64,000 bases of DNA from Luteithermobacter gelatinilyticus (GTDB taxonomy: Bacteria; Pseudomonadota; Alphaproteobacteria; Sphingomonadales; Emcibacteraceae): positions 812,501-876,500 of the forward strand of contig NZ_CP040517.1 in NCBI RefSeq assembly GCF_005849285.1, given 5' to 3'. Position 1 is the first letter of the stretch, and every line of letters begins with the position of its first letter. The position numbers were made by a program, and so were the translations under genes. This document shows positions 1 to 64,000 of this stretch, piece after piece. The notes under the pieces are model-generated. The model searched no databases, was not told the DNA's origin, and worked only from the letters and a program-made list of their open reading frames with translations.

Positions 1-49
1 GCTGGCGGAGCTGTCCCCCTCGGCCAGCCCGGGAGGAGAAACCCCATGA
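1..49 (+). CDS. C-terminal end of upstream cell-wall gene (probable murE), partial
   Basis: Frame 2 is open from the window edge to a TGA at 47-49 and encodes about 15 residues ending GGETP. Its stop overlaps the murF start codon as ATGA, the junction type seen throughout this cluster. In dcw clusters the gene before murF is normally murE, so this is inferred to be the MurE tail (UDP-MurNAc-tripeptide synthetase). The visible residues are too few to prove it. Confidence 0.5.
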   Translation, partial: LAELSPSASPGGETP

Positions 50-1521
50 CCGAAGTTGTCGATGAAACCGCCCTGTGGACGTCCCGGGAACTGGGGCGGG
101 TGCTGGGGAGTGACGTCCGGGCGCAGTGGGACTGTCAGGGCATTTCCATCGACAGCCGTACGCTTAAGCGGGGGGATCTGTTTTTTGCGTTGTCAGGTCC
201 GCATTTCGACGGTCATGATTATGTGGCAGAAGTGTTTGAGAAGGGAGCGGCAGGAGCGGTGGTCAGCAAGCCCGTTGCTGGCGCTGATCCGGCCCGTCTG
301 CTGATGGTGAAGGATGTGCGCGCGGCGCTGGTGATGCTGGGCAGGGCGGGGCGCGATCGGGTGGAGGCGCCGGTTATTGCGGTCACCGGTAGTGTTGGCA
401 AGACCGGAGTCAAGGAAGCGCTGCGTCTGGCGCTGGGGCGTGACAAAAAAACTCATGCCAGCATCTTAAGCTACAACAATGAGATCGGCGTACCGTTGTC
501 CTTGGCGCGCATGCCCCGGGATGCGGCCTATGGTGTTTTTGAGCTGGGCATGAACCACAAGGGGGAGCTGAAAGAGCTGGTCAGACTGGTGCGGCCCCAT
601 GTGGCGATTGTGACCACAGTCGAACTGGCTCATAGCGAATTTTTTGAAAGCGTGGAAGAGATTGCCGACGCCAAGGCCGAAATCTTTACCGCCATGACAG
701 GGCCGGGGGTGGCTCTTCTCAATCGGGACAATGATCAGTACGGCCGGCTGCGGCAACGAGCCGAACAGGTCGGCGTGAACAAAATTGTTTCTTTCGGCAG
801 CACGCCGGAAGCGGATATCCATATTCTGGAGCAGGTTCTTGAGGAAACACAAAGCATCGTGACCGCCAATGTGAACGGCAAAATCATGACCTACAGGATT
901 GGTCTGGCGGGGCAGCACTGGGTTCTGAATTCGTTGGCAGTGCTGGGCGCTGTGGATCAGGTGGGGGGAGACCTGGGCCTTGCGGGATTGGCGCTGGCGG
1001 AAATGGCGCCGCTCAAGGGGCGCGGTCAGCGCCACAGAATTCCCCTACGCCCGGAGAAAGGCACCGACAGGGGCAGGACTACAGGCGATGAGGCTGCCTT
1101 TGTGCTGATTGATGAGAGTTATAACGCCAATCCGGCATCCATGCGGGCCGCTCTGGCCAGCCAGGGACAGATCACCCCCGCTTCGCAGGGGCGGCGTATC
1201 GCCGTGCTTGGGGATATGGCAGAACTGGGATCCGAAAGTGCCGCGCTGCATGCGGCCCTGGCGGACGCTGTTAGCGCTGCGGGCATAGAGCGGCTCTATC
1301 TGATAGGAACAGACATGAGGCATCTGGGCCGGGTGCTGGAAGATAAAATGTTTGTTGCGCATTTTGATACGATTGAGGATCTGGCGCAGGCCCTGGACGC
1401 TGATTTGCGCTGTGACGATGTGGTCATGGTAAAGGGCTCCAATGCCAGCGGCATGTTCCGACTGGTGGAAAGAATGCTGGACATGACGTCACCGAATGTG
1501 AAAAAAGCGACCAACGGGTAA
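46..1521 (+). CDS. murF: UDP-MurNAc-tripeptide:D-Ala-D-Ala ligase MurF
   Basis: MurF adds the D-Ala-D-Ala dipeptide to UDP-MurNAc-tripeptide in the cytoplasm, using ATP, the last step of the soluble precursor. The 491-residue product shows the Mur ligase plan. The N-terminal substrate domain contains SIDSRTLKRGDLFFAL. The ATP-binding loop is TGSVGKT (about residues 114-120), followed by SYNNEIGVPLSL and ELGMNHKGEL in the central domain. The C-terminal domain has DESYNANPASM and LGDMAELG. A strong GGAGGAG ribosome site precedes the ATG, which overlaps the preceding stop. Length is slightly above the usual 450-480. mraY follows after 44 bases, so it is probably in one transcript with its neighbours. 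Confidence 0.96.
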   Translation: MTEVVDETALWTSRELGRVLGSDVRAQWDCQGISIDSRTLKRGDLFFALSGPHFDGHDYVAEVFEKGAAGAVVSKPVAGADPARLLMVKDVRAALVMLGRAGRDRVEAPVIAVTGSVGKTGVKEALRLALGRDKKTHASILSYNNEIGVPLSLARMPRDAAYGVFELGMNHKGELKELVRLVRPHVAIVTTVELAHSEFFESVEEIADAKAEIFTAMTGPGVALLNRDNDQYGRLRQRAEQVGVNKIVSFGSTPEADIHILEQVLEETQSIVTANVNGKIMTYRIGLAGQHWVLNSLAVLGAVDQVGGDLGLAGLALAEMAPLKGRGQRHRIPLRPEKGTDRGRTTGDEAAFVLIDESYNANPASMRAALASQGQITPASQGRRIAVLGDMAELGSESAALHAALADAVSAAGIERLYLIGTDMRHLGRVLEDKMFVAHFDTIEDLAQALDADLRCDDVVMVKGSNASGMFRLVERMLDMTSPNVKKATNG

Positions 1522-1565
1522 ACCCGTTTCAGCTTCGGGACGACGAACAGGAAAAGACATAAGGC

Positions 1566-2654
1566 ATGCTGTATAACTTTTTATATCCTTTGAGCGATGA
1601 TTTCGGACTGTTCAATCTGTTCAGATATTTGACGTTCCGGACGGGTGGGGCGTTGTTCACCGCGTTTTTGATCAGTTTCCTGTGCGGACCGTCGCTCATA
1701 GGCTGGTTAAGAAAGAAACAGAAAAAAGGGCAACCCATCCGCGATGACGGACCGGAAAGCCATCTACTGACCAAGCAGGGCACGCCCACCATGGGTGGTT
1801 TCCTGATCCTGTTGGGCCTTACGGTGGGCACAGTATTGTGGGCGGATCTCAGCAATCCTTATGTCTGGGCCTGTCTGGTGGTTACCACCGGTTTCGGGGT
1901 GATCGGTTTCATGGATGACTACCGCAAAGTGACCCGATCCAGTTCCGCCGGCGTTCCCGGCCGCGTCAAGCTTATCCTGGAAATTATTGTGTCTTTGGGT
2001 GCCGTGTTGATCATTATGAATGCCGCGGAACAGGACATTCGTGATGTCCTGGCCGTGCCGTTTTTCAAATCGGTGATGATTAATCTGGGTTGGGTAATGA
2101 TCCCTTTTGCCATGTTTATTATTGTCGGCGCCTCCAACAGCGTCAATCTGACGGATGGCCTGGATGGCTTGGCGATCATGCCGGTGATCATCGCCTCGGG
2201 GACCTTTGCCCTGATTGCCTATCTGGTGGGCAACAGCATCTATGCCGATTACCTACAGCTGATTTATGTGCCGGGAGCGGGGGAACTCGCGGTGTTCAGT
2301 GCTGCCATTATCGGGGCGGGGCTTGGTTTTCTCTGGTACAATGCACCCCCCGCCATGGTGTTTATGGGCGATACTGGCAGTCTGGCCCTTGGGGGGGCGC
2401 TGGGCAGCATCGCGGTTATCATCAAACATGAAATCGTGCTGGCGATTGTGGGAGGGCTGTTTGTGCTGGAAACCGTGTCGGTCATCGTGCAGGTAATCTC
2501 TTTCAAGATAACCGGCCGGCGGGTGTTCCGTATGGCGCCAATTCATCATCACTTTGAACAAAAGGGCTGGGCCGAGCCGACCATTGTGATCCGTTTCTGG
2601 ATCATTGCGGTGTTATTGGCGCTGTTAGGGTTGGCCACGCTGAAGCTGCGTTAG
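1566..2654 (+). CDS. mraY: Phospho-MurNAc-pentapeptide transferase MraY
   Basis: MraY moves phospho-MurNAc-pentapeptide from UDP to undecaprenyl phosphate on the inner face of the cytoplasmic membrane, giving lipid I. The 362-residue protein is strongly hydrophobic with about ten membrane segments. It carries the family signatures [13 protein letters not shown] (the DDxxK-type active-site motif), [22 protein letters not shown] and the late histidine-rich loop APIHHHFE. Length and motif order are normal for the family. It lies 44 bases after murF and 36 bases before ftsW. Confidence 0.97.
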
Positions 2655-2690
2655 GCAGGGAAGAACAGAGGAGCAGGAGACGATAAGGGA

Positions 2691-3839
2691 ATGAATATTT
2701 TTTCCCGTACCGATACAAGCCTATTGAGCGACTGGTGGTGGACGGTGGATCGCTGGCTTTTGATGTCGCTGGCCTTGCTCATTGGTCTGGGAATCCTCAT
2801 GACCTTCGGGGCCAGCCCGGCCATTGCCGAAAAGTTGGGGCTGGACAGTTTTCATTTCGTCCGTCGCCAGCTGGCCTTCCTGGTCGTCTCACTGATTGCC
2901 ATGTTCGGTATTTCCCTGTTGTCTCCGCTCAGTGTGCGACGGTTCGGGGTTCTATTGTTTCTTGTCTGTCTCGGACTTCTGGTGCTCACCCATTTCATCG
3001 GGGCAGAGGCCAAAGGCGCACGCCGCTGGATCAGGATGGGCAGTTTCACGCTTCAGGCCTCTGAATTTATCAAGCCGGCCTTTATCATTGTGAGCGCCTG
3101 GATGTTTGCCGAGGCCCACAAAAGTCCTGGTTTCCCGGGGTGGAAAATTTCCATTGGCCTGTATTGTCTTGTGGCATTTCTGTTGATCATGCAGCCGGAT
3201 GTGGGGCAGACGGTGCTGATTACAGCAGTCTGGGGGGGGATGTTTTTTATGGCGGGGCTGCCCATGATATGGGTTGGCGGCCTGATCGGGGCTGGTCTTG
3301 TGGGGCTGATTTCGGCTTATCTGTTTTTGCCTCATGTGACAAGCCGCATTGACCGTTTCCTGAATCCCGAAAGCGGGGATACCTATCAGATCGACACGGC
3401 CATGAACGCCTTCAAGAGTGGTGGTCTGTTCGGCCGTGGTCCGGGGGAAGGCGCGGTGAAAAAACTTTTGCCCGACGCCCATACGGATTTCATCTTTGCT
3501 GTGGCCGGGGAGGAATTCGGCATCATCATGTGCCTGCTGATTGTGGTGCTGTTTGCGGTGATTGTGATCCGGGGCATGGTTAACCTTTTGAAGGAAACAG
3601 ATATGTTCACCTTTCTTGCCGTGGCCGGGCTTCTGATTCAGTTCGGCCTGCAGGCGTTTATCAATCTGGGGGTCAACCTGGCGGTTTTACCCAGCAAGGG
3701 CATGACCTTGCCGTTTATCAGTTATGGCGGGTCTTCCATGCTGGCCCTGTCCCTAGGGATGGGCATGATATTGGCGCTTACCCGGCGCAACATTCATCAA
3801 ACCTGTGATCCCGCAGGGCGAGGCTGGAGGTTGGTATGA
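2691..3839 (+). CDS. ftsW: SEDS-family cell division protein FtsW
   Basis: FtsW is the septal peptidoglycan glycosyltransferase of the SEDS family and works with FtsI at the divisome. The 382-residue product has about ten hydrophobic segments and family motifs including GARRWIRMG, MQPDVGQT, GRGPGEGAVKKLLPDAHTDF (the conserved extracellular loop) and the final FISYGGSSML block. It is FtsW rather than RodA by its place between mraY and murG. Its TGA overlaps the murG ATG (ATGA at 3836-3839), suggesting translational coupling. Confidence 0.95.
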   Translation: MNIFSRTDTSLLSDWWWTVDRWLLMSLALLIGLGILMTFGASPAIAEKLGLDSFHFVRRQLAFLVVSLIAMFGISLLSPLSVRRFGVLLFLVCLGLLVLTHFIGAEAKGARRWIRMGSFTLQASEFIKPAFIIVSAWMFAEAHKSPGFPGWKISIGLYCLVAFLLIMQPDVGQTVLITAVWGGMFFMAGLPMIWVGGLIGAGLVGLISAYLFLPHVTSRIDRFLNPESGDTYQIDTAMNAFKSGGLFGRGPGEGAVKKLLPDAHTDFIFAVAGEEFGIIMCLLIVVLFAVIVIRGMVNLLKETDMFTFLAVAGLLIQFGLQAFINLGVNLAVLPSKGMTLPFISYGGSSMLALSLGMGMILALTRRNIHQTCDPAGRGWRLV

Positions 3840-5116
3840 AGCGGCGGCGCACCTCTCATATTGTGCTGGCGGCGGGGGGGACTGGCGGACACATGTTCCC
3901 GGCGCTTGCGCTGATGGAAGAGCTGGTGGCGCGTGGGCATCGGGTGAGCCTGATCACCGATGACCGGGGCCTGCGTTATAAGGATCTGTTTGACGGGGTT
4001 AAGGTGCTGAAAGTCAACAGCGCCACATTCAGCGGCCGAGGGCCGTTAGGGAAACTTGCTGCGCTGTTCAGGGTGTTGAGCGGGATTGTGGAGTCGCGAC
4101 GGATGCTTAAAAGGCTTGTCCCCGGTGTGGTGGTGGGATTTGGCGGTTATCCGTCCCTGCCGACGCTCCTGGCGGCGGTATGGAGCGGCATCCCCACCTG
4201 TCTTCATGAACAGAATGCCGTGCTGGGACGGGTCAACCGGTTTCTGGCGCGGTGGGTGGACGCCGTGGCGTTGTCGTTTGAAAAGACCCTGAAAGCCAAA
4301 TGGCACAGATATAATTATGTGGTGGTGACCGGCAACCCGGTGCGCCGGGAAATTATTGAGCTTGGGGACAAGGCCTATCCGCCCATTGGCGACGACCGTA
4401 TTTTCCGTATTCTGGTCATTGGCGGCAGTCAGGGCGCGTCTATTTTCAGCGATGTTGTGCCCGCGGCCATTTCCATTCTGCCCCGGGCGTTACAACGACG
4501 CTTGCAGATCACCCAGCAATGCCGTGAAGAAGACATCGCCGCCGTGCGCGAAATTTACGCCAAAACAAAAATCGCGGTGGAACTTTCGACCTTTATTTCC
4601 AATCTTCCGGAGTGTATGGAATGGGCCCATCTGGTGATTGGGCGGGCCGGGGCCTCGACCATTGCGGAATTGACGGCGGCCGGCCGGCCGGCTGTTCTGG
4701 TGCCCTATCCCCATGCCACCGATGATCACCAGATGGAAAATGCCCGGGAAATGGTGGTGGCCGGCGGGGCCTGGCTTTTCCATCAGAAGGAATTCAATCC
4801 CAGTGAACTGGCCAAGACCCTGCAACGTCTGGCCAAACGGCCGCGGGATGTGTGGCGGGCGGCGGAAGACGCCCGCAGGGTCGGCAAACCCTATGCCACT
4901 AAGGATCTGGGCGACCTGGTGGAACGCCTGGCTTTGGTGCAGGGAGATGCCAGGGTGATCCGGGTGAATGAGGTCGCCTTACGGCCCGCACCGCGGCAGG
5001 AGACGGAGACAGGGGAGGTGCCCTCCGCCCTCGCGGTTGAGGAACAGCAGGCTGATCCGGAAAAACAGGAACAGAAAGTAATTAAGAACCCTTTGCGGGC
5101 GAGAAGACAGACATGA
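3836..5116 (+). CDS. murG: UDP-GlcNAc:lipid I N-acetylglucosaminyltransferase MurG
   Basis: MurG adds GlcNAc to lipid I at the inner membrane face to make lipid II. The N-terminal [13 protein letters not shown] loop, the [12 protein letters not shown] segment, GGSQGA and the donor-site RAGASTIAE plus [11 protein letters not shown] are all present in order. The catalytic part ends near residue 370. The protein then runs on for roughly 55 residues rich in Glu, Gln and Pro, ending in a basic stretch, so at 426 residues it is longer than the usual 355-370. It overlaps ftsW before it and murC after it by four bases each. Confidence 0.96.
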
Positions 5117-6570
5117 CAAAACAACGGCGGTCCCAAACCATCAAACACTCTACGATCAAACACCCCATTGAGATCGGTACCCTGCATTTTGTCGGCATCG
5201 GCGGCATCGGCATGAGCGGCATTGCCGAAGTGATGCATAATTTCGGTTACAAAGTGCAGGGCAGCGACATCGCTGAAAACGCCAATGTCAAACGCCTGCG
5301 GGCCTTGGGCATTAAGGTCATGATCGGACAGAAAGAGGAAAACCTTGATGGTGCATGGGGTATTGTGGTTTCTTCCGCCATCCGTCCGGACAATGCGGAG
5401 ATGGTGGCCGCGCGGGCGCGCAAGATGCCGGTTATTCGCCGGGCTGAAATGCTGGCCGAACTGATGCGTCTGAAATGGTGCATTTCTGTTGCCGGCACCC
5501 ATGGCAAAACCACCACCACCTCGATGATTGCTGCAGTTTTGGATACGGCTGGTTTTGATCCGACGGTCATTAACGGCGGTATCATAAATGCCTATGGCAC
5601 CAATGCGCGCCTGGGTGAGGGGGACTGGATGGTGGTGGAGGCGGATGAATCCGATGGCACCTTTGTCAAATTGCCCGCAACCATTGCCGTGGTCACCAAT
5701 ATTGATCCGGAGCACCTGGATTTTTACGGGGATTTCGAAACCGAGAAAGAAGCGTTCCGGACCTTTGTGGAAAATGTGCCTTTTTATGGTTTTGCCGCCA
5801 TGTGTATTGATCATCCGGAGGTGCAGGCCCTGATCGGACGCATCAATGACCGCAAGATCGTGACTTTCGGTTTTAGCCCGCAAGCGGATGTGCGGGCCCG
5901 TAATCTGGAATTTTCCGGCGGGGCGGCGCATTTCGATGTGGAAATCAGCGACCGGTACCGGGATGACAGCCTGGAAATCAGGGATATGGTCCTGCCCATG
6001 CCGGGCCGGCACAATGTGCTGAATGCCCTGGCCGCCATCGCAGTGGCCACTGAAATGGGATTGGGTGCGGATATTATTCGTCGGGCTTTTGCGGCTTTTT
6101 CCGGGGTTCGACGGCGCTTTACCCGTGTGGGAGAAGTGGCGGGGGTCACAATTGTGGATGATTATGCGCATCATCCGGTGGAAATCTCCTCGGTCCTTGG
6201 GGCCGCGCGGGAAGCGTTTGAGGGGCGGGTCATCGCTGTGGTGCAGCCGCATCGCTATTCCCGGTTGAAAAGTCTGTTTGAGGAATTCTGCGCCTGTTTC
6301 AATAATGCGGATATGGTGTATGTCGCCCCGGTATATGAGGCCGGAGAAAAGCCGATCGAGGGTGCTGATCGTGACAGCCTGGTGGAAGGGTTAAGGCGTT
6401 TTGGTCACCGCCAGGTGATGCCTTTTGACGCTCCAGAAGAGTTGCCGGATCTATTGGGACAGGTTATCGAAACCGGCGATATTGTCATTTTTCTCGGGGC
6501 GGGCACCATTACCCAGTGGGCGTATGGTTTACCGGAAAAACTTGCCGCAGTGCTGGAGGGCAATGCCTGA
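5113..6570 (+). CDS. murC: UDP-MurNAc:L-alanine ligase MurC
   Basis: MurC is the cytoplasmic ATP-dependent ligase that starts the stem peptide by joining L-Ala to UDP-MurNAc. The 485-residue protein shows the glycine-rich [14 protein letters not shown] near residue 30, the ATP loop [12 protein letters not shown] (about 127-138), the EADESDGTF metal-site region, [12 protein letters not shown], and the C-terminal [10 protein letters not shown] and QPHRYSR motifs. The start overlaps the murG stop (ATGA) and the stop overlaps the murB start (TGATG at 6568-6572). Confidence 0.97.
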
Positions 6571-7502
6571 TGCAGCCGATAAAGATCATAGCGGATAACT
6601 GGTGGAGCAGCCTGCCTGACGTTCGCGGACGTTATGAATTCGACGTGCCGCTGGCCCGGCATACCTGGTTCAGGGTGGGCGGGCCGGCGCGGGTTCTGTT
6701 TACGCCCGAAGATCCGGCGGACCTGATGAAATTCTTGAGCGAGCTTGACCCGCAGGTGCCCATTATGCCGCTGGGCGTCGGGTCAAACCTGCTGATCCGG
6801 GATGGTGGTTTTGATGGAGTGGTGATCCGGTTCGGTAAAAAATTTGCCACCATCGAGGTCCAGGAGGATAAGATTATCGCCGGGGCGGGAGCGCCGGATA
6901 TCGCGGTGGCTGCCGCGGCCCGGAACGCGCATCTCAAGGGGTTGGAATTCCTGCGTGGCATCCCGGGTACCATTGGCGGAGCCGTGCGCATGAATGCCGG
7001 CGCCTATGGGCGGGAAATGGCTGATGTTCTGGTTTCTGTGGAGGCGGTTGATCGCCACGGGCAGCGACATCAGCTGAGGGCAGAAGAGATGGGTTTCACA
7101 TATCGTCATTGTGCCGTTTCGGAAGAGCTGATTTTTATGTCCGGCACATTGCGCGGCGCCCCGGGCATGCGCGAAGAGATCGACCGGAGGATGAAGGAAA
7201 TAGCCGAGGCCCGTGAGGAAAGCCAGCCGCTCAGAACGCGTACCGGTGGCAGCACCTTTAAAAACCCGGAAGGGCGCAAGGCCTGGAAGCTGGTGGACGA
7301 GGCGGGCTGTCGGGGGTTGCGCGTTGGTGGGGCGCAGGTATCGGAAAAACACTGTAATTTCCTCATCAATCTGGGGTCGGCCACGGCCCGGGATCTGGAG
7401 GAACTGGGTGAGGAAGTCCGCCGCCGGGTCAAGCAGACCAGCGGCGTTGATCTGGAATGGGAAATCCGCATTGTCGGCACGGCACGGGGAGAGGTGTCAT
7501 GA
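6570..7502 (+). CDS. murB: UDP-N-acetylenolpyruvoylglucosamine reductase MurB
   Basis: MurB is the FAD/NADPH enzyme that reduces UDP-GlcNAc-enolpyruvate to UDP-MurNAc. Motifs seen: RVGGPARVLF, GVGSNLLIRDGGF and GTIGGAVRMNAGAYG of the FAD-binding domain, then GGSTFKNPEGRKAW, which carries the catalytic serine region. The open frame extends 18 codons upstream inside murC. The ATG at 6570 was chosen because it overlaps the murC stop and has GGAGGG about 10 bases upstream, giving 310 residues. Confidence 0.94.
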   Translation: MQPIKIIADNWWSSLPDVRGRYEFDVPLARHTWFRVGGPARVLFTPEDPADLMKFLSELDPQVPIMPLGVGSNLLIRDGGFDGVVIRFGKKFATIEVQEDKIIAGAGAPDIAVAAAARNAHLKGLEFLRGIPGTIGGAVRMNAGAYGREMADVLVSVEAVDRHGQRHQLRAEEMGFTYRHCAVSEELIFMSGTLRGAPGMREEIDRRMKEIAEAREESQPLRTRTGGSTFKNPEGRKAWKLVDEAGCRGLRVGGAQVSEKHCNFLINLGSATARDLEELGEEVRRRVKQTSGVDLEWEIRIVGTARGEVS

Positions 7503-8413
7503 CAAAACATGTGGCGGTGCTCAAAGGCGGCTGGTCCGCCGAACGGGAAGTGTCTCTGGTCAGCGGGGCGGCTGTGGCCAAGGCGTTACGGGCGGGCGGA
7601 TACAAGGTCACGGAAATTGACGTTGAACCGGATATTGCTGACGTGCTTGCCGATCTAAAACCGGATGTGGTGTTTAATGCCCTGCATGGCCGTTGGGGCG
7701 AAGATGGTTGTATTCAGGGCATTCTTGAAATTCTGGGATTGCCTTATACCCATTCCGGGGTGACGGCTTCGGCTGTGGCGATGGACAAGATCCTGTCCAA
7801 GAAACTGTTTCGCACGGTGGGGATTCCCTGTGCAGAGGACAGACTGGTGACAAGAGAGGAACTGTTTGCCGCCGACCCGCTACCGCGTCCCTTTGTGGTC
7901 AAGCCCTTTAATGAAGGCTCCAGCGTCGGGGTGGTGATTGTTCAGGATGGCACGAACCTGTCGCCGCAGATGCCCGGTCCGTGGCAGAGCTGCGAGCGGT
8001 TGATGGTGGAACAATATATTGCCGGACGGGAACTGACTGTTTCTGTCATGGGGGCTCAGGCGCTGGCCGTGACCGAATTGCGTCCTCATGAGGGTTTTTA
8101 CGATTATGACGCCAAATATAAGGAGGGCAAAACCGATCACCTGCTTCCGGCGCCGCTTTCTGAAACCCTGACCGCAGAAATTATGGAGATGGCCGAAAAG
8201 GCGCATGAGGTCCTGGGGTGTCGGGGGGTGAGCCGGGCCGATTTTCGCCTGGAAGACAAACCTGATGGCGACGGCGTGCCCCATATCCTAGAGGTGAATA
8301 CTCAGCCGGGCATGACGCCTTTATCATTGGTGCCGGAACAGGCCGCGCATGTGGGGATCGGATTTGAGGAACTGGTCTGCTGGATGGTGGAGGATGCGTC
8401 ATGCCATCGCTGA
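7499..8413 (+). CDS. ddl: D-alanine--D-alanine ligase
   Basis: Ddl joins two D-Ala molecules with ATP to make the dipeptide used by MurF. The ATP-grasp plan is visible: N-terminal VLKGGWSAEREVSL, NALHGRWGEDG, the PFVVKPFNEGSSVGV lysine/glycine segment, SRADFR and the late metal-binding EVNTQPGMTPLS. The start at 7499 overlaps the murB stop (ATGA); a longer frame begins 14 codons earlier. The 304-residue length fits the family. Its last 13 bases overlap ftsQ. Confidence 0.95.
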   Translation: MTKHVAVLKGGWSAEREVSLVSGAAVAKALRAGGYKVTEIDVEPDIADVLADLKPDVVFNALHGRWGEDGCIQGILEILGLPYTHSGVTASAVAMDKILSKKLFRTVGIPCAEDRLVTREELFAADPLPRPFVVKPFNEGSSVGVVIVQDGTNLSPQMPGPWQSCERLMVEQYIAGRELTVSVMGAQALAVTELRPHEGFYDYDAKYKEGKTDHLLPAPLSETLTAEIMEMAEKAHEVLGCRGVSRADFRLEDKPDGDGVPHILEVNTQPGMTPLSLVPEQAAHVGIGFEELVCWMVEDASCHR

Positions 8414-9294
8414 AAACCATTTTGCAGGAAAAATTTGCGCGCCGGAAAGGGCCGCTGAAACGCGGGGAGCGAGAAGCCCAGAGTCTCAAGCGGCGTCGGC
8501 AGAAGGACTTTCTGCGCCGGAGTTTGTCCGTTGCGGCGGGGGCGGCGGCGGTGCTGGGCGGCATTTATGCCTGGCAGAGTGGGCGACTTGCCGCCCTGAT
8601 CGAAACAACACAGACGGCACTCCATGAACGGGTTGCTGAGGCCGGCCTGGTTGTCGAAGACATTCAGGTCAGCGGGCAACAAAATACCTCTGTTGAGGAA
8701 ATCACCCGGGCGCTTGATCTTCGGCAGGGGCAGTCAATCGTGTCTGTTGACCTGAAAGCCATGCGGGATCGGGTGGAGCAGCTCGACTGGGTGCGTCGGG
8801 CGGTTATCGCCCGGGTCATGCCCAATGGGCTTTCCGTGACAATTGAAGAATATCAGCCGGCCGCCTTATGGCAGGTTGACGGGAATCTATGGATTGTGAC
8901 AGAAGACGGTCATCGCATCACAGACCAGCATTTGGCGAAATTTGCCCATTTGCCGATGGTGGTGGGCCGCGGCGCCGAAAAACACCTGGGGACTTATCTG
9001 GCGCGTCTGGCGGCGCATCCGGATCTGGCGGCCCATATTGAAACTGCCGTACGGGTCGGGCAGCGGCGATGGGATCTGCACCTGAAACAGGGGGTGACCA
9101 TTCGTCTGCCGGAACAAGACGAGGACAGAGCCTGGCGTCGGTTCCAGCGTTATGTGGAGGATCATAACATCCTGAACAGGAATATTCTGGTGGTGGATTT
9201 CCGGCAGCAGGATCGCACCATTGTGCGGCTCACGCCGGAAGAGGCGGAACGGCGGCGTCTGGCTGCCCAAAATGAAGATGAGGAAAGTATCTGA
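8401..9294 (+). CDS. ftsQ: Cell division protein FtsQ
   Basis: FtsQ is a bitopic inner-membrane divisome protein that links cytoplasmic and periplasmic division proteins. The 297-residue product has a basic cytoplasmic part (about residues 1-40), one membrane segment near 41-58, then a periplasmic POTRA domain (IQVSGQQNTSVEEITRAL) and an FtsQ beta domain (VEQLDWVRRAVIAR, YQPAALWQ). It overlaps ddl by 13 bases, and its stop is joined to the ftsA start as TGATG. Confidence 0.93.
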   Translation: MPSLKTILQEKFARRKGPLKRGEREAQSLKRRRQKDFLRRSLSVAAGAAAVLGGIYAWQSGRLAALIETTQTALHERVAEAGLVVEDIQVSGQQNTSVEEITRALDLRQGQSIVSVDLKAMRDRVEQLDWVRRAVIARVMPNGLSVTIEEYQPAALWQVDGNLWIVTEDGHRITDQHLAKFAHLPMVVGRGAEKHLGTYLARLAAHPDLAAHIETAVRVGQRRWDLHLKQGVTIRLPEQDEDRAWRRFQRYVEDHNILNRNILVVDFRQQDRTIVRLTPEEAERRRLAAQNEDEESI

Positions 9295-10547
9295 TGGCCG
9301 GAATGCGTGATAATGTCATCGCCGCTCTGGATATCGGCAGCAGCAAAATCTGTTGTTTCATCGCCCGCATCAATGATCAGGGCCGACCGCAGGTCATCGG
9401 CATCGGACACCAGGTTTCCCAAGGGCTCAAAGCGGGCACGGTTGTTGATATGGAGGAAACGGAAACCTCCATCCGTACGGCAGTGGATACGGCGGAACGC
9501 ATGGCCGGCGGCAGCCCCATTGAAAATGTCATTGTCAATATTTCTGCTGGGCACCCTGAATCCAGCCATTTTGCCGTGGATGTGGATGTGGCCGGACACC
9601 AGATCAGTGAGATGGATATTGAGCGGGTTCTGGGGGCCGCCCGGGACTATATCCGTAACGAAGATCGTTATGTGGTGCATTCCCGCCCTGCCAGCTATAC
9701 CATTGACGGGGTCGGCGGGGTGAAAAACCCGCGGGGCATGTATGGGGAAAAGCTGGGGGTGGACATGCATCTGGCCACGGTGGCGGTCAGTCCGCTTAAA
9801 AACCTTCAAACCTGTATCAACCGTTGTCATCTGAACATGGCCGGCGTGGTGCTGTCGGCTTATGCCTCGGGCCTGGCGACCATGGTGGAGGATGAGAGGG
9901 AACTGGGCAGTGTCTGTATTGATATGGGCGGGGGGCTGACCACCCTGGCCGCGTTCAAGGATGGTGAGTTTATCTATGCGGATACGGTCCCACTGGGTGG
10001 CCATCATGTCACAAGCGATATTGCCCAGGGGCTGTCTACGCCGCGTGCCAGCGCGGAACGGTTAAAAACCCTGTATGGCACCTGTTTTCCAAGGCAGGTG
10101 GTGCGTGAACAGATTGATATTGTGCAGACGGGCGATGATGGCGGCGAATACACCACTACCATCCCCCGGGCCATGCTGACCTCGATTATCGAGGCGCGGA
10201 TGGAGGAAATTTTTGAACTGGTGCGGGACCGGCTCGTAGACTCCGGTCTGGATCCATTGGTCGGGCGGCGGCTGGTGCTGACCGGTGGGGCCAGCCAGAT
10301 GAGCGGCGTTGAGGATCTGGCCAAGAAGGTTTTTGGTACGGAAAAATTTGACCGCCATGTGCGCCTGGGGCGTCCGTTGAGTGTGGACGGGTTGGCCGAT
10401 GCGACGGCCGGCCCGGTCTTTTCGACCTGCGCCGGCTTGCTGACTTATGCGGCGACGCGGCCAGAAGAGGTGCATTACCAGAAAGAAAAACAACCCTTGA
10501 TTGGTATTTTGCCGCGCATCGGGCGGTGGATCAAGGAGAATTTTTAG
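9294..10547 (+). CDS. ftsA: Cell division protein FtsA
   Basis: FtsA is the actin-like ATPase that anchors FtsZ to the membrane. The 417-residue protein begins with the phosphate-1 motif ALDIGSSKIC and shows CIDMGGGLTTLA and VLTGGASQM (phosphate 2 and adenosine motifs). It ends with the amphipathic membrane-targeting helix GILPRIGRWIKENF. The ATG at 9294 overlaps the ftsQ stop; an ATG nine bases further on is possible. It ends a tightly packed run of genes; 161 bases separate it from ftsZ. Confidence 0.96.
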   Translation: MAGMRDNVIAALDIGSSKICCFIARINDQGRPQVIGIGHQVSQGLKAGTVVDMEETETSIRTAVDTAERMAGGSPIENVIVNISAGHPESSHFAVDVDVAGHQISEMDIERVLGAARDYIRNEDRYVVHSRPASYTIDGVGGVKNPRGMYGEKLGVDMHLATVAVSPLKNLQTCINRCHLNMAGVVLSAYASGLATMVEDERELGSVCIDMGGGLTTLAAFKDGEFIYADTVPLGGHHVTSDIAQGLSTPRASAERLKTLYGTCFPRQVVREQIDIVQTGDDGGEYTTTIPRAMLTSIIEARMEEIFELVRDRLVDSGLDPLVGRRLVLTGGASQMSGVEDLAKKVFGTEKFDRHVRLGRPLSVDGLADATAGPVFSTCAGLLTYAATRPEEVHYQKEKQPLIGILPRIGRWIKENF

Positions 10548-10575
10548 GAAGGAAGCAGAAAAATGTGGCAAAAAC

Positions 10576-10678
10576 GACTCGGGAGCTTAAAAAAACGACT
10601 CGGAGGGCATTTTTCTTTAGACAGCGCGAATCACATAAGTTAAATTGTTGTTAACTATTTGTTCCGGCTTACTGAATC
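10576..10678. promoter_or_regulatory. Four GANTC (CcrM methylation) sites before ftsZ
   Basis: GACTC at 10576-10580 and 10597-10601 and GAATC at 10628-10632 and 10674-10678 all fall in the 161-base ftsA-ftsZ gap. The first two lie in a 12-base direct repeat (10571-10582 and 10592-10603). A GANTC is expected about once per 256 bases, so four is a clear local excess. In Caulobacter, CcrM methylation of GANTC in the ftsZ promoter affects its expression; the same role is inferred here. Confidence 0.7.
10640..10654. promoter_or_regulatory. CtrA-type box upstream of ftsZ
   Basis: The sequence TTAA-ATTGTTG-TTAA matches the full CtrA consensus TTAA-N7-TTAA. It lies 54 bases before the ftsZ start codon. 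In Caulobacter, CtrA represses ftsZ from such a site; regulation here is inferred from the match and position. Confidence 0.75.
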
Positions 10679-10708
10679 CAGAACTCTCAGGGCCGAGCGG
10701 AGGGCTTT

Positions 10709-12484
10709 ATGACTATAGAATTTACAACACCGGAATTGACGGAACTTCAACCTAAAATCACAGTGTTTGGTGTGGGCGGCGCCGGGGGCAATGCCGTCAA
10801 CAATATGATTGCGGCTCAACTTCAGGGTGTTGATTTTATCGTCGCCAATACGGATGCTCAGGCGCTTGCACATTCCCGGGCGGAACAGAAAATTCAGCTT
10901 GGGGCGCAACTGACCCAGGGGTTGGGGGCAGGGGCACGCCCGGAAGTGGGGCGGGCTGCGGCCGAGGAAACCCTGGACAAGATTGAAGAGTATTTGCAGG
11001 GCGCTCATATGGCGTTTATCACGGCTGGCATGGGCGGTGGCACCGGCACGGGAGCCGCGCCGATTATTGCCAAAGCCGCCCGTGAAAAGGGTATTCTGAC
11101 CGTCGGTGTGGTGACCAAGCCGTTCCAGTTTGAAGGCTCCCGCCGCATGGCGCTGGCCGAGCAGGGAATTAGCGAGCTTTCACAATATGTGGATACCCTG
11201 ATCATCATTCCCAACCAGAATCTGTTCCGCATCGCCAATGAACGCACCACTTTTGCCGATGCCTTTGCCATGGCGGATGAGGTGTTGCATTCCGGCGTGC
11301 GCGGGATTACCGACTTGATGGTGATGCCGGGGCTGGTCAATCTGGATTTTGCCGATGTGCGCACGGTGATGAGCGAGATGGGCAAGGCGATGATGGGCAC
11401 CGGCGAAGCCGAAGGGGACGGTCGGGCGCTGGAAGCGGCCGAGGCGGCCATTTCCAACCCGCTTTTGGATGAGGTTTCTATGAAAGGCGCCAAAGGGGTG
11501 CTGATCAACATCACTGGCGGCATGGACCTGACGTTGTTTGAGGTGGATGAGGCCGCCAACCGGATCCGCAGCGAAGTGGACCCGGACGCCAATATCCTGG
11601 TGGGGTCAGCGCTTAATCCGGAACTGGAGGGCAAAATGCGGGTGTCCGTGGTGGCAACCGGCATTGATGCAACGGCCCAGCCCAAGGTGGAAACCCCGAT
11701 ACGAACCTATGATTTCAATAAGCCGTCTCAGAAAACCGAGGAGCCGGCCGCGGAGGAAGCGACTATCGTTGCCGATGCCACCCCGGAAGAAAGAGAAGAC
11801 CTGTCAGGGGAAGCTTATCTGGAAGAACCGCTGGAATTGCAGGATGAAGTTCGGGAAGAAACCGAGGAGCTGTTCAGCCAGCTCGACGACAGCATCGTGG
11901 AAGACCGGCAGGTTGAGGCGGAGACTGTGGAGCCGGCCATAGAGGAGGATCGGGAAGCGCCTTTCATCGCGCCGGAGCCGGTTCTGCCTGAGCGCAAGGT
12001 ACAGCCGCTTTCCGATAAGCCCGATCCTTATGCGGAAGCCGCTTTGGCCAATGCCCAGAGTGGCGAGGAACGGCCCAGCCGGCTGAATATTTTCGGGTCC
12101 ATGCTGGGGGGAAAGAAAAAAGCCAAATCCTCAAAGGAGCCTGTTCTGCGCCAAGGGGATCTTTTGGGCGGCCGTGAAGAGGAAGAACCCTCCAGGGCCA
12201 GCGGGCCTTCAGGAACCGACCGGGAAGAGGCAGAGCCGTCTTCCCCGCCAGCGCGTAATCCCTTGCGTCAAAAACCGGCCGCGCCGCGTACTGAACGTCC
12301 GCAGGAGCAAGCGGCCAAACCGGCAACGGAACAGGCCGATCGGGCCTCTGCTGATCGGTCCGCCGGTCGCGGCCCGTTGACGGCCGGAGAAAGAATTGTG
12401 CCGCGAACGCCGTCAAAACCGGCGGGTGAGCGGGAAGAGGATCATCTGGAGATTCCGGCTTTCCTGCGCCGGCAGGCCAACTGA
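10709..12484 (+). CDS. ftsZ: Cell division protein FtsZ (long-linker form)
   Basis: FtsZ is the tubulin-like GTPase that forms the division ring. [13 protein letters not shown] lies near residue 21, the tubulin signature GGGTGTG at 109-115, and [11 protein letters not shown] and the synergy region follow. The globular part ends near residue 325. A linker of roughly 250 residues follows, first Glu-rich and then Arg/Pro/Ala-rich. The protein ends with the conserved partner-binding peptide [11 protein letters not shown]. At 591 residues it is much longer than E. coli FtsZ (383). GGAGGG lies 6 bases before the ATG. Regulation is probably by the CtrA and GANTC sites upstream. Confidence 0.97.
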
Positions 12485-12650
12485 AGCGGCTGGGGAATGT
12501 CGCGCCGGTATGTCCTGATATAGCAGGAAAGACAGACTGCCATAGTTGTGAGGGCGGTGTTTTTGAACGCCAGTAGTCTGAGATTGGGTTTCGATAAAAA
12601 AGACGAGTATTTTTATAATAAGGCGAGTATCATTTTCCCCACAAAACTTT

Positions 12651-12677
12651 AAAGGCGGGCCAAAACCCGCCTTTTTT
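12651..12677 (+). terminator. Rho-independent terminator of ftsZ
   Basis: AAAGGCGGG (12651-12659) pairs with CCCGCCTTT (12666-12674) around a 6-base loop and is followed by a run of T. It lies about 165 bases after the ftsZ stop and would end the dcw transcript. Confidence 0.85.
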
Positions 12678-12774
12678 ATTGGGGCCTTCTTCATTCTTTG
12701 AGGTCACGCCCTTGTCCAAATATATGGTGCGGGTTCCCGATGACGTTGTTCTGTCATCCTTGCAAGTGAGGGGA

Positions 12775-12809
12775 AGCGACGCCATCCACAAAGCCTATGG
12801 GGCGTCGCT
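12775..12809. repeat. REP-like hairpin in the ftsZ-hppD gap
   Basis: AGCGACGCC (12775-12783) and GGCGTCGCT (12801-12809) are perfect inverted arms around a 17-base loop. The flanking GATGACG and GTCATCC bits look like those of dispersed palindromes common in alphaproteobacteria. The 620-base gap 12485-13104 holds, in order, the terminator, this hairpin and the MITE-like element. No credible gene is seen in it. Confidence 0.5.
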
Positions 12810-12824
12810 CCGGAAGGAGGGAAT

Positions 12825-13107
12825 TAGAGTGAATTGTGCATAGGTTGACCCATTCTGCCGGGCCGGTCTGGTTCAGGAGCCAGGGGTTTGGCGCAGGTCA
12901 TACTGGCGGTACGGCCCAGCCAAATCCCTCAGGAACCGGGCCAGACCGGCCCGGCCCTTCGGGTTGGCGGCTTGGGGCCGCTCACTTTGTCAGACGCCTG
13001 GGTCAGACGCCTGGCCCGATGCCCCGCATCGCCCGGCGCCGTCTTCCGCGTGAGGCGGGCCGCAATCCGCAAACAGAATTGAGCCAACCTCTTCACAATT
13101 CACTCTA
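12825..13107. mobile_element. MITE-like element, 283 bp, TA-flanked
   Basis: The ends are imperfect inverted repeats of about 35 bases. The left end reads TAGAGTGAATTGTGCATAGG; the right end, read on the other strand, starts TAGAGTGAATTGTG and continues into GAGGTTGGCTCAATTCTG. A TA lies at each boundary (12825-12826, 13106-13107), as expected for a TA target duplication. Inside is a long imperfect hairpin (arms 12860-12871 and 12941-12952, inner arms near 12882 and 12920) and a 13-base tandem duplication (12989-13001, 13002-13014). There is no transposase frame. The right end supplies the TAG stop of hppD. Related copies lie at 26957, 35149 and 53198. Confidence 0.7.
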
Positions 13108-14157
13108 AATCACGCCGCGGCGGATCTGATCCAGCTCGATGGATTCAAACAATGCCTTGAAGTTGCCTTCGCCAAAGCCCTTGTTGCCCTTGCGCTGGAT
13201 AATCTCGAAAAAGATCGGGCCAATCACATTGTTGGTGAAGATCTGCAACAGAATGCCCTGATCTTTGCTGCCGTCGATCAGAATGCGGCGTTTGCGCAAT
13301 TCTTCCACGTCTTCCTCGTGACCGATCACCCGATCGTTAACCAGCTCATAATAGGTGTCTACCGTATCCTGTAACGGTACGTTATGAGCCCGCAGAACAT
13401 CCACGGTTTTGTAGATATTTTCTGTATGCAGGGCTACGTGCTGAATGCCTTCGCCGCGATATTCCATGAGATATTCCACAATCTGGGACTTGTTGTCCTT
13501 GGATTCATTCAGTGGAATATGGATCTTGCCGCAGGGGCTGGTCATGGCCTTGCTGGTCAGGCCGGTTTTCTGCCCTTCGATATCGAAATATTTCAGTTCC
13601 CTGAAATTAAACAGGCGTTCATAAAATTCCGCCCAGAATGCCATGCGTCCCTGATAAACATTATGGGTCAGATGGTCGATGAACTGGAACCCGGCGTCTT
13701 CGACATCCTTTTCATCGTCCAGTTCAATGGGCACAAAATCCACATCATAAATGGTATTCTCGCCATACCGGTCCACCAGATAAAGACGGCTGCCACCAAT
13801 GCCTTCTATGGCCGGGATATACAGTTCCATTGGCGCCACATCGGTTGGAACCGGGTTGGCGCCAAGGCTCAGGGCGCGTTCGTAAGCGTATTTGGCGTCC
13901 TTGACCCGGAAGGCCATGGCGCAGATGCTGGGGCCGTGGGCGAAGGCATAACGTTGGGCAAAACTGTTGGGTTCTGCGTTGATGATGAAGTTCACATCGC
14001 CCTGACGGTGCAAAGTGACGTTTTTGTGCCGGTGCTTGGCTACGGTTCTGAACCCCATCTGTTTGAACAGACCACGCAGCATTTCCGGGTCCGGCGCAGC
14101 ATATTCGATAAACTCAAACCCATCCAGGCCCATGGGATTTTCAAAAAGATCAGCCAT
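13105..14157 (-). CDS. hppD: 4-hydroxyphenylpyruvate dioxygenase
   Basis: HPPD is an Fe(II) enzyme that turns 4-hydroxyphenylpyruvate into homogentisate in tyrosine degradation. The protein shows two glyoxalase-like halves, with FIDHLTHNVYQGRM (first metal His), GIQHVALHT (second His) and FFEIIQRKG (metal Glu), then the conserved GFGEGNFKALFESIELDQ tail. A frame of 359 residues is open. The internal ATG at 14157 has AGGAG at ideal spacing and gives 350 residues (MADLFENP start). The TAG stop is formed by the edge of the MITE-like element. An Lrp-family regulator is divergent upstream. No homogentisate dioxygenase gene is nearby. Confidence 0.95.
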   Translation of the reverse strand: MADLFENPMGLDGFEFIEYAAPDPEMLRGLFKQMGFRTVAKHRHKNVTLHRQGDVNFIINAEPNSFAQRYAFAHGPSICAMAFRVKDAKYAYERALSLGANPVPTDVAPMELYIPAIEGIGGSRLYLVDRYGENTIYDVDFVPIELDDEKDVEDAGFQFIDHLTHNVYQGRMAFWAEFYERLFNFRELKYFDIEGQKTGLTSKAMTSPCGKIHIPLNESKDNKSQIVEYLMEYRGEGIQHVALHTENIYKTVDVLRAHNVPLQDTVDTYYELVNDRVIGHEEDVEELRKRRILIDGSKDQGILLQIFTNNVIGPIFFEIIQRKGNKGFGEGNFKALFESIELDQIRRGVI

Positions 14158-14210
14158 TACAGTCTCCTGATAAGATCGTGCCATTTATGTTTTACGGGGG
14201 AAATTATACT

Positions 14211-14223
14211 CCATAATGTATGG
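14211..14223. promoter_or_regulatory. Candidate Lrp-type operator between hppD and its divergent regulator
   Basis: CCATA-ATG-TATGG is an interrupted palindrome in the AT-rich gap between two divergent start codons (14157 and 14295). Lrp/AsnC proteins often bind such sites beside their own gene. The assignment rests on position and symmetry only. Confidence 0.4.
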
Positions 14224-14294
14224 AATTTTGTTTATAAATTAGGAGGTTTTATGATATTTATGGGTTTCTGTTTCAAAAATATGAAGTAAGTGAA

Positions 14295-14762
14295 ATGAAT
14301 ATTGCTCTTGATGCGGCGGATAAAAAAATTCTTGAACTTATTCAGCAGGACGCAACGCTGACCCATCAGGAAATTGCCGACCGGGCGGGTTTGTCGTCCA
14401 CTTCGGTCTGGCGGCGCATTCGCAATCTGGAAGAAGTGGGTGTGATCCGGGGACGTGTGGCGTTGCTGGATGCCAAAAAGATTGGCATGCAGGTCAACGC
14501 TCTGATTAGTGTGCGCCTTACACATCAGGGGCTGGAGACCGGCAAAAAGTTCGAGGAATTTATCGTCGAGCAGCCGGAAGTGATGGAATGTTACGCCGTG
14601 GTGGGCAATTATGACTATGCCCTGATCGTGCGAGTCAGCAACGTGGAACGGTTTGAAAAATTCCTGTCCGGGACGCTGCTCAGTCACCCGGCGGTGGCCA
14701 CATCTACATCCAGTTTCGCGCTCAGGCAAGTCAAATACACTACGGCCGTGGCCCTAGACTGA
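14295..14762 (+). CDS. Lrp/AsnC-family regulator, divergent to hppD
   Basis: This 155-residue protein has the family layout. An N-terminal helix-turn-helix (LDAADKKILELIQ, LTHQEIADRAGLSSTSVWRR) occupies about residues 5-55. The RAM ligand-binding/oligomer domain follows, containing the GNYDYALIVRV segment. Members respond to amino acids. Divergence from hppD suggests that it senses tyrosine, phenylalanine or a related compound and controls hppD. The specific ligand cannot be read from the sequence. It resembles the second Lrp gene at 20290 in layout but is clearly a separate protein. Confidence 0.9.
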   Translation: MNIALDAADKKILELIQQDATLTHQEIADRAGLSSTSVWRRIRNLEEVGVIRGRVALLDAKKIGMQVNALISVRLTHQGLETGKKFEEFIVEQPEVMECYAVVGNYDYALIVRVSNVERFEKFLSGTLLSHPAVATSTSSFALRQVKYTTAVALD

Positions 14763-14806
14763 TCCTCAAACGGAGGAGGGAAGATTGATGGGGAAGGCTA
14801 AAGCTG

Positions 14807-15370
14807 TTACCAGCTTGTGCTGAGGCGCAGCCCCATAAAATCCCCACCCGCCTGGGGCGTAAGGGTAATACCTTTATAGGTCGTGGTGAACGCGAAACTG
14901 CTGAGCATGCCGATGGCCGCTCCGACCAGGACATCGGCCATATCGTGTTTATCTGCATGAATCCGGCTGTAGCCTACAAAACCTGCGCCCAGGTAGGCGG
15001 GTAGAGCATAGTCCCAGCCATAACGTTTGTGGATAAAGGCCGCGCCCATAAAGGCGGTGGAGGTATGGCCGGAGGGAAAGGCTTCGCAACACTCACCATT
15101 GGGCCGCCGTTTGTCAATGGCCCCTTTCAGGCCGTGAGTCACAATTTGCGTGACGGCGTATGATTGGATGAATTGAAGGGGGCCCTCGCTGCCGTCTTCA
15201 TAAAACAAGGTGGCGCCAAGGCCCGCCAGCGGGATGATGGCCCGCAATACATCGCCGGCCTTTTCCACGTCATCTTTGGCCGTGGCGGTGGGGGCACAGA
15301 GGGGCAGGCCGATGATCATGCCCAGGATCGCCAGCGTATATGTCCGAAGGCGGGGCTGGAGGCTTTTCAT
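14807..15370 (-). CDS. PAP2-family phosphatase, exported
   Basis: The 187-residue protein starts with a signal peptide (hydrophobic core about 10-25, cleavage near AKA). It contains all three acid-phosphatase motifs of the PAP2 family in order: KGAIDKRRP (KxxxxxxRP), PSGHT, and SRIHADKHDMAD (SRxxxxxHxxxD). It is therefore likely an active periplasmic or membrane-facing lipid-phosphate or other phosphomonoester phosphatase. It is convergent with the Lrp gene and followed upstream by a REP-like repeat. Nothing ties it functionally to the aromatic genes around it. Confidence 0.88.
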   Translation of the reverse strand: MKSLQPRLRTYTLAILGMIIGLPLCAPTATAKDDVEKAGDVLRAIIPLAGLGATLFYEDGSEGPLQFIQSYAVTQIVTHGLKGAIDKRRPNGECCEAFPSGHTSTAFMGAAFIHKRYGWDYALPAYLGAGFVGYSRIHADKHDMADVLVGAAIGMLSSFAFTTTYKGITLTPQAGGDFMGLRLSTSW

Positions 15371-15431
15371 GCGATCCCCTCTCAGTAAAAAGACAATATA
15401 GCATGGATTGCCGCGACGACTTAGGAGGAAA

Positions 15432-15480
15432 CGTCATCGCGAGCCCCCGCAATATACTTTGCGGGCGTGGCGATCCAGAA
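15432..15480. repeat. REP-like palindrome upstream of the PAP2 gene
   Basis: CCCGC (15446-15450) and GCGGG (15461-15465) form the core stem around an AT-rich loop, flanked by CGTCATCGCGAG and CGTGGCGATCC. This layout is typical of short dispersed palindromes in alphaproteobacterial genomes. No second copy was found in this window. Confidence 0.45.
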
Positions 15481-15521
15481 CCGGGGAGTGTTATCCGAAT
15501 CTTCTGACCTGTGCGAGACGT

Positions 15522-16607
15522 TCAGGTCATAAACTCTGCCAGAGCTTTGAGCAGGGCGTCGTTTTCCGCATCACGGCCAATGGTAATGCGCAGGGATCGC
15601 TCAAGCCCGTAATTGGCCACGGGACGCACAATAATACCCCGGCCCCGCAGGAAATTATCCGCAGCTTGCCGCTGTTCAGCATCCCTGAAATGGACCAGCA
15701 CAAAATTCCCCACACTGGGGGTCACCTCAAGGCCGATTTCCTCAAGGGCTGCGCTCAGGCGGGGCAGCCACTTGTTGTTGTGGATCCGGGTGCGGGCCAC
15801 ATGATCCTGATCCCTAACGGCGGCTTCGGCCGCGGCTTGGGAGATTTTATTGACGTTAAAGGTGGGGCGGATGCGGTGCAATACGGCGAGAATTTCTTCC
15901 GGGGCATAGACCCAACCCACCCTAAGCGCGGCCAAACCGTAGATTTTGGAAAAGGTGCGGGTGACCACCGTATTGTCCAACCCGTTGTCTACCAGCTCCA
16001 GCCCGGCATTATAATCTTCAGTTTCCGGATATTCCGCATAGGCCGCATCAAGGATCAGCAGAACGTCTTCCCGCAGACCTTGTCGTAGTCTTTTGACTTC
16101 CTCGAAAGGCAAATATGTGCCAGTAGGATTATTAGGGTTGGCCAGTACCACGACTTTGGTACGCTCCGTTTGAGCGGCAATCATGGCGTCAATGTCGGCT
16201 TTGTAGTTCTGCTCGTCAATCATCACTGCTGTGCCGCCCACGGCCCTGGTCACCAGCGGAGGCACCAGAAAACCGAAGCGGGACAGGATAACCTCGTCAC
16301 CGTCGCCCACATAAGCGCGGATTAGAAGCTGCAACAATTCCTCCGATCCGTTGCCGCAAAGGATCTGTTCAGAACGTAGGCCATGGACCTCGGCAATGGC
16401 TTCTCTGAGCGTGGTACAGGCCGGGTCCGGATACAGCGCCAGATCATCGTTCAGCGCCCGTTCGATGGCGTCCTGTACCTTGGGGCTTGGCCCCAAGGGG
16501 CTTTCGTTGGAGGCGAGCTTGATAATGCGGTCCACGCCTTCCACTTTGGATTCACCAGGCTTGTAGGGCACGATATCGAGAATGCCTTTACGGGGGGATA
16601 TGCTCAT
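15522..16607 (-). CDS. hisC: HisC-type aminotransferase (histidinol-phosphate or aromatic)
   Basis: A class I/II PLP aminotransferase of the HisC branch. KLASNESPLGPSP marks the N-terminus, NPNNPTGTY the cofactor pocket, DAAYAEY the PLP-ring aspartate, and RTFSKIYGLAALRVGW carries the PLP lysine. HisC enzymes act on histidinol phosphate, and many also transaminate aromatic amino acids. The position between HPPD and indolepyruvate oxidoreductase, with no other his gene nearby, makes an aromatic role plausible. The frame is open to 16643 (373 residues). The start at 16607 (MSISPRKG) is preferred because it matches the usual N-terminus of the family, though its ribosome site is weak. Confidence 0.85.
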   Translation of the reverse strand: MSISPRKGILDIVPYKPGESKVEGVDRIIKLASNESPLGPSPKVQDAIERALNDDLALYPDPACTTLREAIAEVHGLRSEQILCGNGSEELLQLLIRAYVGDGDEVILSRFGFLVPPLVTRAVGGTAVMIDEQNYKADIDAMIAAQTERTKVVVLANPNNPTGTYLPFEEVKRLRQGLREDVLLILDAAYAEYPETEDYNAGLELVDNGLDNTVVTRTFSKIYGLAALRVGWVYAPEEILAVLHRIRPTFNVNKISQAAAEAAVRDQDHVARTRIHNNKWLPRLSAALEEIGLEVTPSVGNFVLVHFRDAEQRQAADNFLRGRGIIVRPVANYGLERSLRITIGRDAENDALLKALAEFMT

Positions 16608-16620
16608 CTCTGTTCTCGTC

Positions 16621-16645
16621 TTGTTATCATTTCTTGTTATCATTC
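16621..16645. repeat. 13-bp direct duplication upstream of hisC
   Basis: TTGTTATCATTTC is followed directly by TTGTTATCATTC. The second copy covers the ATG of the longest hisC frame. It is one of several short tandem duplications in this window. Confidence 0.6.
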
Positions 16646-16678
16646 CGGATTATGCGGCCAGGCCGGATTACGCGGCCG
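16645..16678. repeat. 18-bp tandem duplication spanning the iorAB stop codon
   Basis: On the minus strand the end of the gene reads GCCGCGTAATCCGGCCTG and is followed at once by GCCGCATAATCCGGAATG (15 of 18 identical). The unit contains the TAA stop, and because 18 is a multiple of three a second in-frame TAA follows. Confidence 0.75.
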
Positions 16679-19600
16679 CAGAGGTTGTGACCGCTCTGTT
16701 GTGAAAGTCGTCCAGAAGCGGGCGAATATTGTCTTCCACGTCGCGAATGGCCTGTTCCTTTACATGGCCGAAGCCACGGATATCTGCCGGATAGGCGGCA
16801 AGCTTGACGGCCAGGTCATAATTTTCTGCCGTCAGTTTCTTGAGGATTTCCGTCATTCGGTTTTCATAATCGCGAATCAGGCGGCGTTCCATTTTACGTT
16901 CTGCCGTCATACCGAAAATGTCCAATGGGGTACCACGCAGGACGCGCAGCTTTGCCACCAGCTTCAGCAGCGGGAACATCCAGCCGCCGATTTCCATTTT
17001 TTTCAAATGGCCTTCATCGTCTTTTTTGGCCAGCAATGGCGGGGCCATATGAAATTTCAGTTTGATGTCCCCTTCAAACTGGGCTTTGAGGCGGTCCATG
17101 AACCGCCCGTCAGTATAGAGCCGCGCCACCTCATATTCATCCTTAATGGCCAGCAGCTTGAAATAATTGCGTGCCACGGTCTTGCTCAGCTCTTCGGCCC
17201 CCGGTTTAATGGCCTGTTCGGCGGCTTTGACCTGCTCCACAAAAGCGAGATATTTCTGTGCCAAGGCGTCATTCTGATAGTGTTTCAGCTCCTTCGCCCG
17301 GTAGTCCAGAATGTCCTCCAGCGTCTCCAGCGGTTTTTCCGTGCCTATCGGGCGAGGCAGGGCCGCGGTGACCAGCGTCATGTCATGGGCGGCGAGCCGG
17401 CCCCAAGTGAAACTCTGTTTGTTGCTGTCAATGGCCACACCATTGAGCTCAATGGCCCGGAACAGCGCCTCCTGGCTCAAGGGGATTTGCCCTTTCTGCC
17501 AGGCATATCCTAGGAGAAACATATTGGTGGCGATGCTGTCGCCCATCAGCGCCGTCGCCAGATCCGTCGCCTCGATACGATCCAGGGCTTCTTCGCCGAC
17601 CAAAGTGGTGATGTTGCGTTCGATCAGGTCGCTGTGAATATCCGCGTCCCGGTTCAGGGTGAATTGTGCCGTCTGGGTCTTATGGCTGTTGAGGATGACC
17701 CGGGTTTTTCCGGCTTCCAGTGTGCGCAGGGATTCGGGACTGCCGGCGACGACCATGTCACAGCCCAGCAAAAGATCACTGCGGCCGGTGCCGATGCGCA
17801 CCGCATGCAGCGCGTTTGCTGTTTTCGCAAGGCGCACGTAACTGATGACCGAACCGCCTTTCTGGGCAAAGCCGGTGAAATCCAGAACGCTTGCGGCCTT
17901 GCCTTCCAGATGTGCGGCCATGGTGATGATCTGGCCGATGGTGACCACGCCGGTACCACCGATACCGGTGACCATGATGTCGTAGCTCCCGTCCAGGGAT
18001 CGCACATCCGGCGCCGGAAGCCTGTCCAGAAGGTCCTCTGGAGTCTGGCGATTGCCCTTGCGGACCCCGCCGCCATGTACGGTGACAAAGGACGGGCAAA
18101 AACCATCCACGCAGCTGTAATCCTTGTTGCAGCTGGACTGATCTATGGCCCGCTTGCGGCCCAGCTCCGTTTCCAGGGGAATAATGGACACGCAGTTGGA
18201 GGCTCGGGAACAATCGCCGCAGCCTTCGCAGACCAGATCATTGATAAAGGCCCGTTTTGGGGGGTCGGGAAAGTCGTTCTTTTTGCGCCGCCGGCGTTTT
18301 TCTGCGGCACAGGTTTGGTCATAAATCAGCGCCGTGACCCCCTTTATTTCGCGCAGTTCCTTTTGCAGGCGGATCAATTCGTCCCGGTGATGGACCGTCA
18401 CCCCCGGGGCAAAGTCGGCCCAGTCGTCATATTTGTCCACTTCATCGGTCACAACGACGATTTTCCTGACCCCTTCATCATGCAGCTGGCGGCTGATCTG
18501 GTCCACGGTCAGCGGTCCTTCCAGCGGCTGCCCGCCGGTCATGGCGATGGCGTCGTTATAAAGAATTTTGTAAGTGATATTGACGTTGGCAGCCACCGCC
18601 TGACGGATCGCCAGCAGGCCGGAATGATAATAGGTGCCGTCTCCCAGATTCTGGAAGATATGACCTTCATGGGTAAACGGGCTCTGGCCCAGCCAGTTGA
18701 CACCTTCGCCGCCCATCTGGGTCAGATAGACGGTATTGCGGTTCATCTTGGTGGCCATGAAATGGCACCCGATACCGGCCATGGCGCGACTGCCTTCGGG
18801 CACTTTGGTTGAAGTATTGTGTGGGCAGCCGGAACAGAAATAGGGACTGCGAATGTCTTTTTGGTCGAGTGCGCCAATCAGTTTCCGTTTTTGGATCACC
18901 CGCTCAAGCACATCGGAAATGTGATCTGCAAAGCCCAGCTCTCTCAGGGCGGGGGCCAGTGCCATCAGGATCTCTTCCGGACAGAGCTCGCCGGTGGAAC
19001 GGATCAAGGGCTTGCCGTTGCGGTCCTGCTTGCCGATCACCAGGGGACGGCGGTCGGCGGGCATATTATACAGTATGTCACGGATCTGGCTTTCCACAAA
19101 GGCGCGTTTTTCTTCCACCACCAGCAGGGTTTCACAACGTTCGGCCAGCGCTTTCACCGGGTCCTGGTTTAACGGCCAGGTCAGGCCCACTTTCAGGATG
19201 CTGATTCCCAGCTCCTCGCCCTGGTCGCGGTCCAGGCCGGCCAGTCTCATGGTTTCCATCAGATCCAGATAAGCCTTGCCACAGGTGACTATGCCCAGCC
19301 GCGGGCGGGAACTGTCCCAGACCAGATGGTCCAGCGGATTGGCGCGGGCAAACTGGGCCACGGCGTTCAGCTTGTGATCCATCAGCCGGTATTCAATCTG
19401 TTGAAACGGATCGGGCCAGCGATAATGCAACATGGCCGGGTCATAGCCTTCGGGCGGTGGTGTCTCAAAACGACGATTGACCTGATCCAGATTTACGGTG
19501 CCGGCACTTTCAACGATTTCACTGGTGGCAATAAAGCCGGACCAGCAGCCGGAATACCGGCTGAGCGCAAAGCCATAAAGGCCGAAATCCAGATAATCCT

Positions 19601-20147
19601 GCAAACCGGAGGGCGCAAGGACGGGCATCATCCAGCTTTGCATGACCTGTTCGCTCTGGTGGTTCATGCTGCTGGAAACGGCGTTGTGATCATCGCCGGC
19701 CACCACCAGCACGCCGCCATGGGGGGAGGCGCCAAAGGCATTGCCGTGTTTGAGCGCATCGCCAGCGCGATCCACGCCAGGACCTTTACCATACCAGATG
19801 CCGAACACCCCGTCATAATCGGCAAAGCCGGATGTTTCTACCTGTTGGGATCCCAGGACGGCAGTGGCGGCCAACTCTTCGTTAATGCCGGGCTGGAACT
19901 TCACATTATGGGCTTCCAGGTGTTTTTGAGCCCGCCAGAGTTCCTTGTCATATCCGCCCAGCGGAGAGCCGCGATAGCCGGAAATAAAGCCCGCCGTGTT
20001 CAGCCCGTTCTCCCGGTCCAGTGTCGCCTGCATCAGAGGAATGCGCACCAGCGCCTGGGTGCCGGTGAGGAAAATTTGTCCAGACGTGCGCCGATAGCGG
20101 TCGTCCAGTTCGTAATTCTTGTCAAATGTCAAAGTCTGATCAGTCAT
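16668..20147 (-). CDS. Indolepyruvate:ferredoxin oxidoreductase, fused alpha-beta form
   Basis: The enzyme oxidatively decarboxylates aryl-pyruvates (indole-, phenyl-, hydroxyphenylpyruvate) to aryl-acetyl-CoA and passes electrons to ferredoxin. The 1159-residue protein is a fusion of IorA- and IorB-like parts. The N-terminal pyrimidine/TPP region has GYRGSPLGGYDKE. The TPP core follows with GGEGVNWLGQSPF and NDAIAMTGGQP. A ferredoxin-like cysteine cluster (CEGCGDCSRASNC, later SCVDGFCPS) lies near residue 640-690. The gamma-type domain opens with GIGGTGVVTIGQI. The C-terminal domain of about 200 residues is typical of the long proteobacterial form. An Lrp regulator is divergent. Its TAA is inside a tandem repeat. 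Confidence 0.92.
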   Translation of the reverse strand: MTDQTLTFDKNYELDDRYRRTSGQIFLTGTQALVRIPLMQATLDRENGLNTAGFISGYRGSPLGGYDKELWRAQKHLEAHNVKFQPGINEELAATAVLGSQQVETSGFADYDGVFGIWYGKGPGVDRAGDALKHGNAFGASPHGGVLVVAGDDHNAVSSSMNHQSEQVMQSWMMPVLAPSGLQDYLDFGLYGFALSRYSGCWSGFIATSEIVESAGTVNLDQVNRRFETPPPEGYDPAMLHYRWPDPFQQIEYRLMDHKLNAVAQFARANPLDHLVWDSSRPRLGIVTCGKAYLDLMETMRLAGLDRDQGEELGISILKVGLTWPLNQDPVKALAERCETLLVVEEKRAFVESQIRDILYNMPADRRPLVIGKQDRNGKPLIRSTGELCPEEILMALAPALRELGFADHISDVLERVIQKRKLIGALDQKDIRSPYFCSGCPHNTSTKVPEGSRAMAGIGCHFMATKMNRNTVYLTQMGGEGVNWLGQSPFTHEGHIFQNLGDGTYYHSGLLAIRQAVAANVNITYKILYNDAIAMTGGQPLEGPLTVDQISRQLHDEGVRKIVVVTDEVDKYDDWADFAPGVTVHHRDELIRLQKELREIKGVTALIYDQTCAAEKRRRRKKNDFPDPPKRAFINDLVCEGCGDCSRASNCVSIIPLETELGRKRAIDQSSCNKDYSCVDGFCPSFVTVHGGGVRKGNRQTPEDLLDRLPAPDVRSLDGSYDIMVTGIGGTGVVTIGQIITMAAHLEGKAASVLDFTGFAQKGGSVISYVRLAKTANALHAVRIGTGRSDLLLGCDMVVAGSPESLRTLEAGKTRVILNSHKTQTAQFTLNRDADIHSDLIERNITTLVGEEALDRIEATDLATALMGDSIATNMFLLGYAWQKGQIPLSQEALFRAIELNGVAIDSNKQSFTWGRLAAHDMTLVTAALPRPIGTEKPLETLEDILDYRAKELKHYQNDALAQKYLAFVEQVKAAEQAIKPGAEELSKTVARNYFKLLAIKDEYEVARLYTDGRFMDRLKAQFEGDIKLKFHMAPPLLAKKDDEGHLKKMEIGGWMFPLLKLVAKLRVLRGTPLDIFGMTAERKMERRLIRDYENRMTEILKKLTAENYDLAVKLAAYPADIRGFGHVKEQAIRDVEDNIRPLLDDFHNRAVTTSAAA

Positions 20148-20244
20148 TTTTGTGAAGCGCCCTGTCGTTTTATCCTATGCATAATAACGCCAAAAACGGG
20201 GGAATGTCCTTGCGATTTTTTCTCTGAGAAGGAATAATAGGGGC

Positions 20245-20286
20245 AGAATATTCTATATTTATAATTATATAAGAAAGGTTCTTTCT
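20245..20286. promoter_or_regulatory. Palindromes in the iorAB-lrp divergent gap
   Basis: AGAATATTCT (20245-20254) is a perfect 10-base palindrome, and AGAAAG-GTT-CTTTCT (20272-20286) is a second one ending three bases before the regulator start codon. Both lie in AT-rich DNA between the divergent genes and are candidate binding sites for the Lrp-type protein, the second possibly for self-control. Confidence 0.4.
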
Positions 20287-20289
20287 GTA

Positions 20290-20763
20290 ATGGTTTTGGA
20301 TCATATTGATTTCAATATTTTGCGGGAATTGCAGAGTGACGGCAGGTTGTCCAATCAGGAACTCGCCACACGGGTGGGGCTGTCGCCCTCGCCCTGCTGG
20401 CGGCGGGTGAAAAGGCTGGAGGAAGAAGGCATCATTAAACAGTATGTGGCGCTTTTAGACCCGGACCGGATCGGCCTGCCAATCATGGCTTATTGTCAGG
20501 TCATGCTGGAAAAACACCAACTGGATCAGTCTGATCAGTTTGATCAGATGATCCGGGAGCGTGCCGAGGTGCTGGAATATTATTCTATGAGCGGGGATTA
20601 TGATTTTCTGCTGAAAGTCATCAGCCGCAGCATCCGTGAATATGAGGAATTCCAGACCCAGTTTCTCATGCGCCTGCCGGTGGTTCGTTCGGTGAGCACC
20701 AGTTTTGTCCTGCGTCAGAAAAAACACACGACGCGACTGCCGCTGCGTTTTGTGGAAGAATAG
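20290..20763 (+). CDS. Lrp/AsnC-family regulator, divergent to iorAB
   Basis: A 157-residue Lrp/AsnC protein. The helix-turn-helix is LDHIDFNILRELQ to LSNQELATRVGLSPSPCWRR, and the RAM domain follows with SGDYDFLLKV. LSPSPCWRRVKRLEEEGII is the recognition-helix segment typical of the family. The divergent arrangement with indolepyruvate:ferredoxin oxidoreductase suggests local control of that gene by an aromatic amino acid or its keto acid. This is an inference. A short palindrome lies immediately upstream of its ATG. Confidence 0.9.
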   Translation: MVLDHIDFNILRELQSDGRLSNQELATRVGLSPSPCWRRVKRLEEEGIIKQYVALLDPDRIGLPIMAYCQVMLEKHQLDQSDQFDQMIRERAEVLEYYSMSGDYDFLLKVISRSIREYEEFQTQFLMRLPVVRSVSTSFVLRQKKHTTRLPLRFVEE

Positions 20764-20881
20764 GGAAGGGAATAGACTACACAACCCCAGAAACATTCAT
20801 CGACTGAAAGTTTAGACAATTCTTTTGAACCTGTTAAACTGGACCCGGTAACCCGGTAATAAGGAAAGGGGGGAGGCCCAG

Positions 20882-21466
20882 ATGCGGTTGCTTGCGCAGC
20901 TTGTTCAGTTGACAGTCGGAGGTGTTTTGATCTCTGGGGCGGAGGCACCGGGTATGCTGGCCATTGCCCAAGAGACGGACGTTTTGTCGCAAGAGCAAGC
21001 CCGAGAAGATGATCCGGAAAACAAACGCCGGATTTTACGAGTCCTGATCCGGGCCAAATATCCGCCGCTCAGCCGGGAAGAGTTTCTGGGGGGCGTGCAG
21101 CATCTTCGCCAGCGTCAATATGGTGAAGAAATTGTGGTGCATTGGGAAGACATCCTGGACCACCGTTTTTACGCCGGATTTTCTCCGGAAATCAATGATG
21201 CCATGACCGTTATCGAAACCGAAGATCGGGTTTATTTTGAAGATGCGGGATATAGCTTGCAGAAGCTCACCTTCCGGATGGATTATTTTAACCTGCGGGC
21301 AACAGAAAACCACATTTATGCCCAAACCTGGTCTGGCGGCGCGTTGGTGTCCAGGATCAATATGAAAGATTACGGCCAGATCTGGACCCGGTATCAGCTC
21401 AAGGAGATCGAAGACCTGAACGAACCGCTCAACCGGCACCTGGTTCGGATGCTGACAAAGTTTTAG
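20882..21466 (+). CDS. Secreted protein of unknown function
   Basis: A 194-residue protein that I do not recognise. A GGGGAGG ribosome site precedes the ATG. The first about 30 residues are hydrophobic (LLAQLVQLTVGGVLISGAEA) and look like a signal peptide. The rest is acidic and tyrosine/aspartate-rich with no cysteine and no obvious catalytic motif. The phrase HWEDILDHRFYAGFSPEIND and a beta-rich C-terminal half (ENHIYAQTWSGG) are the most distinctive parts. It stands alone on the plus strand, followed by the convergent zinc-binding protein gene. Its TAG lies in a 15-base tandem repeat. Confidence 0.7.
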   Translation: MRLLAQLVQLTVGGVLISGAEAPGMLAIAQETDVLSQEQAREDDPENKRRILRVLIRAKYPPLSREEFLGGVQHLRQRQYGEEIVVHWEDILDHRFYAGFSPEINDAMTVIETEDRVYFEDAGYSLQKLTFRMDYFNLRATENHIYAQTWSGGALVSRINMKDYGQIWTRYQLKEIEDLNEPLNRHLVRMLTKF

Positions 21467-21497
21467 TTGGCAAAGTTTTAGTTGGCAAAGTTTTAAT
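21456..21497. repeat. 15-bp tandem repeat spanning a stop codon
   Basis: The unit CAAAGTTTTAGTTGG occurs at 21456-21470 and 21471-21485, with a partial third copy to 21497. The first copy includes the TAG stop of the secreted-protein gene. As the unit is 15 bases, further in-frame stops (TAG, then TAA) follow every five codons. Confidence 0.8.
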
Positions 21498-21537
21498 CGC
21501 AACTATTGATCCGGATCAGGCTTTGCTCTGATCAAAA

Positions 21538-22554
21538 TCAGTCCATTTGTGGATCTATGTCAAACAGGTCGCTGTCCACAGGCTGGCATTGTTGCAGCGT
21601 GAGGGAAATTTCCTCAATCAGTTCAAAATACAACTCCGGGCCGGGATCAAGATACAGCCCCAGCGGATCAATCACGTCATATCCTGCCTGAGTATCCCCC
21701 ATGACCACGGTGGCAATGCGTGGATGCGAACCCGGTGCCCCAAGGACACAGGCAACATTTTTCTCCCGGGCGATTTTTCTGAGCGCCCTTAGATGCTTGA
21801 CACTGGGCGGGGCATCCGATTTCAATTGAATGGCGCCGACGCTTTTCAGATTAAAGGCCCGTTCAAAATACTGGATCGCGTCATGATAGACAATCAGCGG
21901 TTTTTCCCGCATGGGGCGCAGCTGATCGCGGACGCGTTCCTCCAGGTCATAAAGCCGTTTAATCAGCAGTTTGGCATTGCGGATATAGGTCAGGCGATTG
22001 TCCGGATCATGCCGGGACAGGGTTTCTTCAATAATGGTGACGATCCGCCGCGCATTGGCCGGATGCAGCCAGATATGCAGGTCCATGGCCTCCTGAGCGG
22101 CCTGAGGATTTGTGTGATCCCTGTTCCCCGCCTGATCTGATGCCTGCTCCTCGGAAAACCAGACCTTGCTGGTTCGATAGGGCAGCAGGAGGATGTCTTC
22201 CTGCGCGGCAAGGCGTACGGCGTGGAGTTTGTAGTGTTTCTGGCTGACGATGCTGGACAGAAAAGTTTCCAGTTCAGGGTCCACATAAAACAGGATGTCG
22301 GCGTTGATGACCTTGCGAATGTCGGAAGATTTCATGCTGAAAATATGCGGATCCAGCGCGCTGTCGAGCAGCAGCGACAGGGTCCCCTGATCCCCCATCA
22401 CCCCGGCCACCAAGGAATGAATCGGTTTGATGCTGGCGACGACGGAAAGCTGTTTGGCGTGAGCCCCCAAAGGGGCCGCGGCCATCAAAATGGCGACCAG
22501 CCCCAAAATAAAAGCCCATTTTTTATATGTGGTGTTTCGGATGAAGGGCAGCAT
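21538..22554 (-). CDS. ZnuA-like zinc ABC transporter substrate-binding protein
   Basis: A periplasmic metal-binding protein of the ZnuA/cluster A-I family. A signal peptide (hydrophobic FILGLVAILMAAAPLGAHA) is followed by SIKPIHSLVAGVMG (first His), LDPHIFSM, DLHIWLHPANARRIV (second His), IVYHDAIQYFE (third His) and a late YDVIDPLG. The His-rich charged loop of classic ZnuA is short here. The frame is open to 22596, but the ATG at 22554 has AGGA at good spacing, and the longer form would overlap the palindrome at 22581. No ZnuB or ZnuC gene is adjacent, so the permease must be elsewhere. Confidence 0.85.
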   Translation of the reverse strand: MLPFIRNTTYKKWAFILGLVAILMAAAPLGAHAKQLSVVASIKPIHSLVAGVMGDQGTLSLLLDSALDPHIFSMKSSDIRKVINADILFYVDPELETFLSSIVSQKHYKLHAVRLAAQEDILLLPYRTSKVWFSEEQASDQAGNRDHTNPQAAQEAMDLHIWLHPANARRIVTIIEETLSRHDPDNRLTYIRNAKLLIKRLYDLEERVRDQLRPMREKPLIVYHDAIQYFERAFNLKSVGAIQLKSDAPPSVKHLRALRKIAREKNVACVLGAPGSHPRIATVVMGDTQAGYDVIDPLGLYLDPGPELYFELIEEISLTLQQCQPVDSDLFDIDPQMD

Positions 22555-22580
22555 GATTTTCCTGTTTCGGGGTATTTTGT

Positions 22581-22595
22581 TGTTATAACATAACA
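22581..22595. promoter_or_regulatory. Zur-box-like palindrome before the zinc-binding protein gene
   Basis: TGTTATAACATAACA contains GTTAT-AAC-ATAAC and a perfect GTTATAAC, 27 bases before the chosen start. It resembles the GTTATA/TATAAC core of Zur sites in proteobacteria, and zinc repression would fit the gene. The match is by eye only. Confidence 0.5.
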
Positions 22596-22639
22596 TATCT
22601 GGAGTTTTCGCGAAGTAAAGTCAAGATACAATTAGGACA

Positions 22640-22679
22640 ATTTCGGCCAGGATCATTTCGGCTTGGATCATTTCATCCT
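22640..22679. repeat. 15-bp tandem repeat next to the transporter stop codon
   Basis: ATTTCGGCCAGGATC (22640-22654) is followed by ATTTCGGCTTGGATC (22655-22669) and a partial ATTTCATCC. It directly abuts the TAA of the fatty-acid transporter gene on the minus strand. Confidence 0.65.
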
Positions 22680-24067
22680 TACAGGGCGGCGAAGAACAGC
22701 CCTGCGGAAAAGGTGACAAAGGTGACCAGCAGGATAACAAATGTGTATCCCATGATCTGGCGCATATGCAGTCCGGCAATGGCCAGGAGCGGAATGGTCC
22801 AGAACGGTTGGATCATGTTGGTCCACTGGTCCCCGTAGGCGATGCCCATGACCACCAGTGGCAAATCCACATTCAGGTTTTTGGCGGCCTCGATGAAAAC
22901 CGGTCCTTGGATGGCCCATTGTCCGCCGCCGCTGGGCACAAAGAAATTGACCAGCCCGCCGGAAATAAAAGCCCAGAAGGGCAGGCTGTGGGGGGTGGCC
23001 AGGCTGGTGAACCAGTCGGACATGATGCTCACCAGTCCGGACTGCGCCATCAACCCCATAATGCCGGCATAAAAGGGATATTGTAGCAGAATGGGGGTAA
23101 CGGTGCGGCTGGCATTGGTGATCAGGGAAACATAATGCAGGGCCGACCGGGACAGACATAACCCCAGGGCCAGTAGTGACCAGTTGACAATATTGAGATT
23201 GAGATCAAGCCCTTTGGTGACAAACCAGTGAATCAGATACACCAACAGTATCCCTCCTGACAGAAGGGGGATCAGCCGGCTGTTATCGAGCCTGGCGGCC
23301 GGGCTGGATGCGCTTGGCAGATGGGATGGACTATCGCCCGCTTCTTCTTTCTCCAGCTCTTTTTTATCTAACTTTTCCAAAGCATTGATGGCGGTTTCGG
23401 GAATTTCAAGAATGTCCTGGTCCCGTGGGCGCATCAGGGCGCAGGTTAACGCCACCAGGCTCAGGGTGATCAGCGCGGTGGCAATGTTCCACGGGGCAAA
23501 GATGGTTTCGCTGACCGGGATGATGCCCCCCATCATATCTTCCAGTTCATTACCTGGGGTTGCCACAAACAGCGGCGCGGAAGCGGAATAGCCCATATGC
23601 CAGATCACAAACCCCGAATAGGCGGAGGCCACCAGCAGAGGATAATGCAGACGCAGCCCTTTCTTGCGGCCCTCAAGGGCTACTTGTTGGGCCATAATGG
23701 CACCGGACACCAGCCCCAGCGGCCAGGACAGGAGACTGGCGAAACCGGCCACCAGCGTCACCATCAGATAGGCGCCGGGCTGGGTGGCGGGCTGCCGGCC
23801 AAGAAATTTCAATGCCTTTTGAATGGGGTCCGTATGGGCCAGGGCATGCGCCGTGATCAGCATGATACAAAGCTGCGCCATAAAAGACAGTAATGAGGCC
23901 AACCCGCTGCCCCAGGCTGCCATGGCCTGAACGGGGGCGGTATCGGTAACGGTGAAGGTGATGGCAAATGTCAGGAAGGTCAGCAAAATGGCAAAAACAA
24001 AAGGTTCCGGATAATACCGTTCCACAAAAACCACAAACGGCCGCGACATGATCTGGAGCAATTTCAT
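22679..24067 (-). CDS. AtoE-type short-chain fatty acid transporter
   Basis: The 462-residue inner-membrane protein has about twelve hydrophobic segments and matches the AtoE/TIGR00366 family. N-terminal FVERYYPEPFVFAILLTFLT, then AWGSGLASLLSFMAQ, SWPLGLVSGAIMAQQVA, FVIWHMGYSASAPLFVATPG, and the C-terminal FFVPSGGGQWAIQGPV and GDQWTNMIQPFWTIPLLA blocks are characteristic. A charged loop with KLDKKELEKEE separates the halves near residue 225-260. The likely role is uptake of short-chain fatty acids such as butyrate or acetoacetate. GGAGGACAAG precedes the ATG. No CoA transferase gene is adjacent. Confidence 0.88.
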   Translation of the reverse strand: MKLLQIMSRPFVVFVERYYPEPFVFAILLTFLTFAITFTVTDTAPVQAMAAWGSGLASLLSFMAQLCIMLITAHALAHTDPIQKALKFLGRQPATQPGAYLMVTLVAGFASLLSWPLGLVSGAIMAQQVALEGRKKGLRLHYPLLVASAYSGFVIWHMGYSASAPLFVATPGNELEDMMGGIIPVSETIFAPWNIATALITLSLVALTCALMRPRDQDILEIPETAINALEKLDKKELEKEEAGDSPSHLPSASSPAARLDNSRLIPLLSGGILLVYLIHWFVTKGLDLNLNIVNWSLLALGLCLSRSALHYVSLITNASRTVTPILLQYPFYAGIMGLMAQSGLVSIMSDWFTSLATPHSLPFWAFISGGLVNFFVPSGGGQWAIQGPVFIEAAKNLNVDLPLVVMGIAYGDQWTNMIQPFWTIPLLAIAGLHMRQIMGYTFVILLVTFVTFSAGLFFAAL

Positions 24068-24110
24068 CTTGTCCTCCCTTTGTTATGGTGCGCCCGGCAC
24101 AGTGCTTCCG

Positions 24111-24147
24111 GCAGTGAATATGCGCAGTGAATATGCGCTGTGAATAT
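24111..24147. repeat. 13-bp tandem repeat upstream of the transporter gene
   Basis: GCAGTGAATATGC occurs twice in tandem (24111-24123, 24124-24136), with a third diverged partial copy to 24147. It lies about 45 bases upstream of the transporter start codon. Confidence 0.7.
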
Positions 24148-24309
24148 TAGGTAAGCCCGGGGCCTGGGTCCAACGGAAAATTACCGGCCTCGGTTCATAG
24201 AAGGCGATAACTTTTTGTTCAGAATTGGGACATAACATGGCCCACAACGTGTTTTTGTCAGAAGACCGGATGAGGACCGGACAAAGCATAAGAAGGTTGA
24301 GAGACGAGT

Positions 24310-24828
24310 ATGACAGATCTAAATGAAGTCACTTTTGACGATTCTGAAATCATTGTCAGCAAGACAGACCTGAAAGGAAAAATCACTTATGCCAATCATG
24401 TTTTTATGAAGGTCAGTGGTTATTCCGAAACAGAACTCTTGGGTAAGCCGCACAATATCATCCGGCATCCAGACATGCCCCGGGCCGTTTTTAAGCTGTT
24501 GTGGGACAGAATACAGCAGAAAAAGGAAGTCTTCGCCTATGTGAAAAATGCCTGTAAGGATGGGCGGTATTATTGGGTTTTTGCCCATGTCACGCCGACC
24601 TTGGACCTGCATGGCAATATTATCGGATATCATTCCAGCCGCCGTACTCCCAACCGCAAGGTTTTACCGATCATAGAAGATCTCTATGCCGGCTTGCGGC
24701 AAATTGAACAGCAAGCCACCAGCCCCAAAAAAGGCATGGCGGCAGCAGGGGAACATCTGGCCCGTGTGCTGGCGGAAAAAAATATGGGATATGAAGAATT
24801 TATTTTTTCTCTGGACGGTGTGGCCTGA
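24310..24828 (+). CDS. Single-domain Aer-like PAS protein
   Basis: A 172-residue soluble protein made of one PAS domain (about residues 5-120) and a helical tail. The PAS sequence has the Aer-type layout: [17 protein letters not shown], then [21 protein letters not shown] and [10 protein letters not shown]. Such domains bind FAD in Aer and sense redox or oxygen. There is no output domain. It is a close paralogue of the protein at 25070 with the same domain limits. With the soluble chemoreceptor downstream it may form a split aerotaxis receptor. A role in energy taxis is inferred from family and neighbours. Confidence 0.88.
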   Translation: MTDLNEVTFDDSEIIVSKTDLKGKITYANHVFMKVSGYSETELLGKPHNIIRHPDMPRAVFKLLWDRIQQKKEVFAYVKNACKDGRYYWVFAHVTPTLDLHGNIIGYHSSRRTPNRKVLPIIEDLYAGLRQIEQQATSPKKGMAAAGEHLARVLAEKNMGYEEFIFSLDGVA

Positions 24829-24938
24829 CAGGGGCATGGACCGTGATATTTTCCTGATCCTCCATAAACGTCTCTCCTGGGCCGGATCATCGGGAAAATC
24901 GAAAAATATGGCAACCAGCCCATTTTGGACCAGTGGCG

Positions 24939-24953
24939 TTAACGTTTTGTTTA
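24939..24953. promoter_or_regulatory. Near-consensus CtrA box upstream of the PAS-chemoreceptor pair
   Basis: TTAA-CGTTTTG-TTTA differs from TTAA-N7-TTAA by one base and lies 117 bases before the second PAS gene. CtrA controls motility and chemotaxis genes in many alphaproteobacteria. A one-mismatch site can occur by chance, so confidence is low. Confidence 0.3.
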
Positions 24954-25069
24954 GGATGGACCGCTAGGTTTTTTTTAGATTGTGACGAAGTTCTAATATA
25001 CATCCATAAATTTTATCGCAGACCTGTCTTTATGCTACTTTTTATTTTACGACGCAGAGCAATAAATTG

Positions 25070-25648
25070 ATGAACAAAATTATTCCAACAACTCAAGAGG
25101 TTACATTCGGCGAGAATGAGCTTATTGTCAGCAAGACGGACCTTAAAGGCCGGATCACCTACACCAATCATGTTTTTCAGAATGTCAGTGGATTTGAAGA
25201 AGCGGAGCTTATGGGGCAACCGCATAATGTGATTCGCCATCCCGATATGCCCCGGTGTATTTTTAAGGTGCTGTGGGAGCGGCTCCAATCCGGCAATGAG
25301 GTTTTTGCCTATATCAAGAATATCTGCAAAAGCGGCGCCTATTACTGGGTATTTGCTCATGTCACGCCAAGCTTCGGGTCGGAGGGGACCATTATCGGGT
25401 ATCATTCCAGTCGCCGCCTTCCTGAACGACGCAAGATCGCCATGGTCGAGCAGTTATATCAATATCTGAAAAAAATAGAAGACGATGCGCCCAATTCAAA
25501 AGAGGGAATGGCACTGGCCTATGCCCGACTGCAGGAGCTGCTGGCTGAACAGAATATCAGTTTTGATCATTTTACCTTTGAAATTGAACAGTATTTTCAC
25601 CGTTTGACATTTGATAAAACTTCCACAGAGTATCGTTTGGTAGGTTGA
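25070..25648 (+). CDS. Single-domain Aer-like PAS protein, paired with chemoreceptor
   Basis: A 192-residue paralogue of the protein at 24310. It has the same PAS core ([40 protein letters not shown]) and helical tail but ends differently. The ATG at 25070 is preferred to the TTG three bases earlier. The stop is three bases before the chemoreceptor ATG, so the two are almost certainly co-translated and may act together as sensor and signalling subunits, the two halves of an Aer receptor made as separate chains. The two adjacent PAS genes look like a local duplication. Confidence 0.88.
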
Positions 25649-25650
25649 CC

Positions 25651-26922
25651 ATGGCCCTTTTTTCTTTAAAAACCAAAAAAATCGTACCCGAAACCCGTCA
25701 TAATAAGGAAGACGCCCGTCTGCTTTCTGCCGGGGGCCAGACATCGGCGGAGCAGGAAAAATGTGTAGAATATGAAAAAGCGCTCCAGATGATCCGGGAA
25801 ACGCTTGAGGCGGTCATGACCGGAGACATGGAGCGCCGGATCATCAATATTGACTCCTATGATGACAATGTGGTCCGCACCTTTAATGCGTTGAATGCCG
25901 TGCTGGATATTACAGATGCCTTCATCCGCGAATCCACGGCTATGCTCGAACATGCCTGCGATAAAAAATATTATCGCAGATTTGTAGAACGCGGCATGAT
26001 GGGAAGTTTTCTGAATGGGGCAAAAACCCTGAACAAAACCCGCCTGCGCATGCAGCAGATGGAGCAGGAGGCCTGGCAGAAAACACTGGATCTGTCCAAC
26101 AATTTTGAAAACAAAATCTCTTCAGTGGTGTTGGGGTTGTCTTCAGCCACCCAGCAGCTTTCGGACTCCGCCCAAGAAATGAAAAATCTGGCGGATGAAA
26201 ACTTTACCAAGAGCCAGGAAGTGTCCGGCGCCGCGGAAGTGGCCACGGGTAATGTGAACGCCGTGGCCAGCGCGGTTGAGGAACTGTCCAGCTCCATCAA
26301 CGAAATCACCAATCAGGTACAGGCGTCCTCCGCGGCTACCAAGGAAGCCGTGTCGGGGTCGATTACGGCCGGGGAAGCGGTTAAGGGACTTGAAAATTCA
26401 GCCAACCAGATTGACCGGGTTGTGGAACTGATCCGGACGATTGCAGGTCAGACTAATCTGCTGGCGCTGAACGCCACCATCGAAGCGGCCCGTGCCGGAG
26501 AGGCCGGAAAGGGCTTTGCCGTGGTGGCGTCGGAAGTGAAAAATCTGGCCAATGAAACCTCCAACGCGACGGATGATATTGTGGCGCAGGTGGAAAACAT
26601 CCAGAAGGCGATCAAGCACACCGTCGAGACCATTGAGGACATCAGCGCAAAAATCAATGAAGTGGATAATTATTCCGCCGCTATTTCCGCCACCCTGACC
26701 CAGCAGAATGCGGCCACTATGGAAATCTCCCGAAATATCCAGGAAGCGGCCAGTGGAACCACGCTGACGGCGGAAAAAATCACGGATATTAGCGCCTCAT
26801 CGCGCAGCACCAGCGATATGGCGTCTGAGGTGAGTACGGCTATTGAAAATGTCTCCCATCAGATTGTCACCATGAAACAGGAGGTGGAGGATTTCTTGGC
26901 CTTTGTGCGAAACAAGGACTGA
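25651..26922 (+). CDS. Soluble methyl-accepting chemotaxis protein
   Basis: A 423-residue chemoreceptor without a membrane segment. The N-terminal 120 residues are charged and helical ([18 protein letters not shown], then a HAMP-like stretch). The coiled-coil signalling domain has the conserved hairpin tip [20 protein letters not shown] and [15 protein letters not shown] at about residues 256-297, which contacts CheA and CheW. With no ligand domain of its own it probably takes input from the PAS protein encoded directly upstream. A TTG overlapping the upstream stop (25645) is an alternative start; the ATG at 25651 has a weak AGG. No che genes are in the window. Confidence 0.93.
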
Positions 26923-26956
26923 GTGTCGATCTGGGGTGATGTGAAAATATCCTCTT

Positions 26957-26990
26957 TAGAGTGAATTGTGCATAGGTTGGCTCAATTCTG
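26957..26990. repeat. Copy of the MITE-like terminal repeat
   Basis: TAGAGTGAATTGTGCATAGG plus GGCTCAATTCTG matches the left end of the element at 12825. Similarity continues weakly inside it (an ACAGGGGTTTCC...CAGGTCA segment near 27030-27055). No matching right end was found by 27300, so the copy is degraded or truncated. The gap 26923-27325 (403 bases) holds this copy, the following terminator-like hairpin and probably the bamD promoter. Confidence 0.65.
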
Positions 26991-26991
26991 T

Positions 26992-27028
26992 AAAGCCCCT
27001 CCCGCTCGACGGGAAGGGCTTTGTTTTA
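26992..27028 (+). terminator. Terminator-like hairpin after the chemoreceptor gene
   Basis: AAAGCCC (26992-26998) pairs with GGGCTTT (27016-27022), extended inward by CCCG/CGGG, and is followed by GTTTTA. It lies 70 bases after the chemoreceptor stop. It sits inside the repeat-derived region, so it may be part of the element. Confidence 0.6.
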
Positions 27029-27325
27029 CAGGACAGGGGTTTCCGATCAGGTCAGGGAACAAAGACCCCGGAGGGGGGCGGCGTTTTGCAGATCCGGCAG
27101 CTGGTCTGATTATTGGCTTGGCATGGCACTATTCGCGCCGTGAAAGGGTCTCTTGATCAGGAGCCGATCCGGATGTAAAAAATGGATTGGCTCTTTTCTG
27201 TTTCGGCATGCTATAGTCCGTGGCGGAATCGGATATAACTGATAATCTAGGGTTTATTTACCGGTTGGACTTTCCCGATTTTTTGGCGGGGAAAAGATCG
27301 CCGGTACTGACAAAACGGATCAAGT

Positions 27326-28126
27326 ATGAATTTTCGAAATGGGGTGTTCCCGCGTATCAAAAGTCTTAAACCGGGGGGTCTTCTGGCGGTAGGAACCGCC
27401 GTATTGGTCCTTCTTCTGGCAGGTTGTTCCGGCCGGGATACCTTGCAATATAAGGACCGGACGGTAGAGGAAATCTATGACTGGGCCATGGGGTATATGG
27501 AAAAGGGACAATACCGCTATGCGGCGGTGGCTTTTGACGAGGTGGAACGCCAGCATCCTTATTCCTCCTGGGCGCGGCGCGCTCAGTTGATGTCGGCTTA
27601 TGCCTATTATATGGCCAATAAATATGAAGAGGCCATTTTGGCGGCGGAACGGTTTATTTCCCTGCATCCGGGCAACAAGGATGTGGCCTATGCCTATTAT
27701 CTGGTGGGCATCAGCTATTATGAACAGATTGCTGATGTGCGTCGGGACCAGAAAACCACCGAACAGGCGCTGGCCGCGCTGGCCGAAGTGGTGCGCCGTT
27801 TTCCGCAATCCGAATATGCACGCGATGCCCGGCTGAAAATTGACCTGGCCCAGGATCATCTGGCGGGCAAGGAAATGGAAGTTGGTCGGTTTTATCAGAA
27901 AACCGGGGAGTTCATGGCCGCCATCAATCGCTATAAAACGGTGGTCGAAAAATATCAGACCACAAGCCATGTCCCCGAGGCCCTGCATCGTATGGTGGAG
28001 GTTTATCTCTCCCTCGGCATCATCCCCGAGGCCCAGAAGGCGGCCGCGGTGCTCGGCTATAACTATCCAAAGAGCAAATGGTACGCCCGTAGCTACGACT
28101 TAATGCAGCAATACGGGAATAAATAA
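27326..28126 (+). CDS. bamD: Outer membrane assembly lipoprotein BamD
   Basis: BamD is the essential TPR lipoprotein of the BAM complex that inserts outer-membrane proteins. The 266-residue product has a lipoprotein signal with lipobox LLAGC (Cys34). It then has tetratricopeptide-type helices, including YDWAMGYMEKGQYRYAAVAF, YSSWARRAQLMSAYAYY and FPQSEYARDARLKIDLAQDH. The order bamD-recN-ligA is conserved in alphaproteobacteria, and recN follows after 17 bases, so they are likely co-transcribed. Confidence 0.95.
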   Translation: MNFRNGVFPRIKSLKPGGLLAVGTAVLVLLLAGCSGRDTLQYKDRTVEEIYDWAMGYMEKGQYRYAAVAFDEVERQHPYSSWARRAQLMSAYAYYMANKYEEAILAAERFISLHPGNKDVAYAYYLVGISYYEQIADVRRDQKTTEQALAALAEVVRRFPQSEYARDARLKIDLAQDHLAGKEMEVGRFYQKTGEFMAAINRYKTVVEKYQTTSHVPEALHRMVEVYLSLGIIPEAQKAAAVLGYNYPKSKWYARSYDLMQQYGNK

Positions 28127-28143
28127 GGAAAAACGCCACGGCG

Positions 28144-29814
28144 ATGCTTGTCAGCCTGACCATCAGGGATATTGTCCTGATTGACCGTCTTCAAATATCC
28201 GTTGAAGGCGGCCTTTCCGTTTTAAGCGGGGAGACCGGGGCGGGAAAATCCATTCTTCTGGACAGTCTGGGGCTGGCCACCGGTGGGCGGGCGGAGCGCA
28301 ACCTGGTCCGCCATGGGGCCGATCAGGGGGTGGTGATCGCTGAGTTTTCCCTGCCAGGGGACTGCCCGGTGTGGGACGTTCTCAATGCACAGGGTCTTGA
28401 CTATGAGCCCGGGCAGTTGATCCTGAAACGCAGCCTGTCCCAGGACGGCCGCAGCCGCGCCTTTATCAATGACCAGCCGGTCAGTATCGGGCTTTTGCGT
28501 CAGGTGGGCGAATATCTTGTGGAAATTCACGGTCAGCATGATGAACGCGGTTTGCTCAACCCGGCCGGACACCGGCAGTTGCTGGATGAATATGGGCAGC
28601 ATGATAAAGAGCGCGAGGCGGTGGCGCGGTGCTGGGAAAACTGGACAACCTTAAAGGCGCGGCTGGCCGAAGAAGAGGAAAAACTGGTGGTGGCACGGGC
28701 CGATGAGGAGTATATCCGGCATAATCTGGAAGAATTGGATGCCTTGGCGCCGGTTTTAGGGGAAGAAGAGGAATTAGCGGCAGAACGCGCCCGCATGATG
28801 CGCGGTGAAAAACTCTCAGGCGGTCTTAATGAGGTCCTCACCGATCTTTTGCAGGAGAGCGGCGCTGATGCCGCGTTGCGTGGCGCCATGCGCCGTCTGG
28901 AACGCATGACCGATCAGGCGGCAGGCATGCTGGATTCCGTTGTGGAGGCGTTGGAGCGGGCCTCCATGGAAACCGCCGAGGCAATCAGTGGCCTTGAGCG
29001 GATGTTGCAGGACCTGGAATTTGATCCCCAGGAACTGGAGCGGGTAGAAGAAAGATTGTTTGCACTCCGGGCGGCAGCCCGTAAACATCACTGTGCTGTT
29101 GATGACTTGCCGGCGCTTAAGGAACAGTTTGCCGAAAGACTCAAGGCCCTGGAATATGGGGATGAGGAAGTGCGTCGCCTCGAACGGGAAGTGGCCGGGG
29201 CCCGCAAAGACTTCGAGGCGGCTGTGGCCCGTCTCAGTGAGGCGCGGCACAAGGCCGCGGCCCAGCTTGATGAACTGGTTGGCCGCGAATTGCCGCCTTT
29301 GAAACTGGACAAGGCACGGTTCAGAACCACGCTTTCTCCCTTGCCGCCAGAGGAATGGGGACGGGACGGGGGCGAGCGGGTGGAGTTCGAGATTGCCACC
29401 AACCCCGGTGCCCCTTATGGCGGCCTGATCAAGATTGCTTCCGGGGGAGAGCTCAGTCGCTTTATTCTGGCGCTTAAGGTGGTGCTGGCCAGTCGCAATA
29501 CTGTGCCGACCCTGATTTTTGACGAGATTGACCGGGGGGTGGGCGGTGCCGTGGCCGATGCGGTGGGGGAACGTCTGAAGCGCCTGTCCGCTGAAGCCCA
29601 GATTCTGGTCATCACCCATTCGCCGCAGGTGGCCGCGCGAGCCGACAGCCACTGGCTGATCCGCAAGGGGGAAATAAACGGCTCCGATAAAGTCTTTACC
29701 CGGATTACGGCGCTGGATCGGCAGTCGCGACGGGAGGAAATCGCCCGCATGCTGGCCGGCGCGACCATAACCGACGAGGCGCGTGCCGCCGCAGACAGTC
29801 TGATGCAGGGATAA
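28144..29814 (+). CDS. recN: DNA repair protein RecN
   Basis: RecN is an SMC-like ATPase used in double-strand break repair. The 556-residue protein has Walker A GETGAGKS (29-36), EIHGQHDERGLL, two long coiled-coil arms (about 150-370), the ABC signature SGGELSRF and Walker B LIFDEIDRGVGG. Length and motif order are typical. It sits in a bamD-recN-ligA run with 17-base and 6-base gaps. No SOS box was recognised upstream, and expression is probably from the bamD promoter. Confidence 0.96.
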   Translation: MLVSLTIRDIVLIDRLQISVEGGLSVLSGETGAGKSILLDSLGLATGGRAERNLVRHGADQGVVIAEFSLPGDCPVWDVLNAQGLDYEPGQLILKRSLSQDGRSRAFINDQPVSIGLLRQVGEYLVEIHGQHDERGLLNPAGHRQLLDEYGQHDKEREAVARCWENWTTLKARLAEEEEKLVVARADEEYIRHNLEELDALAPVLGEEEELAAERARMMRGEKLSGGLNEVLTDLLQESGADAALRGAMRRLERMTDQAAGMLDSVVEALERASMETAEAISGLERMLQDLEFDPQELERVEERLFALRAAARKHHCAVDDLPALKEQFAERLKALEYGDEEVRRLEREVAGARKDFEAAVARLSEARHKAAAQLDELVGRELPPLKLDKARFRTTLSPLPPEEWGRDGGERVEFEIATNPGAPYGGLIKIASGGELSRFILALKVVLASRNTVPTLIFDEIDRGVGGAVADAVGERLKRLSAEAQILVITHSPQVAARADSHWLIRKGEINGSDKVFTRITALDRQSRREEIARMLAGATITDEARAAADSLMQG

Positions 29815-31911
<2,097 letters not shown>

Positions 31912-31947
31912 TCCGGACGTTGTTTCCTCACGCCCGAATAATTTCCC

Positions 31948-31977
31948 AGGTCCTAATCAGTCTAGGTCCTAATCAGT
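31948..31977. repeat. 14-bp direct duplication after ligA
   Basis: AGGTCCTAATCAGT occurs at 31948-31961 and 31964-31977, starting 37 bases after the ligA stop. Confidence 0.6.
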
Positions 31978-32136
31978 GCAGAGTGTTGGGTCAAAGCTAT
32001 GCGATTTATGCATATCTGTTGCGCATTTTTGCCCTCTACTCCCGATAGAGAGAAGGCCCTATATGCAGCTCGTCGATAGGGTCGATGCATTAAGTTCAAC
32101 AGATTGCCAAAATCAACAGATGGTTAGGATAGATCA

Positions 32137-32430
32137 ATGACTAAATATACGACGACGTATAATTTCATGGATCTGTTGAAGGACAAAGGTTTTGTACCGG
32201 GGACAGATCATGTCGAAGAAAACCTGTCAGATGAAAATCTGGTAGAGTGGATTGCGGGTTTCATGGCTATGCTGTCCGGAAAAATCAACCGTACCGTTGC
32301 TGAATATGACTATGATTTCATGGACCTTCTTCATGACAAGGGGCATGTTCCGGCTATGGTAACGGCAAACGATAACTGGCAGACAGAGCCGGCAAACGAC
32401 AACGCTCCTGCAGTGGACGTGGCTTCCTGA
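32137..32430 (+). CDS. Small protein with twin FMDLL repeats, unknown function
   Basis: A 97-residue protein of unrecognised family with an AGGA ribosome site 8 bases before the ATG. It contains two copies of one motif about 49 residues apart, YNFMDLLKDKGFVP and YDFMDLLHDKGHVP, joined by an acidic helical stretch (ENLSDENLVEWIAGFMAMLS). The tail holds ANDN twice and ends ANDNAPAVDVAS, which resembles the tmRNA tag encoded at 50.0 kb (ANDNEAFAVAA). It has no signal peptide or membrane segment. It stands alone between ligA and the convergent prmA. The repeat and good codon structure support a real gene; its role is unknown. Confidence 0.75.
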   Translation: MTKYTTTYNFMDLLKDKGFVPGTDHVEENLSDENLVEWIAGFMAMLSGKINRTVAEYDYDFMDLLHDKGHVPAMVTANDNWQTEPANDNAPAVDVAS

Positions 32431-32462
32431 TATATTGAGCCTCTCCTTGAGATATAAGCCTT

Positions 32463-32485
32463 TCTGGCGGTTTCCTTTCGCCAGA
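32463..32485. terminator. Hairpin between convergent genes
   Basis: TCTGGCG (32463-32469) and CGCCAGA (32479-32485) form a 7-base stem in the gap between the small-protein gene and convergent prmA. The T-run after it is poor in both directions, so termination is only probable from position. Confidence 0.35.
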
Positions 32486-32571
32486 GGGACGTTTTAAAAA
32501 CGTTGAAATAGTCGTTGTCTGTCCTGTCCGGAGAAACACCCGGAGTGTGGCCCGGGCGATGACCGCCCTTT

Positions 32572-33471
32572 TCAGGCGCGGTGCAAGACCAGGGCCCGCC
32601 ATTCGTTCAGCGCATAGCTCCTGACAAATCTGAGATTCTGTTTTTCATAGGCATGACGTACGTCTTGTTCCTGCTTGTCCAACAGGCCGGACAGGATGAC
32701 GGTGCCGTTGGGGGCAAGATGCCGGGCCACCTCTGGAGCGAGTTCGATCAGCGGTCCGGCCAGAATATTCGCCACAATCAGACCATAAGGCCCGTTCGCT
32801 GACAGCTGGGGATCGGCAAACCCTTCACAGGTAATGGCGGTGATGCCGCTGATCCGGTTGACCCGGGCATTTTCCAGGGTGGTTGCCGTGGCGACGGGGT
32901 CAATATCACTGGCCATGACCGGGATCTGCCAGAGTTTGGCCATTGCCAGCGCCAATACCCCCGATCCGCAGCCGAGATCCAGCACCGGCCCGTCAGGGCG
33001 TCCCTGATCCGCCAAATCAGCCAGCGCCCTGAGGCAGCTATGGGTGGTTTCGTGCTGGCCGGTTCCGAAGGCCTGTCCGGCCTCGATCAAGAGCGCAAGG
33101 CGATTTTCGGGCACTTTATCCGCATCATGACTGCCGTAAACGAAAAACCGGCCCGTATCCACGGGGTGTAGAAGTTTCTGGGATTCACTGACCCAGTCTT
33201 TTTCTTCAAGGGCCTGCACCTGGATTTCCGGTATGGCGCGGCCAGAATTCCGGAAACAGGCGGCAAGTGTTTCGCGGATCTTTCTTTCATCAGGTTTGTG
33301 GGCGTAGAAAGCTTCAAACTGGCGCATGTTTTCCCCTTCGCGAATTTCAAAATCCGAAAAAGTGGGCCAGTTCTCCTGAAGTGGGTCGCTTTCGGCCAAT
33401 GCAAACAGGGTTTCCTCTATGGCAGGAATCATGTCCTGGCTCACGATGAGTTCCAGTTTCCAGCTTGTCAC
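32572..33471 (-). CDS. prmA: Ribosomal protein L11 methyltransferase
   Basis: PrmA trimethylates ribosomal protein L11 using S-adenosylmethionine. The 299-residue protein has an N-terminal substrate domain of about 110 residues and a Rossmann methyltransferase domain with VLDLGCGSGVLALAMAK (motif I), MASDIDPVA (post-I) and IVANILAGPL (motif IV, the NxL catalytic-loop type). FGTGQHETT lies just before motif I, as in the family. The first ATG is used; 250 bases of non-coding sequence with weak repeats separate it from the next gene. Confidence 0.93.
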   Translation of the reverse strand: MTSWKLELIVSQDMIPAIEETLFALAESDPLQENWPTFSDFEIREGENMRQFEAFYAHKPDERKIRETLAACFRNSGRAIPEIQVQALEEKDWVSESQKLLHPVDTGRFFVYGSHDADKVPENRLALLIEAGQAFGTGQHETTHSCLRALADLADQGRPDGPVLDLGCGSGVLALAMAKLWQIPVMASDIDPVATATTLENARVNRISGITAITCEGFADPQLSANGPYGLIVANILAGPLIELAPEVARHLAPNGTVILSGLLDKQEQDVRHAYEKQNLRFVRSYALNEWRALVLHRA

Positions 33472-33723
33472 CGTTTGTGTCCTTTATAAAAGATTGGTGT
33501 TTCCCGCCTTTATGACGCTCTGTTTGCCTGAAGGCAAGATCGGAGTTGCCGCCCGAGTGGGGCAGGGTGAAAAAAGCTGTGCCGCGGGGGAAAATGCGAC
33601 GAGCCGGGCCGGAAATGCGACAAGGGGGAGAGGGGGCTCTTGCGGCGGTTTATGGGGATCCTCTATACTTTAATCGTATAAAAATGAAATCATATGAGCT
33701 GAACGCACACTGTGGAGATGACA

Positions 33724-34356
33724 ATGAAAAAAACACTGTTGCTGGCTGGCGTTGTTGTTCCGGCCCTGATGGGAGGGGTGGTTCTGGCCGATGAAAAGGT
33801 GACGGAACAACGTGATCTGGGAGGCTTTACCAAAATTCGGATTCATACAGCTGCGGCTCTGGAGGTTGTGGTGGGGAAGGATTTCGCCGTTGAGGTGAGC
33901 GCGCCGGAGAAAAAACTGGATAATCTGGTGACCACGGTGGAGGGAGATACCCTGATTGTGGAGTATGAGGAAGAGTTTCATATGAAGGAGGCGGCCCATA
34001 TCCGTGTCCATATGCCGGAATTTGTCGCCCTTGACGTCTCAGGTGCGGTGGAGGCGGATATTGAAAATCTTCAAAGCCCGGAATTTGATGTTGAGGTCAA
34101 CGGCGCCAGCAGCATCGAAATTGACGGCAGTTGCGGTCGCCTGACTGTGGAGCTCAGCGGTGCCAGCAATTTCGAAGGCCGGAAACTTGAATGTGAAGTG
34201 GTCCGTGTAGAGCTTAATGGCGCGGGCAATGTGGAAGTCTACGCCTCCCGGGAAGTTGAGGTGGATGTCAATGGCGTCGGCAATGTGGATATTTATGGTA
34301 AGCCGGAAAAAGTTCATACCGATGAAAGCTTTTTCAGCAATATTGACATTCATTAA
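33724..34356 (+). CDS. Exported DUF2807 (GIN) beta-repeat protein, first of two
   Basis: The 210-residue product has a signal peptide (KKTLLLAGVVVPALMGGVVLA) and then repeats of a beta-strand unit such as VEVNGASSIEIDG, VELSGASNFEG, VELNGAGNVEVYA and VDVNGVGNVDIYG. This pattern belongs to the DUF2807 or GIN domain, a right-handed beta-helix of periplasmic or surface proteins with no assigned biochemical role. The ATG at 33724 is chosen because GGAG precedes it by 6 bases; GTG and ATG codons lie up to 12 bases earlier. The paralogue follows after 39 bases, probably in one operon. Confidence 0.85.
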   Translation: MKKTLLLAGVVVPALMGGVVLADEKVTEQRDLGGFTKIRIHTAAALEVVVGKDFAVEVSAPEKKLDNLVTTVEGDTLIVEYEEEFHMKEAAHIRVHMPEFVALDVSGAVEADIENLQSPEFDVEVNGASSIEIDGSCGRLTVELSGASNFEGRKLECEVVRVELNGAGNVEVYASREVEVDVNGVGNVDIYGKPEKVHTDESFFSNIDIH

Positions 34357-34395
34357 TCCCCGTGAAGCAATAAATGTGACAGATTGGAAAACAGG

Positions 34396-35151
34396 ATGAG
34401 CGTTAAAACAGTTACAGGTATAACCGCCGCTATCGCAGGACTGGCCTTTTTTTCCGCCCAGGCGGCTGAAAAGAGCTATGACCTTGCGGAATTCAATCGT
34501 ATTGAAATCAACAGCGGTGCAAATATTGATATCCGGGTCGGCAAAAAACAGGCTGTGAAGGTGGAAGCCGAAGACGACGTTCTGGATCATATGGATCTGG
34601 AGGTAAGCGGAAAGACTCTGGAGATCAACCAGAAACGACGACTGTTTTCAAGCTGGAGCGGGGCCCAGCCGAAAATCACGATCCGTGTGAAGGACTTGCG
34701 GGATCTGGAAATTAACGGCTCTGCGGACGGAACGGTTTCCGGACTGCGCGGGAAAAGCTTCTTTCTGGAGCTGAACGGGTCGGGAACGCTGGAACTGTCG
34801 GGGGATGTGGAACAGTTCGGTATTGAACTGAACGGGGCTGGCGACATTACCGCCCGGAAACTCAGAACCCGGAATGTGGACGTGGAAATTAATGGCAGCG
34901 GTGACGTGGCGTTTTCCGGAAAATGCAAAAGCCTCAGCCTGGAAATCAATGGTTCCGGAGAATTCGACGGCAAGGAGCTGAAATGCGAGGCCGGCGATGT
35001 GGAGATTATGGGTTCCGGCGATGCGTCGGTCTATGCCAGCGATATGCTGCGGGTCGAAATTATCGGCTCTGGCGATGTGGAAGTTTACGGTAAACCGGAA
35101 AAACTGCTTAAAGAGGTGCGCCGGAAAAGCCAGGTGGTGATCAAGGATTAG
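34396..35151 (+). CDS. Exported DUF2807 (GIN) beta-repeat protein, second of two
   Basis: A 251-residue paralogue of the preceding gene. A signal peptide (ITAAIAGLAFFSAQAA) is followed by many G-S-G beta units such as LEINGSADGTVSG, LELNGSGTLELSG, VEINGSGDVAFSG, VEIMGSGDASVYA and VEIIGSGDVEVYG. The ATG at 34396 is preferred over a TTG 12 bases earlier. The TAG stop is created by the TA-flanked repeat that begins at 35149; without the insertion the codon would read TAA at the same place. No enzyme motif is seen. Confidence 0.85.
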   Translation: MSVKTVTGITAAIAGLAFFSAQAAEKSYDLAEFNRIEINSGANIDIRVGKKQAVKVEAEDDVLDHMDLEVSGKTLEINQKRRLFSSWSGAQPKITIRVKDLRDLEINGSADGTVSGLRGKSFFLELNGSGTLELSGDVEQFGIELNGAGDITARKLRTRNVDVEINGSGDVAFSGKCKSLSLEINGSGEFDGKELKCEAGDVEIMGSGDASVYASDMLRVEIIGSGDVEVYGKPEKLLKEVRRKSQVVIKD

Positions 35152-35186
35152 AGTGAATTGAGCCAACCTATGCACAATTCACTCTA
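35149..35186. mobile_element. Minimal MITE-like copy at a stop codon
   Basis: A 38-base near-palindrome starting TAGAGTGAATTGAGCC and ending CACAATTCACTCTA, bounded by TA on both sides. Its arms are the two outer ends of the 283-base element at 12825 joined directly. The first three bases are the stop codon of the DUF2807 gene. Removing the element and one TA restores GAT TAA CGC. Confidence 0.7.
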
Positions 35187-35364
35187 ACGCCTTTCCCGGA
35201 GGGGGAAAATCCTTCTGTAGCCTCTGCGGGGTTTCCCCTTCAGTGTGATGGCGAACAACAACGAAGCCACCCATGCTGCTGTCCCGTCTCCGGATCGCCA
35301 CGCCCCAAAAAAGGCAGGACAAAGATACGAAACCGGGACTTTCCAGCCCCCTTTTCCGCGCAAT

Positions 35365-37686
<2,322 letters not shown>

Positions 37687-37742
37687 ATCCCCTGTATAGC
37701 CGATCCAGCACAGAATAACAGAGAAAATATCAGCGGATTTTT

Positions 37743-39578
37743 TTATTTCTCCTGATCTTCGAGCAGCATCTGGTTATAGCGCCGGAGCACGTCCTCGATA
37801 TGCAGGATGCCGACGATTTCCCGGTGTTCGCGATGTTTGATCACCGGCAGGATTTCCTCGCCCAGATGATCGAACAGGTCATAGGCGTGTTCGAGGCTAT
37901 CCCCGGGCGTAAGGTCGCTTCGTAAGGGCCGGCAAATGTCCTTGGCGGTGAGGGCGGAAACACCGCCGCCCGGTGATTTCTCATCTGACTTTTCATAAGC
38001 CTGGCGCAGTTCGGCAATGGCGATGCGGCCCATCGCCCGGGCGGTATCGTCAATTACAAACAGGTTGCTGTGGCCTTCTCTCAGGATCATGTCCCGCACC
38101 CGATCCAGCCCGGCATCTTCGCGAATGGTGGCGTAATCCTGGCGCAGCAGGTTGCGGATCGGTGTGGTGCGGATCAAATGCCGTGCCAGGCCGCCTTCCA
38201 GGTCCAGTCCCCGGGCTTTCAGCTGAATATGGAAAAAGGAGGAGACGCCCAGATAATGATGGGTGACCAGATTGGACAGAACCACCGCCACCATCAGCGC
38301 CACCGTGATCTGATAATCGCCGGTCAGTTCAAACACGATCAGGATGGTGGAAATCGGTGCGCCGATGACGGCGCTGCAGACCGCGCCCATGCCGACAATG
38401 GCATAAAGCCCCTGACTGCCCGACAGTTCCGGCGCAATGGAAGTGGCGATAATACCGAACGCGCCGCCCACCATGGCGCCCAGAAACAGGGTTGGGCTGA
38501 ACACGCCGGTGCCGTAACGGAACGCCAGGCTGATGGAGGAGGCGGCGGTTTTTACCACAATCAGCAGAAAAAGCAGCTCAAGCGACAGCATTTCCTTGAG
38601 CGCGGCATCCGTGGTGCCGTACCCGGCCCCTAGAATATAGGGGCAGAATATGGCAATCAGCCCGACCGCCAGACTGCCCAGCACCGGACGGATCCATTCC
38701 GGAACAGGCAGGCGTTCGGCGACATTTTCCGTAAACAGCACAGATTTCATGAAAATGACAGCAGCAATGGCGCTGACCACGCCCAAAATCATGAAAGCCG
38801 GGAACTCATAAAAGGAATGAATATGATAATCAGGAATGATAAAAGCCGGAAAGTCGCCCAGATGAATGCGCGAAATGATCGCGGCCGTGACCGAGGCGAT
38901 AACGATCGGGGCAAAGGCATGCAGGGCGTAATGCCCCAACACCACTTCCAGGGCAAAAAACACCCCGGCAATCGGCGCATTGAACGAGGCCGAGGTGGCG
39001 GCCGCCACACCACAGCCCAGGATGGTCCGGGATACCGCATGGGACAGGTGCAGGCGTTGGGAAAACCAGGATGAAATGGTGGCTCCAAGATGAACCACCG
39101 GCCCTTCGCGCCCCGCTGCCGATCCGGTGCCCAGGGCGATGGCTGCTGCGGCCGCGCTGATCAGGCCCTTGCCGGTGGGAATGCGGGTGTTGTGCAGGGC
39201 GTTGGCTTCAATGACTTCCGAAAAGCTGTAGCTGCGGTTGTCTTTCAGGATAAAGCGGTAGATGCCGGAAATGACAAGGCCGCCGCCGAGCGTGGATAAC
39301 AGAATCTGCCACCATTCCAGACGATTAATATGGGTCAGAATGTTTTCTTCGGGCGTTTCCAGCGCCAGTTCCTGTGTATAAAAAATCAGCATGCGAAACA
39401 GAATGGCGGCATAGGCGGCGGCAATGCCGATCATTACGGCAAGGACAGTGCTGACCACTTTGTCGTGGGTGCGTATGTAGCGTCTGGCGTCCTTACGCAG
39501 CAACAAAAGCGGCACCCGAAGGAATCTTGGCAGTAACCGTGACGGATATTTGAAGGTTTTCCTTTTGCCGTGGTGCAT
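37743..39578 (-). CDS. ClC-family chloride channel or antiporter with CBS pair
   Basis: A membrane ClC protein. Signatures: GSAAGREGPVVHLGA, which holds the gating glutamate; NAPIAGVFFALEVVLG; and GTGVFSPTLFLGAMVGGAFG. About 100 C-terminal residues then form two CBS domains (DYATIREDAG... and the final HREHREIVGILHIEDVL), which often bind adenine nucleotides. The second inner glutamate that carries protons in ClC antiporters appears to be Val in LEVV, as in ClC channels. The longest frame runs to 39839 but overlaps the next gene. The ATG at 39578 (MHHGKRK) gives 611 residues and follows the thioesterase stop by 13 bases. Confidence 0.92.
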   Translation of the reverse strand: MHHGKRKTFKYPSRLLPRFLRVPLLLLRKDARRYIRTHDKVVSTVLAVMIGIAAAYAAILFRMLIFYTQELALETPEENILTHINRLEWWQILLSTLGGGLVISGIYRFILKDNRSYSFSEVIEANALHNTRIPTGKGLISAAAAAIALGTGSAAGREGPVVHLGATISSWFSQRLHLSHAVSRTILGCGVAAATSASFNAPIAGVFFALEVVLGHYALHAFAPIVIASVTAAIISRIHLGDFPAFIIPDYHIHSFYEFPAFMILGVVSAIAAVIFMKSVLFTENVAERLPVPEWIRPVLGSLAVGLIAIFCPYILGAGYGTTDAALKEMLSLELLFLLIVVKTAASSISLAFRYGTGVFSPTLFLGAMVGGAFGIIATSIAPELSGSQGLYAIVGMGAVCSAVIGAPISTILIVFELTGDYQITVALMVAVVLSNLVTHHYLGVSSFFHIQLKARGLDLEGGLARHLIRTTPIRNLLRQDYATIREDAGLDRVRDMILREGHSNLFVIDDTARAMGRIAIAELRQAYEKSDEKSPGGGVSALTAKDICRPLRSDLTPGDSLEHAYDLFDHLGEEILPVIKHREHREIVGILHIEDVLRRYNQMLLEDQEK

Positions 39579-39591
39579 GGCGAGGTCCAGA

Positions 39592-40116
39592 TCAGGCGAT
39601 AACGGGTTTTCCCGGCCGGCGAATCCCGATGGTGCGGCCCAGCTCCCGCGGACGGGGCAGGTTGCTGTGCTGCTCCAGGACCTTGCGCAGGCGGGCGATT
39701 TTTGCTTCGGGGAAGCGGGCCGGGCGGCGGGTCCTGACGTCCACATGCAAGGAAATCTGTTCCATGGTAGCGGAGAGCAGATTCTCATGAGCATGGAAAA
39801 TACGCATGAAATAATGGATGAATTTGCTGTCCATATCAAGCAGTTGAAAATGTACGCGGACGGGAGTTCCTTGGCTCAGTTCATGCTGATAAGTGACATG
39901 ATTTTCCAGGGCGAACATGGACTTGTCCTCTTCACGGACATAATCCAGGCCCAGATCATGTTCATCCAGAAAATTGGTCAACGCCTGATCGAACAGCAAA
40001 ATATAATAGGCCATGTTCATATGGCCGTTAAAATCGATCCATTCTTCCTTGACAGTGGCTTCCAGCATGACAGGGCCGTAGAGTGTTTCATCGGGCATGA
40101 CTTTTTGATCGGACAT
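39592..40116 (-). CDS. Hot-dog-fold acyl-CoA thioesterase
   Basis: A thioesterase-superfamily protein with the hot-dog fold. The core WIDFNGHMNMAYYILLFDQA carries the Asn-Gly-His-Met segment and Asp typical of the 4-hydroxybenzoyl-CoA thioesterase group, related to thioesterases found next to carnitine dehydrogenases. It hydrolyses an acyl-CoA of unknown identity. Three in-frame starts exist (40176, 40134, 40116); the last has AAGG upstream and gives 174 residues. It is divergent from asmA and co-oriented with the ClC gene, though no functional link is evident. Confidence 0.83.
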   Translation of the reverse strand: MSDQKVMPDETLYGPVMLEATVKEEWIDFNGHMNMAYYILLFDQALTNFLDEHDLGLDYVREEDKSMFALENHVTYQHELSQGTPVRVHFQLLDMDSKFIHYFMRIFHAHENLLSATMEQISLHVDVRTRRPARFPEAKIARLRKVLEQHSNLPRPRELGRTIGIRRPGKPVIA

Positions 40117-40268
40117 GAGGGGCCTTTTTGTCATTTTATTACCAAGGTCATGTGTGGCACATAACAGATTGTGCAAACTTTATCTATCATTGACCGGGCC
40201 TTGTCATCTTATTTTTACGTTTTCCCGGTAAGGATCATAACAATTTTGCGTCTTCAGGGGACATATTA

Positions 40269-40296
40269 TTGCCACTGTTTTGCCGTCATGTATAAT
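40269..40296 (+). promoter_or_regulatory. Sigma70-type promoter of asmA
   Basis: TTGCCA (40269-40274) and TATAAT (40291-40296) are separated by 16 bases, close to the housekeeping consensus. The 5' leader carries a small GGGG-AGAT-CCCC hairpin (40312-40323) before the asmA start. Confidence 0.65.
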
Positions 40297-40383
40297 CCTG
40301 TGAACGTGTAAGGGGAGATCCCCAAAATCCGGAAAAACACAGACTTATTGACGAGCGGTAAGTTTGGAAAAGCGGAGTGGACA

Positions 40384-43300
40384 TTGAAGAAACTGGGAAT
40401 TGGACTTGCCGTCGTGCTGGTCTTGTCTTTGGGGGCTGTATTGATCGTTCCGGGATTTATGGACTGGAACGAATATAAGGACAGAATTGAAACGGCTGCA
40501 TCGAGCATGACCGGCCGGGAGGTGCGGATTGCCGGTGATATTTCCCTGTCGCTTTTTCCATCCACGGCGCTGTCAGCCAAGGATGTTACGGTTGCCAATA
40601 TTGAAGGGGGGCGGGCGCCTCATTTTCTCTCGCTTAAGGCGCTGGATGTCAAAGTGGCGCTGTTTCCTTTGCTGGGCGGCAATCTGAAGGTCAAGAAATT
40701 TGTGTTGGTGGAGCCGGTCATTGCGCTTGAGGTGCTGGAGGACGGCCGGGTCAACTGGGATTTCGCGGACCCGGCACAGGCGGCGGAAGATCAGGGCGAG
40801 GACGAAGGGACCGGCGGCCGGGAACTCAGTCTTGATACATTCCAGATCAGTAACGGCATGATCAGTTTCGAGGATTTCCAGAGCGGGCGGGCGGAACTGG
40901 TGCGTAACATCCATGCGGACATTTCCATGGACAGCCTGCAAGGCCCCTTTGTTGTTGAAGGCCAGGCCAAATATAAATCCCTGCCGCTCGGCGTCACCCT
41001 GGAAACTGGGACATATCGGGCTGGGCGCAAGATGCCCTTGAGCCTGGATCTGACGGCGTTCGGGGATCAGGTCACAGCCCATTTTATGGGTGGGGTGCTG
41101 CCGGATCCGGAAACCGGGCAGGTCGATGGCAAGCTGAGCCTGAAAGCCCGGGATGTGGCGGATCTTGTGAAAATTGCGGCAGTCATGAGTGAGAACCCCT
41201 TTGCAGTTCAGCAGGATTTTCAACAATCCTTCACCCTAAGTGCCGGTTTTGCGGCTACCCCGCAGAATATTACCCTCTCGGATCTTGCCCTCAGTTTCGG
41301 GGACAGTCGCGGACAGGGGACGTTTGCCGCCACGCTAGGCGATAAGCTGAAATTTTCCGGCGACTTGTCGTTGAGCAGTTTTGATCTGGATCCGGTTTTG
41401 AAATTTATCAATGAAGGCAAGGAGAATGCAGCCTCCTCCGCCGCTTCGGCCAAGGCTGATCCCGTGGACTACGGCTTTCTTGAGCGGTTAGAGGGGGAGA
41501 TGGCGTTCAAACTCGGCGCTCTGAAATACAATAACAAGATCGCCAGCCAGATTGTCCTTAACACGGATGTCAAAGATGGCAAGCTCAGTATTGGAGAGTT
41601 TCGCATCAGCATGCCCGGTGGTTCGGATCTGACCTATGGCGGAGTCATCAGTATACCGAAGGATCGCCCGGAAATGACCGGGGAACTGTCCTTGCGTTCG
41701 GGCAATCTGCGGGGACTTTTGGATTGGCTCAATATTGATACGTCACAGGTGCCCCCGGGGCGGCTGACCCGGTTTTCTCTGGAAGGACAGGTGAATGCCA
41801 ATGACAGTCTGGTTCAGATATATGGTGTGAAGGGGCTCTTGGACACGGCGAAATTCAGCGGTGGGATTTCTTATGCGCTTCAGGACCGGCTGGCGTTGGG
41901 AATTGATTTGCAACTGGACAATATCTCTTTTGATTCCTATATGCCGGCGGCAAAGGACAAAAACGCTGGCCCCGTGGATATCCGGGACGCCGTTAAGGGG
42001 CTCGCGGATATTGATGCCAATTATGTCCTGACCCTGAAAAACGCCACCTTCAACGGGGCAAAAATCGCTGAGGCCAACCTCTCCGGTTCGCTTGTGGGAG
42101 GACAGCTGAAAGCGGATAGCCTTGTTCTCAAAGACATGGCCGGGCTCAACCTTGAAGGCACCGCCTGGGGTGGTGGTTTTGATAAAGAGCCGACACTGAC
42201 CCTGAATTTAAAGGCATCGGCCAGGGATCTAGGCCGGGTGCAGCGGGCGTTCAAGTTGGAAAACGGAGTCAACTGGAAGGCACTGGGGACGTTTTCCGCT
42301 TCAGGCGTGGTGAAGGCGCGGTTGGATCAGGTGGATGTGGATCTTGACAGCCAGCTGGGCAGCAGCAAGATGCGTATAAAAGGTATGGTGCGTAGCGCCA
42401 CCCTAAAGCAGCTCCCGGAGATTGGCAGTTATAACCTCATCATTTCGGCAGAAAATCCCAGTCTCTCTGTCGCTATTAGCCAGTTTGACCTGCCCCTGAC
42501 GCCACCAGCGACGGCAGATGACCGTCCGGTGGCGTTGTCAGCCAGAATAAAGGGCATTCAGAAACAGCTTGACGTGGATGGCAATGTACAGATCGCGGGG
42601 GGGCGTGTGGCATTCATCGGCCGGGTGCAGCAACCGCAAGAGACCCCCAGCTATGATCTGAGCCTGGAGCTCAAAAGCCCCGAACTGCGTGAGTTTGTGC
42701 GCGGGCTAGGGCTGGATTACAAACCACAGCAGCCTAAACTTGGGGCCTTGCAGGTCAAAAGCCAGATTTCCGGAACCAATAACAATTATGTGTTACAGAA
42801 TATTGCCGGCGATATTGGCCCAGTTAAAATCAGCGGCAGCGGTAAAATCCATCTGCCCCGGGATAAAAAGGGAAAAACCCGATTTGATTTCACCCTGAAG
42901 GCCGGGGATATTCCCTTGAGCCAGTTCATGGCGGCATCCGCCGACGACACTGCCAAAGCCTCGCACCGCTCTTTCGGTCAATGGTCCCGGGAACCGATTG
43001 ATCTGGGGCCTTTGCAGGCCTATGAAGGCCAAGCGAAAATCAGCGCCTCCAGCTTAAGGTACAAGGATTATATCTTTGAAAGCCCTCAGTTTATGCTTCT
43101 GGTCAGGGACGGAGAGCTACGGGTTGAAAACTTCACCGGTAAGCTGTTTGGAGGGGATGTAAAACTGGCCGGCCGTTTGAGCGGTACTTCGGAGGCCAGG
43201 ATGGCGCTGGATATTTCCCTGAGCAAGGCGTCTCTGGCTAAGGCGACAAAGGCTGCCGGCGGGATCATGCCGCTTAGTGGGTATCTTGATCTGAACGGAA

Positions 43301-44019
43301 CGTTCAGTGGCGAGGGCATAAGTCAGCATGCCATCATGTCCTCTCTCACCGGCGGGGGCAAGGTGGTGGCTTCACCGGGACTGATCCACGGGATTGACAT
43401 TCCGATGATCAGCAAGAAACTGTCTGACGTCAAGACGTCGCAGAATTTCCTGCAGGTTCTGGGCACGGCGCTGGGCGGGGGGCAGACCCCCTATAAAGGC
43501 GGAACCAGTACCATTACCGTCAAAAACGGGTTGATCAATTTCAGCCCGCTGGATCTGGAACTTGAAGGGGCGGCCTCCGCTATCACCATGGGTATCAATC
43601 TGTTTCGCTGGGAAATGGATCTGGATGGCCGGTTTTCCCTGACGGATCATCCTTCTGCGCCGCCCATTGGGCTCAAGGTTAACGGCCCCATACACAAACC
43701 CGTGGTGAAATATCAAACCCAGGAAATCCAGAGATTCGTGGCCAGCCGGATTGCCTCCAACATGTTGCAGAATATGGTGGGGGGCAATGAGACCCTGAAA
43801 GGGATTTTCGGCATCAAGGAGGGCACGAAGGAGGGCACGGAAAACGGTGGGGCGGTGTCGCCGCCGGCGGAGCCTGAATCAGAGTCTGAATCACCGGAGG
43901 TGGCGCCGCGTGAAGAGGGCGCGCCGCAAAAACCAGAGGATTTCGGCAAAAGATTGCTGGAAAAACTGTTCAAGAAACCGGCACAGGACCAGAATGCTGC
44001 CCCCGATACGCCACAATAA
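40384..44019 (+). CDS. AsmA-family envelope protein
   Basis: A large periplasmic protein anchored by an N-terminal membrane segment (KKLGIGLAVVLVLSLGAVLIVPGF). It has the AsmA start ASSMTGREVRIAGDISLSLFP and a C-terminal AsmA-like domain (LSGYLDLNGTFSGEG...LINFSPLDLELEGAAS). AsmA-like proteins belong to the repeating beta-groove family and are linked to phospholipid transport or outer-membrane homeostasis. The longest frame begins with TTG at 40348. The TTG at 40384 is preferred because GGAG precedes it by 6 bases, giving 1211 residues; no ATG is available. The tail is Glu/Ser/Pro-rich and disordered. Confidence 0.88.
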   Translation: MKKLGIGLAVVLVLSLGAVLIVPGFMDWNEYKDRIETAASSMTGREVRIAGDISLSLFPSTALSAKDVTVANIEGGRAPHFLSLKALDVKVALFPLLGGNLKVKKFVLVEPVIALEVLEDGRVNWDFADPAQAAEDQGEDEGTGGRELSLDTFQISNGMISFEDFQSGRAELVRNIHADISMDSLQGPFVVEGQAKYKSLPLGVTLETGTYRAGRKMPLSLDLTAFGDQVTAHFMGGVLPDPETGQVDGKLSLKARDVADLVKIAAVMSENPFAVQQDFQQSFTLSAGFAATPQNITLSDLALSFGDSRGQGTFAATLGDKLKFSGDLSLSSFDLDPVLKFINEGKENAASSAASAKADPVDYGFLERLEGEMAFKLGALKYNNKIASQIVLNTDVKDGKLSIGEFRISMPGGSDLTYGGVISIPKDRPEMTGELSLRSGNLRGLLDWLNIDTSQVPPGRLTRFSLEGQVNANDSLVQIYGVKGLLDTAKFSGGISYALQDRLALGIDLQLDNISFDSYMPAAKDKNAGPVDIRDAVKGLADIDANYVLTLKNATFNGAKIAEANLSGSLVGGQLKADSLVLKDMAGLNLEGTAWGGGFDKEPTLTLNLKASARDLGRVQRAFKLENGVNWKALGTFSASGVVKARLDQVDVDLDSQLGSSKMRIKGMVRSATLKQLPEIGSYNLIISAENPSLSVAISQFDLPLTPPATADDRPVALSARIKGIQKQLDVDGNVQIAGGRVAFIGRVQQPQETPSYDLSLELKSPELREFVRGLGLDYKPQQPKLGALQVKSQISGTNNNYVLQNIAGDIGPVKISGSGKIHLPRDKKGKTRFDFTLKAGDIPLSQFMAASADDTAKASHRSFGQWSREPIDLGPLQAYEGQAKISASSLRYKDYIFESPQFMLLVRDGELRVENFTGKLFGGDVKLAGRLSGTSEARMALDISLSKASLAKATKAAGGIMPLSGYLDLNGTFSGEGISQHAIMSSLTGGGKVVASPGLIHGIDIPMISKKLSDVKTSQNFLQVLGTALGGGQTPYKGGTSTITVKNGLINFSPLDLELEGAASAITMGINLFRWEMDLDGRFSLTDHPSAPPIGLKVNGPIHKPVVKYQTQEIQRFVASRIASNMLQNMVGGNETLKGIFGIKEGTKEGTENGGAVSPPAEPESESESPEVAPREEGAPQKPEDFGKRLLEKLFKKPAQDQNAAPDTPQ

Positions 44020-44041
44020 ACTTTTTCTGGAAGGGAAAGGA

Positions 44042-44266
44042 TCAGGAAGGGGGCAGTTTTTTCTTCAGCACATAGACCCGGATGGCGCTGGATAAATTGC
44101 CGCGGCGTTCCGCATCAATCTGGCTGACCAGCTCTCCCACGCTTTGGCCTTTGGCCCGGGCAAGGCGTTTCAGTTCCCGCCAGAAGATATTTTCCAGGGT
44201 GATGCTGGTGGCATGTCCGGCGATGCGCAGTGAGTGTTTTTTCAGCTCATAGTCATCGTCGGACAT
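44042..44266 (-). CDS. Small ribbon-helix-helix protein
   Basis: A 74-residue protein with the RHH_4-type layout. A beta strand SLRIAGHATSITLE is followed by helices FWRELKRLARAKGQSVGELVSQID and NLSSAIRVYVLKK. Such proteins bind DNA as dimers and are common next to housekeeping genes in alphaproteobacteria; a target is unknown. The start at 44266 has AGGAG with 7-base spacing. A longer frame extends into the fumarase gene and is rejected. It follows the class I fumarase by 25 bases on the same strand, so the two may share a transcript. Confidence 0.88.
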   Translation of the reverse strand: MSDDDYELKKHSLRIAGHATSITLENIFWRELKRLARAKGQSVGELVSQIDAERRGNLSSAIRVYVLKKKLPPS

Positions 44267-44291
44267 GGTGTATCTCCTGACAGGCCCGTTC

Positions 44292-45902
44292 TCAGATATT
44301 CTTGAAGAAATCGTTGCCTTTGTCATCGACCACGATAAACGCCGGAAAATCCTTGACCTCGATTCTCCAGACGGCTTCCATGCCAAACTCCTCAAAGTCC
44401 AGCACTTCGACCTTGGTGATGTTGTTCTGGGCCAGGATGGCAGCAGGCCCACCGATGGAGCCAAGATAGAAGCCGCCGTGTTTCTTGCAGGCCTCTGTGA
44501 CCTGCTGGCTGCGGTTGCCTTTGGCCAGCATGATCATGCTGCCACCTTTTTCCTGGAACGTGTCCACGTAAGAGTCCATGCGCCCTGCGGTGGTTGGCCC
44601 AAAGGATCCTGAGGCATAGCCTTCCGGTGTTTTGGCCGGGCCCGCATAATAAATGATGTGGTTTTTCATATAGTCGGGCATGGGTTCACCGGCCTCCAGT
44701 TTCTTCAAAATCGCGGCATGGGCCAGGTCCCGCGCCACCACGATGGTCCCCGTCAGGCTGAGCCGGGTTTTGATCGGATACTGGCTCAACTGGGCCAGAA
44801 TTTCTGACATGGGGCGATTAAGGTCCACCTTGACCACTTCGCCGTCCAGGTCCTCATGGGTGACGTCCGGCAGATATTTAGCCGGATTGGTTTCAAGCTG
44901 TTCGATGAAAATACCGTCTTTGGTGATCTTGGCCTTGGCCTGACGGTCTGCCGAACAGGACACGCCAATGCCAATTGGCACGGAGGCGCCATGCCGTGGC
45001 AGGCGTATTACCCGCACATCATGACAGAAATATTTGCCGCCAAACTGGGCGCCAATACCGTAATTCTGGGTCATCTTGTGAATTTTTTCTTCCAGTTCCG
45101 GCACCCGGATGGCATGGCCGAACCCGTTACCGCGGGTCGGTAGCGTGTCCAGATAGCGGGCAGAGGCAAGTTTCACAGTTTTCAGATTCTGCTCGGCGCT
45201 TAAGCCCCCGATCACCACCGCCAGATGATAAGGTGGGCAAGCGGCCGTGCCCAGCGTCTTGATCTGGGCTTCGAGAAATTCCATCAGTCGGTCTTCGCGC
45301 AGGACTGCCGGGGTTTGTTGATACAGGAAGGTTTTGTTGGCGCTGCCCCCGCCTTTGGCCATGAACAGGAAATGATATTCATTGCCCGGGGTGGTATAGA
45401 GCTCGATTTGGGCCGGGGCGTTGTTCCGGGTGTTTTGTTCTTCAAACATGCTGATGGGAGCCAGCTGGGAATAGCGCAGATTGGTCCCGGTATAGGTATC
45501 GACGACGCCCTGGGTGAGGGCGTTGCCGTCATCTCCTTCAGTCCAGACATACTGGCCTTTTTTGCCGATCACGATGGCTGTTCCCGTGTCCTGACAGCTG
45601 GGCAGGGTCATGCCGGCGGCTACATTGGCGTTTTTCAGAAGCTCCGTGGCAACAAAACGATCATTATCGGAAGCTTCCGGGTCTTTGAGAATATTTGCCA
45701 ATTGCTGCAAATGGCCGGGCCGCAGCAGATGGGCGATGTCGCGCATGGCCTCCCGTGCCAGCAGACGAAGGCCTTCGTCGTCGACACATAGAATTTCCTT
45801 CCCCCCCAGCTCCTTAACGGTGACATGCTCGGAAGTGATTTTCCGGTAAGGCGTGTCATCAGGGCGAGTGGGGAACATATCAGTATAATTCAGATCGGTC
45901 AT
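44292..45902 (-). CDS. fumA: Class I (iron-sulfur) fumarate hydratase
   Basis: A TCA-cycle enzyme that interconverts fumarate and malate with an oxygen-sensitive [4Fe-4S] cluster. The protein fuses the alpha and beta domains, as in E. coli FumA. The three cluster cysteines are seen in [19 protein letters not shown] and GVSCSAD. The C-terminal half shows [15 protein letters not shown] and [10 protein letters not shown]. The longest frame reaches 45932. The ATG at 45902 ([11 protein letters not shown]) has GAGGAAAG upstream and gives 536 residues. A class II enzyme is encoded 1.8 kb away, so both types are present. Confidence 0.95.
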
Positions 45903-46294
45903 GAAGTGCTTTCCTCGGTCAAGACTGGTCATTTTGTCCTATTTACTAGCGATTTTGTCTGTCAGGGCCAAGTTTTATTTCACTTGCAGACGGGCGACAG
46001 GGATAAAGTGCTGAAAAGCCTCTTCATCGCAGAATTGAAGATCGAGACTCATCAGGACAAGTCAGGGGGACATGCCAGGACTCATCAAGAGTATAATTTT
46101 TCAGGTGCCGTATTTTTCATTTAATTTGACAGTCATCGCCCCTGACGATGGCTTATGAAAGAAAACGCCTGGTTGCTGGGGGAGGGGGCAAAGCATGCTG
46201 TTTGATGCCTGAAAATGTGCCATTTTGGGACTGATGTCAGAAAATGATCTTTTAAGGTTAAAAAATATCCCGGGGATCGGTTTTTAACTTTGGA

Positions 46295-46512
46295 AAAGAC
46301 GGTATTTATGGTATATGCCGAAGGCTTGTTATTGCCAAATGTTCCAGATGATCCAAAGGTTCAGACAGGGATATGACGGCAGGGCAATATGACAGGTAGT
46401 CAGGCAGTAAGCTATCATGGATAGCGCTAAAATAATTCACCAGAGGTGATAAAAATATATCTTACGTTTTGTGTACTGAAGAGATGAGCAAGGTCAACGC
46501 CTTGCTTTTTTT
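46295..46512 (+). ncRNA. Candidate small RNA ending in an orphan terminator
   Basis: The gap 45903-46749 (847 bases) has no credible gene. On the plus strand, TTGGAA (46291-46296) and a TATATG hexamer about 16 bases later resemble a promoter, and a strong terminator ends at about 46512. No coding frame with a ribosome site lies between them; the longest is a 22-codon frame without one. This makes a transcript of about 190 bases plausible. It is not matched to any known RNA family by eye. Confidence 0.3.
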
Positions 46513-46513
46513 C
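46487..46513 (+). terminator. Rho-independent terminator with no upstream gene
   Basis: AGCAAGG (46487-46493) and CCTTGCT (46500-46506) pair around a 6-base loop and are followed by seven more T. The nearest annotated gene on the plus strand ends at 44019, so it does not serve a known gene. Confidence 0.75.
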
Positions 46514-46604
46514 TTGAGAGCCCATCGCATTATAATTCATATCTGAGTGTTTGCGCATGGATGACCGCTCACCTGCCCTGTTTTAGGGAGAGCCTGCGTC
46601 AATT

Positions 46605-46650
46605 GCCCCGAAGCTTCTTGCGTCGCTCCCGCGCAGGCGGGAGCCCAGAG
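46605..46650. repeat. REP-like repeat, copy 1
   Basis: On the minus strand this reads CTCTGGGCTCCCGCCTGCGC, then GGGAGCGACG and GCTTCGGGG. It matches the repeat at 59213-59257 in inverted orientation with few differences. The centre CCCGCCTGCGCGGG is a palindromic stem. Confidence 0.65.
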
Positions 46651-46712
46651 TCCGCTAAAAACTCCCCAAAACCGGCGAGACGTTTTATTTATAAACTGGA
46701 TTGCCGCCTTCA

Positions 46713-46742
46713 CGGCAAGGACGAAGGAGAAGCGGCAAGGAC
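46713..46742. repeat. Direct repeat beside the ferritin-like gene stop
   Basis: CGGCAAGGAC occurs at 46713-46722 and 46733-46742, 20 bases apart, ending eight bases past the stop codon of the minus-strand ferritin-like gene. Confidence 0.5.
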
Positions 46743-46749
46743 AAAAATG

Positions 46750-47580
46750 TCAGGTAAAAGCCTGTTTTTGTTGAAGTCCCCGGGTCTTCCATTTAACGAA
46801 AAACCAGGCCAGCCGAATCCCCAGCCGAGACAGACGGCTTTCCGGGTTAAGCCCGGCGGCCCGAAGGATCATGCGCCCGGCATTGCGGATATGGTGAAAA
46901 CGGTACAGGCTGAAGGTGGTTTTGAAATAATCCCGGGTACAGTCTTCCAGCGTCATTTCGGGGGCAGGATCAGCATAGGCGATATTGGCGCTGTAATAGG
47001 CCTGTGCCAGTTCTTCGTCCTCGGCCTCCGAAACCCGGCCCAAGGCAATTTTCAGCCGCGCCATCAGGGGCAGGGGATTGTCCCCGGCAAACCGGTCGAT
47101 ATAGCGGTGAAACAGCTGATAATGAAAAAACTCATCCCGGGCGATTTTAGCGCAGATGTCTTTCAGACAGGGTTCGTCCGTGGCCTCTTTCAGGGCGGAA
47201 TAGAACGATGAGGTGCCGGATTCTACAACGCAGCGCGCGATCAGTTCGCCCTCGCGGGAGCCTCTGACGGACTGGTCCACATCCAGAGGGATCTGGTAGG
47301 CCTTGCGAAAATGATCCAAGCTTTTTTCAAAGTCAAAGGAAGGATCAGCCAGCTCCGCCCATTTGCCCAGCGCCAGGCCGTGCTGTTTTTCTTCAATGCC
47401 CCATTGTTCTATGGCGGCGCAGACTTCCGGATCGCCCGCAAAGACCCGTTCCAGATACGTCACATAATCGGCACTGTTGGCCTCAACAAGAGCGGCTGTT
47501 TTTACAGCTTTCAGGATACCCGGATCAAGTTTTGATGACTCAAACCTGTCCCAGCAAACATCTTCCATTCGCCAGCGCAT
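46750..47580 (-). CDS. Ferritin-like di-iron protein
   Basis: A 276-residue, mostly helical protein with a four-helix-bundle metal pattern: LVEANSADY (Glu), WGIEEKQHG (ExxH), VVESGTSSFY (Glu) and ARDEFFHYQLFH (ExxH). These six carboxylate/His ligands are those of ferritin-like di-iron proteins, a group that includes rubrerythrin and acyl-ACP desaturase. The substrate is unknown; oxidation of a fatty acyl chain or iron/peroxide handling are possibilities. The C-terminus is basic and hydrophobic (IRLAWFFVKWKTRG), perhaps membrane-associated. ATG at 47580 is used; the next ATG is four codons in. It lies between the two fumarase genes. Confidence 0.8.
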   Translation of the reverse strand: MRWRMEDVCWDRFESSKLDPGILKAVKTAALVEANSADYVTYLERVFAGDPEVCAAIEQWGIEEKQHGLALGKWAELADPSFDFEKSLDHFRKAYQIPLDVDQSVRGSREGELIARCVVESGTSSFYSALKEATDEPCLKDICAKIARDEFFHYQLFHRYIDRFAGDNPLPLMARLKIALGRVSEAEDEELAQAYYSANIAYADPAPEMTLEDCTRDYFKTTFSLYRFHHIRNAGRMILRAAGLNPESRLSRLGIRLAWFFVKWKTRGLQQKQAFT

Positions 47581-47620
47581 GATTTCCGTCCCCGTAAGTT
47601 CATTCTGGCGTGATTCTCAT

Positions 47621-47634
47621 CACAATTCACTCTA
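47621..47634. repeat. Remnant of the MITE-like terminal repeat
   Basis: CACAATTCACTCTA matches the outer 14 bases of the element exactly, 40 bases upstream of the ferritin-like gene. No second end is seen nearby. A 14-base match alone is modest evidence. Confidence 0.4.
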
Positions 47635-47706
47635 GGGCTTATATACGGGGCTGGTTCTGGGATTTCAACACCATAACGTGTAAGCCGTAAGCTTGCTGCA
47701 AATATT

Positions 47707-49131
47707 TCAGAGCGAATGCGGACCTAACATGGTCTCCGGCCGGACAAGGCGGTCAAATTCCTCTTCCTCCACATATCCCAACGCCAGGGCTGCCTGTTTC
47801 AGACTGGTGCCCTCCTGATAGGCTTTTTTGGCGATCTCAGTGGCCTTGTCATATCCTATGGCCGGGGCAAGGGCAGTAACCAGCATCAAGCTGTTGTTCA
47901 CCAGTTCCTCCAGGCGCTCCGTGCGGGGGGTCAGGCCCGCGAGGCATCGTTGGGTAAAGCTGTTAATGCCGTCGCTGAGCAGGCGCAAGGCATGCAGCAC
48001 GTTATAGGCGATCACCGGTTTAAAGACGTTAAGTTCCAGATGTCCCTGACTGCCGGCGATGGTGACGGTTGTATGATGGCCCATGACCTGAGCCGCCACC
48101 ATGGTCAGGGCTTCGGCCTGGGTCGGGTTGACCTTGCCCGGCATGATCGACGATCCCGGCTCATTGGCTGGCAGGATAATCTCACCGAGCCCGCAGCGCG
48201 GCCCCGAGCCCATCAGGCGGATATCATTGGCGATTTTCATCAGGCTTACGGCCAGAACATTCAGGGCGCCGGACAGTTCCACCAGTGTGTCATGGCTGGC
48301 GAGCGCTTCAAACTTGTTGGGGGCCGTGACAAAGGGCAGGCCAGTGAGGGCGGCGATTTTTTCTGCAACCTTTTCTGCAAATCCTTCAGGGCTGTTTACG
48401 CCGGTGCCTACGGCGGTGCCCCCCTGGGCCAGCTGATAGAGGCGCGGCAGGGTCGCTTCCAGTCGTTGCCGGTTGTGGCGGATCTGGCTGGCGTAACCGG
48501 AAAATTCCTGACCTAGGGTTAGCGGCGTGGCATCCTGTAGGTGGGTGCGGCCGATTTTGAGAATGTGTTGCCAGTCCGTCGCCTGTTGATCAAGGAGCCG
48601 CTGCATTTCGTCCAGGGCCGGAAACAGCGCATGATGCAATTCTTCCGCAGCGGCAATATGCATGGCCGTGGGAAAGGTGTCATTGGAGGATTGGGACCGG
48701 TTGACGTGATCGTTGGGATGGACCGGCGTTTTGCTGCCGATTTTTCCTCCCAGAATCTCAATGGCCCGGTTGGCGATGACCTCATTGGCGTTCATATTGC
48801 TCTGGGTGCCGGACCCGGTCTGCCAGACGACCAGCGGGAACTGGTCGTCCTGTTTGTTGTCGATGACTTCTTCAGCGGCCTGAATTATGGCTCCGGCCCG
48901 TTTTTTATCCAGAACCCCAAGCTCAAGATTGGCCTCTGCGGCTGCTTTTTTGACAAGACCCAGGGCGCGGATCAGGGGCGCAGGAAGGCGTTCTGCGCCG
49001 ATGGGAAAATTCATCAGGGATCTTTGGGTTTGCGCCCCCCAGTAACACCCCTCAGGGATATCCAGCGTGCCGAAAGAATCCTGTTCCTTGCGACGCGGTG
49101 GATGGAGAGGAGGAGATGTGGCGGGAGACAT
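47707..49131 (-). CDS. fumC: Class II fumarate hydratase
   Basis: The iron-free, oxygen-stable fumarase of the aspartase/fumarase superfamily. The 474-residue form begins MSPATSPP at 49131. It contains [53 protein letters not shown] (catalytic His) and the mobile loop [16 protein letters not shown] 37-codon upstream extension overlaps sspB and is unlikely. No clear ribosome site is seen, and the start lies 17 bases after the sspB stop, so it may be translated from the sspB transcript. Confidence 0.95.
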
Positions 49132-49147
49132 GGGTCTGATCCCAAAG

Positions 49148-49693
49148 TTATTTTTTGCGGAAACTGTCCAGCGTGACCACGTTGTCCGTGGCGCTCTCAT
49201 CGGTTTTTTTCTTGTCCGTGCGCGGTTGTTCTTTGGCCGCATCTTCCGTGCTCTGGGCGGATGGTATTTGGCTTGTGGGGGTAGGGGGCGTCATCCCCGT
49301 CTCCTCACTGCCCATTTCCGCCTCATCATCTTCCAGTTCGTTGCTATGGAAATGCAGACCGAAATCGACGCTGGGGTCGAAAAAACCGATCAGCGCGGAA
49401 AACGGCACGCTGAGATGTTCGCGTTTTCTGTTAAAGCTCAGGGAAATTTCAAAATGATCCTCGTCTGTCTTCAGGTCCCAGAACTGATTCTGAAGCACGA
49501 TGGTCATTTCTTCGGGATATTTTTCCTTGAGGTAGGCCGGGATTTTCACATCAGGATAATCGGTCCGAAACGTGATATAAAAATGATGATTGCCCGGCAG
49601 TCCGAATTTGGCGGTATCCGTCAGAATATCGCGCACCACGGACAGCAGGGCGTTCTGGACCATCTGATCATACTGGATCACTGTATCACTCAT
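49148..49693 (-). CDS. sspB: Alpha-type SspB protease adaptor
   Basis: SspB delivers tmRNA-tagged proteins to ClpXP. The 181-residue protein has the SspB fold over about 115 residues ([72 protein letters not shown]). A long Glu/Thr/Pro/Ser linker follows, ending in [11 protein letters not shown], which is likely the ClpX-binding tail. AAGGA lies 8 bases before the ATG. The tmRNA gene ends about 230 bases upstream on the same strand, so adaptor and tag are encoded side by side. fumC follows after 16 bases. Confidence 0.94.
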
Positions 49694-49924
49694 TGTGACT
49701 TCCTTGCCCTTTTCCTCATCTTTAACCTTCGTCAGGAGACGACTCGATTTTTTTCCAGTTTATAACGGCAAACCGCCCGTTGTGCGAGTCCGTAATTCAC
49801 ATTCGCCTTTCACGCCTGCGATTCACGTCACTTCCGTGTAATGTGGGGGGCCACATTTGTCTGTCTGTATATCGCAGGTGCATGTCGCTGGGGAAATGTC
49901 TGCCGGGACGGAATGATGACTGTT

Positions 49925-50300
49925 TAAAGTGAAGGGCTTCTGTTGCTAGGTGCCCTCCGAACCCCGCGTAGCGATGCTATATTAAGCGGCTACAGCAAAT
50001 GCTTCGTTATCGTTAGCATTTATTTTAGATGACCCATCACAGCGGTGTCATACTGGGCGAAGAATATATCTTTACCACGCTCGTCGATCCTAATTTCGCC
50101 CCCATCATAAAAATACGCCCTCAAAATACAATCACGACAATTTTTTCGTCTGGTATTTCTGGTGGTATTTCTGGCCGCTTTTGCGGCGCTTATACCCCGT
50201 GGCGTTATTCTTATGGTGGAGGCGCCGGGTACCGCCCCCGGGTCCGATACGCTTATTTCATATATTCGTTTATCGCCATAGTCGACTCTGTCGACCCCCC
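49925..50300 (-). ncRNA. ssrA: Two-piece (permuted) tmRNA, tag ANDNEAFAVAA
   Basis: tmRNA rescues stalled ribosomes and tags the product for proteolysis. Read on the minus strand, the acceptor piece comes first. It has a T-arm GGACCCGGGGGCGG and a 3' end CGCCTCC-ACCA with CCA at 50214. A spacer of about 110 bases follows. The coding piece begins GGGGGCG at 50103, whose seven bases pair with CGCCTCC (one G-U), and continues with GGATCGACGAGC. GAATATAT (50267-50260) pairs with ATATATTC (50069-50062), and GGCGA with TCGCC, forming helix P2. The tag frame 50017-49982 encodes ANDNEAFAVAA then TAA. A -10 like TATATT lies at 50308-50303. Outer ends are approximate. Permuted two-piece tmRNA is known in alphaproteobacteria. 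Confidence 0.92.
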
Positions 50301-50411
50301 TAATATAGGCATGAGTGGTTAAAATTTAAATAGCCATGTGATTTTTTTTATGCCATGACTCTTGGGCACCTTTCTGTTCAAATTGGTTCAATTGGCTCAA
50401 AAAAGGACGAC

Positions 50412-51206
50412 ATGAAACAATATTTGGATCTGATGCGCCATGTCAGGGACACCGGCGTTAAAAAACAGGATCGTACAGGCGTTGGCACCATCAGCTGTTT
50501 CGGCTATCAGATGAGGTTTGACCTGGAACAGGGGTTTCCTCTTCTGACCACCAAAAAACTGCATCTCAAATCCATCATTCACGAGCTTTTGTGGTTTCTT
50601 TCGGGGGAGACCAATATCCGTTATCTGAAAGAGAACGGGGTCAGCATCTGGGACGAATGGGCCGATGAAAACGGTGATCTGGGACCGGTTTACGGACACC
50701 AGTGGCGATCCTGGCCGGCGCGTGATGGTGGGACCATTGATCAGATTGCAAATCTGGTGGATATGCTTCGCACCTCGCCGGATTCCCGGCGGCTGATTGT
50801 GAGCGCCTGGAATGTGGCGGATATTGAACACATGGCATTGCCTCCATGTCACTGTCTGTTTCAGTTTTATGTGGCGAACGGGAAACTGTCCTGCCAGCTC
50901 TACCAGCGCAGCGCGGATGTGTTTCTGGGGGTGCCTTTTAATATTGCCTCCTACGCCTTACTAACTCTGATGCTGGCCCAGGTGACCGGGTACAAACCCG
51001 GTGAATTCATTCATACTTTCGGGGATGTGCATCTGTATCTGAATCATCTGGAGCAGGTGGACCTGCAATTGCGCCGCGAGCCGCTGCCGCTGCCGGAAAT
51101 GAGGCTGAACCCGGAGGTGAAGGACATTTTCAAGTTCAGATATGAGGATTTTGAGCTTCGGGGGTATCAAGCCCATCCCCATATCAAGGCGGAGGTGGCG
51201 GTCTGA
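50412..51206 (+). CDS. thyA: Thymidylate synthase
   Basis: ThyA makes dTMP from dUMP using methylene-tetrahydrofolate. The frame opens at 50355, but the ATG at 50412 has AAGGA at ideal spacing and gives 264 residues, exactly the E. coli length. Visible are [49 protein letters not shown], the active-site Cys146 in [11 protein letters not shown], and [17 protein letters not shown]. Its stop is joined to the folA start as TGATG, a classic thyA-folA pair that recycles the dihydrofolate it produces. Confidence 0.97.
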
Positions 51207-51712
51207 TGGTGCGGGTCAGCCTGATTGTCGCCATGGCCCGCAACCGGGTGATTGGCAAAGACAATGCCATGCCCTGGCATATTCCCTCGGACCTGAAATA
51301 TTTCAAGGAACAGACACTCGGCAAGCCGGTGATCATGGGACGCAAGACGTTCCAGTCCATCGGCGGGCCACTGCCGGGCCGTCCCAATATTGTGATCACC
51401 CGGAACACCGCCTTTGCGCCGGAAGGGGTGATTGTGGCCCATGATCTGGACATGGCGCTTGAGGTGGCGACGAACCTGGCCGAGGCCAAGGGCATTGACG
51501 AAGTCATGGTGATAGGGGGAGCGGAGATCTATGAACTGACGCTGCCGCTGGCGGACCGGCTGTATCTGACCCGGGTGGAGGCGGAACCGGAAGGAGATGC
51601 CTATTTCCCCGAAATTGACCCCCGGGAGTGGATAGAACGCAGCCGGAAAGAGTGCAAGGCGGGTGAAAAAGACAGCTGCGATTACAGTTTTATTGTCCTG
51701 GATCGCCTCTGA
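51206..51712 (+). CDS. folA: Dihydrofolate reductase
   Basis: FolA reduces dihydrofolate to tetrahydrofolate with NADPH, the target of trimethoprim. The 168-residue protein shows LIVAMARNRVIGKDNAMPWH, then PSDLKYFKE (the catalytic carboxylate), VIMGRKTFQSIGGPLPGR and VIGGAEIYELTLPLADRLYL. All are in the expected order and the length is normal. The ATG overlaps the thyA stop, so the two are translationally coupled. A short tandem repeat starts 18 bases after its stop. Confidence 0.97.
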   Translation: MVRVSLIVAMARNRVIGKDNAMPWHIPSDLKYFKEQTLGKPVIMGRKTFQSIGGPLPGRPNIVITRNTAFAPEGVIVAHDLDMALEVATNLAEAKGIDEVMVIGGAEIYELTLPLADRLYLTRVEAEPEGDAYFPEIDPREWIERSRKECKAGEKDSCDYSFIVLDRL

Positions 51713-51730
51713 GACAAAACTTGACGGGGG

Positions 51731-51788
51731 CCTGGAAATTCACAGGAAATCCGGAAATTCACGGGGAACCTGAAAATTCACGGGGAGT
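51731..51788. repeat. 19-20 bp tandem repeat after folA, three copies
   Basis: Three head-to-tail units share the core GAAATTCAC(A/G)GG or GAAAATTCACGGGG (51731-51750, 51751-51769, 51770-51788). No coding frame or terminator is associated. The rest of the 51713-51960 gap is AT-rich and probably holds the kinase promoter. Confidence 0.7.
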
Positions 51789-51857
51789 CTGGCCCAAGGC
51801 GCTGATACCGCTGGCTTTTGATACTTTTGAAAAAAGTAATATGAAGTTTTTGTGAAC

Positions 51858-51872
51858 GTAACATGTTGTTAA
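51858..51872. promoter_or_regulatory. Near-consensus CtrA box upstream of the histidine kinase
   Basis: GTAA-CATGTTG-TTAA has one perfect half and one half with a single mismatch to TTAA-N7-TTAA, 89 bases before the kinase start codon. It overlaps an AT-rich promoter-like region. One-mismatch sites are common by chance. Confidence 0.3.
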
Positions 51873-51960
51873 CAAAACTTCGCAAATGATACGGCTACAA
51901 GTAAACAATTACATAACAATGCCGTAGTGGGTGTGTCATTTTCACGGGTATCCGCGCCAT

Positions 51961-53187
51961 ATGACAAAATTCGTTGATGACAGAGTGGAGCAGCTGGCCA
52001 TAGATGTTCCCGTGGTCTCTCCCGCCACCTCTTGTGAGGAGGTGTATCGCCTGTTCCAGGATGATCCTGATTTGCTGGCGATAGCTGTTTTGGAAAACGG
52101 GAAACCGGTGGGCCTTGTGCACCGTACAGATATGATGCTGGCGCTGGCGGATCGGTTCGGATTTGCGCTTTATGGACGCAGGCCCATTCATCTTCTCGCC
52201 AATGACTCGCCACTGATTGTGGACGCCTCCAACAGCATTGACTTTCTGAGCAACATGTTGGCCTACGATGCTCCTCATGCGCTGCTCAAGGGGTTCATCA
52301 TCTGTCGCGGCAGGGAATATCTGGGGGTGGGAACGGCCATATCCCTTTTACAGGCCAGTGTGGAACGCAGTAAAAAACGCGCGGAGGAATTGCAGAAAGC
52401 CAAAACTGTTGCCATCGAGGCCAATAAAAGCAAATCCGCTTTTCTTGCCAACATGAACCATGAATTACGCACGCCGCTGAATGCCATTATCGGGTTTACG
52501 GAAATGATGCAGCGGGAAATCTATGGCCGGGTCCCGCAACAGGAATATCGGGAATATATTGATATTGTCCATAATAGCGGCACTCATCTTTTGGGGGTAA
52601 TCAATGCCATTCTCGACATGAGCAAAATTGAAGCGGGCCAGATGGAACTTCATGAAACGGACTGTGACATTTATGAGCTTGTGGTTCAGGTCCGGCGGAT
52701 GTTGATTTCAGCAGCCCAGCACAAAAACATCAACATCGTGCTGAATCTTCAGGACGGCTTGCCCTGTCTTTGGGGCGACCCGACCATGATTCGCCAGATT
52801 CTGCTTAACCTGGTCAATAACGCCATTAAATTTTCCCCTGATTTTACAACGGTGACACTTAAGATCCAATTGCTGCCGTCCGGGGATTTGCAGATTGTTG
52901 TCAGCGATCAGGGAATTGGGATTTCAGAGGCGCATCAGGAAGCCGTGTTGCGACCATTTTTTCAGGTTGAAAGCGATCTTAACCGGTCCCAGGAAGGCAG
53001 TGGCCTGGGATTATCCATTGTGAAGGCCTATCTTGAATTGCACAACGCCCGGCTAACCATTGACAGTGCGCCAGGGGATGGCACCGACATGATTATCGTC
53101 TTCCCCCACGAACGCCTGAGGCTGTACAGCGCAGCGGAAACGTATTATCCGCCGCCGCGGCTGGCCAATATGGGGGCCGGCGCCTGA
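51961..53187 (+). CDS. Cytoplasmic histidine kinase with CBS-like input
   Basis: A 408-residue sensor kinase with no membrane segment. Residues 1-130 look like a CBS pair (VSPATSCEEVYRLFQ, VLENGKPVGLVHRTDMM, ALYGRRPIHLLANDSPLIVD). A short coiled coil leads to the dimer/phosphoacceptor helix FLANMNHELRTPLNAIIGF with His167. The ATPase domain has ILLNLVNNAIKFSP (N box), DQGIGIS (G1), PFFQVES (F box) and GSGLGLSIVKAYLELH (G2). The H-box resembles PleC/DivJ/PdhS-type kinases of alphaproteobacteria. No response regulator is adjacent. A longer frame starts with GTG at 51931; the ATG at 51961 is preferred although its ribosome site is weak. Confidence 0.88.
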   Translation: MTKFVDDRVEQLAIDVPVVSPATSCEEVYRLFQDDPDLLAIAVLENGKPVGLVHRTDMMLALADRFGFALYGRRPIHLLANDSPLIVDASNSIDFLSNMLAYDAPHALLKGFIICRGREYLGVGTAISLLQASVERSKKRAEELQKAKTVAIEANKSKSAFLANMNHELRTPLNAIIGFTEMMQREIYGRVPQQEYREYIDIVHNSGTHLLGVINAILDMSKIEAGQMELHETDCDIYELVVQVRRMLISAAQHKNINIVLNLQDGLPCLWGDPTMIRQILLNLVNNAIKFSPDFTTVTLKIQLLPSGDLQIVVSDQGIGISEAHQEAVLRPFFQVESDLNRSQEGSGLGLSIVKAYLELHNARLTIDSAPGDGTDMIIVFPHERLRLYSAAETYYPPPRLANMGAGA

Positions 53188-53197
53188 TCCTCTCTCT

Positions 53198-53236
53198 TGG
53201 AGTGAATTGTGCATAGGTTGGCTCAATTTACTCTAA
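53198..53236. mobile_element. Minimal MITE-like copy after the kinase gene
   Basis: A 39-base near-palindrome with GAGTGAATTGTGCATAGG at the left and CTCAATTTACTCTAA at the right, almost identical to the copy at 35149 but in inverted orientation. Its left flank has TTGG where TTAG is expected, so one boundary TA has mutated. It begins 10 bases after the kinase stop. Confidence 0.65.
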
Positions 53237-53287
53237 AACCCTGAGACAGGGGGGATGACGCACTCATCAGTGTGCAAAGCACACTAT

Positions 53288-53309
53288 ATCAGATCAGGAT
53301 CAGATCAGG
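53288..53309. repeat. 11-bp tandem duplication spanning a stop codon
   Basis: ATCAGATCAGG is repeated head to tail (53288-53298, 53299-53309). The second unit contains the stop codon and last two codons of the minus-strand CoA-binding protein gene. Confidence 0.75.
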
Positions 53310-53734
53310 TGTTTCAACAGGCCCAGACGGGGAATCTCGATTTTTGGACAGCGGTCCATGACGACCGTGAGCCCCCTGGCGCGGGCCTTTTCCGCGGCGG
53401 TCTCATTGATCACGCCCAACTGCATCCATACGGCTTTGGCACCGATGTCAATGGCCTCGTCCACAGCAGTGGCGGCGTCCCTGGAATTGCGGAAAATATC
53501 GACGATGTCGACGGGCACCTTAATGTCCGCGAGACGGGCGACCACCTTGCGCCCATACAGGTCCTGTCCGGCCAGTCCCGGATTGACGGGATACACTTCA
53601 TATCCCTGATCAATCAGGAATTTCAGCACCCGGTTGCTGGCGCGTTCGGGATTGTGGCTGGCCCCGACCAGCGCAATGACTTTGCTGCGGCTCAGAAGGT
53701 CGCGCAAAGCGTCGTCAGAAGGCGATTGGGTCAT
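53300..53734 (-). CDS. CoA-binding domain protein (YccU type)
   Basis: A 144-residue single-domain Rossmann protein of the CoA-binding family. [20 protein letters not shown] is the nucleotide loop, and [19 protein letters not shown] and [10 protein letters not shown] follow. It ends with [14 protein letters not shown], which matches the family C-terminus. These proteins resemble the CoA-binding domain of succinyl-CoA synthetase; the physiological role is unclear. Its ATG overlaps the mrp stop (ATGA on the minus strand), so it is coupled to mrp. Confidence 0.9.
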
Positions 53735-54873
53735 GAAAGCTGCTCCATGATGTGACGGGCGATGTTCAGATAGGCCTGACTGTGGGGACTGTCAGGGGTA
53801 TGGGCCACAAGGGGGGTGCCGGCGTCCGATGTTTCACGGATGTCCATGTGTAACGGAATTTCCCCGAGAAAGGTCATGCCCTTTTCTTTGGCTGTGTTCC
53901 GCCCGCCGCCATGGCCGAATATGTCGCTGCGCTCCCCGCAATGCGGACACAGGAAATAACTCATATTTTCAATCAGCCCGAACACCCGGATGTTGGTTTT
54001 CCGGAACATGTCCAATCCCTTGCGGGCGTCGATAAGCGCAATATCCTGCGGGGTGGACACAATGACGGCCCCGTCCAGTTGTACAGTCTGCACCAGCGTG
54101 AGCTGCGCATCTCCGGTTCCCGGCGGCAGGTCTACAATCAGTACATCCAGGTCGCCCTCCAAGTCCCATTTCACATCCCGCAACATCTGTTGGATGGCGC
54201 CCATCACCATCGGACCGCGCCAGATAGTGGCGGTATCCTTTTCCAGAAGGTAGCCGATGGACATGCTGGCCAGACCGTGCCGGAAGACCGGTGTGATCTT
54301 GCCCCCGCCCAGATTTTCGGGGCGGGCATCATCCGCCCCGAGCAGGCGCGGAATGGAAGGGCCGTAGATGTCAATATCGAAAATGCCGGCCTTCAAGCCC
54401 AGCTTTTGAAAAGCCAGGGCCAGATTGACCGAAGTTGTGGATTTCCCCACGCCACCCTTGCCGCTGGCCACGGCAATGACGTGTTTGACGCCGGGAACCG
54501 GCAGAGCCGGTCCGGGGGTGCCGGCATGGGGCATTGGTCGGTGTTGGGGGGGCTTTTGGGCAGGCTTCTGCGGCCGGGGAGCGGCAGCAGCGGCTGCCGG
54601 CGAACGTTCTGCTGTCAAGACGGACGTGACTTTTTCAACCCCTTTCAGGGTCAGCAGGACCCTGTCCGCCTCGCGACGAAGGTCTTCCATCAGGTTGGCT
54701 TCCGCTGGATCAATTTCCAGGGCAAAATAGACGTGACCGTTTTCCAACCGCAGCCCCTGCACCAGCCCCAGGGAGACAAGATCCTTCCCTTTATCGGGAT
54801 GCACAACGGTGCGCAGTTTCTCAAGCAGGGCTTCTTGGCTGATTTTGTTTCGTTTTTTCTTGATATTGAACAT
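53731..54873 (-). CDS. mrp: Mrp/ApbC iron-sulfur cluster carrier ATPase
   Basis: Mrp/ApbC is a P-loop ATPase of the MinD/NBP35 group that carries and delivers iron-sulfur clusters. The 380-residue protein has an N-terminal DUF59/MIP18-like domain (about 1-90). An Ala/Pro/Gln linker of about 40 residues follows, then the deviant Walker [12 protein letters not shown] (136-146), [25 protein letters not shown] and the cluster-binding CPHCG. Divergence from hflK is separated by 281 bases. Need for cluster delivery fits the nearby class I fumarase, though this link is speculative. Confidence 0.95.
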
Positions 54874-55030
54874 AGAGGTCTTACCTATAAATAGCTTTTT
54901 GCGTCGTCAGAAACGAGGCGATACAGCTTGAGCCTAAAACTGGTACGCTGTTCCGTGCCGCAAGTTTATTGCTGATGTCATTGAAACGGAACACTGCATA
55001 GCATATAAGGCTAGAAGAGCATTTTTAAAA

Positions 55031-55049
55031 GGGAAAGTCGAACTTTCCC
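55031..55049 (-). other. Strong short hairpin in the mrp-hflK divergent gap
   Basis: GGGAAAGT-CGA-ACTTTCCC is a perfect 8-base stem. On the minus strand it is followed by TTTTAAAAA and so looks like a terminator, but no gene lies upstream of it on that strand. It could insulate mrp from antisense transcription or act as an operator. The 281-base gap 54874-55154 contains no gene. Confidence 0.4.
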
Positions 55050-55154
55050 CGTAATAAGGCATGATATCGCCGGTGAGTAAAATGAGCAGGGGCGAATTGT
55101 GCCGAAAATGAGCTTAGGTGATGGGATATATTGGATTTAGTCAAGGAGGTTTGA

Positions 55155-56219
55155 ATGCCCTGGCAGAATAATGGCGGTGGAGGAGATCGTGGACCCTGGG
55201 GACAGGGGCCTCGTCGTGGCGGCGGGCAGGAGCCGCCAAATATTGATGATCTTCTGCGCAAGGGGCAGGATAAGTTCCGGTCTATTTTTTCCGGGGGGGG
55301 CGGAAAAGGGTTTTACCTGATTGCTCTGCTAATCGTGGCGGGATGGCTGGCCACTGGCATTTACAAGGTCAATCCCAATGAAGCGGGTGTTGTTCTGCGG
55401 TTTGGCAAATGGGTGGACACCACGGCGCCGGGACTGCATTATCATCTGCCGGCTCCGATCGAGACGGTGTACAAACCCAAGGTAACGGAAATTAACCAGA
55501 TTGATATTGGGGTTCCGGCTGGCAGCAATGTTCAGGCACGGCGCACCACGACCGATTTGGGCAAAGAACGTCAGATGCTGACCGGGGATGAGAACATCGT
55601 GGATGTGGATTTCTCCGTGCTCTGGCGGATTTCTGATCCGGCCAAGTTTCTTTTTAATGTGGAAAATCAGAACCACACCATCCGCTCCGTGGCCCAGAGT
55701 GCGGTGCGGGACATTATTGCCCAGACTCCCATTCAAAAAGCCTTGACGGCTGGACGGGCGGATATCGAGCAGCGGGCCCAGGACTCTATTCAGAACATTC
55801 TGGACAGATATGATGCCGGGGTGCAGATTACCCGCGTGAAACTGACCAAAGTGGATCCGCCGGCCCAGGTTATTGAAGCATTCCGTGAAGTACAACGGGC
55901 CGAGGCGGACCGGGAAAAAGCCGTCAATCAGGCCGAAGCCTATAAAAATGACATCGTTCCCCGCGCCCGTGGTGAAGCGGCCAAGATGTTGCAGGAAGCC
56001 GAAGCGTACCACGCGCAGGTGATCGCCAAGGCGGAAGGGGAAGCGGCCCGTTTTCTGTCGATCTACGAAGAATATAAAAAGGCCAAGGATGTGACGCGCA
56101 AACGTATGTATCTTGAGACCATGGAAGAAATTCTCAGCAAAATTGACAAGGTTCTGGTGGAAAAGGAAGGTGGAGTCATCCCTTATCTGCCGTTGCCGGA
56201 ACTGAAGAATAAGCAGTAA
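55155..56219 (+). CDS. hflK: HflK, subunit of the FtsH-regulating SPFH complex
   Basis: HflK is a membrane-anchored band-7/SPFH protein that with HflC forms a large periplasmic cage around the FtsH protease. The 354-residue protein has a Gly/Pro/Arg-rich cytoplasmic N-terminus (WQNNGGGGDRGPWGQGPRRG), a membrane segment near 53-70 (FYLIALLIVAGWLATGIY), the SPFH domain from VNPNEAGVVLRFGKW, and a long coiled coil (REVQRAEADREKAVNQAEAY). AAGGAGG precedes the ATG. hflC follows after 20 bases. Confidence 0.95.
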   Translation: MPWQNNGGGGDRGPWGQGPRRGGGQEPPNIDDLLRKGQDKFRSIFSGGGGKGFYLIALLIVAGWLATGIYKVNPNEAGVVLRFGKWVDTTAPGLHYHLPAPIETVYKPKVTEINQIDIGVPAGSNVQARRTTTDLGKERQMLTGDENIVDVDFSVLWRISDPAKFLFNVENQNHTIRSVAQSAVRDIIAQTPIQKALTAGRADIEQRAQDSIQNILDRYDAGVQITRVKLTKVDPPAQVIEAFREVQRAEADREKAVNQAEAYKNDIVPRARGEAAKMLQEAEAYHAQVIAKAEGEAARFLSIYEEYKKAKDVTRKRMYLETMEEILSKIDKVLVEKEGGVIPYLPLPELKNKQ

Positions 56220-56239
56220 CGGGAAGGTGGAGAACTGAG

Positions 56240-57109
56240 ATGAGCAAATTTGGATCATTGTCCGTACTGGTTATTCTGGGGCTGGCCGCGATTGTCGGGG
56301 GGGCGTCCGTCTACACGGTGAAGGAAACTGAACAGGCGCTGGTATTGCAGTTCGGGAACCCGGTTCATACGGAACAGGAAGCCGGCCTGCATTTCAAAAC
56401 CCCCTTCCTGCAAAATGTGATTTATCTGGATAAACGTATCCTGCTTCTGGATACGCCGGAACAGGAAGTCATTACCGAGGACCAGAAACGGATCATCGTG
56501 GATGCCTTTACCGAATACCGGATTCTGGATCCGCTGAAAGTTTATCAGACCGTGCGGAATATCATGGGGGCGGAACTGCGCCTGTCTACGATTATCAATT
56601 CCAACATGCGCGAGGTTTTGGGCCGCATGAAATTCAGCACGATTCTGAGCGGCGAGCGTGATGAAATGCGCCAGGAAATCCTGAAAAGCGTGGCGGATGA
56701 GGCGGAGGAGCTTGGGGTCGAAATTGTTGATGTCCGCATTCGCCGTACCGATCTGCCGATTCAGAACAGCCAGAATATTTTCCAGCGTATGGAAGCCGAG
56801 CGGGAGCGTGAAGCCCGTGAAGCCCGGGCCCTTGGTGAAGAAGAAGCGGTGCGGATCCGCTCTTCGGCGGAAAAGGAACGGACCATTCTGTTAGCGGAAG
56901 CCGAAAGAGAGTCGCAGAAGATGCGTGGGCAGGGCGATGCCATAGCCGCACGCACCTTTGCCGAAGCCTTCAACAAAGACCCGGAGTTTTACGAATTTTA
57001 CCGGTCTTTGCAGGCTTATCGGGAAGCCATCAATAAAGGGGATACCACGATGGTTCTGTCACCGGACAGCGAGTTTTTCCGGTATTTTGGCAACAAGGAC
57101 GGAAAATAG
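56240..57109 (+). CDS. hflC: HflC, subunit of the FtsH-regulating SPFH complex
   Basis: The partner of HflK. The 289-residue protein has an N-terminal membrane segment (LSVLVILGLAAIVGGASVYTV) and the SPFH domain starting VKETEQALVLQFGNPV. It also contains ELGVEIVDVRIRRTDLP, then a coiled coil with repeated Glu/Arg/Ala (MEAEREREAREARALGEEEA), and it ends with the FYRSLQAYREAI segment of the family. Order, spacing and length fit the standard hflK-hflC operon. Confidence 0.95.
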   Translation: MSKFGSLSVLVILGLAAIVGGASVYTVKETEQALVLQFGNPVHTEQEAGLHFKTPFLQNVIYLDKRILLLDTPEQEVITEDQKRIIVDAFTEYRILDPLKVYQTVRNIMGAELRLSTIINSNMREVLGRMKFSTILSGERDEMRQEILKSVADEAEELGVEIVDVRIRRTDLPIQNSQNIFQRMEAEREREAREARALGEEEAVRIRSSAEKERTILLAEAERESQKMRGQGDAIAARTFAEAFNKDPEFYEFYRSLQAYREAINKGDTTMVLSPDSEFFRYFGNKDGK

Positions 57110-57117
57110 CCCCCGTC

Positions 57118-57300
57118 ATGAATGACTTGCTGATGGCGCTAGGGTTGGTTTTGGTGATTGAGGGCATTCTGTATGCCCTCTTTCCCGAACAGATGCGCCG
57201 GATGATGCGGGCGGCCCTGGAGCTTTCGGAAATGTCCTTGCGGATCAGCGGACTCGTGGCTGTTATCCTGGGCATCGGGATTATTTATGCGATGAAATAA
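57118..57300 (+). CDS. DUF2065 small membrane protein
   Basis: A 60-residue protein with two hydrophobic helices (LLMALGLVLVIEGILYALF and ISGLVAVILGIGIIY) joined by a basic loop PEQMRRMMRAA. This is the DUF2065 (YjeT-like) family, regularly found right after hflC in proteobacteria and of unknown function. Gene position, eight bases after hflC, supports a role linked to the HflKC-FtsH complex. Confidence 0.9.
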   Translation: MNDLLMALGLVLVIEGILYALFPEQMRRMMRAALELSEMSLRISGLVAVILGIGIIYAMK

Positions 57301-57513
57301 AGGAAAAACGCGACCAATCAGTTTGCAGAACCTTATTTCCTTCTTATTTTGTAATAGAATCGTTTCATAGGCCCTCAAAAGGGTTCGGTGTGGGGAACAG
57401 GGAAAGGCAAGGAGAGCGTCGTGTACCTTTTGGGCGAAAAAACAGGACAGCGCCTTGGGCCACAGTCCATAAACAGCAATAAGTCATCAAGTGGAAAGAT
57501 ATCAGGAAAAGGC

Positions 57514-58986
57514 ATGAGTTCAATCAGACATATTTTTATGGGGGCGCTGGTGGTGGTTCTTACTGCCGCGGCGATCCCCGCGACAGTTTTTGCCAAAGAA
57601 GCTCCGGCATCCTTTGCGGATTTGGCAGAGAAACTGCTCCCGGCCGTGGTCAATGTCTATACCAAACAGACCATAAATATTGACCGGGACCGGGGGTTTC
57701 CGGGATTCCCGCCGGGGTCGCCTTTTGAGGAGTTCTTCAAACGGTTCGAGGATCGCAATAATGGGGACGAGGACGGCCGCCGCCCGCGAACCCGGCAGCG
57801 TATGTCCTTGGGCTCAGGATTCATTATTTCCTCAGAGGGTATTATTGTCACCAACAATCATGTGATCGAAGATGCGGACGAGGTTTCCGTCCGCATGCAT
57901 GACGGCACCGAATATGATGCCGAAATTGTGGGCAAGGACACTAAGGTTGATCTGGCGGTGCTCCGGGTCAAGGCCAAAAAACCCCTGCCTTATGTCACCT
58001 TTGGGGATGACACCAAATCCCGGGTTGGTGACTGGGTTGTGGCGATTGGCAATCCCTATGGTCTTGGCGGCACGGTCACCGCAGGGATCATTTCCGCCCG
58101 CAACCGGGATATCAACAGCGGTCCCTATGACGATTACCTGCAAACCGATGCTTCCATTAACCGGGGGAATTCCGGTGGCCCGATGTTCAATATGGATGGG
58201 GAGGTGATTGGTATCAACACGGCCATTTATTCCCCCTCCGGCGGCAATATTGGTATTGGGTTTGCTGTTCCGTCCAGCCAGGCCAAACGGGTGATCGACC
58301 AGATCCTCGAATATGGCCATGTGCGTCGGGGCTGGCTTGGGGTCACCATTCAGGCGGTGACCGAGGAAATTGCCGAAAGCCTGGGGCTTGATGAGGCCCG
58401 GGGAGCTTTGGTTTCTACTGTCAATAACGGCAGCCCGGCCGATGATGCCGGTATTGAATCCGGGGATATCATCCTTGAATTTGATGGCAAGGATGTTGAG
58501 GAAATGCGGGAGCTGCCACGCCTTGTTGCCGATACGGAAATCGGCAAGACTGTTAAAGTCAAGGTGCTGCGCAAGGGTAAGATAAAAACCCTGAAAGTCA
58601 CCATTGCCGAACTGAAGGAAGACGATGAAGTGGCTGTGCCGTCCAAACTGGACAAGAAAAAAGACCAGGGACCGGAAAAAAGCCTGTTGGGTATGACGCT
58701 TGAGAATCTGGACAGGGAAACGCGCGAGGCGCTGAACCTGGATGAGGATTTCCAGGGCGTGGTGATCACCCATGTGGAGCGTTACAGCCCGTCGTCCGAA
58801 CGGGGCCTGCGGCGGGGTGATGTGATTGTGGAAATCACCCAGGTCGAGGTCAGCACCGTGGAAGAGGCCCGCAAGCGGATCGAAGAGCTGCGCGCCATGG
58901 GCCGTAAATCTATCCTGCTCAAGGTTTATCGCCGGGGCAGTTATTCCCATGTGGCTGTGAGCTTTGATGAGGAAGAAGAGCAATAA
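57514..58986 (+). CDS. degP: Periplasmic Do/DegP-type serine protease
   Basis: A periplasmic HtrA protease and chaperone that degrades misfolded envelope proteins. From the ATG at 57514 (AGGAAAAGG upstream) the 490-residue protein has a signal peptide ending near AKEA. The catalytic triad is His116 in TNNHVIED, Asp146 in KVDLAVLR and Ser220 in RGNSGGP. Two PDZ domains follow (about 270-370 and 400-480). The frame extends 42 codons upstream but that part lacks a ribosome site. It is separated from the DUF2065 gene by about 210 bases, so it likely has its own promoter. A good terminator follows. Confidence 0.95.
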   Translation: MSSIRHIFMGALVVVLTAAAIPATVFAKEAPASFADLAEKLLPAVVNVYTKQTINIDRDRGFPGFPPGSPFEEFFKRFEDRNNGDEDGRRPRTRQRMSLGSGFIISSEGIIVTNNHVIEDADEVSVRMHDGTEYDAEIVGKDTKVDLAVLRVKAKKPLPYVTFGDDTKSRVGDWVVAIGNPYGLGGTVTAGIISARNRDINSGPYDDYLQTDASINRGNSGGPMFNMDGEVIGINTAIYSPSGGNIGIGFAVPSSQAKRVIDQILEYGHVRRGWLGVTIQAVTEEIAESLGLDEARGALVSTVNNGSPADDAGIESGDIILEFDGKDVEEMRELPRLVADTEIGKTVKVKVLRKGKIKTLKVTIAELKEDDEVAVPSKLDKKKDQGPEKSLLGMTLENLDRETREALNLDEDFQGVVITHVERYSPSSERGLRRGDVIVEITQVEVSTVEEARKRIEELRAMGRKSILLKVYRRGSYSHVAVSFDEEEEQ

Positions 58987-59010
58987 GCCTTGCCAAAACA
59001 GAATAAAAGA

Positions 59011-59037
59011 CAAAGGCCGGGAAAATCCCGGCCTTTG
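59011..59037 (+). terminator. Terminator of degP
   Basis: CAAAGGCCGGGA (59011-59022) and TCCCGGCCTTTG (59026-59037) form a perfect 12-base stem with a 3-base loop, 25 bases after the degP stop. The following T-run is short. Confidence 0.8.
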
Positions 59038-59072
59038 TAGTTTCATAATTCTGTCCCACCAAAAAATGGGAA

Positions 59073-59153
59073 AAAATGGGGACAGTATACTATTTAATTG
59101 AGAACAGAGTAAAAGAGTAAATAAAATTATAAATAGTATACTGTCCCCATTTT
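59073..59153. repeat. Perfect 23-bp inverted repeat with GTATACTGTCCCC arms
   Basis: The arms AAATGGGGACAGTATACTAT (plus TTA) and the complementary TAAATAGTATACTGTCCCC (plus ATTT) enclose a 34-base AT-rich loop. From memory, GGGGACAGTATACT motifs often accompany REP-associated Y1 transposases. No such gene is in the window, so this may be a non-autonomous relic. It lies in the 58987-59512 gap (526 bases), which also holds the degP terminator, a REP-like repeat and a MITE-end remnant. Confidence 0.7.
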
Positions 59154-59212
59154 CCCTGTCCACATTTTCCCCGACGGAGATTTACCACCGCCGATGATCG
59201 TGTTGACATCCG

Positions 59213-59257
59213 CTCTGGGCCCCCGCCTGCGCGGGAGCGACGGAAGGGGGCTTCGGG
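59213..59257. repeat. REP-like repeat, copy 2
   Basis: CTCTGGGCCCCCGCCTGCGC then GGGAGCGACG and GCTTCGGGA match the repeat at 46605-46650 in the opposite orientation. The core CCCGCCTGCGCGGG can fold into a stem. No coding frame covers it. Confidence 0.65.
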
Positions 59258-59314
59258 AGGTCGTGATGGCGCAGGCTATCCCTAACATGGCAAATGACGC
59301 GGTCATCAATGGCG

Positions 59315-59327
59315 CAAATTCACTCTA
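59315..59327. repeat. Possible remnant of the MITE-like terminal repeat
   Basis: CAAATTCACTCTA shares 12 bases with the outer end of the 12825 element (CAATTCACTCTA with one added A). No partner end is seen. The match is short and could be chance. Confidence 0.25.
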
Positions 59328-59512
59328 TGTCATGGCAAAAAAGATCCCTCAAAAGGCCTCGTTCATAATATCTTACGGTATTTCACGACAGAATCAGGGG
59401 ATGGAAGCTATGTCAGCCCACTTTTCTATTAGATATGGCTGTTATACAATGGACTTAATCCGTATGCCGTGGTGGAAAGTGTGGACGGCATGCGCGAACA
59501 GAAGGAAGCAGT

Positions 59513-60076
59513 ATGGAATATCACAAAGCCTTTGACGGCATCACACTGGTTCTGGGGGGAGCCAGATCGGGAAAAAGCCGTTTTGGGGAACAGCTTGCCC
59601 TGGCGGCAGCGACCAGCCCGATTTATCTGGCGACAGCGGAAATCAGAGATGAGGAAATGCGTGCCCGCATTGACCGCCATCGCGAGACACGGGGCAAAAA
59701 CTGGACCACGCTGGAAGAGCCTGTGGACATCGCGGCCCAGATTGATCGGTTTTCGGCGCCGGAATATCCTATTTTGGTGGATTGCCTCACTTTATGGCTC
59801 AGCAACCTTATGGAGCGGGACCTGTCTGTTGGGGTTGAAACAGAACGTCTGTGCGGCGCTCTGGAACGGGCGCAGGGCCGGGTTGTCCTGGTTGCCAATG
59901 AAGTGGGGTTGGGTATTGTGCCGGAAAATGATCTGGCCCGGCAGTTTCGGGATGAGGCCGGCCGCCTGAATCAGACTGTGGCAGCCCTGGCGGATCATGT
60001 GGTTTATATGGTGGCCGGTCTGCCGCTTCCAGTCAAAAAGAATGGCAAAGCCCTGATCACGGAACTGATGACATGA
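59513..60076 (+). CDS. cobU: Adenosylcobinamide kinase/guanylyltransferase CobU (CobP)
   Basis: A bifunctional enzyme that phosphorylates adenosylcobinamide and then adds GMP, preparing the corrin for nucleotide-loop assembly. The 187-residue protein has the P-loop LGGARSGKS (14-22), DCLTLWLSN, VVLVANEVGLGIVPE and a late LAGxPxxxK-like segment (AGLPLPVKK). AAGGAAGCAG precedes the ATG. It starts a tight operon: cobT overlaps by four bases. No cobalamin riboswitch box was found in the 185 bases upstream. Confidence 0.95.
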   Translation: MEYHKAFDGITLVLGGARSGKSRFGEQLALAAATSPIYLATAEIRDEEMRARIDRHRETRGKNWTTLEEPVDIAAQIDRFSAPEYPILVDCLTLWLSNLMERDLSVGVETERLCGALERAQGRVVLVANEVGLGIVPENDLARQFRDEAGRLNQTVAALADHVVYMVAGLPLPVKKNGKALITELMT

Positions 60077-61110
60077 CCTGCCAGGTAGAATTCAGGGAAA
60101 GAGCGGACTTTGAGGCCGCCCTGAGGGACCTGCCGGGCCCGGATCGGGATGCTTGCGCGTTTGCCCGGGCGCGTCAGGATAGTCTGACCAAACCTCGCGG
60201 GGCGCTTGGAAAGCTGGAAGATCTGTCGGTTTTTCTGGCGGGCTGGCAGGCGCGCCGCATGCCCCGGCTGGAAAAGGTGTCCTGTCTGGTGTTTGCCGGT
60301 AACCATGGGGTGGTGGCGCAAGGCATATCGGCCTATCCGGCGGAAGTGACCCGGCAGATGGTGCGTAATTTTGAAGAAGGTGGGGCGGCGATCAATCAGC
60401 TGTGCCAATTGGCAGAAGCCTCGTTGCAGGTGATTGCGCTGGAACTGGACCAGCCGACCCGGGATTTTACCTGCGAAGCCGCCATGACTGAAGCGGAGGT
60501 TTGCGCCGCGCTCAACGCCGGGGCCGCGACTGTACCGGTAACCGCCGACTGTCTGTTGTTGGGGGAGATGGGCATTGGCAATACCACTGCGGCGGCGGCT
60601 TTGTCGTTGTCTTTATTCGGTGGACAGGCTGAGGACTGGGTGGGGCCAGGCACGGGACTTAAAGGAGAAAGACTGCGCCACAAGGCCCGGGTCGTAGCAG
60701 AAGCCGTTAGGCGACATAACGGGCATGAACTGGAAACCTTTGATCTGTTACGCTGTTTGGGCGGACGGGAGCTTGCGGCTATCGCCGGGGCCGTTATTGC
60801 CGCCCGTCACCGGCGCATACCGGTCCTGCTGGACGGGTTCATTTCCACGGCTGCGGCGGCGGTTCTGACTCGCGTTACCCCGGACAGTCTGGACCATACC
60901 CTATTGTCGCACCTGTCAGCTGAACCGGGGCACCGGCATCTGGCCGAAGCCCTGAACAAAGAACCGATCTTGCACCTTGATCTGCGTCTAGGGGAAGCCA
61001 GCGGGGCGGCTATTGCCCTGATGATTCTGAGGGCGGCCTTGGCGACCTATGCGGGTATGGCCAGTTTTGACGAGGCCCGGGTCTCCCGGGAGGAGGCCGA
61101 AAATGACTGA
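60073..61110 (+). CDS. cobT: Dimethylbenzimidazole phosphoribosyltransferase CobT
   Basis: CobT makes alpha-ribazole phosphate from nicotinate mononucleotide and dimethylbenzimidazole, the lower ligand of vitamin B12. The 345-residue protein shows TKPRGALGKLEDL, FAGNHGVVAQGISAYP, EEGGAAINQL, GEMGIGNTTAAAA, GPGTGL and the catalytic-glutamate motif RLGEASGAA (about Glu308). All are in family order. The ATG overlaps the cobU stop (ATGA). Confidence 0.96.
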   Translation: MTCQVEFRERADFEAALRDLPGPDRDACAFARARQDSLTKPRGALGKLEDLSVFLAGWQARRMPRLEKVSCLVFAGNHGVVAQGISAYPAEVTRQMVRNFEEGGAAINQLCQLAEASLQVIALELDQPTRDFTCEAAMTEAEVCAALNAGAATVPVTADCLLLGEMGIGNTTAAAALSLSLFGGQAEDWVGPGTGLKGERLRHKARVVAEAVRRHNGHELETFDLLRCLGGRELAAIAGAVIAARHRRIPVLLDGFISTAAAAVLTRVTPDSLDHTLLSHLSAEPGHRHLAEALNKEPILHLDLRLGEASGAAIALMILRAALATYAGMASFDEARVSREEAEND

Positions 61111-61909
61111 TACCCCGAACAGAACCGCTGGTGTGAAAGCGGATCTACGCATGGTGGGGGAGGATGTGGCCGCAGCCCTTATGCTGCTGACCCGTATCCC
61201 GGTGCCCTGGCACAGAATATCCGACTCGCCCCCCGATCTGAATCGTGCGCTCTGGGCATATCCGGTTGTGGGGTTGGTGATTTCGGGGTTGGGGGCGGCC
61301 GTCTTTCTTGGGGCCTCTGCTGTGTCATTACCGCCTTTGGTTGCAGCGTTGCTGGCACTGTTGGCGATGGTTCTGGGGACCGGCGCCTTTCATGAAGACG
61401 GATTGGCGGATGTGGCGGACGGGTTTGGCGGCGGGCAGGACAAGGCGCGCAAACTGGAAATTATGAAAGACAGCCGTATTGGCACATATGGCACCGTGGC
61501 AGTGGTCCTGTCCCTGGGATTGAGGGCGGGGGCCCTGTCGGCTTTTACACCGCTTGCAGCCGGCACAGCGCTTCTGGTGGCGGGCTGTTTCAGCCGGCTG
61601 ATGATTGTAGTGGTCCTGCGGCTGATGCCACCGGCCTATGAGGGCGGCATGGGGACAGTTGCGGGACGACCGACATCGGGCCGTTTGCTGATGGCCGTAA
61701 TGATTGCTGCAGGGAGCGGCCTCCTTCTGCTGCCGGTCTCGGCGTTTCTGGCCGCTGTTCTGGCGGCGGGGGTCGGTGCAGGACTGATGGCGGAGATCGC
61801 CAGGCGGCAGATCGCTGGCTATACCGGTGATGTTCTGGGGGCGGTGCAGCAGGTGGCGGAGATTCTGGTTTTGCTGACCCTGATTTCCTATGGGGAGGTT
61901 ATCCCGTGA
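61103..61909 (+). CDS. cobS: Adenosylcobinamide-GDP ribazoletransferase CobS
   Basis: CobS is the membrane enzyme that joins GDP-cobinamide and alpha-ribazole (phosphate) to give cobalamin (phosphate). The 268-residue protein has MLLTRIPVPW near the start, YPVVGLVIS, the acidic site FHEDGLADVADGFGGG, and KDSRIGTYG, with about six hydrophobic helices. The start at 61103 has GGAGG upstream and overlaps cobT by eight bases; an upstream in-frame ATG is inside cobT and unlikely. Its stop overlaps the next start (GTGA). Confidence 0.95.
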   Translation: MTDTPNRTAGVKADLRMVGEDVAAALMLLTRIPVPWHRISDSPPDLNRALWAYPVVGLVISGLGAAVFLGASAVSLPPLVAALLALLAMVLGTGAFHEDGLADVADGFGGGQDKARKLEIMKDSRIGTYGTVAVVLSLGLRAGALSAFTPLAAGTALLVAGCFSRLMIVVVLRLMPPAYEGGMGTVAGRPTSGRLLMAVMIAAGSGLLLLPVSAFLAAVLAAGVGAGLMAEIARRQIAGYTGDVLGAVQQVAEILVLLTLISYGEVIP

Positions 61910-62661
61910 CGGAACCGCATTTGACATACTGGTACCTGATCCGCCACGCCCCGGTGGCCGGGCATCACGGGGCGTTATACAAAGAGGCGGACATGCCGGC
62001 GGATGTGAGCGACCGGCTTTCCCTGGACTGGCTTGCGGCCCATCTGCCGCGCGATGCCAATTGGTGGGCCAGTCCGCGGCGGCGGGCGGTAGAGACGGCA
62101 CAGGCTTTGCAGAAAAGTCTTTCTTTACGCCTGCCCATCTGGGAGGATACGCGCCTGGGAGAACAGGATTTCGGAGATTGGCAGGGTCTTGATTTTCATC
62201 AGTTATGGTCAATTATCGAAGATCTGCCGGCGCATAACTGGTCCTTGCTTGCCGCAGACACCCGTCCGCCCGGCGGGGAAAGCTTTCTCGATGTCTGGCA
62301 GCGTGTAGGAGATTTTATTACCGAACATACGGCGCAGGCCCATTGCGATCATTATATGCCAGAGAAATATGTGATTGTGGCCCATGCCGGCACGATTAGG
62401 GCGTTTGTCGGTCAGGCTCTGGGGCTTGATCCGGAACGGGCCTTGTCTTTGGGGATGCAGCCCCTATCCCTATGTGAGATGCTGCATCAGACGGGAACAG
62501 GACGTGGTGGGGCGTGGCAGTTGTTATCGCTCAACAGAACTGCCGTTCCCAATAAGGTGAGAAGCACCAAAGAAAAGGCCACAAAACCAGATTCCGAAAA
62601 AACAGATTCTGGTCCTTCAGATTTTGGGGAAACGAAAAATCCAGATGTATCTCAGATCTGA
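61906..62661 (+). CDS. cobC: Alpha-ribazole phosphatase-like histidine phosphatase
   Basis: A phosphoglycerate-mutase-type phosphatase that likely removes the phosphate from alpha-ribazole or cobalamin phosphate. The GTG start overlaps the cobS stop and has GGGGAGG upstream. Seen are WYLIRHAPVAG (phospho-His14), ASPRRRAVETAQ, EQDFGDWQG and VAHAGTIRAF (second His). About 35 C-terminal residues (KEKATKPDSEKTDSG...) are a polar tail not found in the classic enzyme. It closes the cob operon and is convergent with cobO, with 7 bases between their ends. Confidence 0.9.
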   Translation: MTEPHLTYWYLIRHAPVAGHHGALYKEADMPADVSDRLSLDWLAAHLPRDANWWASPRRRAVETAQALQKSLSLRLPIWEDTRLGEQDFGDWQGLDFHQLWSIIEDLPAHNWSLLAADTRPPGGESFLDVWQRVGDFITEHTAQAHCDHYMPEKYVIVAHAGTIRAFVGQALGLDPERALSLGMQPLSLCEMLHQTGTGRGGAWQLLSLNRTAVPNKVRSTKEKATKPDSEKTDSGPSDFGETKNPDVSQI

Positions 62662-62668
62662 GAGGGAG

Positions 62669-63289
62669 TCAGAAATCAATGCCGCGTACAGGTTTTATAC
62701 CTGCTTCAAAGGGGTGTTTGATATTTTTCATTTCCGTTACCTGATCCGCCGCTGCCAATAGCGTCGCAGGAGCATCCCGTCCGGTCGCAATAACGTTGCA
62801 GAGAGGGTGACGATTAAGAAGGGCGGCTATCACCTCGTCATGGGGCAGATAATTGTAGCGCAGCACAATGTTCAGTTCATCCAGCACCACCAGCTGATAG
62901 GCGCCGCTTGTCATCATTTCCACACCAACACTCCAGGCCGCGTGCGCTGCCCGTATATCCTGTTCCCGGTTCTGAGTGTCCCAGGTAAAACCTTCGCCCA
63001 TGATGCGCAGAGTTACCTGCTCGTCAAAACGGGAAAAAAACTGTTTTTCTCCGGTTTTCCACTTGCCCTTGATAAACTGAACGATACCCACTTTCCAGCC
63101 CCAGCCCAGCGCACGAGCAACTGTCCCGAAGGCGGCCGTGGACTTGCCCTTGCCATGACCGGTATGCACCAGAAGCAGACCGCGATCGGTTTTCTTTTTC
63201 TGTTTCATGCGGTTGCGGTGAGCCGCCTGCTGTTGTTTCATATGCTGTTTATGGACTTCATTGAGCGTTTGATCATGATCTGAAGTCAT
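62669..63289 (-). CDS. cobO: Corrinoid adenosyltransferase CobO/BtuR
   Basis: CobO transfers the adenosyl group of ATP to Co(I) corrinoids. The 206-residue protein starts with a basic/Gln-rich tail and has the modified P-loop HTGHGKGKST (about 42-51), WKVGIVQFIKG, LVVLDELNIVLRY, ATGRDAP and the final IKHPFEAGIKPVRGIDF, a family signature. It overlaps the end of the upstream cobD-like gene by 17 bases on the same strand, so the two form one operon facing the cobU-T-S-C operon. Confidence 0.95.
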   Translation of the reverse strand: MTSDHDQTLNEVHKQHMKQQQAAHRNRMKQKKKTDRGLLLVHTGHGKGKSTAAFGTVARALGWGWKVGIVQFIKGKWKTGEKQFFSRFDEQVTLRIMGEGFTWDTQNREQDIRAAHAAWSVGVEMMTSGAYQLVVLDELNIVLRYNYLPHDEVIAALLNRHPLCNVIATGRDAPATLLAAADQVTEMKNIKHPFEAGIKPVRGIDF

Positions 63290-64000
63290 GAAATATCCTT
63301 TCCAATGTATTTTCTAGGCGGTGCCAGGCGGAGTCATTAGGTGGCAGGCCAAAACGCAGCCAGTGATCCCGTTCGGTGAAACGGCGCACATAAATGCCGG
63401 CCTGGGCCAGTATATCGGCTTTGGCACACATATCCCGGCCTTCTGTCAAGCAAAACAGGGATGTTCCGCCCCGAACAGCGAAACCATATTTTTCGAGGAG
63501 CTTTCTCAGGCGAGTCATATTCCATTTCAGTCGGCGACGGTTCTCGTCAATCCATATAGCGTCCTCAAATAATCGAGTAAACACCAGAAGGGAAAGCGTG
63601 GAAATCGTCCACATCCCCTGGTGCGTCTTGAGTTTGCGGGCAAGGTATTGGGTGCAGACCGCCGCGCCCAGCCGCAGCCCGGCAAGGCCGGAAAATTTGC
63701 CGGCTGACCGCAAAACCACGACGTTGTCCAGTATGTTATAGTGCAGCAGGCTGACTGCCGGCGTCGTATCCGCAAACGCTTCGTCAATGATAACGGTGCC
63801 GCCCCGTTGACTATAGTCCCGCACAAGGTTGTATAAGGTTGGCGGGTCAATACACCGGCCGTCGGGATTGTTGGGATGGGTCAGGATAAGAACTTTTCCG
63901 GGCGGCAGGTTTTCTAAAAGAGTCGTATCATGGATGGCGTTCACACCATAAGGGATGTTCACCACCCGGTGCCCTGCCCGGCGCCAGCAGCGGGCATGTT
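63273..64000 (-). CDS. cobD: Threonine-phosphate decarboxylase (CobD type), N-terminus outside window
   Basis: A PLP enzyme of the class I/II aminotransferase fold that makes aminopropanol phosphate, the linker between corrin ring and nucleotide loop (CobD in Salmonella, CobC in Pseudomonas naming). The frame is open to the window edge, reading CWRRAGHRVVNIPYGVNA upstream of the first internal GTG, so the start lies outside. LTHPNNPDGR, DEAFADTTP and RSAGKFSGLAGLRLG (PLP lysine) are visible, and the C-terminal FGLPPND fits the family. It overlaps cobO. HisC-type specificity is the main alternative; context favours CobD. Confidence 0.88.
   Translation of the reverse strand, partial: HARCWRRAGHRVVNIPYGVNAIHDTTLLENLPPGKVLILTHPNNPDGRCIDPPTLYNLVRDYSQRGGTVIIDEAFADTTPAVSLLHYNILDNVVVLRSAGKFSGLAGLRLGAAVCTQYLARKLKTHQGMWTISTLSLLVFTRLFEDAIWIDENRRRLKWNMTRLRKLLEKYGFAVRGGTSLFCLTEGRDMCAKADILAQAGIYVRRFTERDHWLRFGLPPNDSAWHRLENTLERIFHDFRS

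Follow-up and report, generated by a model that had tools for sequence, protein, structure and literature searches.

The genome of Luteithermobacter gelatinilyticus harbors a MITE family that is new but of a well-known type, with a resident IS630-family element as its likely parent, together with an abundant and unusual 38-bp palindromic product. Comparisons of the ends, the target sites and the resident transposase support the assignment of the MITE family to the IS630 kind. In the interpretation that we regard as probable, the non-autonomous MITE has been moved by an IS630 transposase, and the 38-bp palindromes are mainly deletion scars of former MITE sites. The analyzed window of 64,000 nt corresponds to C1:812501-876500 of the source genome, which consists of one contig (C1) of 3,145,891 bases; coordinates without the prefix C1 are positions in this window.

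Structure, copies and target site of the MITE

The full-length MITE of the window is located at 12825-13107 (plus strand) and has a length of 283 bp, counting both TAs. It starts with TAGAGTGAATTG, ends with the complement of TAGAGTGAATTG and carries TA on both borders. The left terminal inverted repeat of about 34 bp (12825-12858, plus strand) is of the TAGAGTGAATTGTGCATAGGTTGACCCATTCTG type; the right one (13074-13107, minus strand), also of about 34 bp, is of the TAGAGTGAATTGTGAAGAGGTTGGCTCAATTCTG type and resembles the left end of the IS630-family element described below. The outermost 14 bases of the two ends pair perfectly, and the arms at 12816-12852 and 13080-13116 (37 nt) are 81% complementary. 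An internal hairpin at 12857-12955 (plus strand) has perfect arms of 15 nt (12857-12871 and 12941-12955), and two tandem copies of the 13-nt unit GTCAGACGCCTGG, which place the element in the two-unit class, are present at 12989-13014 (plus strand). The single-strand fold of the MITE was calculated at -83.2 kcal/mol compared with -55.1 ± 3.8 kcal/mol for shuffled sequences (z = -7.4; equaled by none of 200 shuffles). The ORFs inside the element (90 and 64 aa) matched no Pfam family at E ≤ 1, and a search of positions 12500-13400 against Rfam returned no family at E ≤ 0.1. The imperfect inverted ends, TA borders, internal hairpin and lack of a transposase described in the original prediction were thus borne out. 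With lengths of 269-296 bp in the genome and ORFs devoid of a Pfam match, the elements are short and non-coding; the available portion of one source gives a size range of 70-300 bp for MITEs (PMC3733652).

A lack of further copies would have spoken against the original prediction. Full-length alignments with 89-100% identity and different flanks were found at 26 or more places dispersed over the genome, a lower bound since 40 of 255 candidates were scored. Fourteen of the 26 MITEs have a length of 270 bp, seven of 283 bp and two of 296 bp, the rest being 269, 275 and 295 bp long. The 270, 283 and 296 bp classes are set by the copy number of GTCAGACGCCTGG, which is present once, twice and three times, respectively. 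Pairwise divergence averaged 5.2% among the 10 copies of the longer class and 4.3% among the 16 of the shorter class, and the closest pairs differ by less than 1%, which indicates that some copies moved recently. Among 60 genomes of relatives, the own genome included, four matched the MITE at E ≤ 0.001; the other three matches were partial (E from 5e-5 to 4e-4) and none was full-length, this set and the set of 295 genomes used below being without a second genome of the genus.

The motif TAGAGTGAATTG was found 11 times in the window with up to two mismatches (3.3 expected; 11 was reached in none of 100 shuffles) and 241 + 230 times in the genome with up to one mismatch, compared with 3 + 3 for the reversed control. 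At 26957-26991 (plus strand), where a degraded relative had been suspected, a solitary right end of the MITE was identified (35 bases, 94% identity to the MITE right end); as no partner end was found for it, the designation as a degraded full copy had to be abandoned. Directly after this end, a G+C-rich hairpin with a T run (26992-27030) resembles a transcription terminator of the host. Two other ends of the TAGAGTGAATTG type, at 47623-47634 and 59316-59327, adjoin other interiors (TGTGATGAGAATCACG and TGCGCCATTGATGACC) and perhaps belong to other subfamilies.

Insertion of the MITE duplicates TA and prefers CTAG. The target reads C|TA|G for 13 of the 26 MITEs and Y|TA|R for 22. For the 38-bp palindromes the corresponding numbers are 36 and 93 of 102 (from 105 rows, after removal of one MITE end, the window's solitary end and a larger element at 647400), as against 2.1% and 12.7% when all TAs of the compared sequence are counted. 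Moreover, the MITE copy at C1:941409-941678 interrupts a second repeat, and its flanks, joined at a single TA, align gap-free to three uninterrupted copies of this repeat over 159-164 bases with 82-83% identity. The original prediction would have been called into question by an empty site without a TA target; the intragenomic empty site reads CACAC|TA|GA and carries one TA in CTAG, so that in this one genome the TA was duplicated by the insertion. The second repeat is itself bordered by CTAG, has a length of about 167 bp and is present in 13 full copies. It seemingly consists of two tandem TA-bordered palindromic elements, TAGTGTGG..CCACACTA and a part ending AGAAGACTA. An element of the TAGAGTGAATTG type is located at its right border in seven of the 13 full copies (in one of them without GAG) and is absent from six.

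Occurrence and origin of the 38-bp palindromes

Two end-only copies of the MITE had been predicted at 35149 and 53198. Instead of isolated ends, both proved to be complete 38-bp palindromes, one with TA borders at 35149-35186 (minus strand) and one with the left TA mutated to TG at 53198-53235 (plus strand). In the genome 124 such palindromes were detected with up to three mismatches in 24 fixed positions (reversed control: none), outnumbering the full MITEs by about 5 to 1, and 295 other genomes of the order contained none. The flanks of the palindromes are mostly unrelated to each other. In the consensus TAGAGTGAATTGTGAATAGGTTGGCTCAATTCACTCTA, ACTCTA follows the initial 32 bases of the MITE right end. 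In 464 kb, made up of the window and 20 stretches at even spacing, ends that paired at a plausible size gave elements of 38 bp in 17 cases and of 37 bp in two, with one case each of 29, 90, 119 and 283 bp; a further three pairs, spanning 1.2-2.9 kb, are probably due to chance, and for 22 ends (up to one mismatch) no partner was found. A 29-bp class, approximately TAGAGTGAATTGTGATNAGATTGACTCTA, was observed at C1:1242296, 1595286, 394201 and 1743669, two of the four adjoining a 38-bp palindrome. A divergent 38-bp subfamily with unchanged ends and length and a center near TGATGAGATCGA was observed at C1:476276, 594358, 1394273, 2426372 and 2993685.

The following mechanism is proposed. The IS630-family transposase would bind the ends common to the IS and the MITE and excise the latter, which would then be pasted into the TA of a CTAG-like site with duplication of the TA. 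By replication slippage or by microhomology-guided repair after excision, the MITE would suffer a deletion between its CAATTC direct repeats, which lie at the base of the hairpin, and the 38-bp palindrome would be left. This product would retain both terminal TAs without offering space for two full transposase sites and would therefore be a largely immobile scar. Surviving insertions are often located exactly at stop codons, the terminal TAG serving as stop. In this genome, many former MITE sites probably contain just a 38-bp palindrome by now.

Within the outer 45 bases of the MITE consensus, CAATTC is the only direct repeat of more than 4 nt common to both arms, and the deletion product predicted from it differs from the 38-bp consensus solely at position 17. 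When the six short products predicted from repeats of at least 4 nt were compared with sequence that had mostly been selected for 38-bp palindromes, the 38-bp product matched 84 places, a 37-bp product two (one of them within a 44-bp form) and each of the remaining four none. Positions 15 and 17 vary both among the MITE ends and among the palindromes, position 17 being G or T in MITE ends. Divergence from the own consensus over the first 24 bases was 6.6% for the palindromes (95 analyzed here and for linkage, seven divergent ones of the 102 being left out) and 4.0-4.2% for the MITE ends; the higher value suits older remains but equally an older burst. Arms and center of the palindromes changed by 2.8% and 10.9%, a contrast that carries no weight because the copies were found by their arms.

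Several observations stand against the scar interpretation. G at position 17 was found in 13 of 26 MITE right ends and in 6 of 95 palindromes (p = 1.4e-6). The shorter MITE class (269-275 bp), with G in 4 of 16 copies, fits the palindromes better than the longer class, with G in 9 of 10. The palindromes are in excess over the MITEs, few intermediate lengths occur, and in the genome sets, which are without a second genome of the genus, no site was found where a MITE of one genome corresponds to a palindrome of another. In an alternative that we consider unlikely, a single deletion gave rise to a 38-bp element with overlapping ends that was multiplied in trans by the transposase to about 124 copies. 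A uniform length, mostly unrelated flanks, CTAG-like targets as for the MITE, the scarcity of intermediate forms in the 464 kb and the deviating position 17 all suit such an element. The transposed element would then comprise no more than 36 bp and a single duplicated TA, its two ends would overlap, and it would need an unusual pairing of ends, e.g. of two copies in trans or in an extruded hairpin. For ISY100 the likely minimum is 24 bp per end, according to the available text of the source (PMC2170065). A 38-bp element would be crowded, because two such sites would overlap, and by this measure, taken over from ISY100, the palindrome does not possess the two complete ends and the length of at least about 70 bp that characterize a MITE. 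The variation at positions 15 and 17 shared with the MITE ends does not readily fit a single founder. In addition, linkage among the variants of the palindrome, as a sign of subfamily structure, was not significant (p = 0.081), other deletion products (37 and 44 bp) are present, and no intragenomic empty site of a palindrome was found in the 712 kb compared, where joined flanks matched, apart from their own sites, only beside other elements. The agreement with the CAATTC product, the polymorphism common to the MITE ends, the lack of significant linkage and the site overlap thus favor repeated formation of scars.

A resident IS630-family element as the likely parent

An IS630-like parent had been postulated for the MITE, to be sought as an IS630-type transposase gene bounded by MITE-like ends. 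Such a gene was found at two loci, in IS630-family elements of 1058 bp at C1:115698-116755 and C1:3066140-3067197, which agree at 1057 of 1070 aligned positions (99% identity). A search of the genome with the Pfam profile DDE_3 yielded two places, each inside one of these elements (126 bits; cut-off 28.6), and no DDE_3 gene elsewhere. With NCBIfam NF033545 (IS630 family), the second half of the coding region scored 155.7 bits (cut-off 100) and the first half 52.1 bits, below the cut-off. The transposase is encoded by two ORFs in different frames. Their junction, a stretch of eight A, hints at programmed frameshifting.

At its left end the IS reads TAGAGTGAATTGTGAAAAGGTTGGGTC and shares 25 of 27 bases with the right-end consensus of the MITE, as is expected of a MITE sharing its ends with an autonomous element, and this agreement supports the postulated parent. 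The IS ends read TAGAGTGAATTGTGAAAAGGTTGGGT and TAGAGTCTTTTGTTAATAGGTTTACG; 17-18 of the 26 terminal bases match between left and right, so that the IS has TA-bordered inverted ends. Related IS elements (67-79% identity) were found mainly in Alphaproteobacteria among the best 80 of 507 matches, in which the own genome may be omitted. Of these 80 loci 45 were examined and 44 gave an end pair, with TAGA at both ends in 34, the extraction presupposing TA borders.

Based on the shared end, the resident element is the likely autonomous parent of the MITE, and we infer that its transposase, or that of a close lost relative, moves the MITE. The variant in which a lost IS630 relative spread the MITEs and the present IS, with similar ends, is a recent arrival or a lone survivor appears rather improbable. 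It would account for the presence of just two, nearly identical IS copies with no other long fragment in the genome (two short matches of 41 and 28 bases were detected), for the divergence of IS and MITE ends beyond about 27 bases and for the poorer match of the right end TAGAGTCTTTTGTTAATAGGTTTACG to the MITE right-end consensus. Furthermore, with 99% identity between the IS copies and a mean divergence of 4-5% among the MITEs, a large part of the MITE family may predate the present IS. The close match of the IS left end, the lack of another DDE_3 gene and the recent movement of some MITE copies argue for the resident element instead.

Placement at stop codons and comparison with known systems

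The MITE at 12825-13107 supplies the stop codon TAG (13107-13105) of the gene for 4-hydroxyphenylpyruvate dioxygenase (HPPD; 13105-14184, minus strand), which is otherwise complete (aligned with TIGR01263 up to profile position 352 of 353) and would end with TAA if the MITE were absent. Ten of the 26 MITEs are located at such an ORF end. The gene context of the palindromes was evaluated for 83 of the 102 copies, 19 being without enough context, and for ORFs of at least 300 nt, not all of which will be genes. In 32 of the 83 an ORF is in frame with the first three bases of the palindrome, compared with 15.3% when the 38-bp sequence was placed at 1500 random Y|TA|R sites (binomial p = 2e-7). These 32 palindromes make 35 ORF ends, 34 at the first codon of the element and one 12 nt further in; removal of the palindrome would leave TAG at 21 of these ends and TAA at 14. 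ORFs entering the palindrome in other frames were rarer than by chance (12 of 83 versus 55.6%). As insertions within genes would be removed by selection, this placement is attributed to survivors and not to active targeting. That the palindromes are host elements retained for a function, e.g. as transcript terminators or mRNA stabilizers, is very unlikely: an RNA hairpin of about -14 kcal/mol and the position of 56 of the 83 palindromes, which on at least one side have an ORF (300 nt or longer) ending within 150 nt, would agree with it, but compensatory double changes in the arms numbered 2 versus 0.9 expected, the palindrome is absent from the 295 other genomes, and the TA/CTAG targets and MITE-derived sequence speak against it.

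A single genome contains the complete set: a likely IS630 parent, a MITE whose three classes differ in repeat number, an empty site, and a short product that is abundant and predictable in sequence. If the palindromes are scars, past MITE sites can be counted from them, and they offer a natural measure of hairpin deletion. If they move, they set a new lower size for a transposon, well below the range that the portion of the source cited above gives for MITEs (PMC3733652). The placement at stop codons illustrates that a gene can accommodate an element starting with TAG at its terminus without alteration of the protein.

A literature search of titles and abstract openings, with ISfinder and most subscription journals outside its scope, retrieved nothing on this MITE family or on 38-bp IS630 palindromes, and neither "38-bp palindrom" nor "38 bp palindrom" occurred in the papers scanned for these strings. 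The fixed 38-bp pattern was found in none of 12 genomes with related IS630 elements. A pattern of variable spacing was found in 2 of 15 (Asticcacaulis and another with two mutually differing matches), the control giving 4 of 15, and across the genus Asticcacaulis the palindrome pattern was found in 1 of 25 genomes. In Asticcacaulis solisilvae BE327, 16 palindromes of 39-41 bp (control: 3) and 47 + 44 matching ends (control: 1 + 1) were detected. They were dropped as independent elements of about 40 bp, since the flanks of 15 copies revealed the palindromes as one part of a longer repeat of about 102 bp. This repeat has TAGAGC ends, one half of it is a 41-bp palindrome, and it is probably an IS630-type MITE of that species.

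IS630 itself, as Tenzen and Ohtsubo reportedly found in 1991, prefers TA in 5′-CTAG-3′. The elements described here have this preference in common with IS630; the ends and the host differ, and the resident IS encodes its transposase in two frames. ISY100 of Synechocystis likewise belongs to the IS630/Tc1/mariner family and duplicates TA; in the accessible part of its description it transposes by cut and paste, mini-elements with 30 bp of each end are functional, and it has been characterized biochemically, whereas the element here is known from sequence alone (PMC2170065). Shortened MITE copies resembling repetitive extragenic palindromes are also described for QMITE2 of Coxiella burnetii, which, as far as the accessible text of the source extends, loses about 40 bases at one end including the terminal repeats, whereas the deletion here would be internal with both termini kept (PMC10969869). 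Like REP palindromes, which the partial text of the source describes as palindromic, extragenic sequences of 20-40 bp in high copy number, the 38-bp elements are short and numerous; unlike REP, tied to a tyrosine transposase, they have TA borders and a link to IS630, and the consensus has no GTAG/CGTC tag at one end (PMC3733652). In Streptococcus pneumoniae, the excerpts of two sources describe RUP (107 bp, about 110 copies) as a high-copy MITE whose ends resemble a resident IS630-family element, IS630-Spn1, and which targets TA; its movement by IS630-Spn1 is likewise a proposal (PMC3049150, PMC2229807). Unlike RUP as described in these excerpts, the MITE reported here has a length of 270-296 bp, at least 26 copies and a different sequence, and is accompanied by a more numerous 38-bp class.
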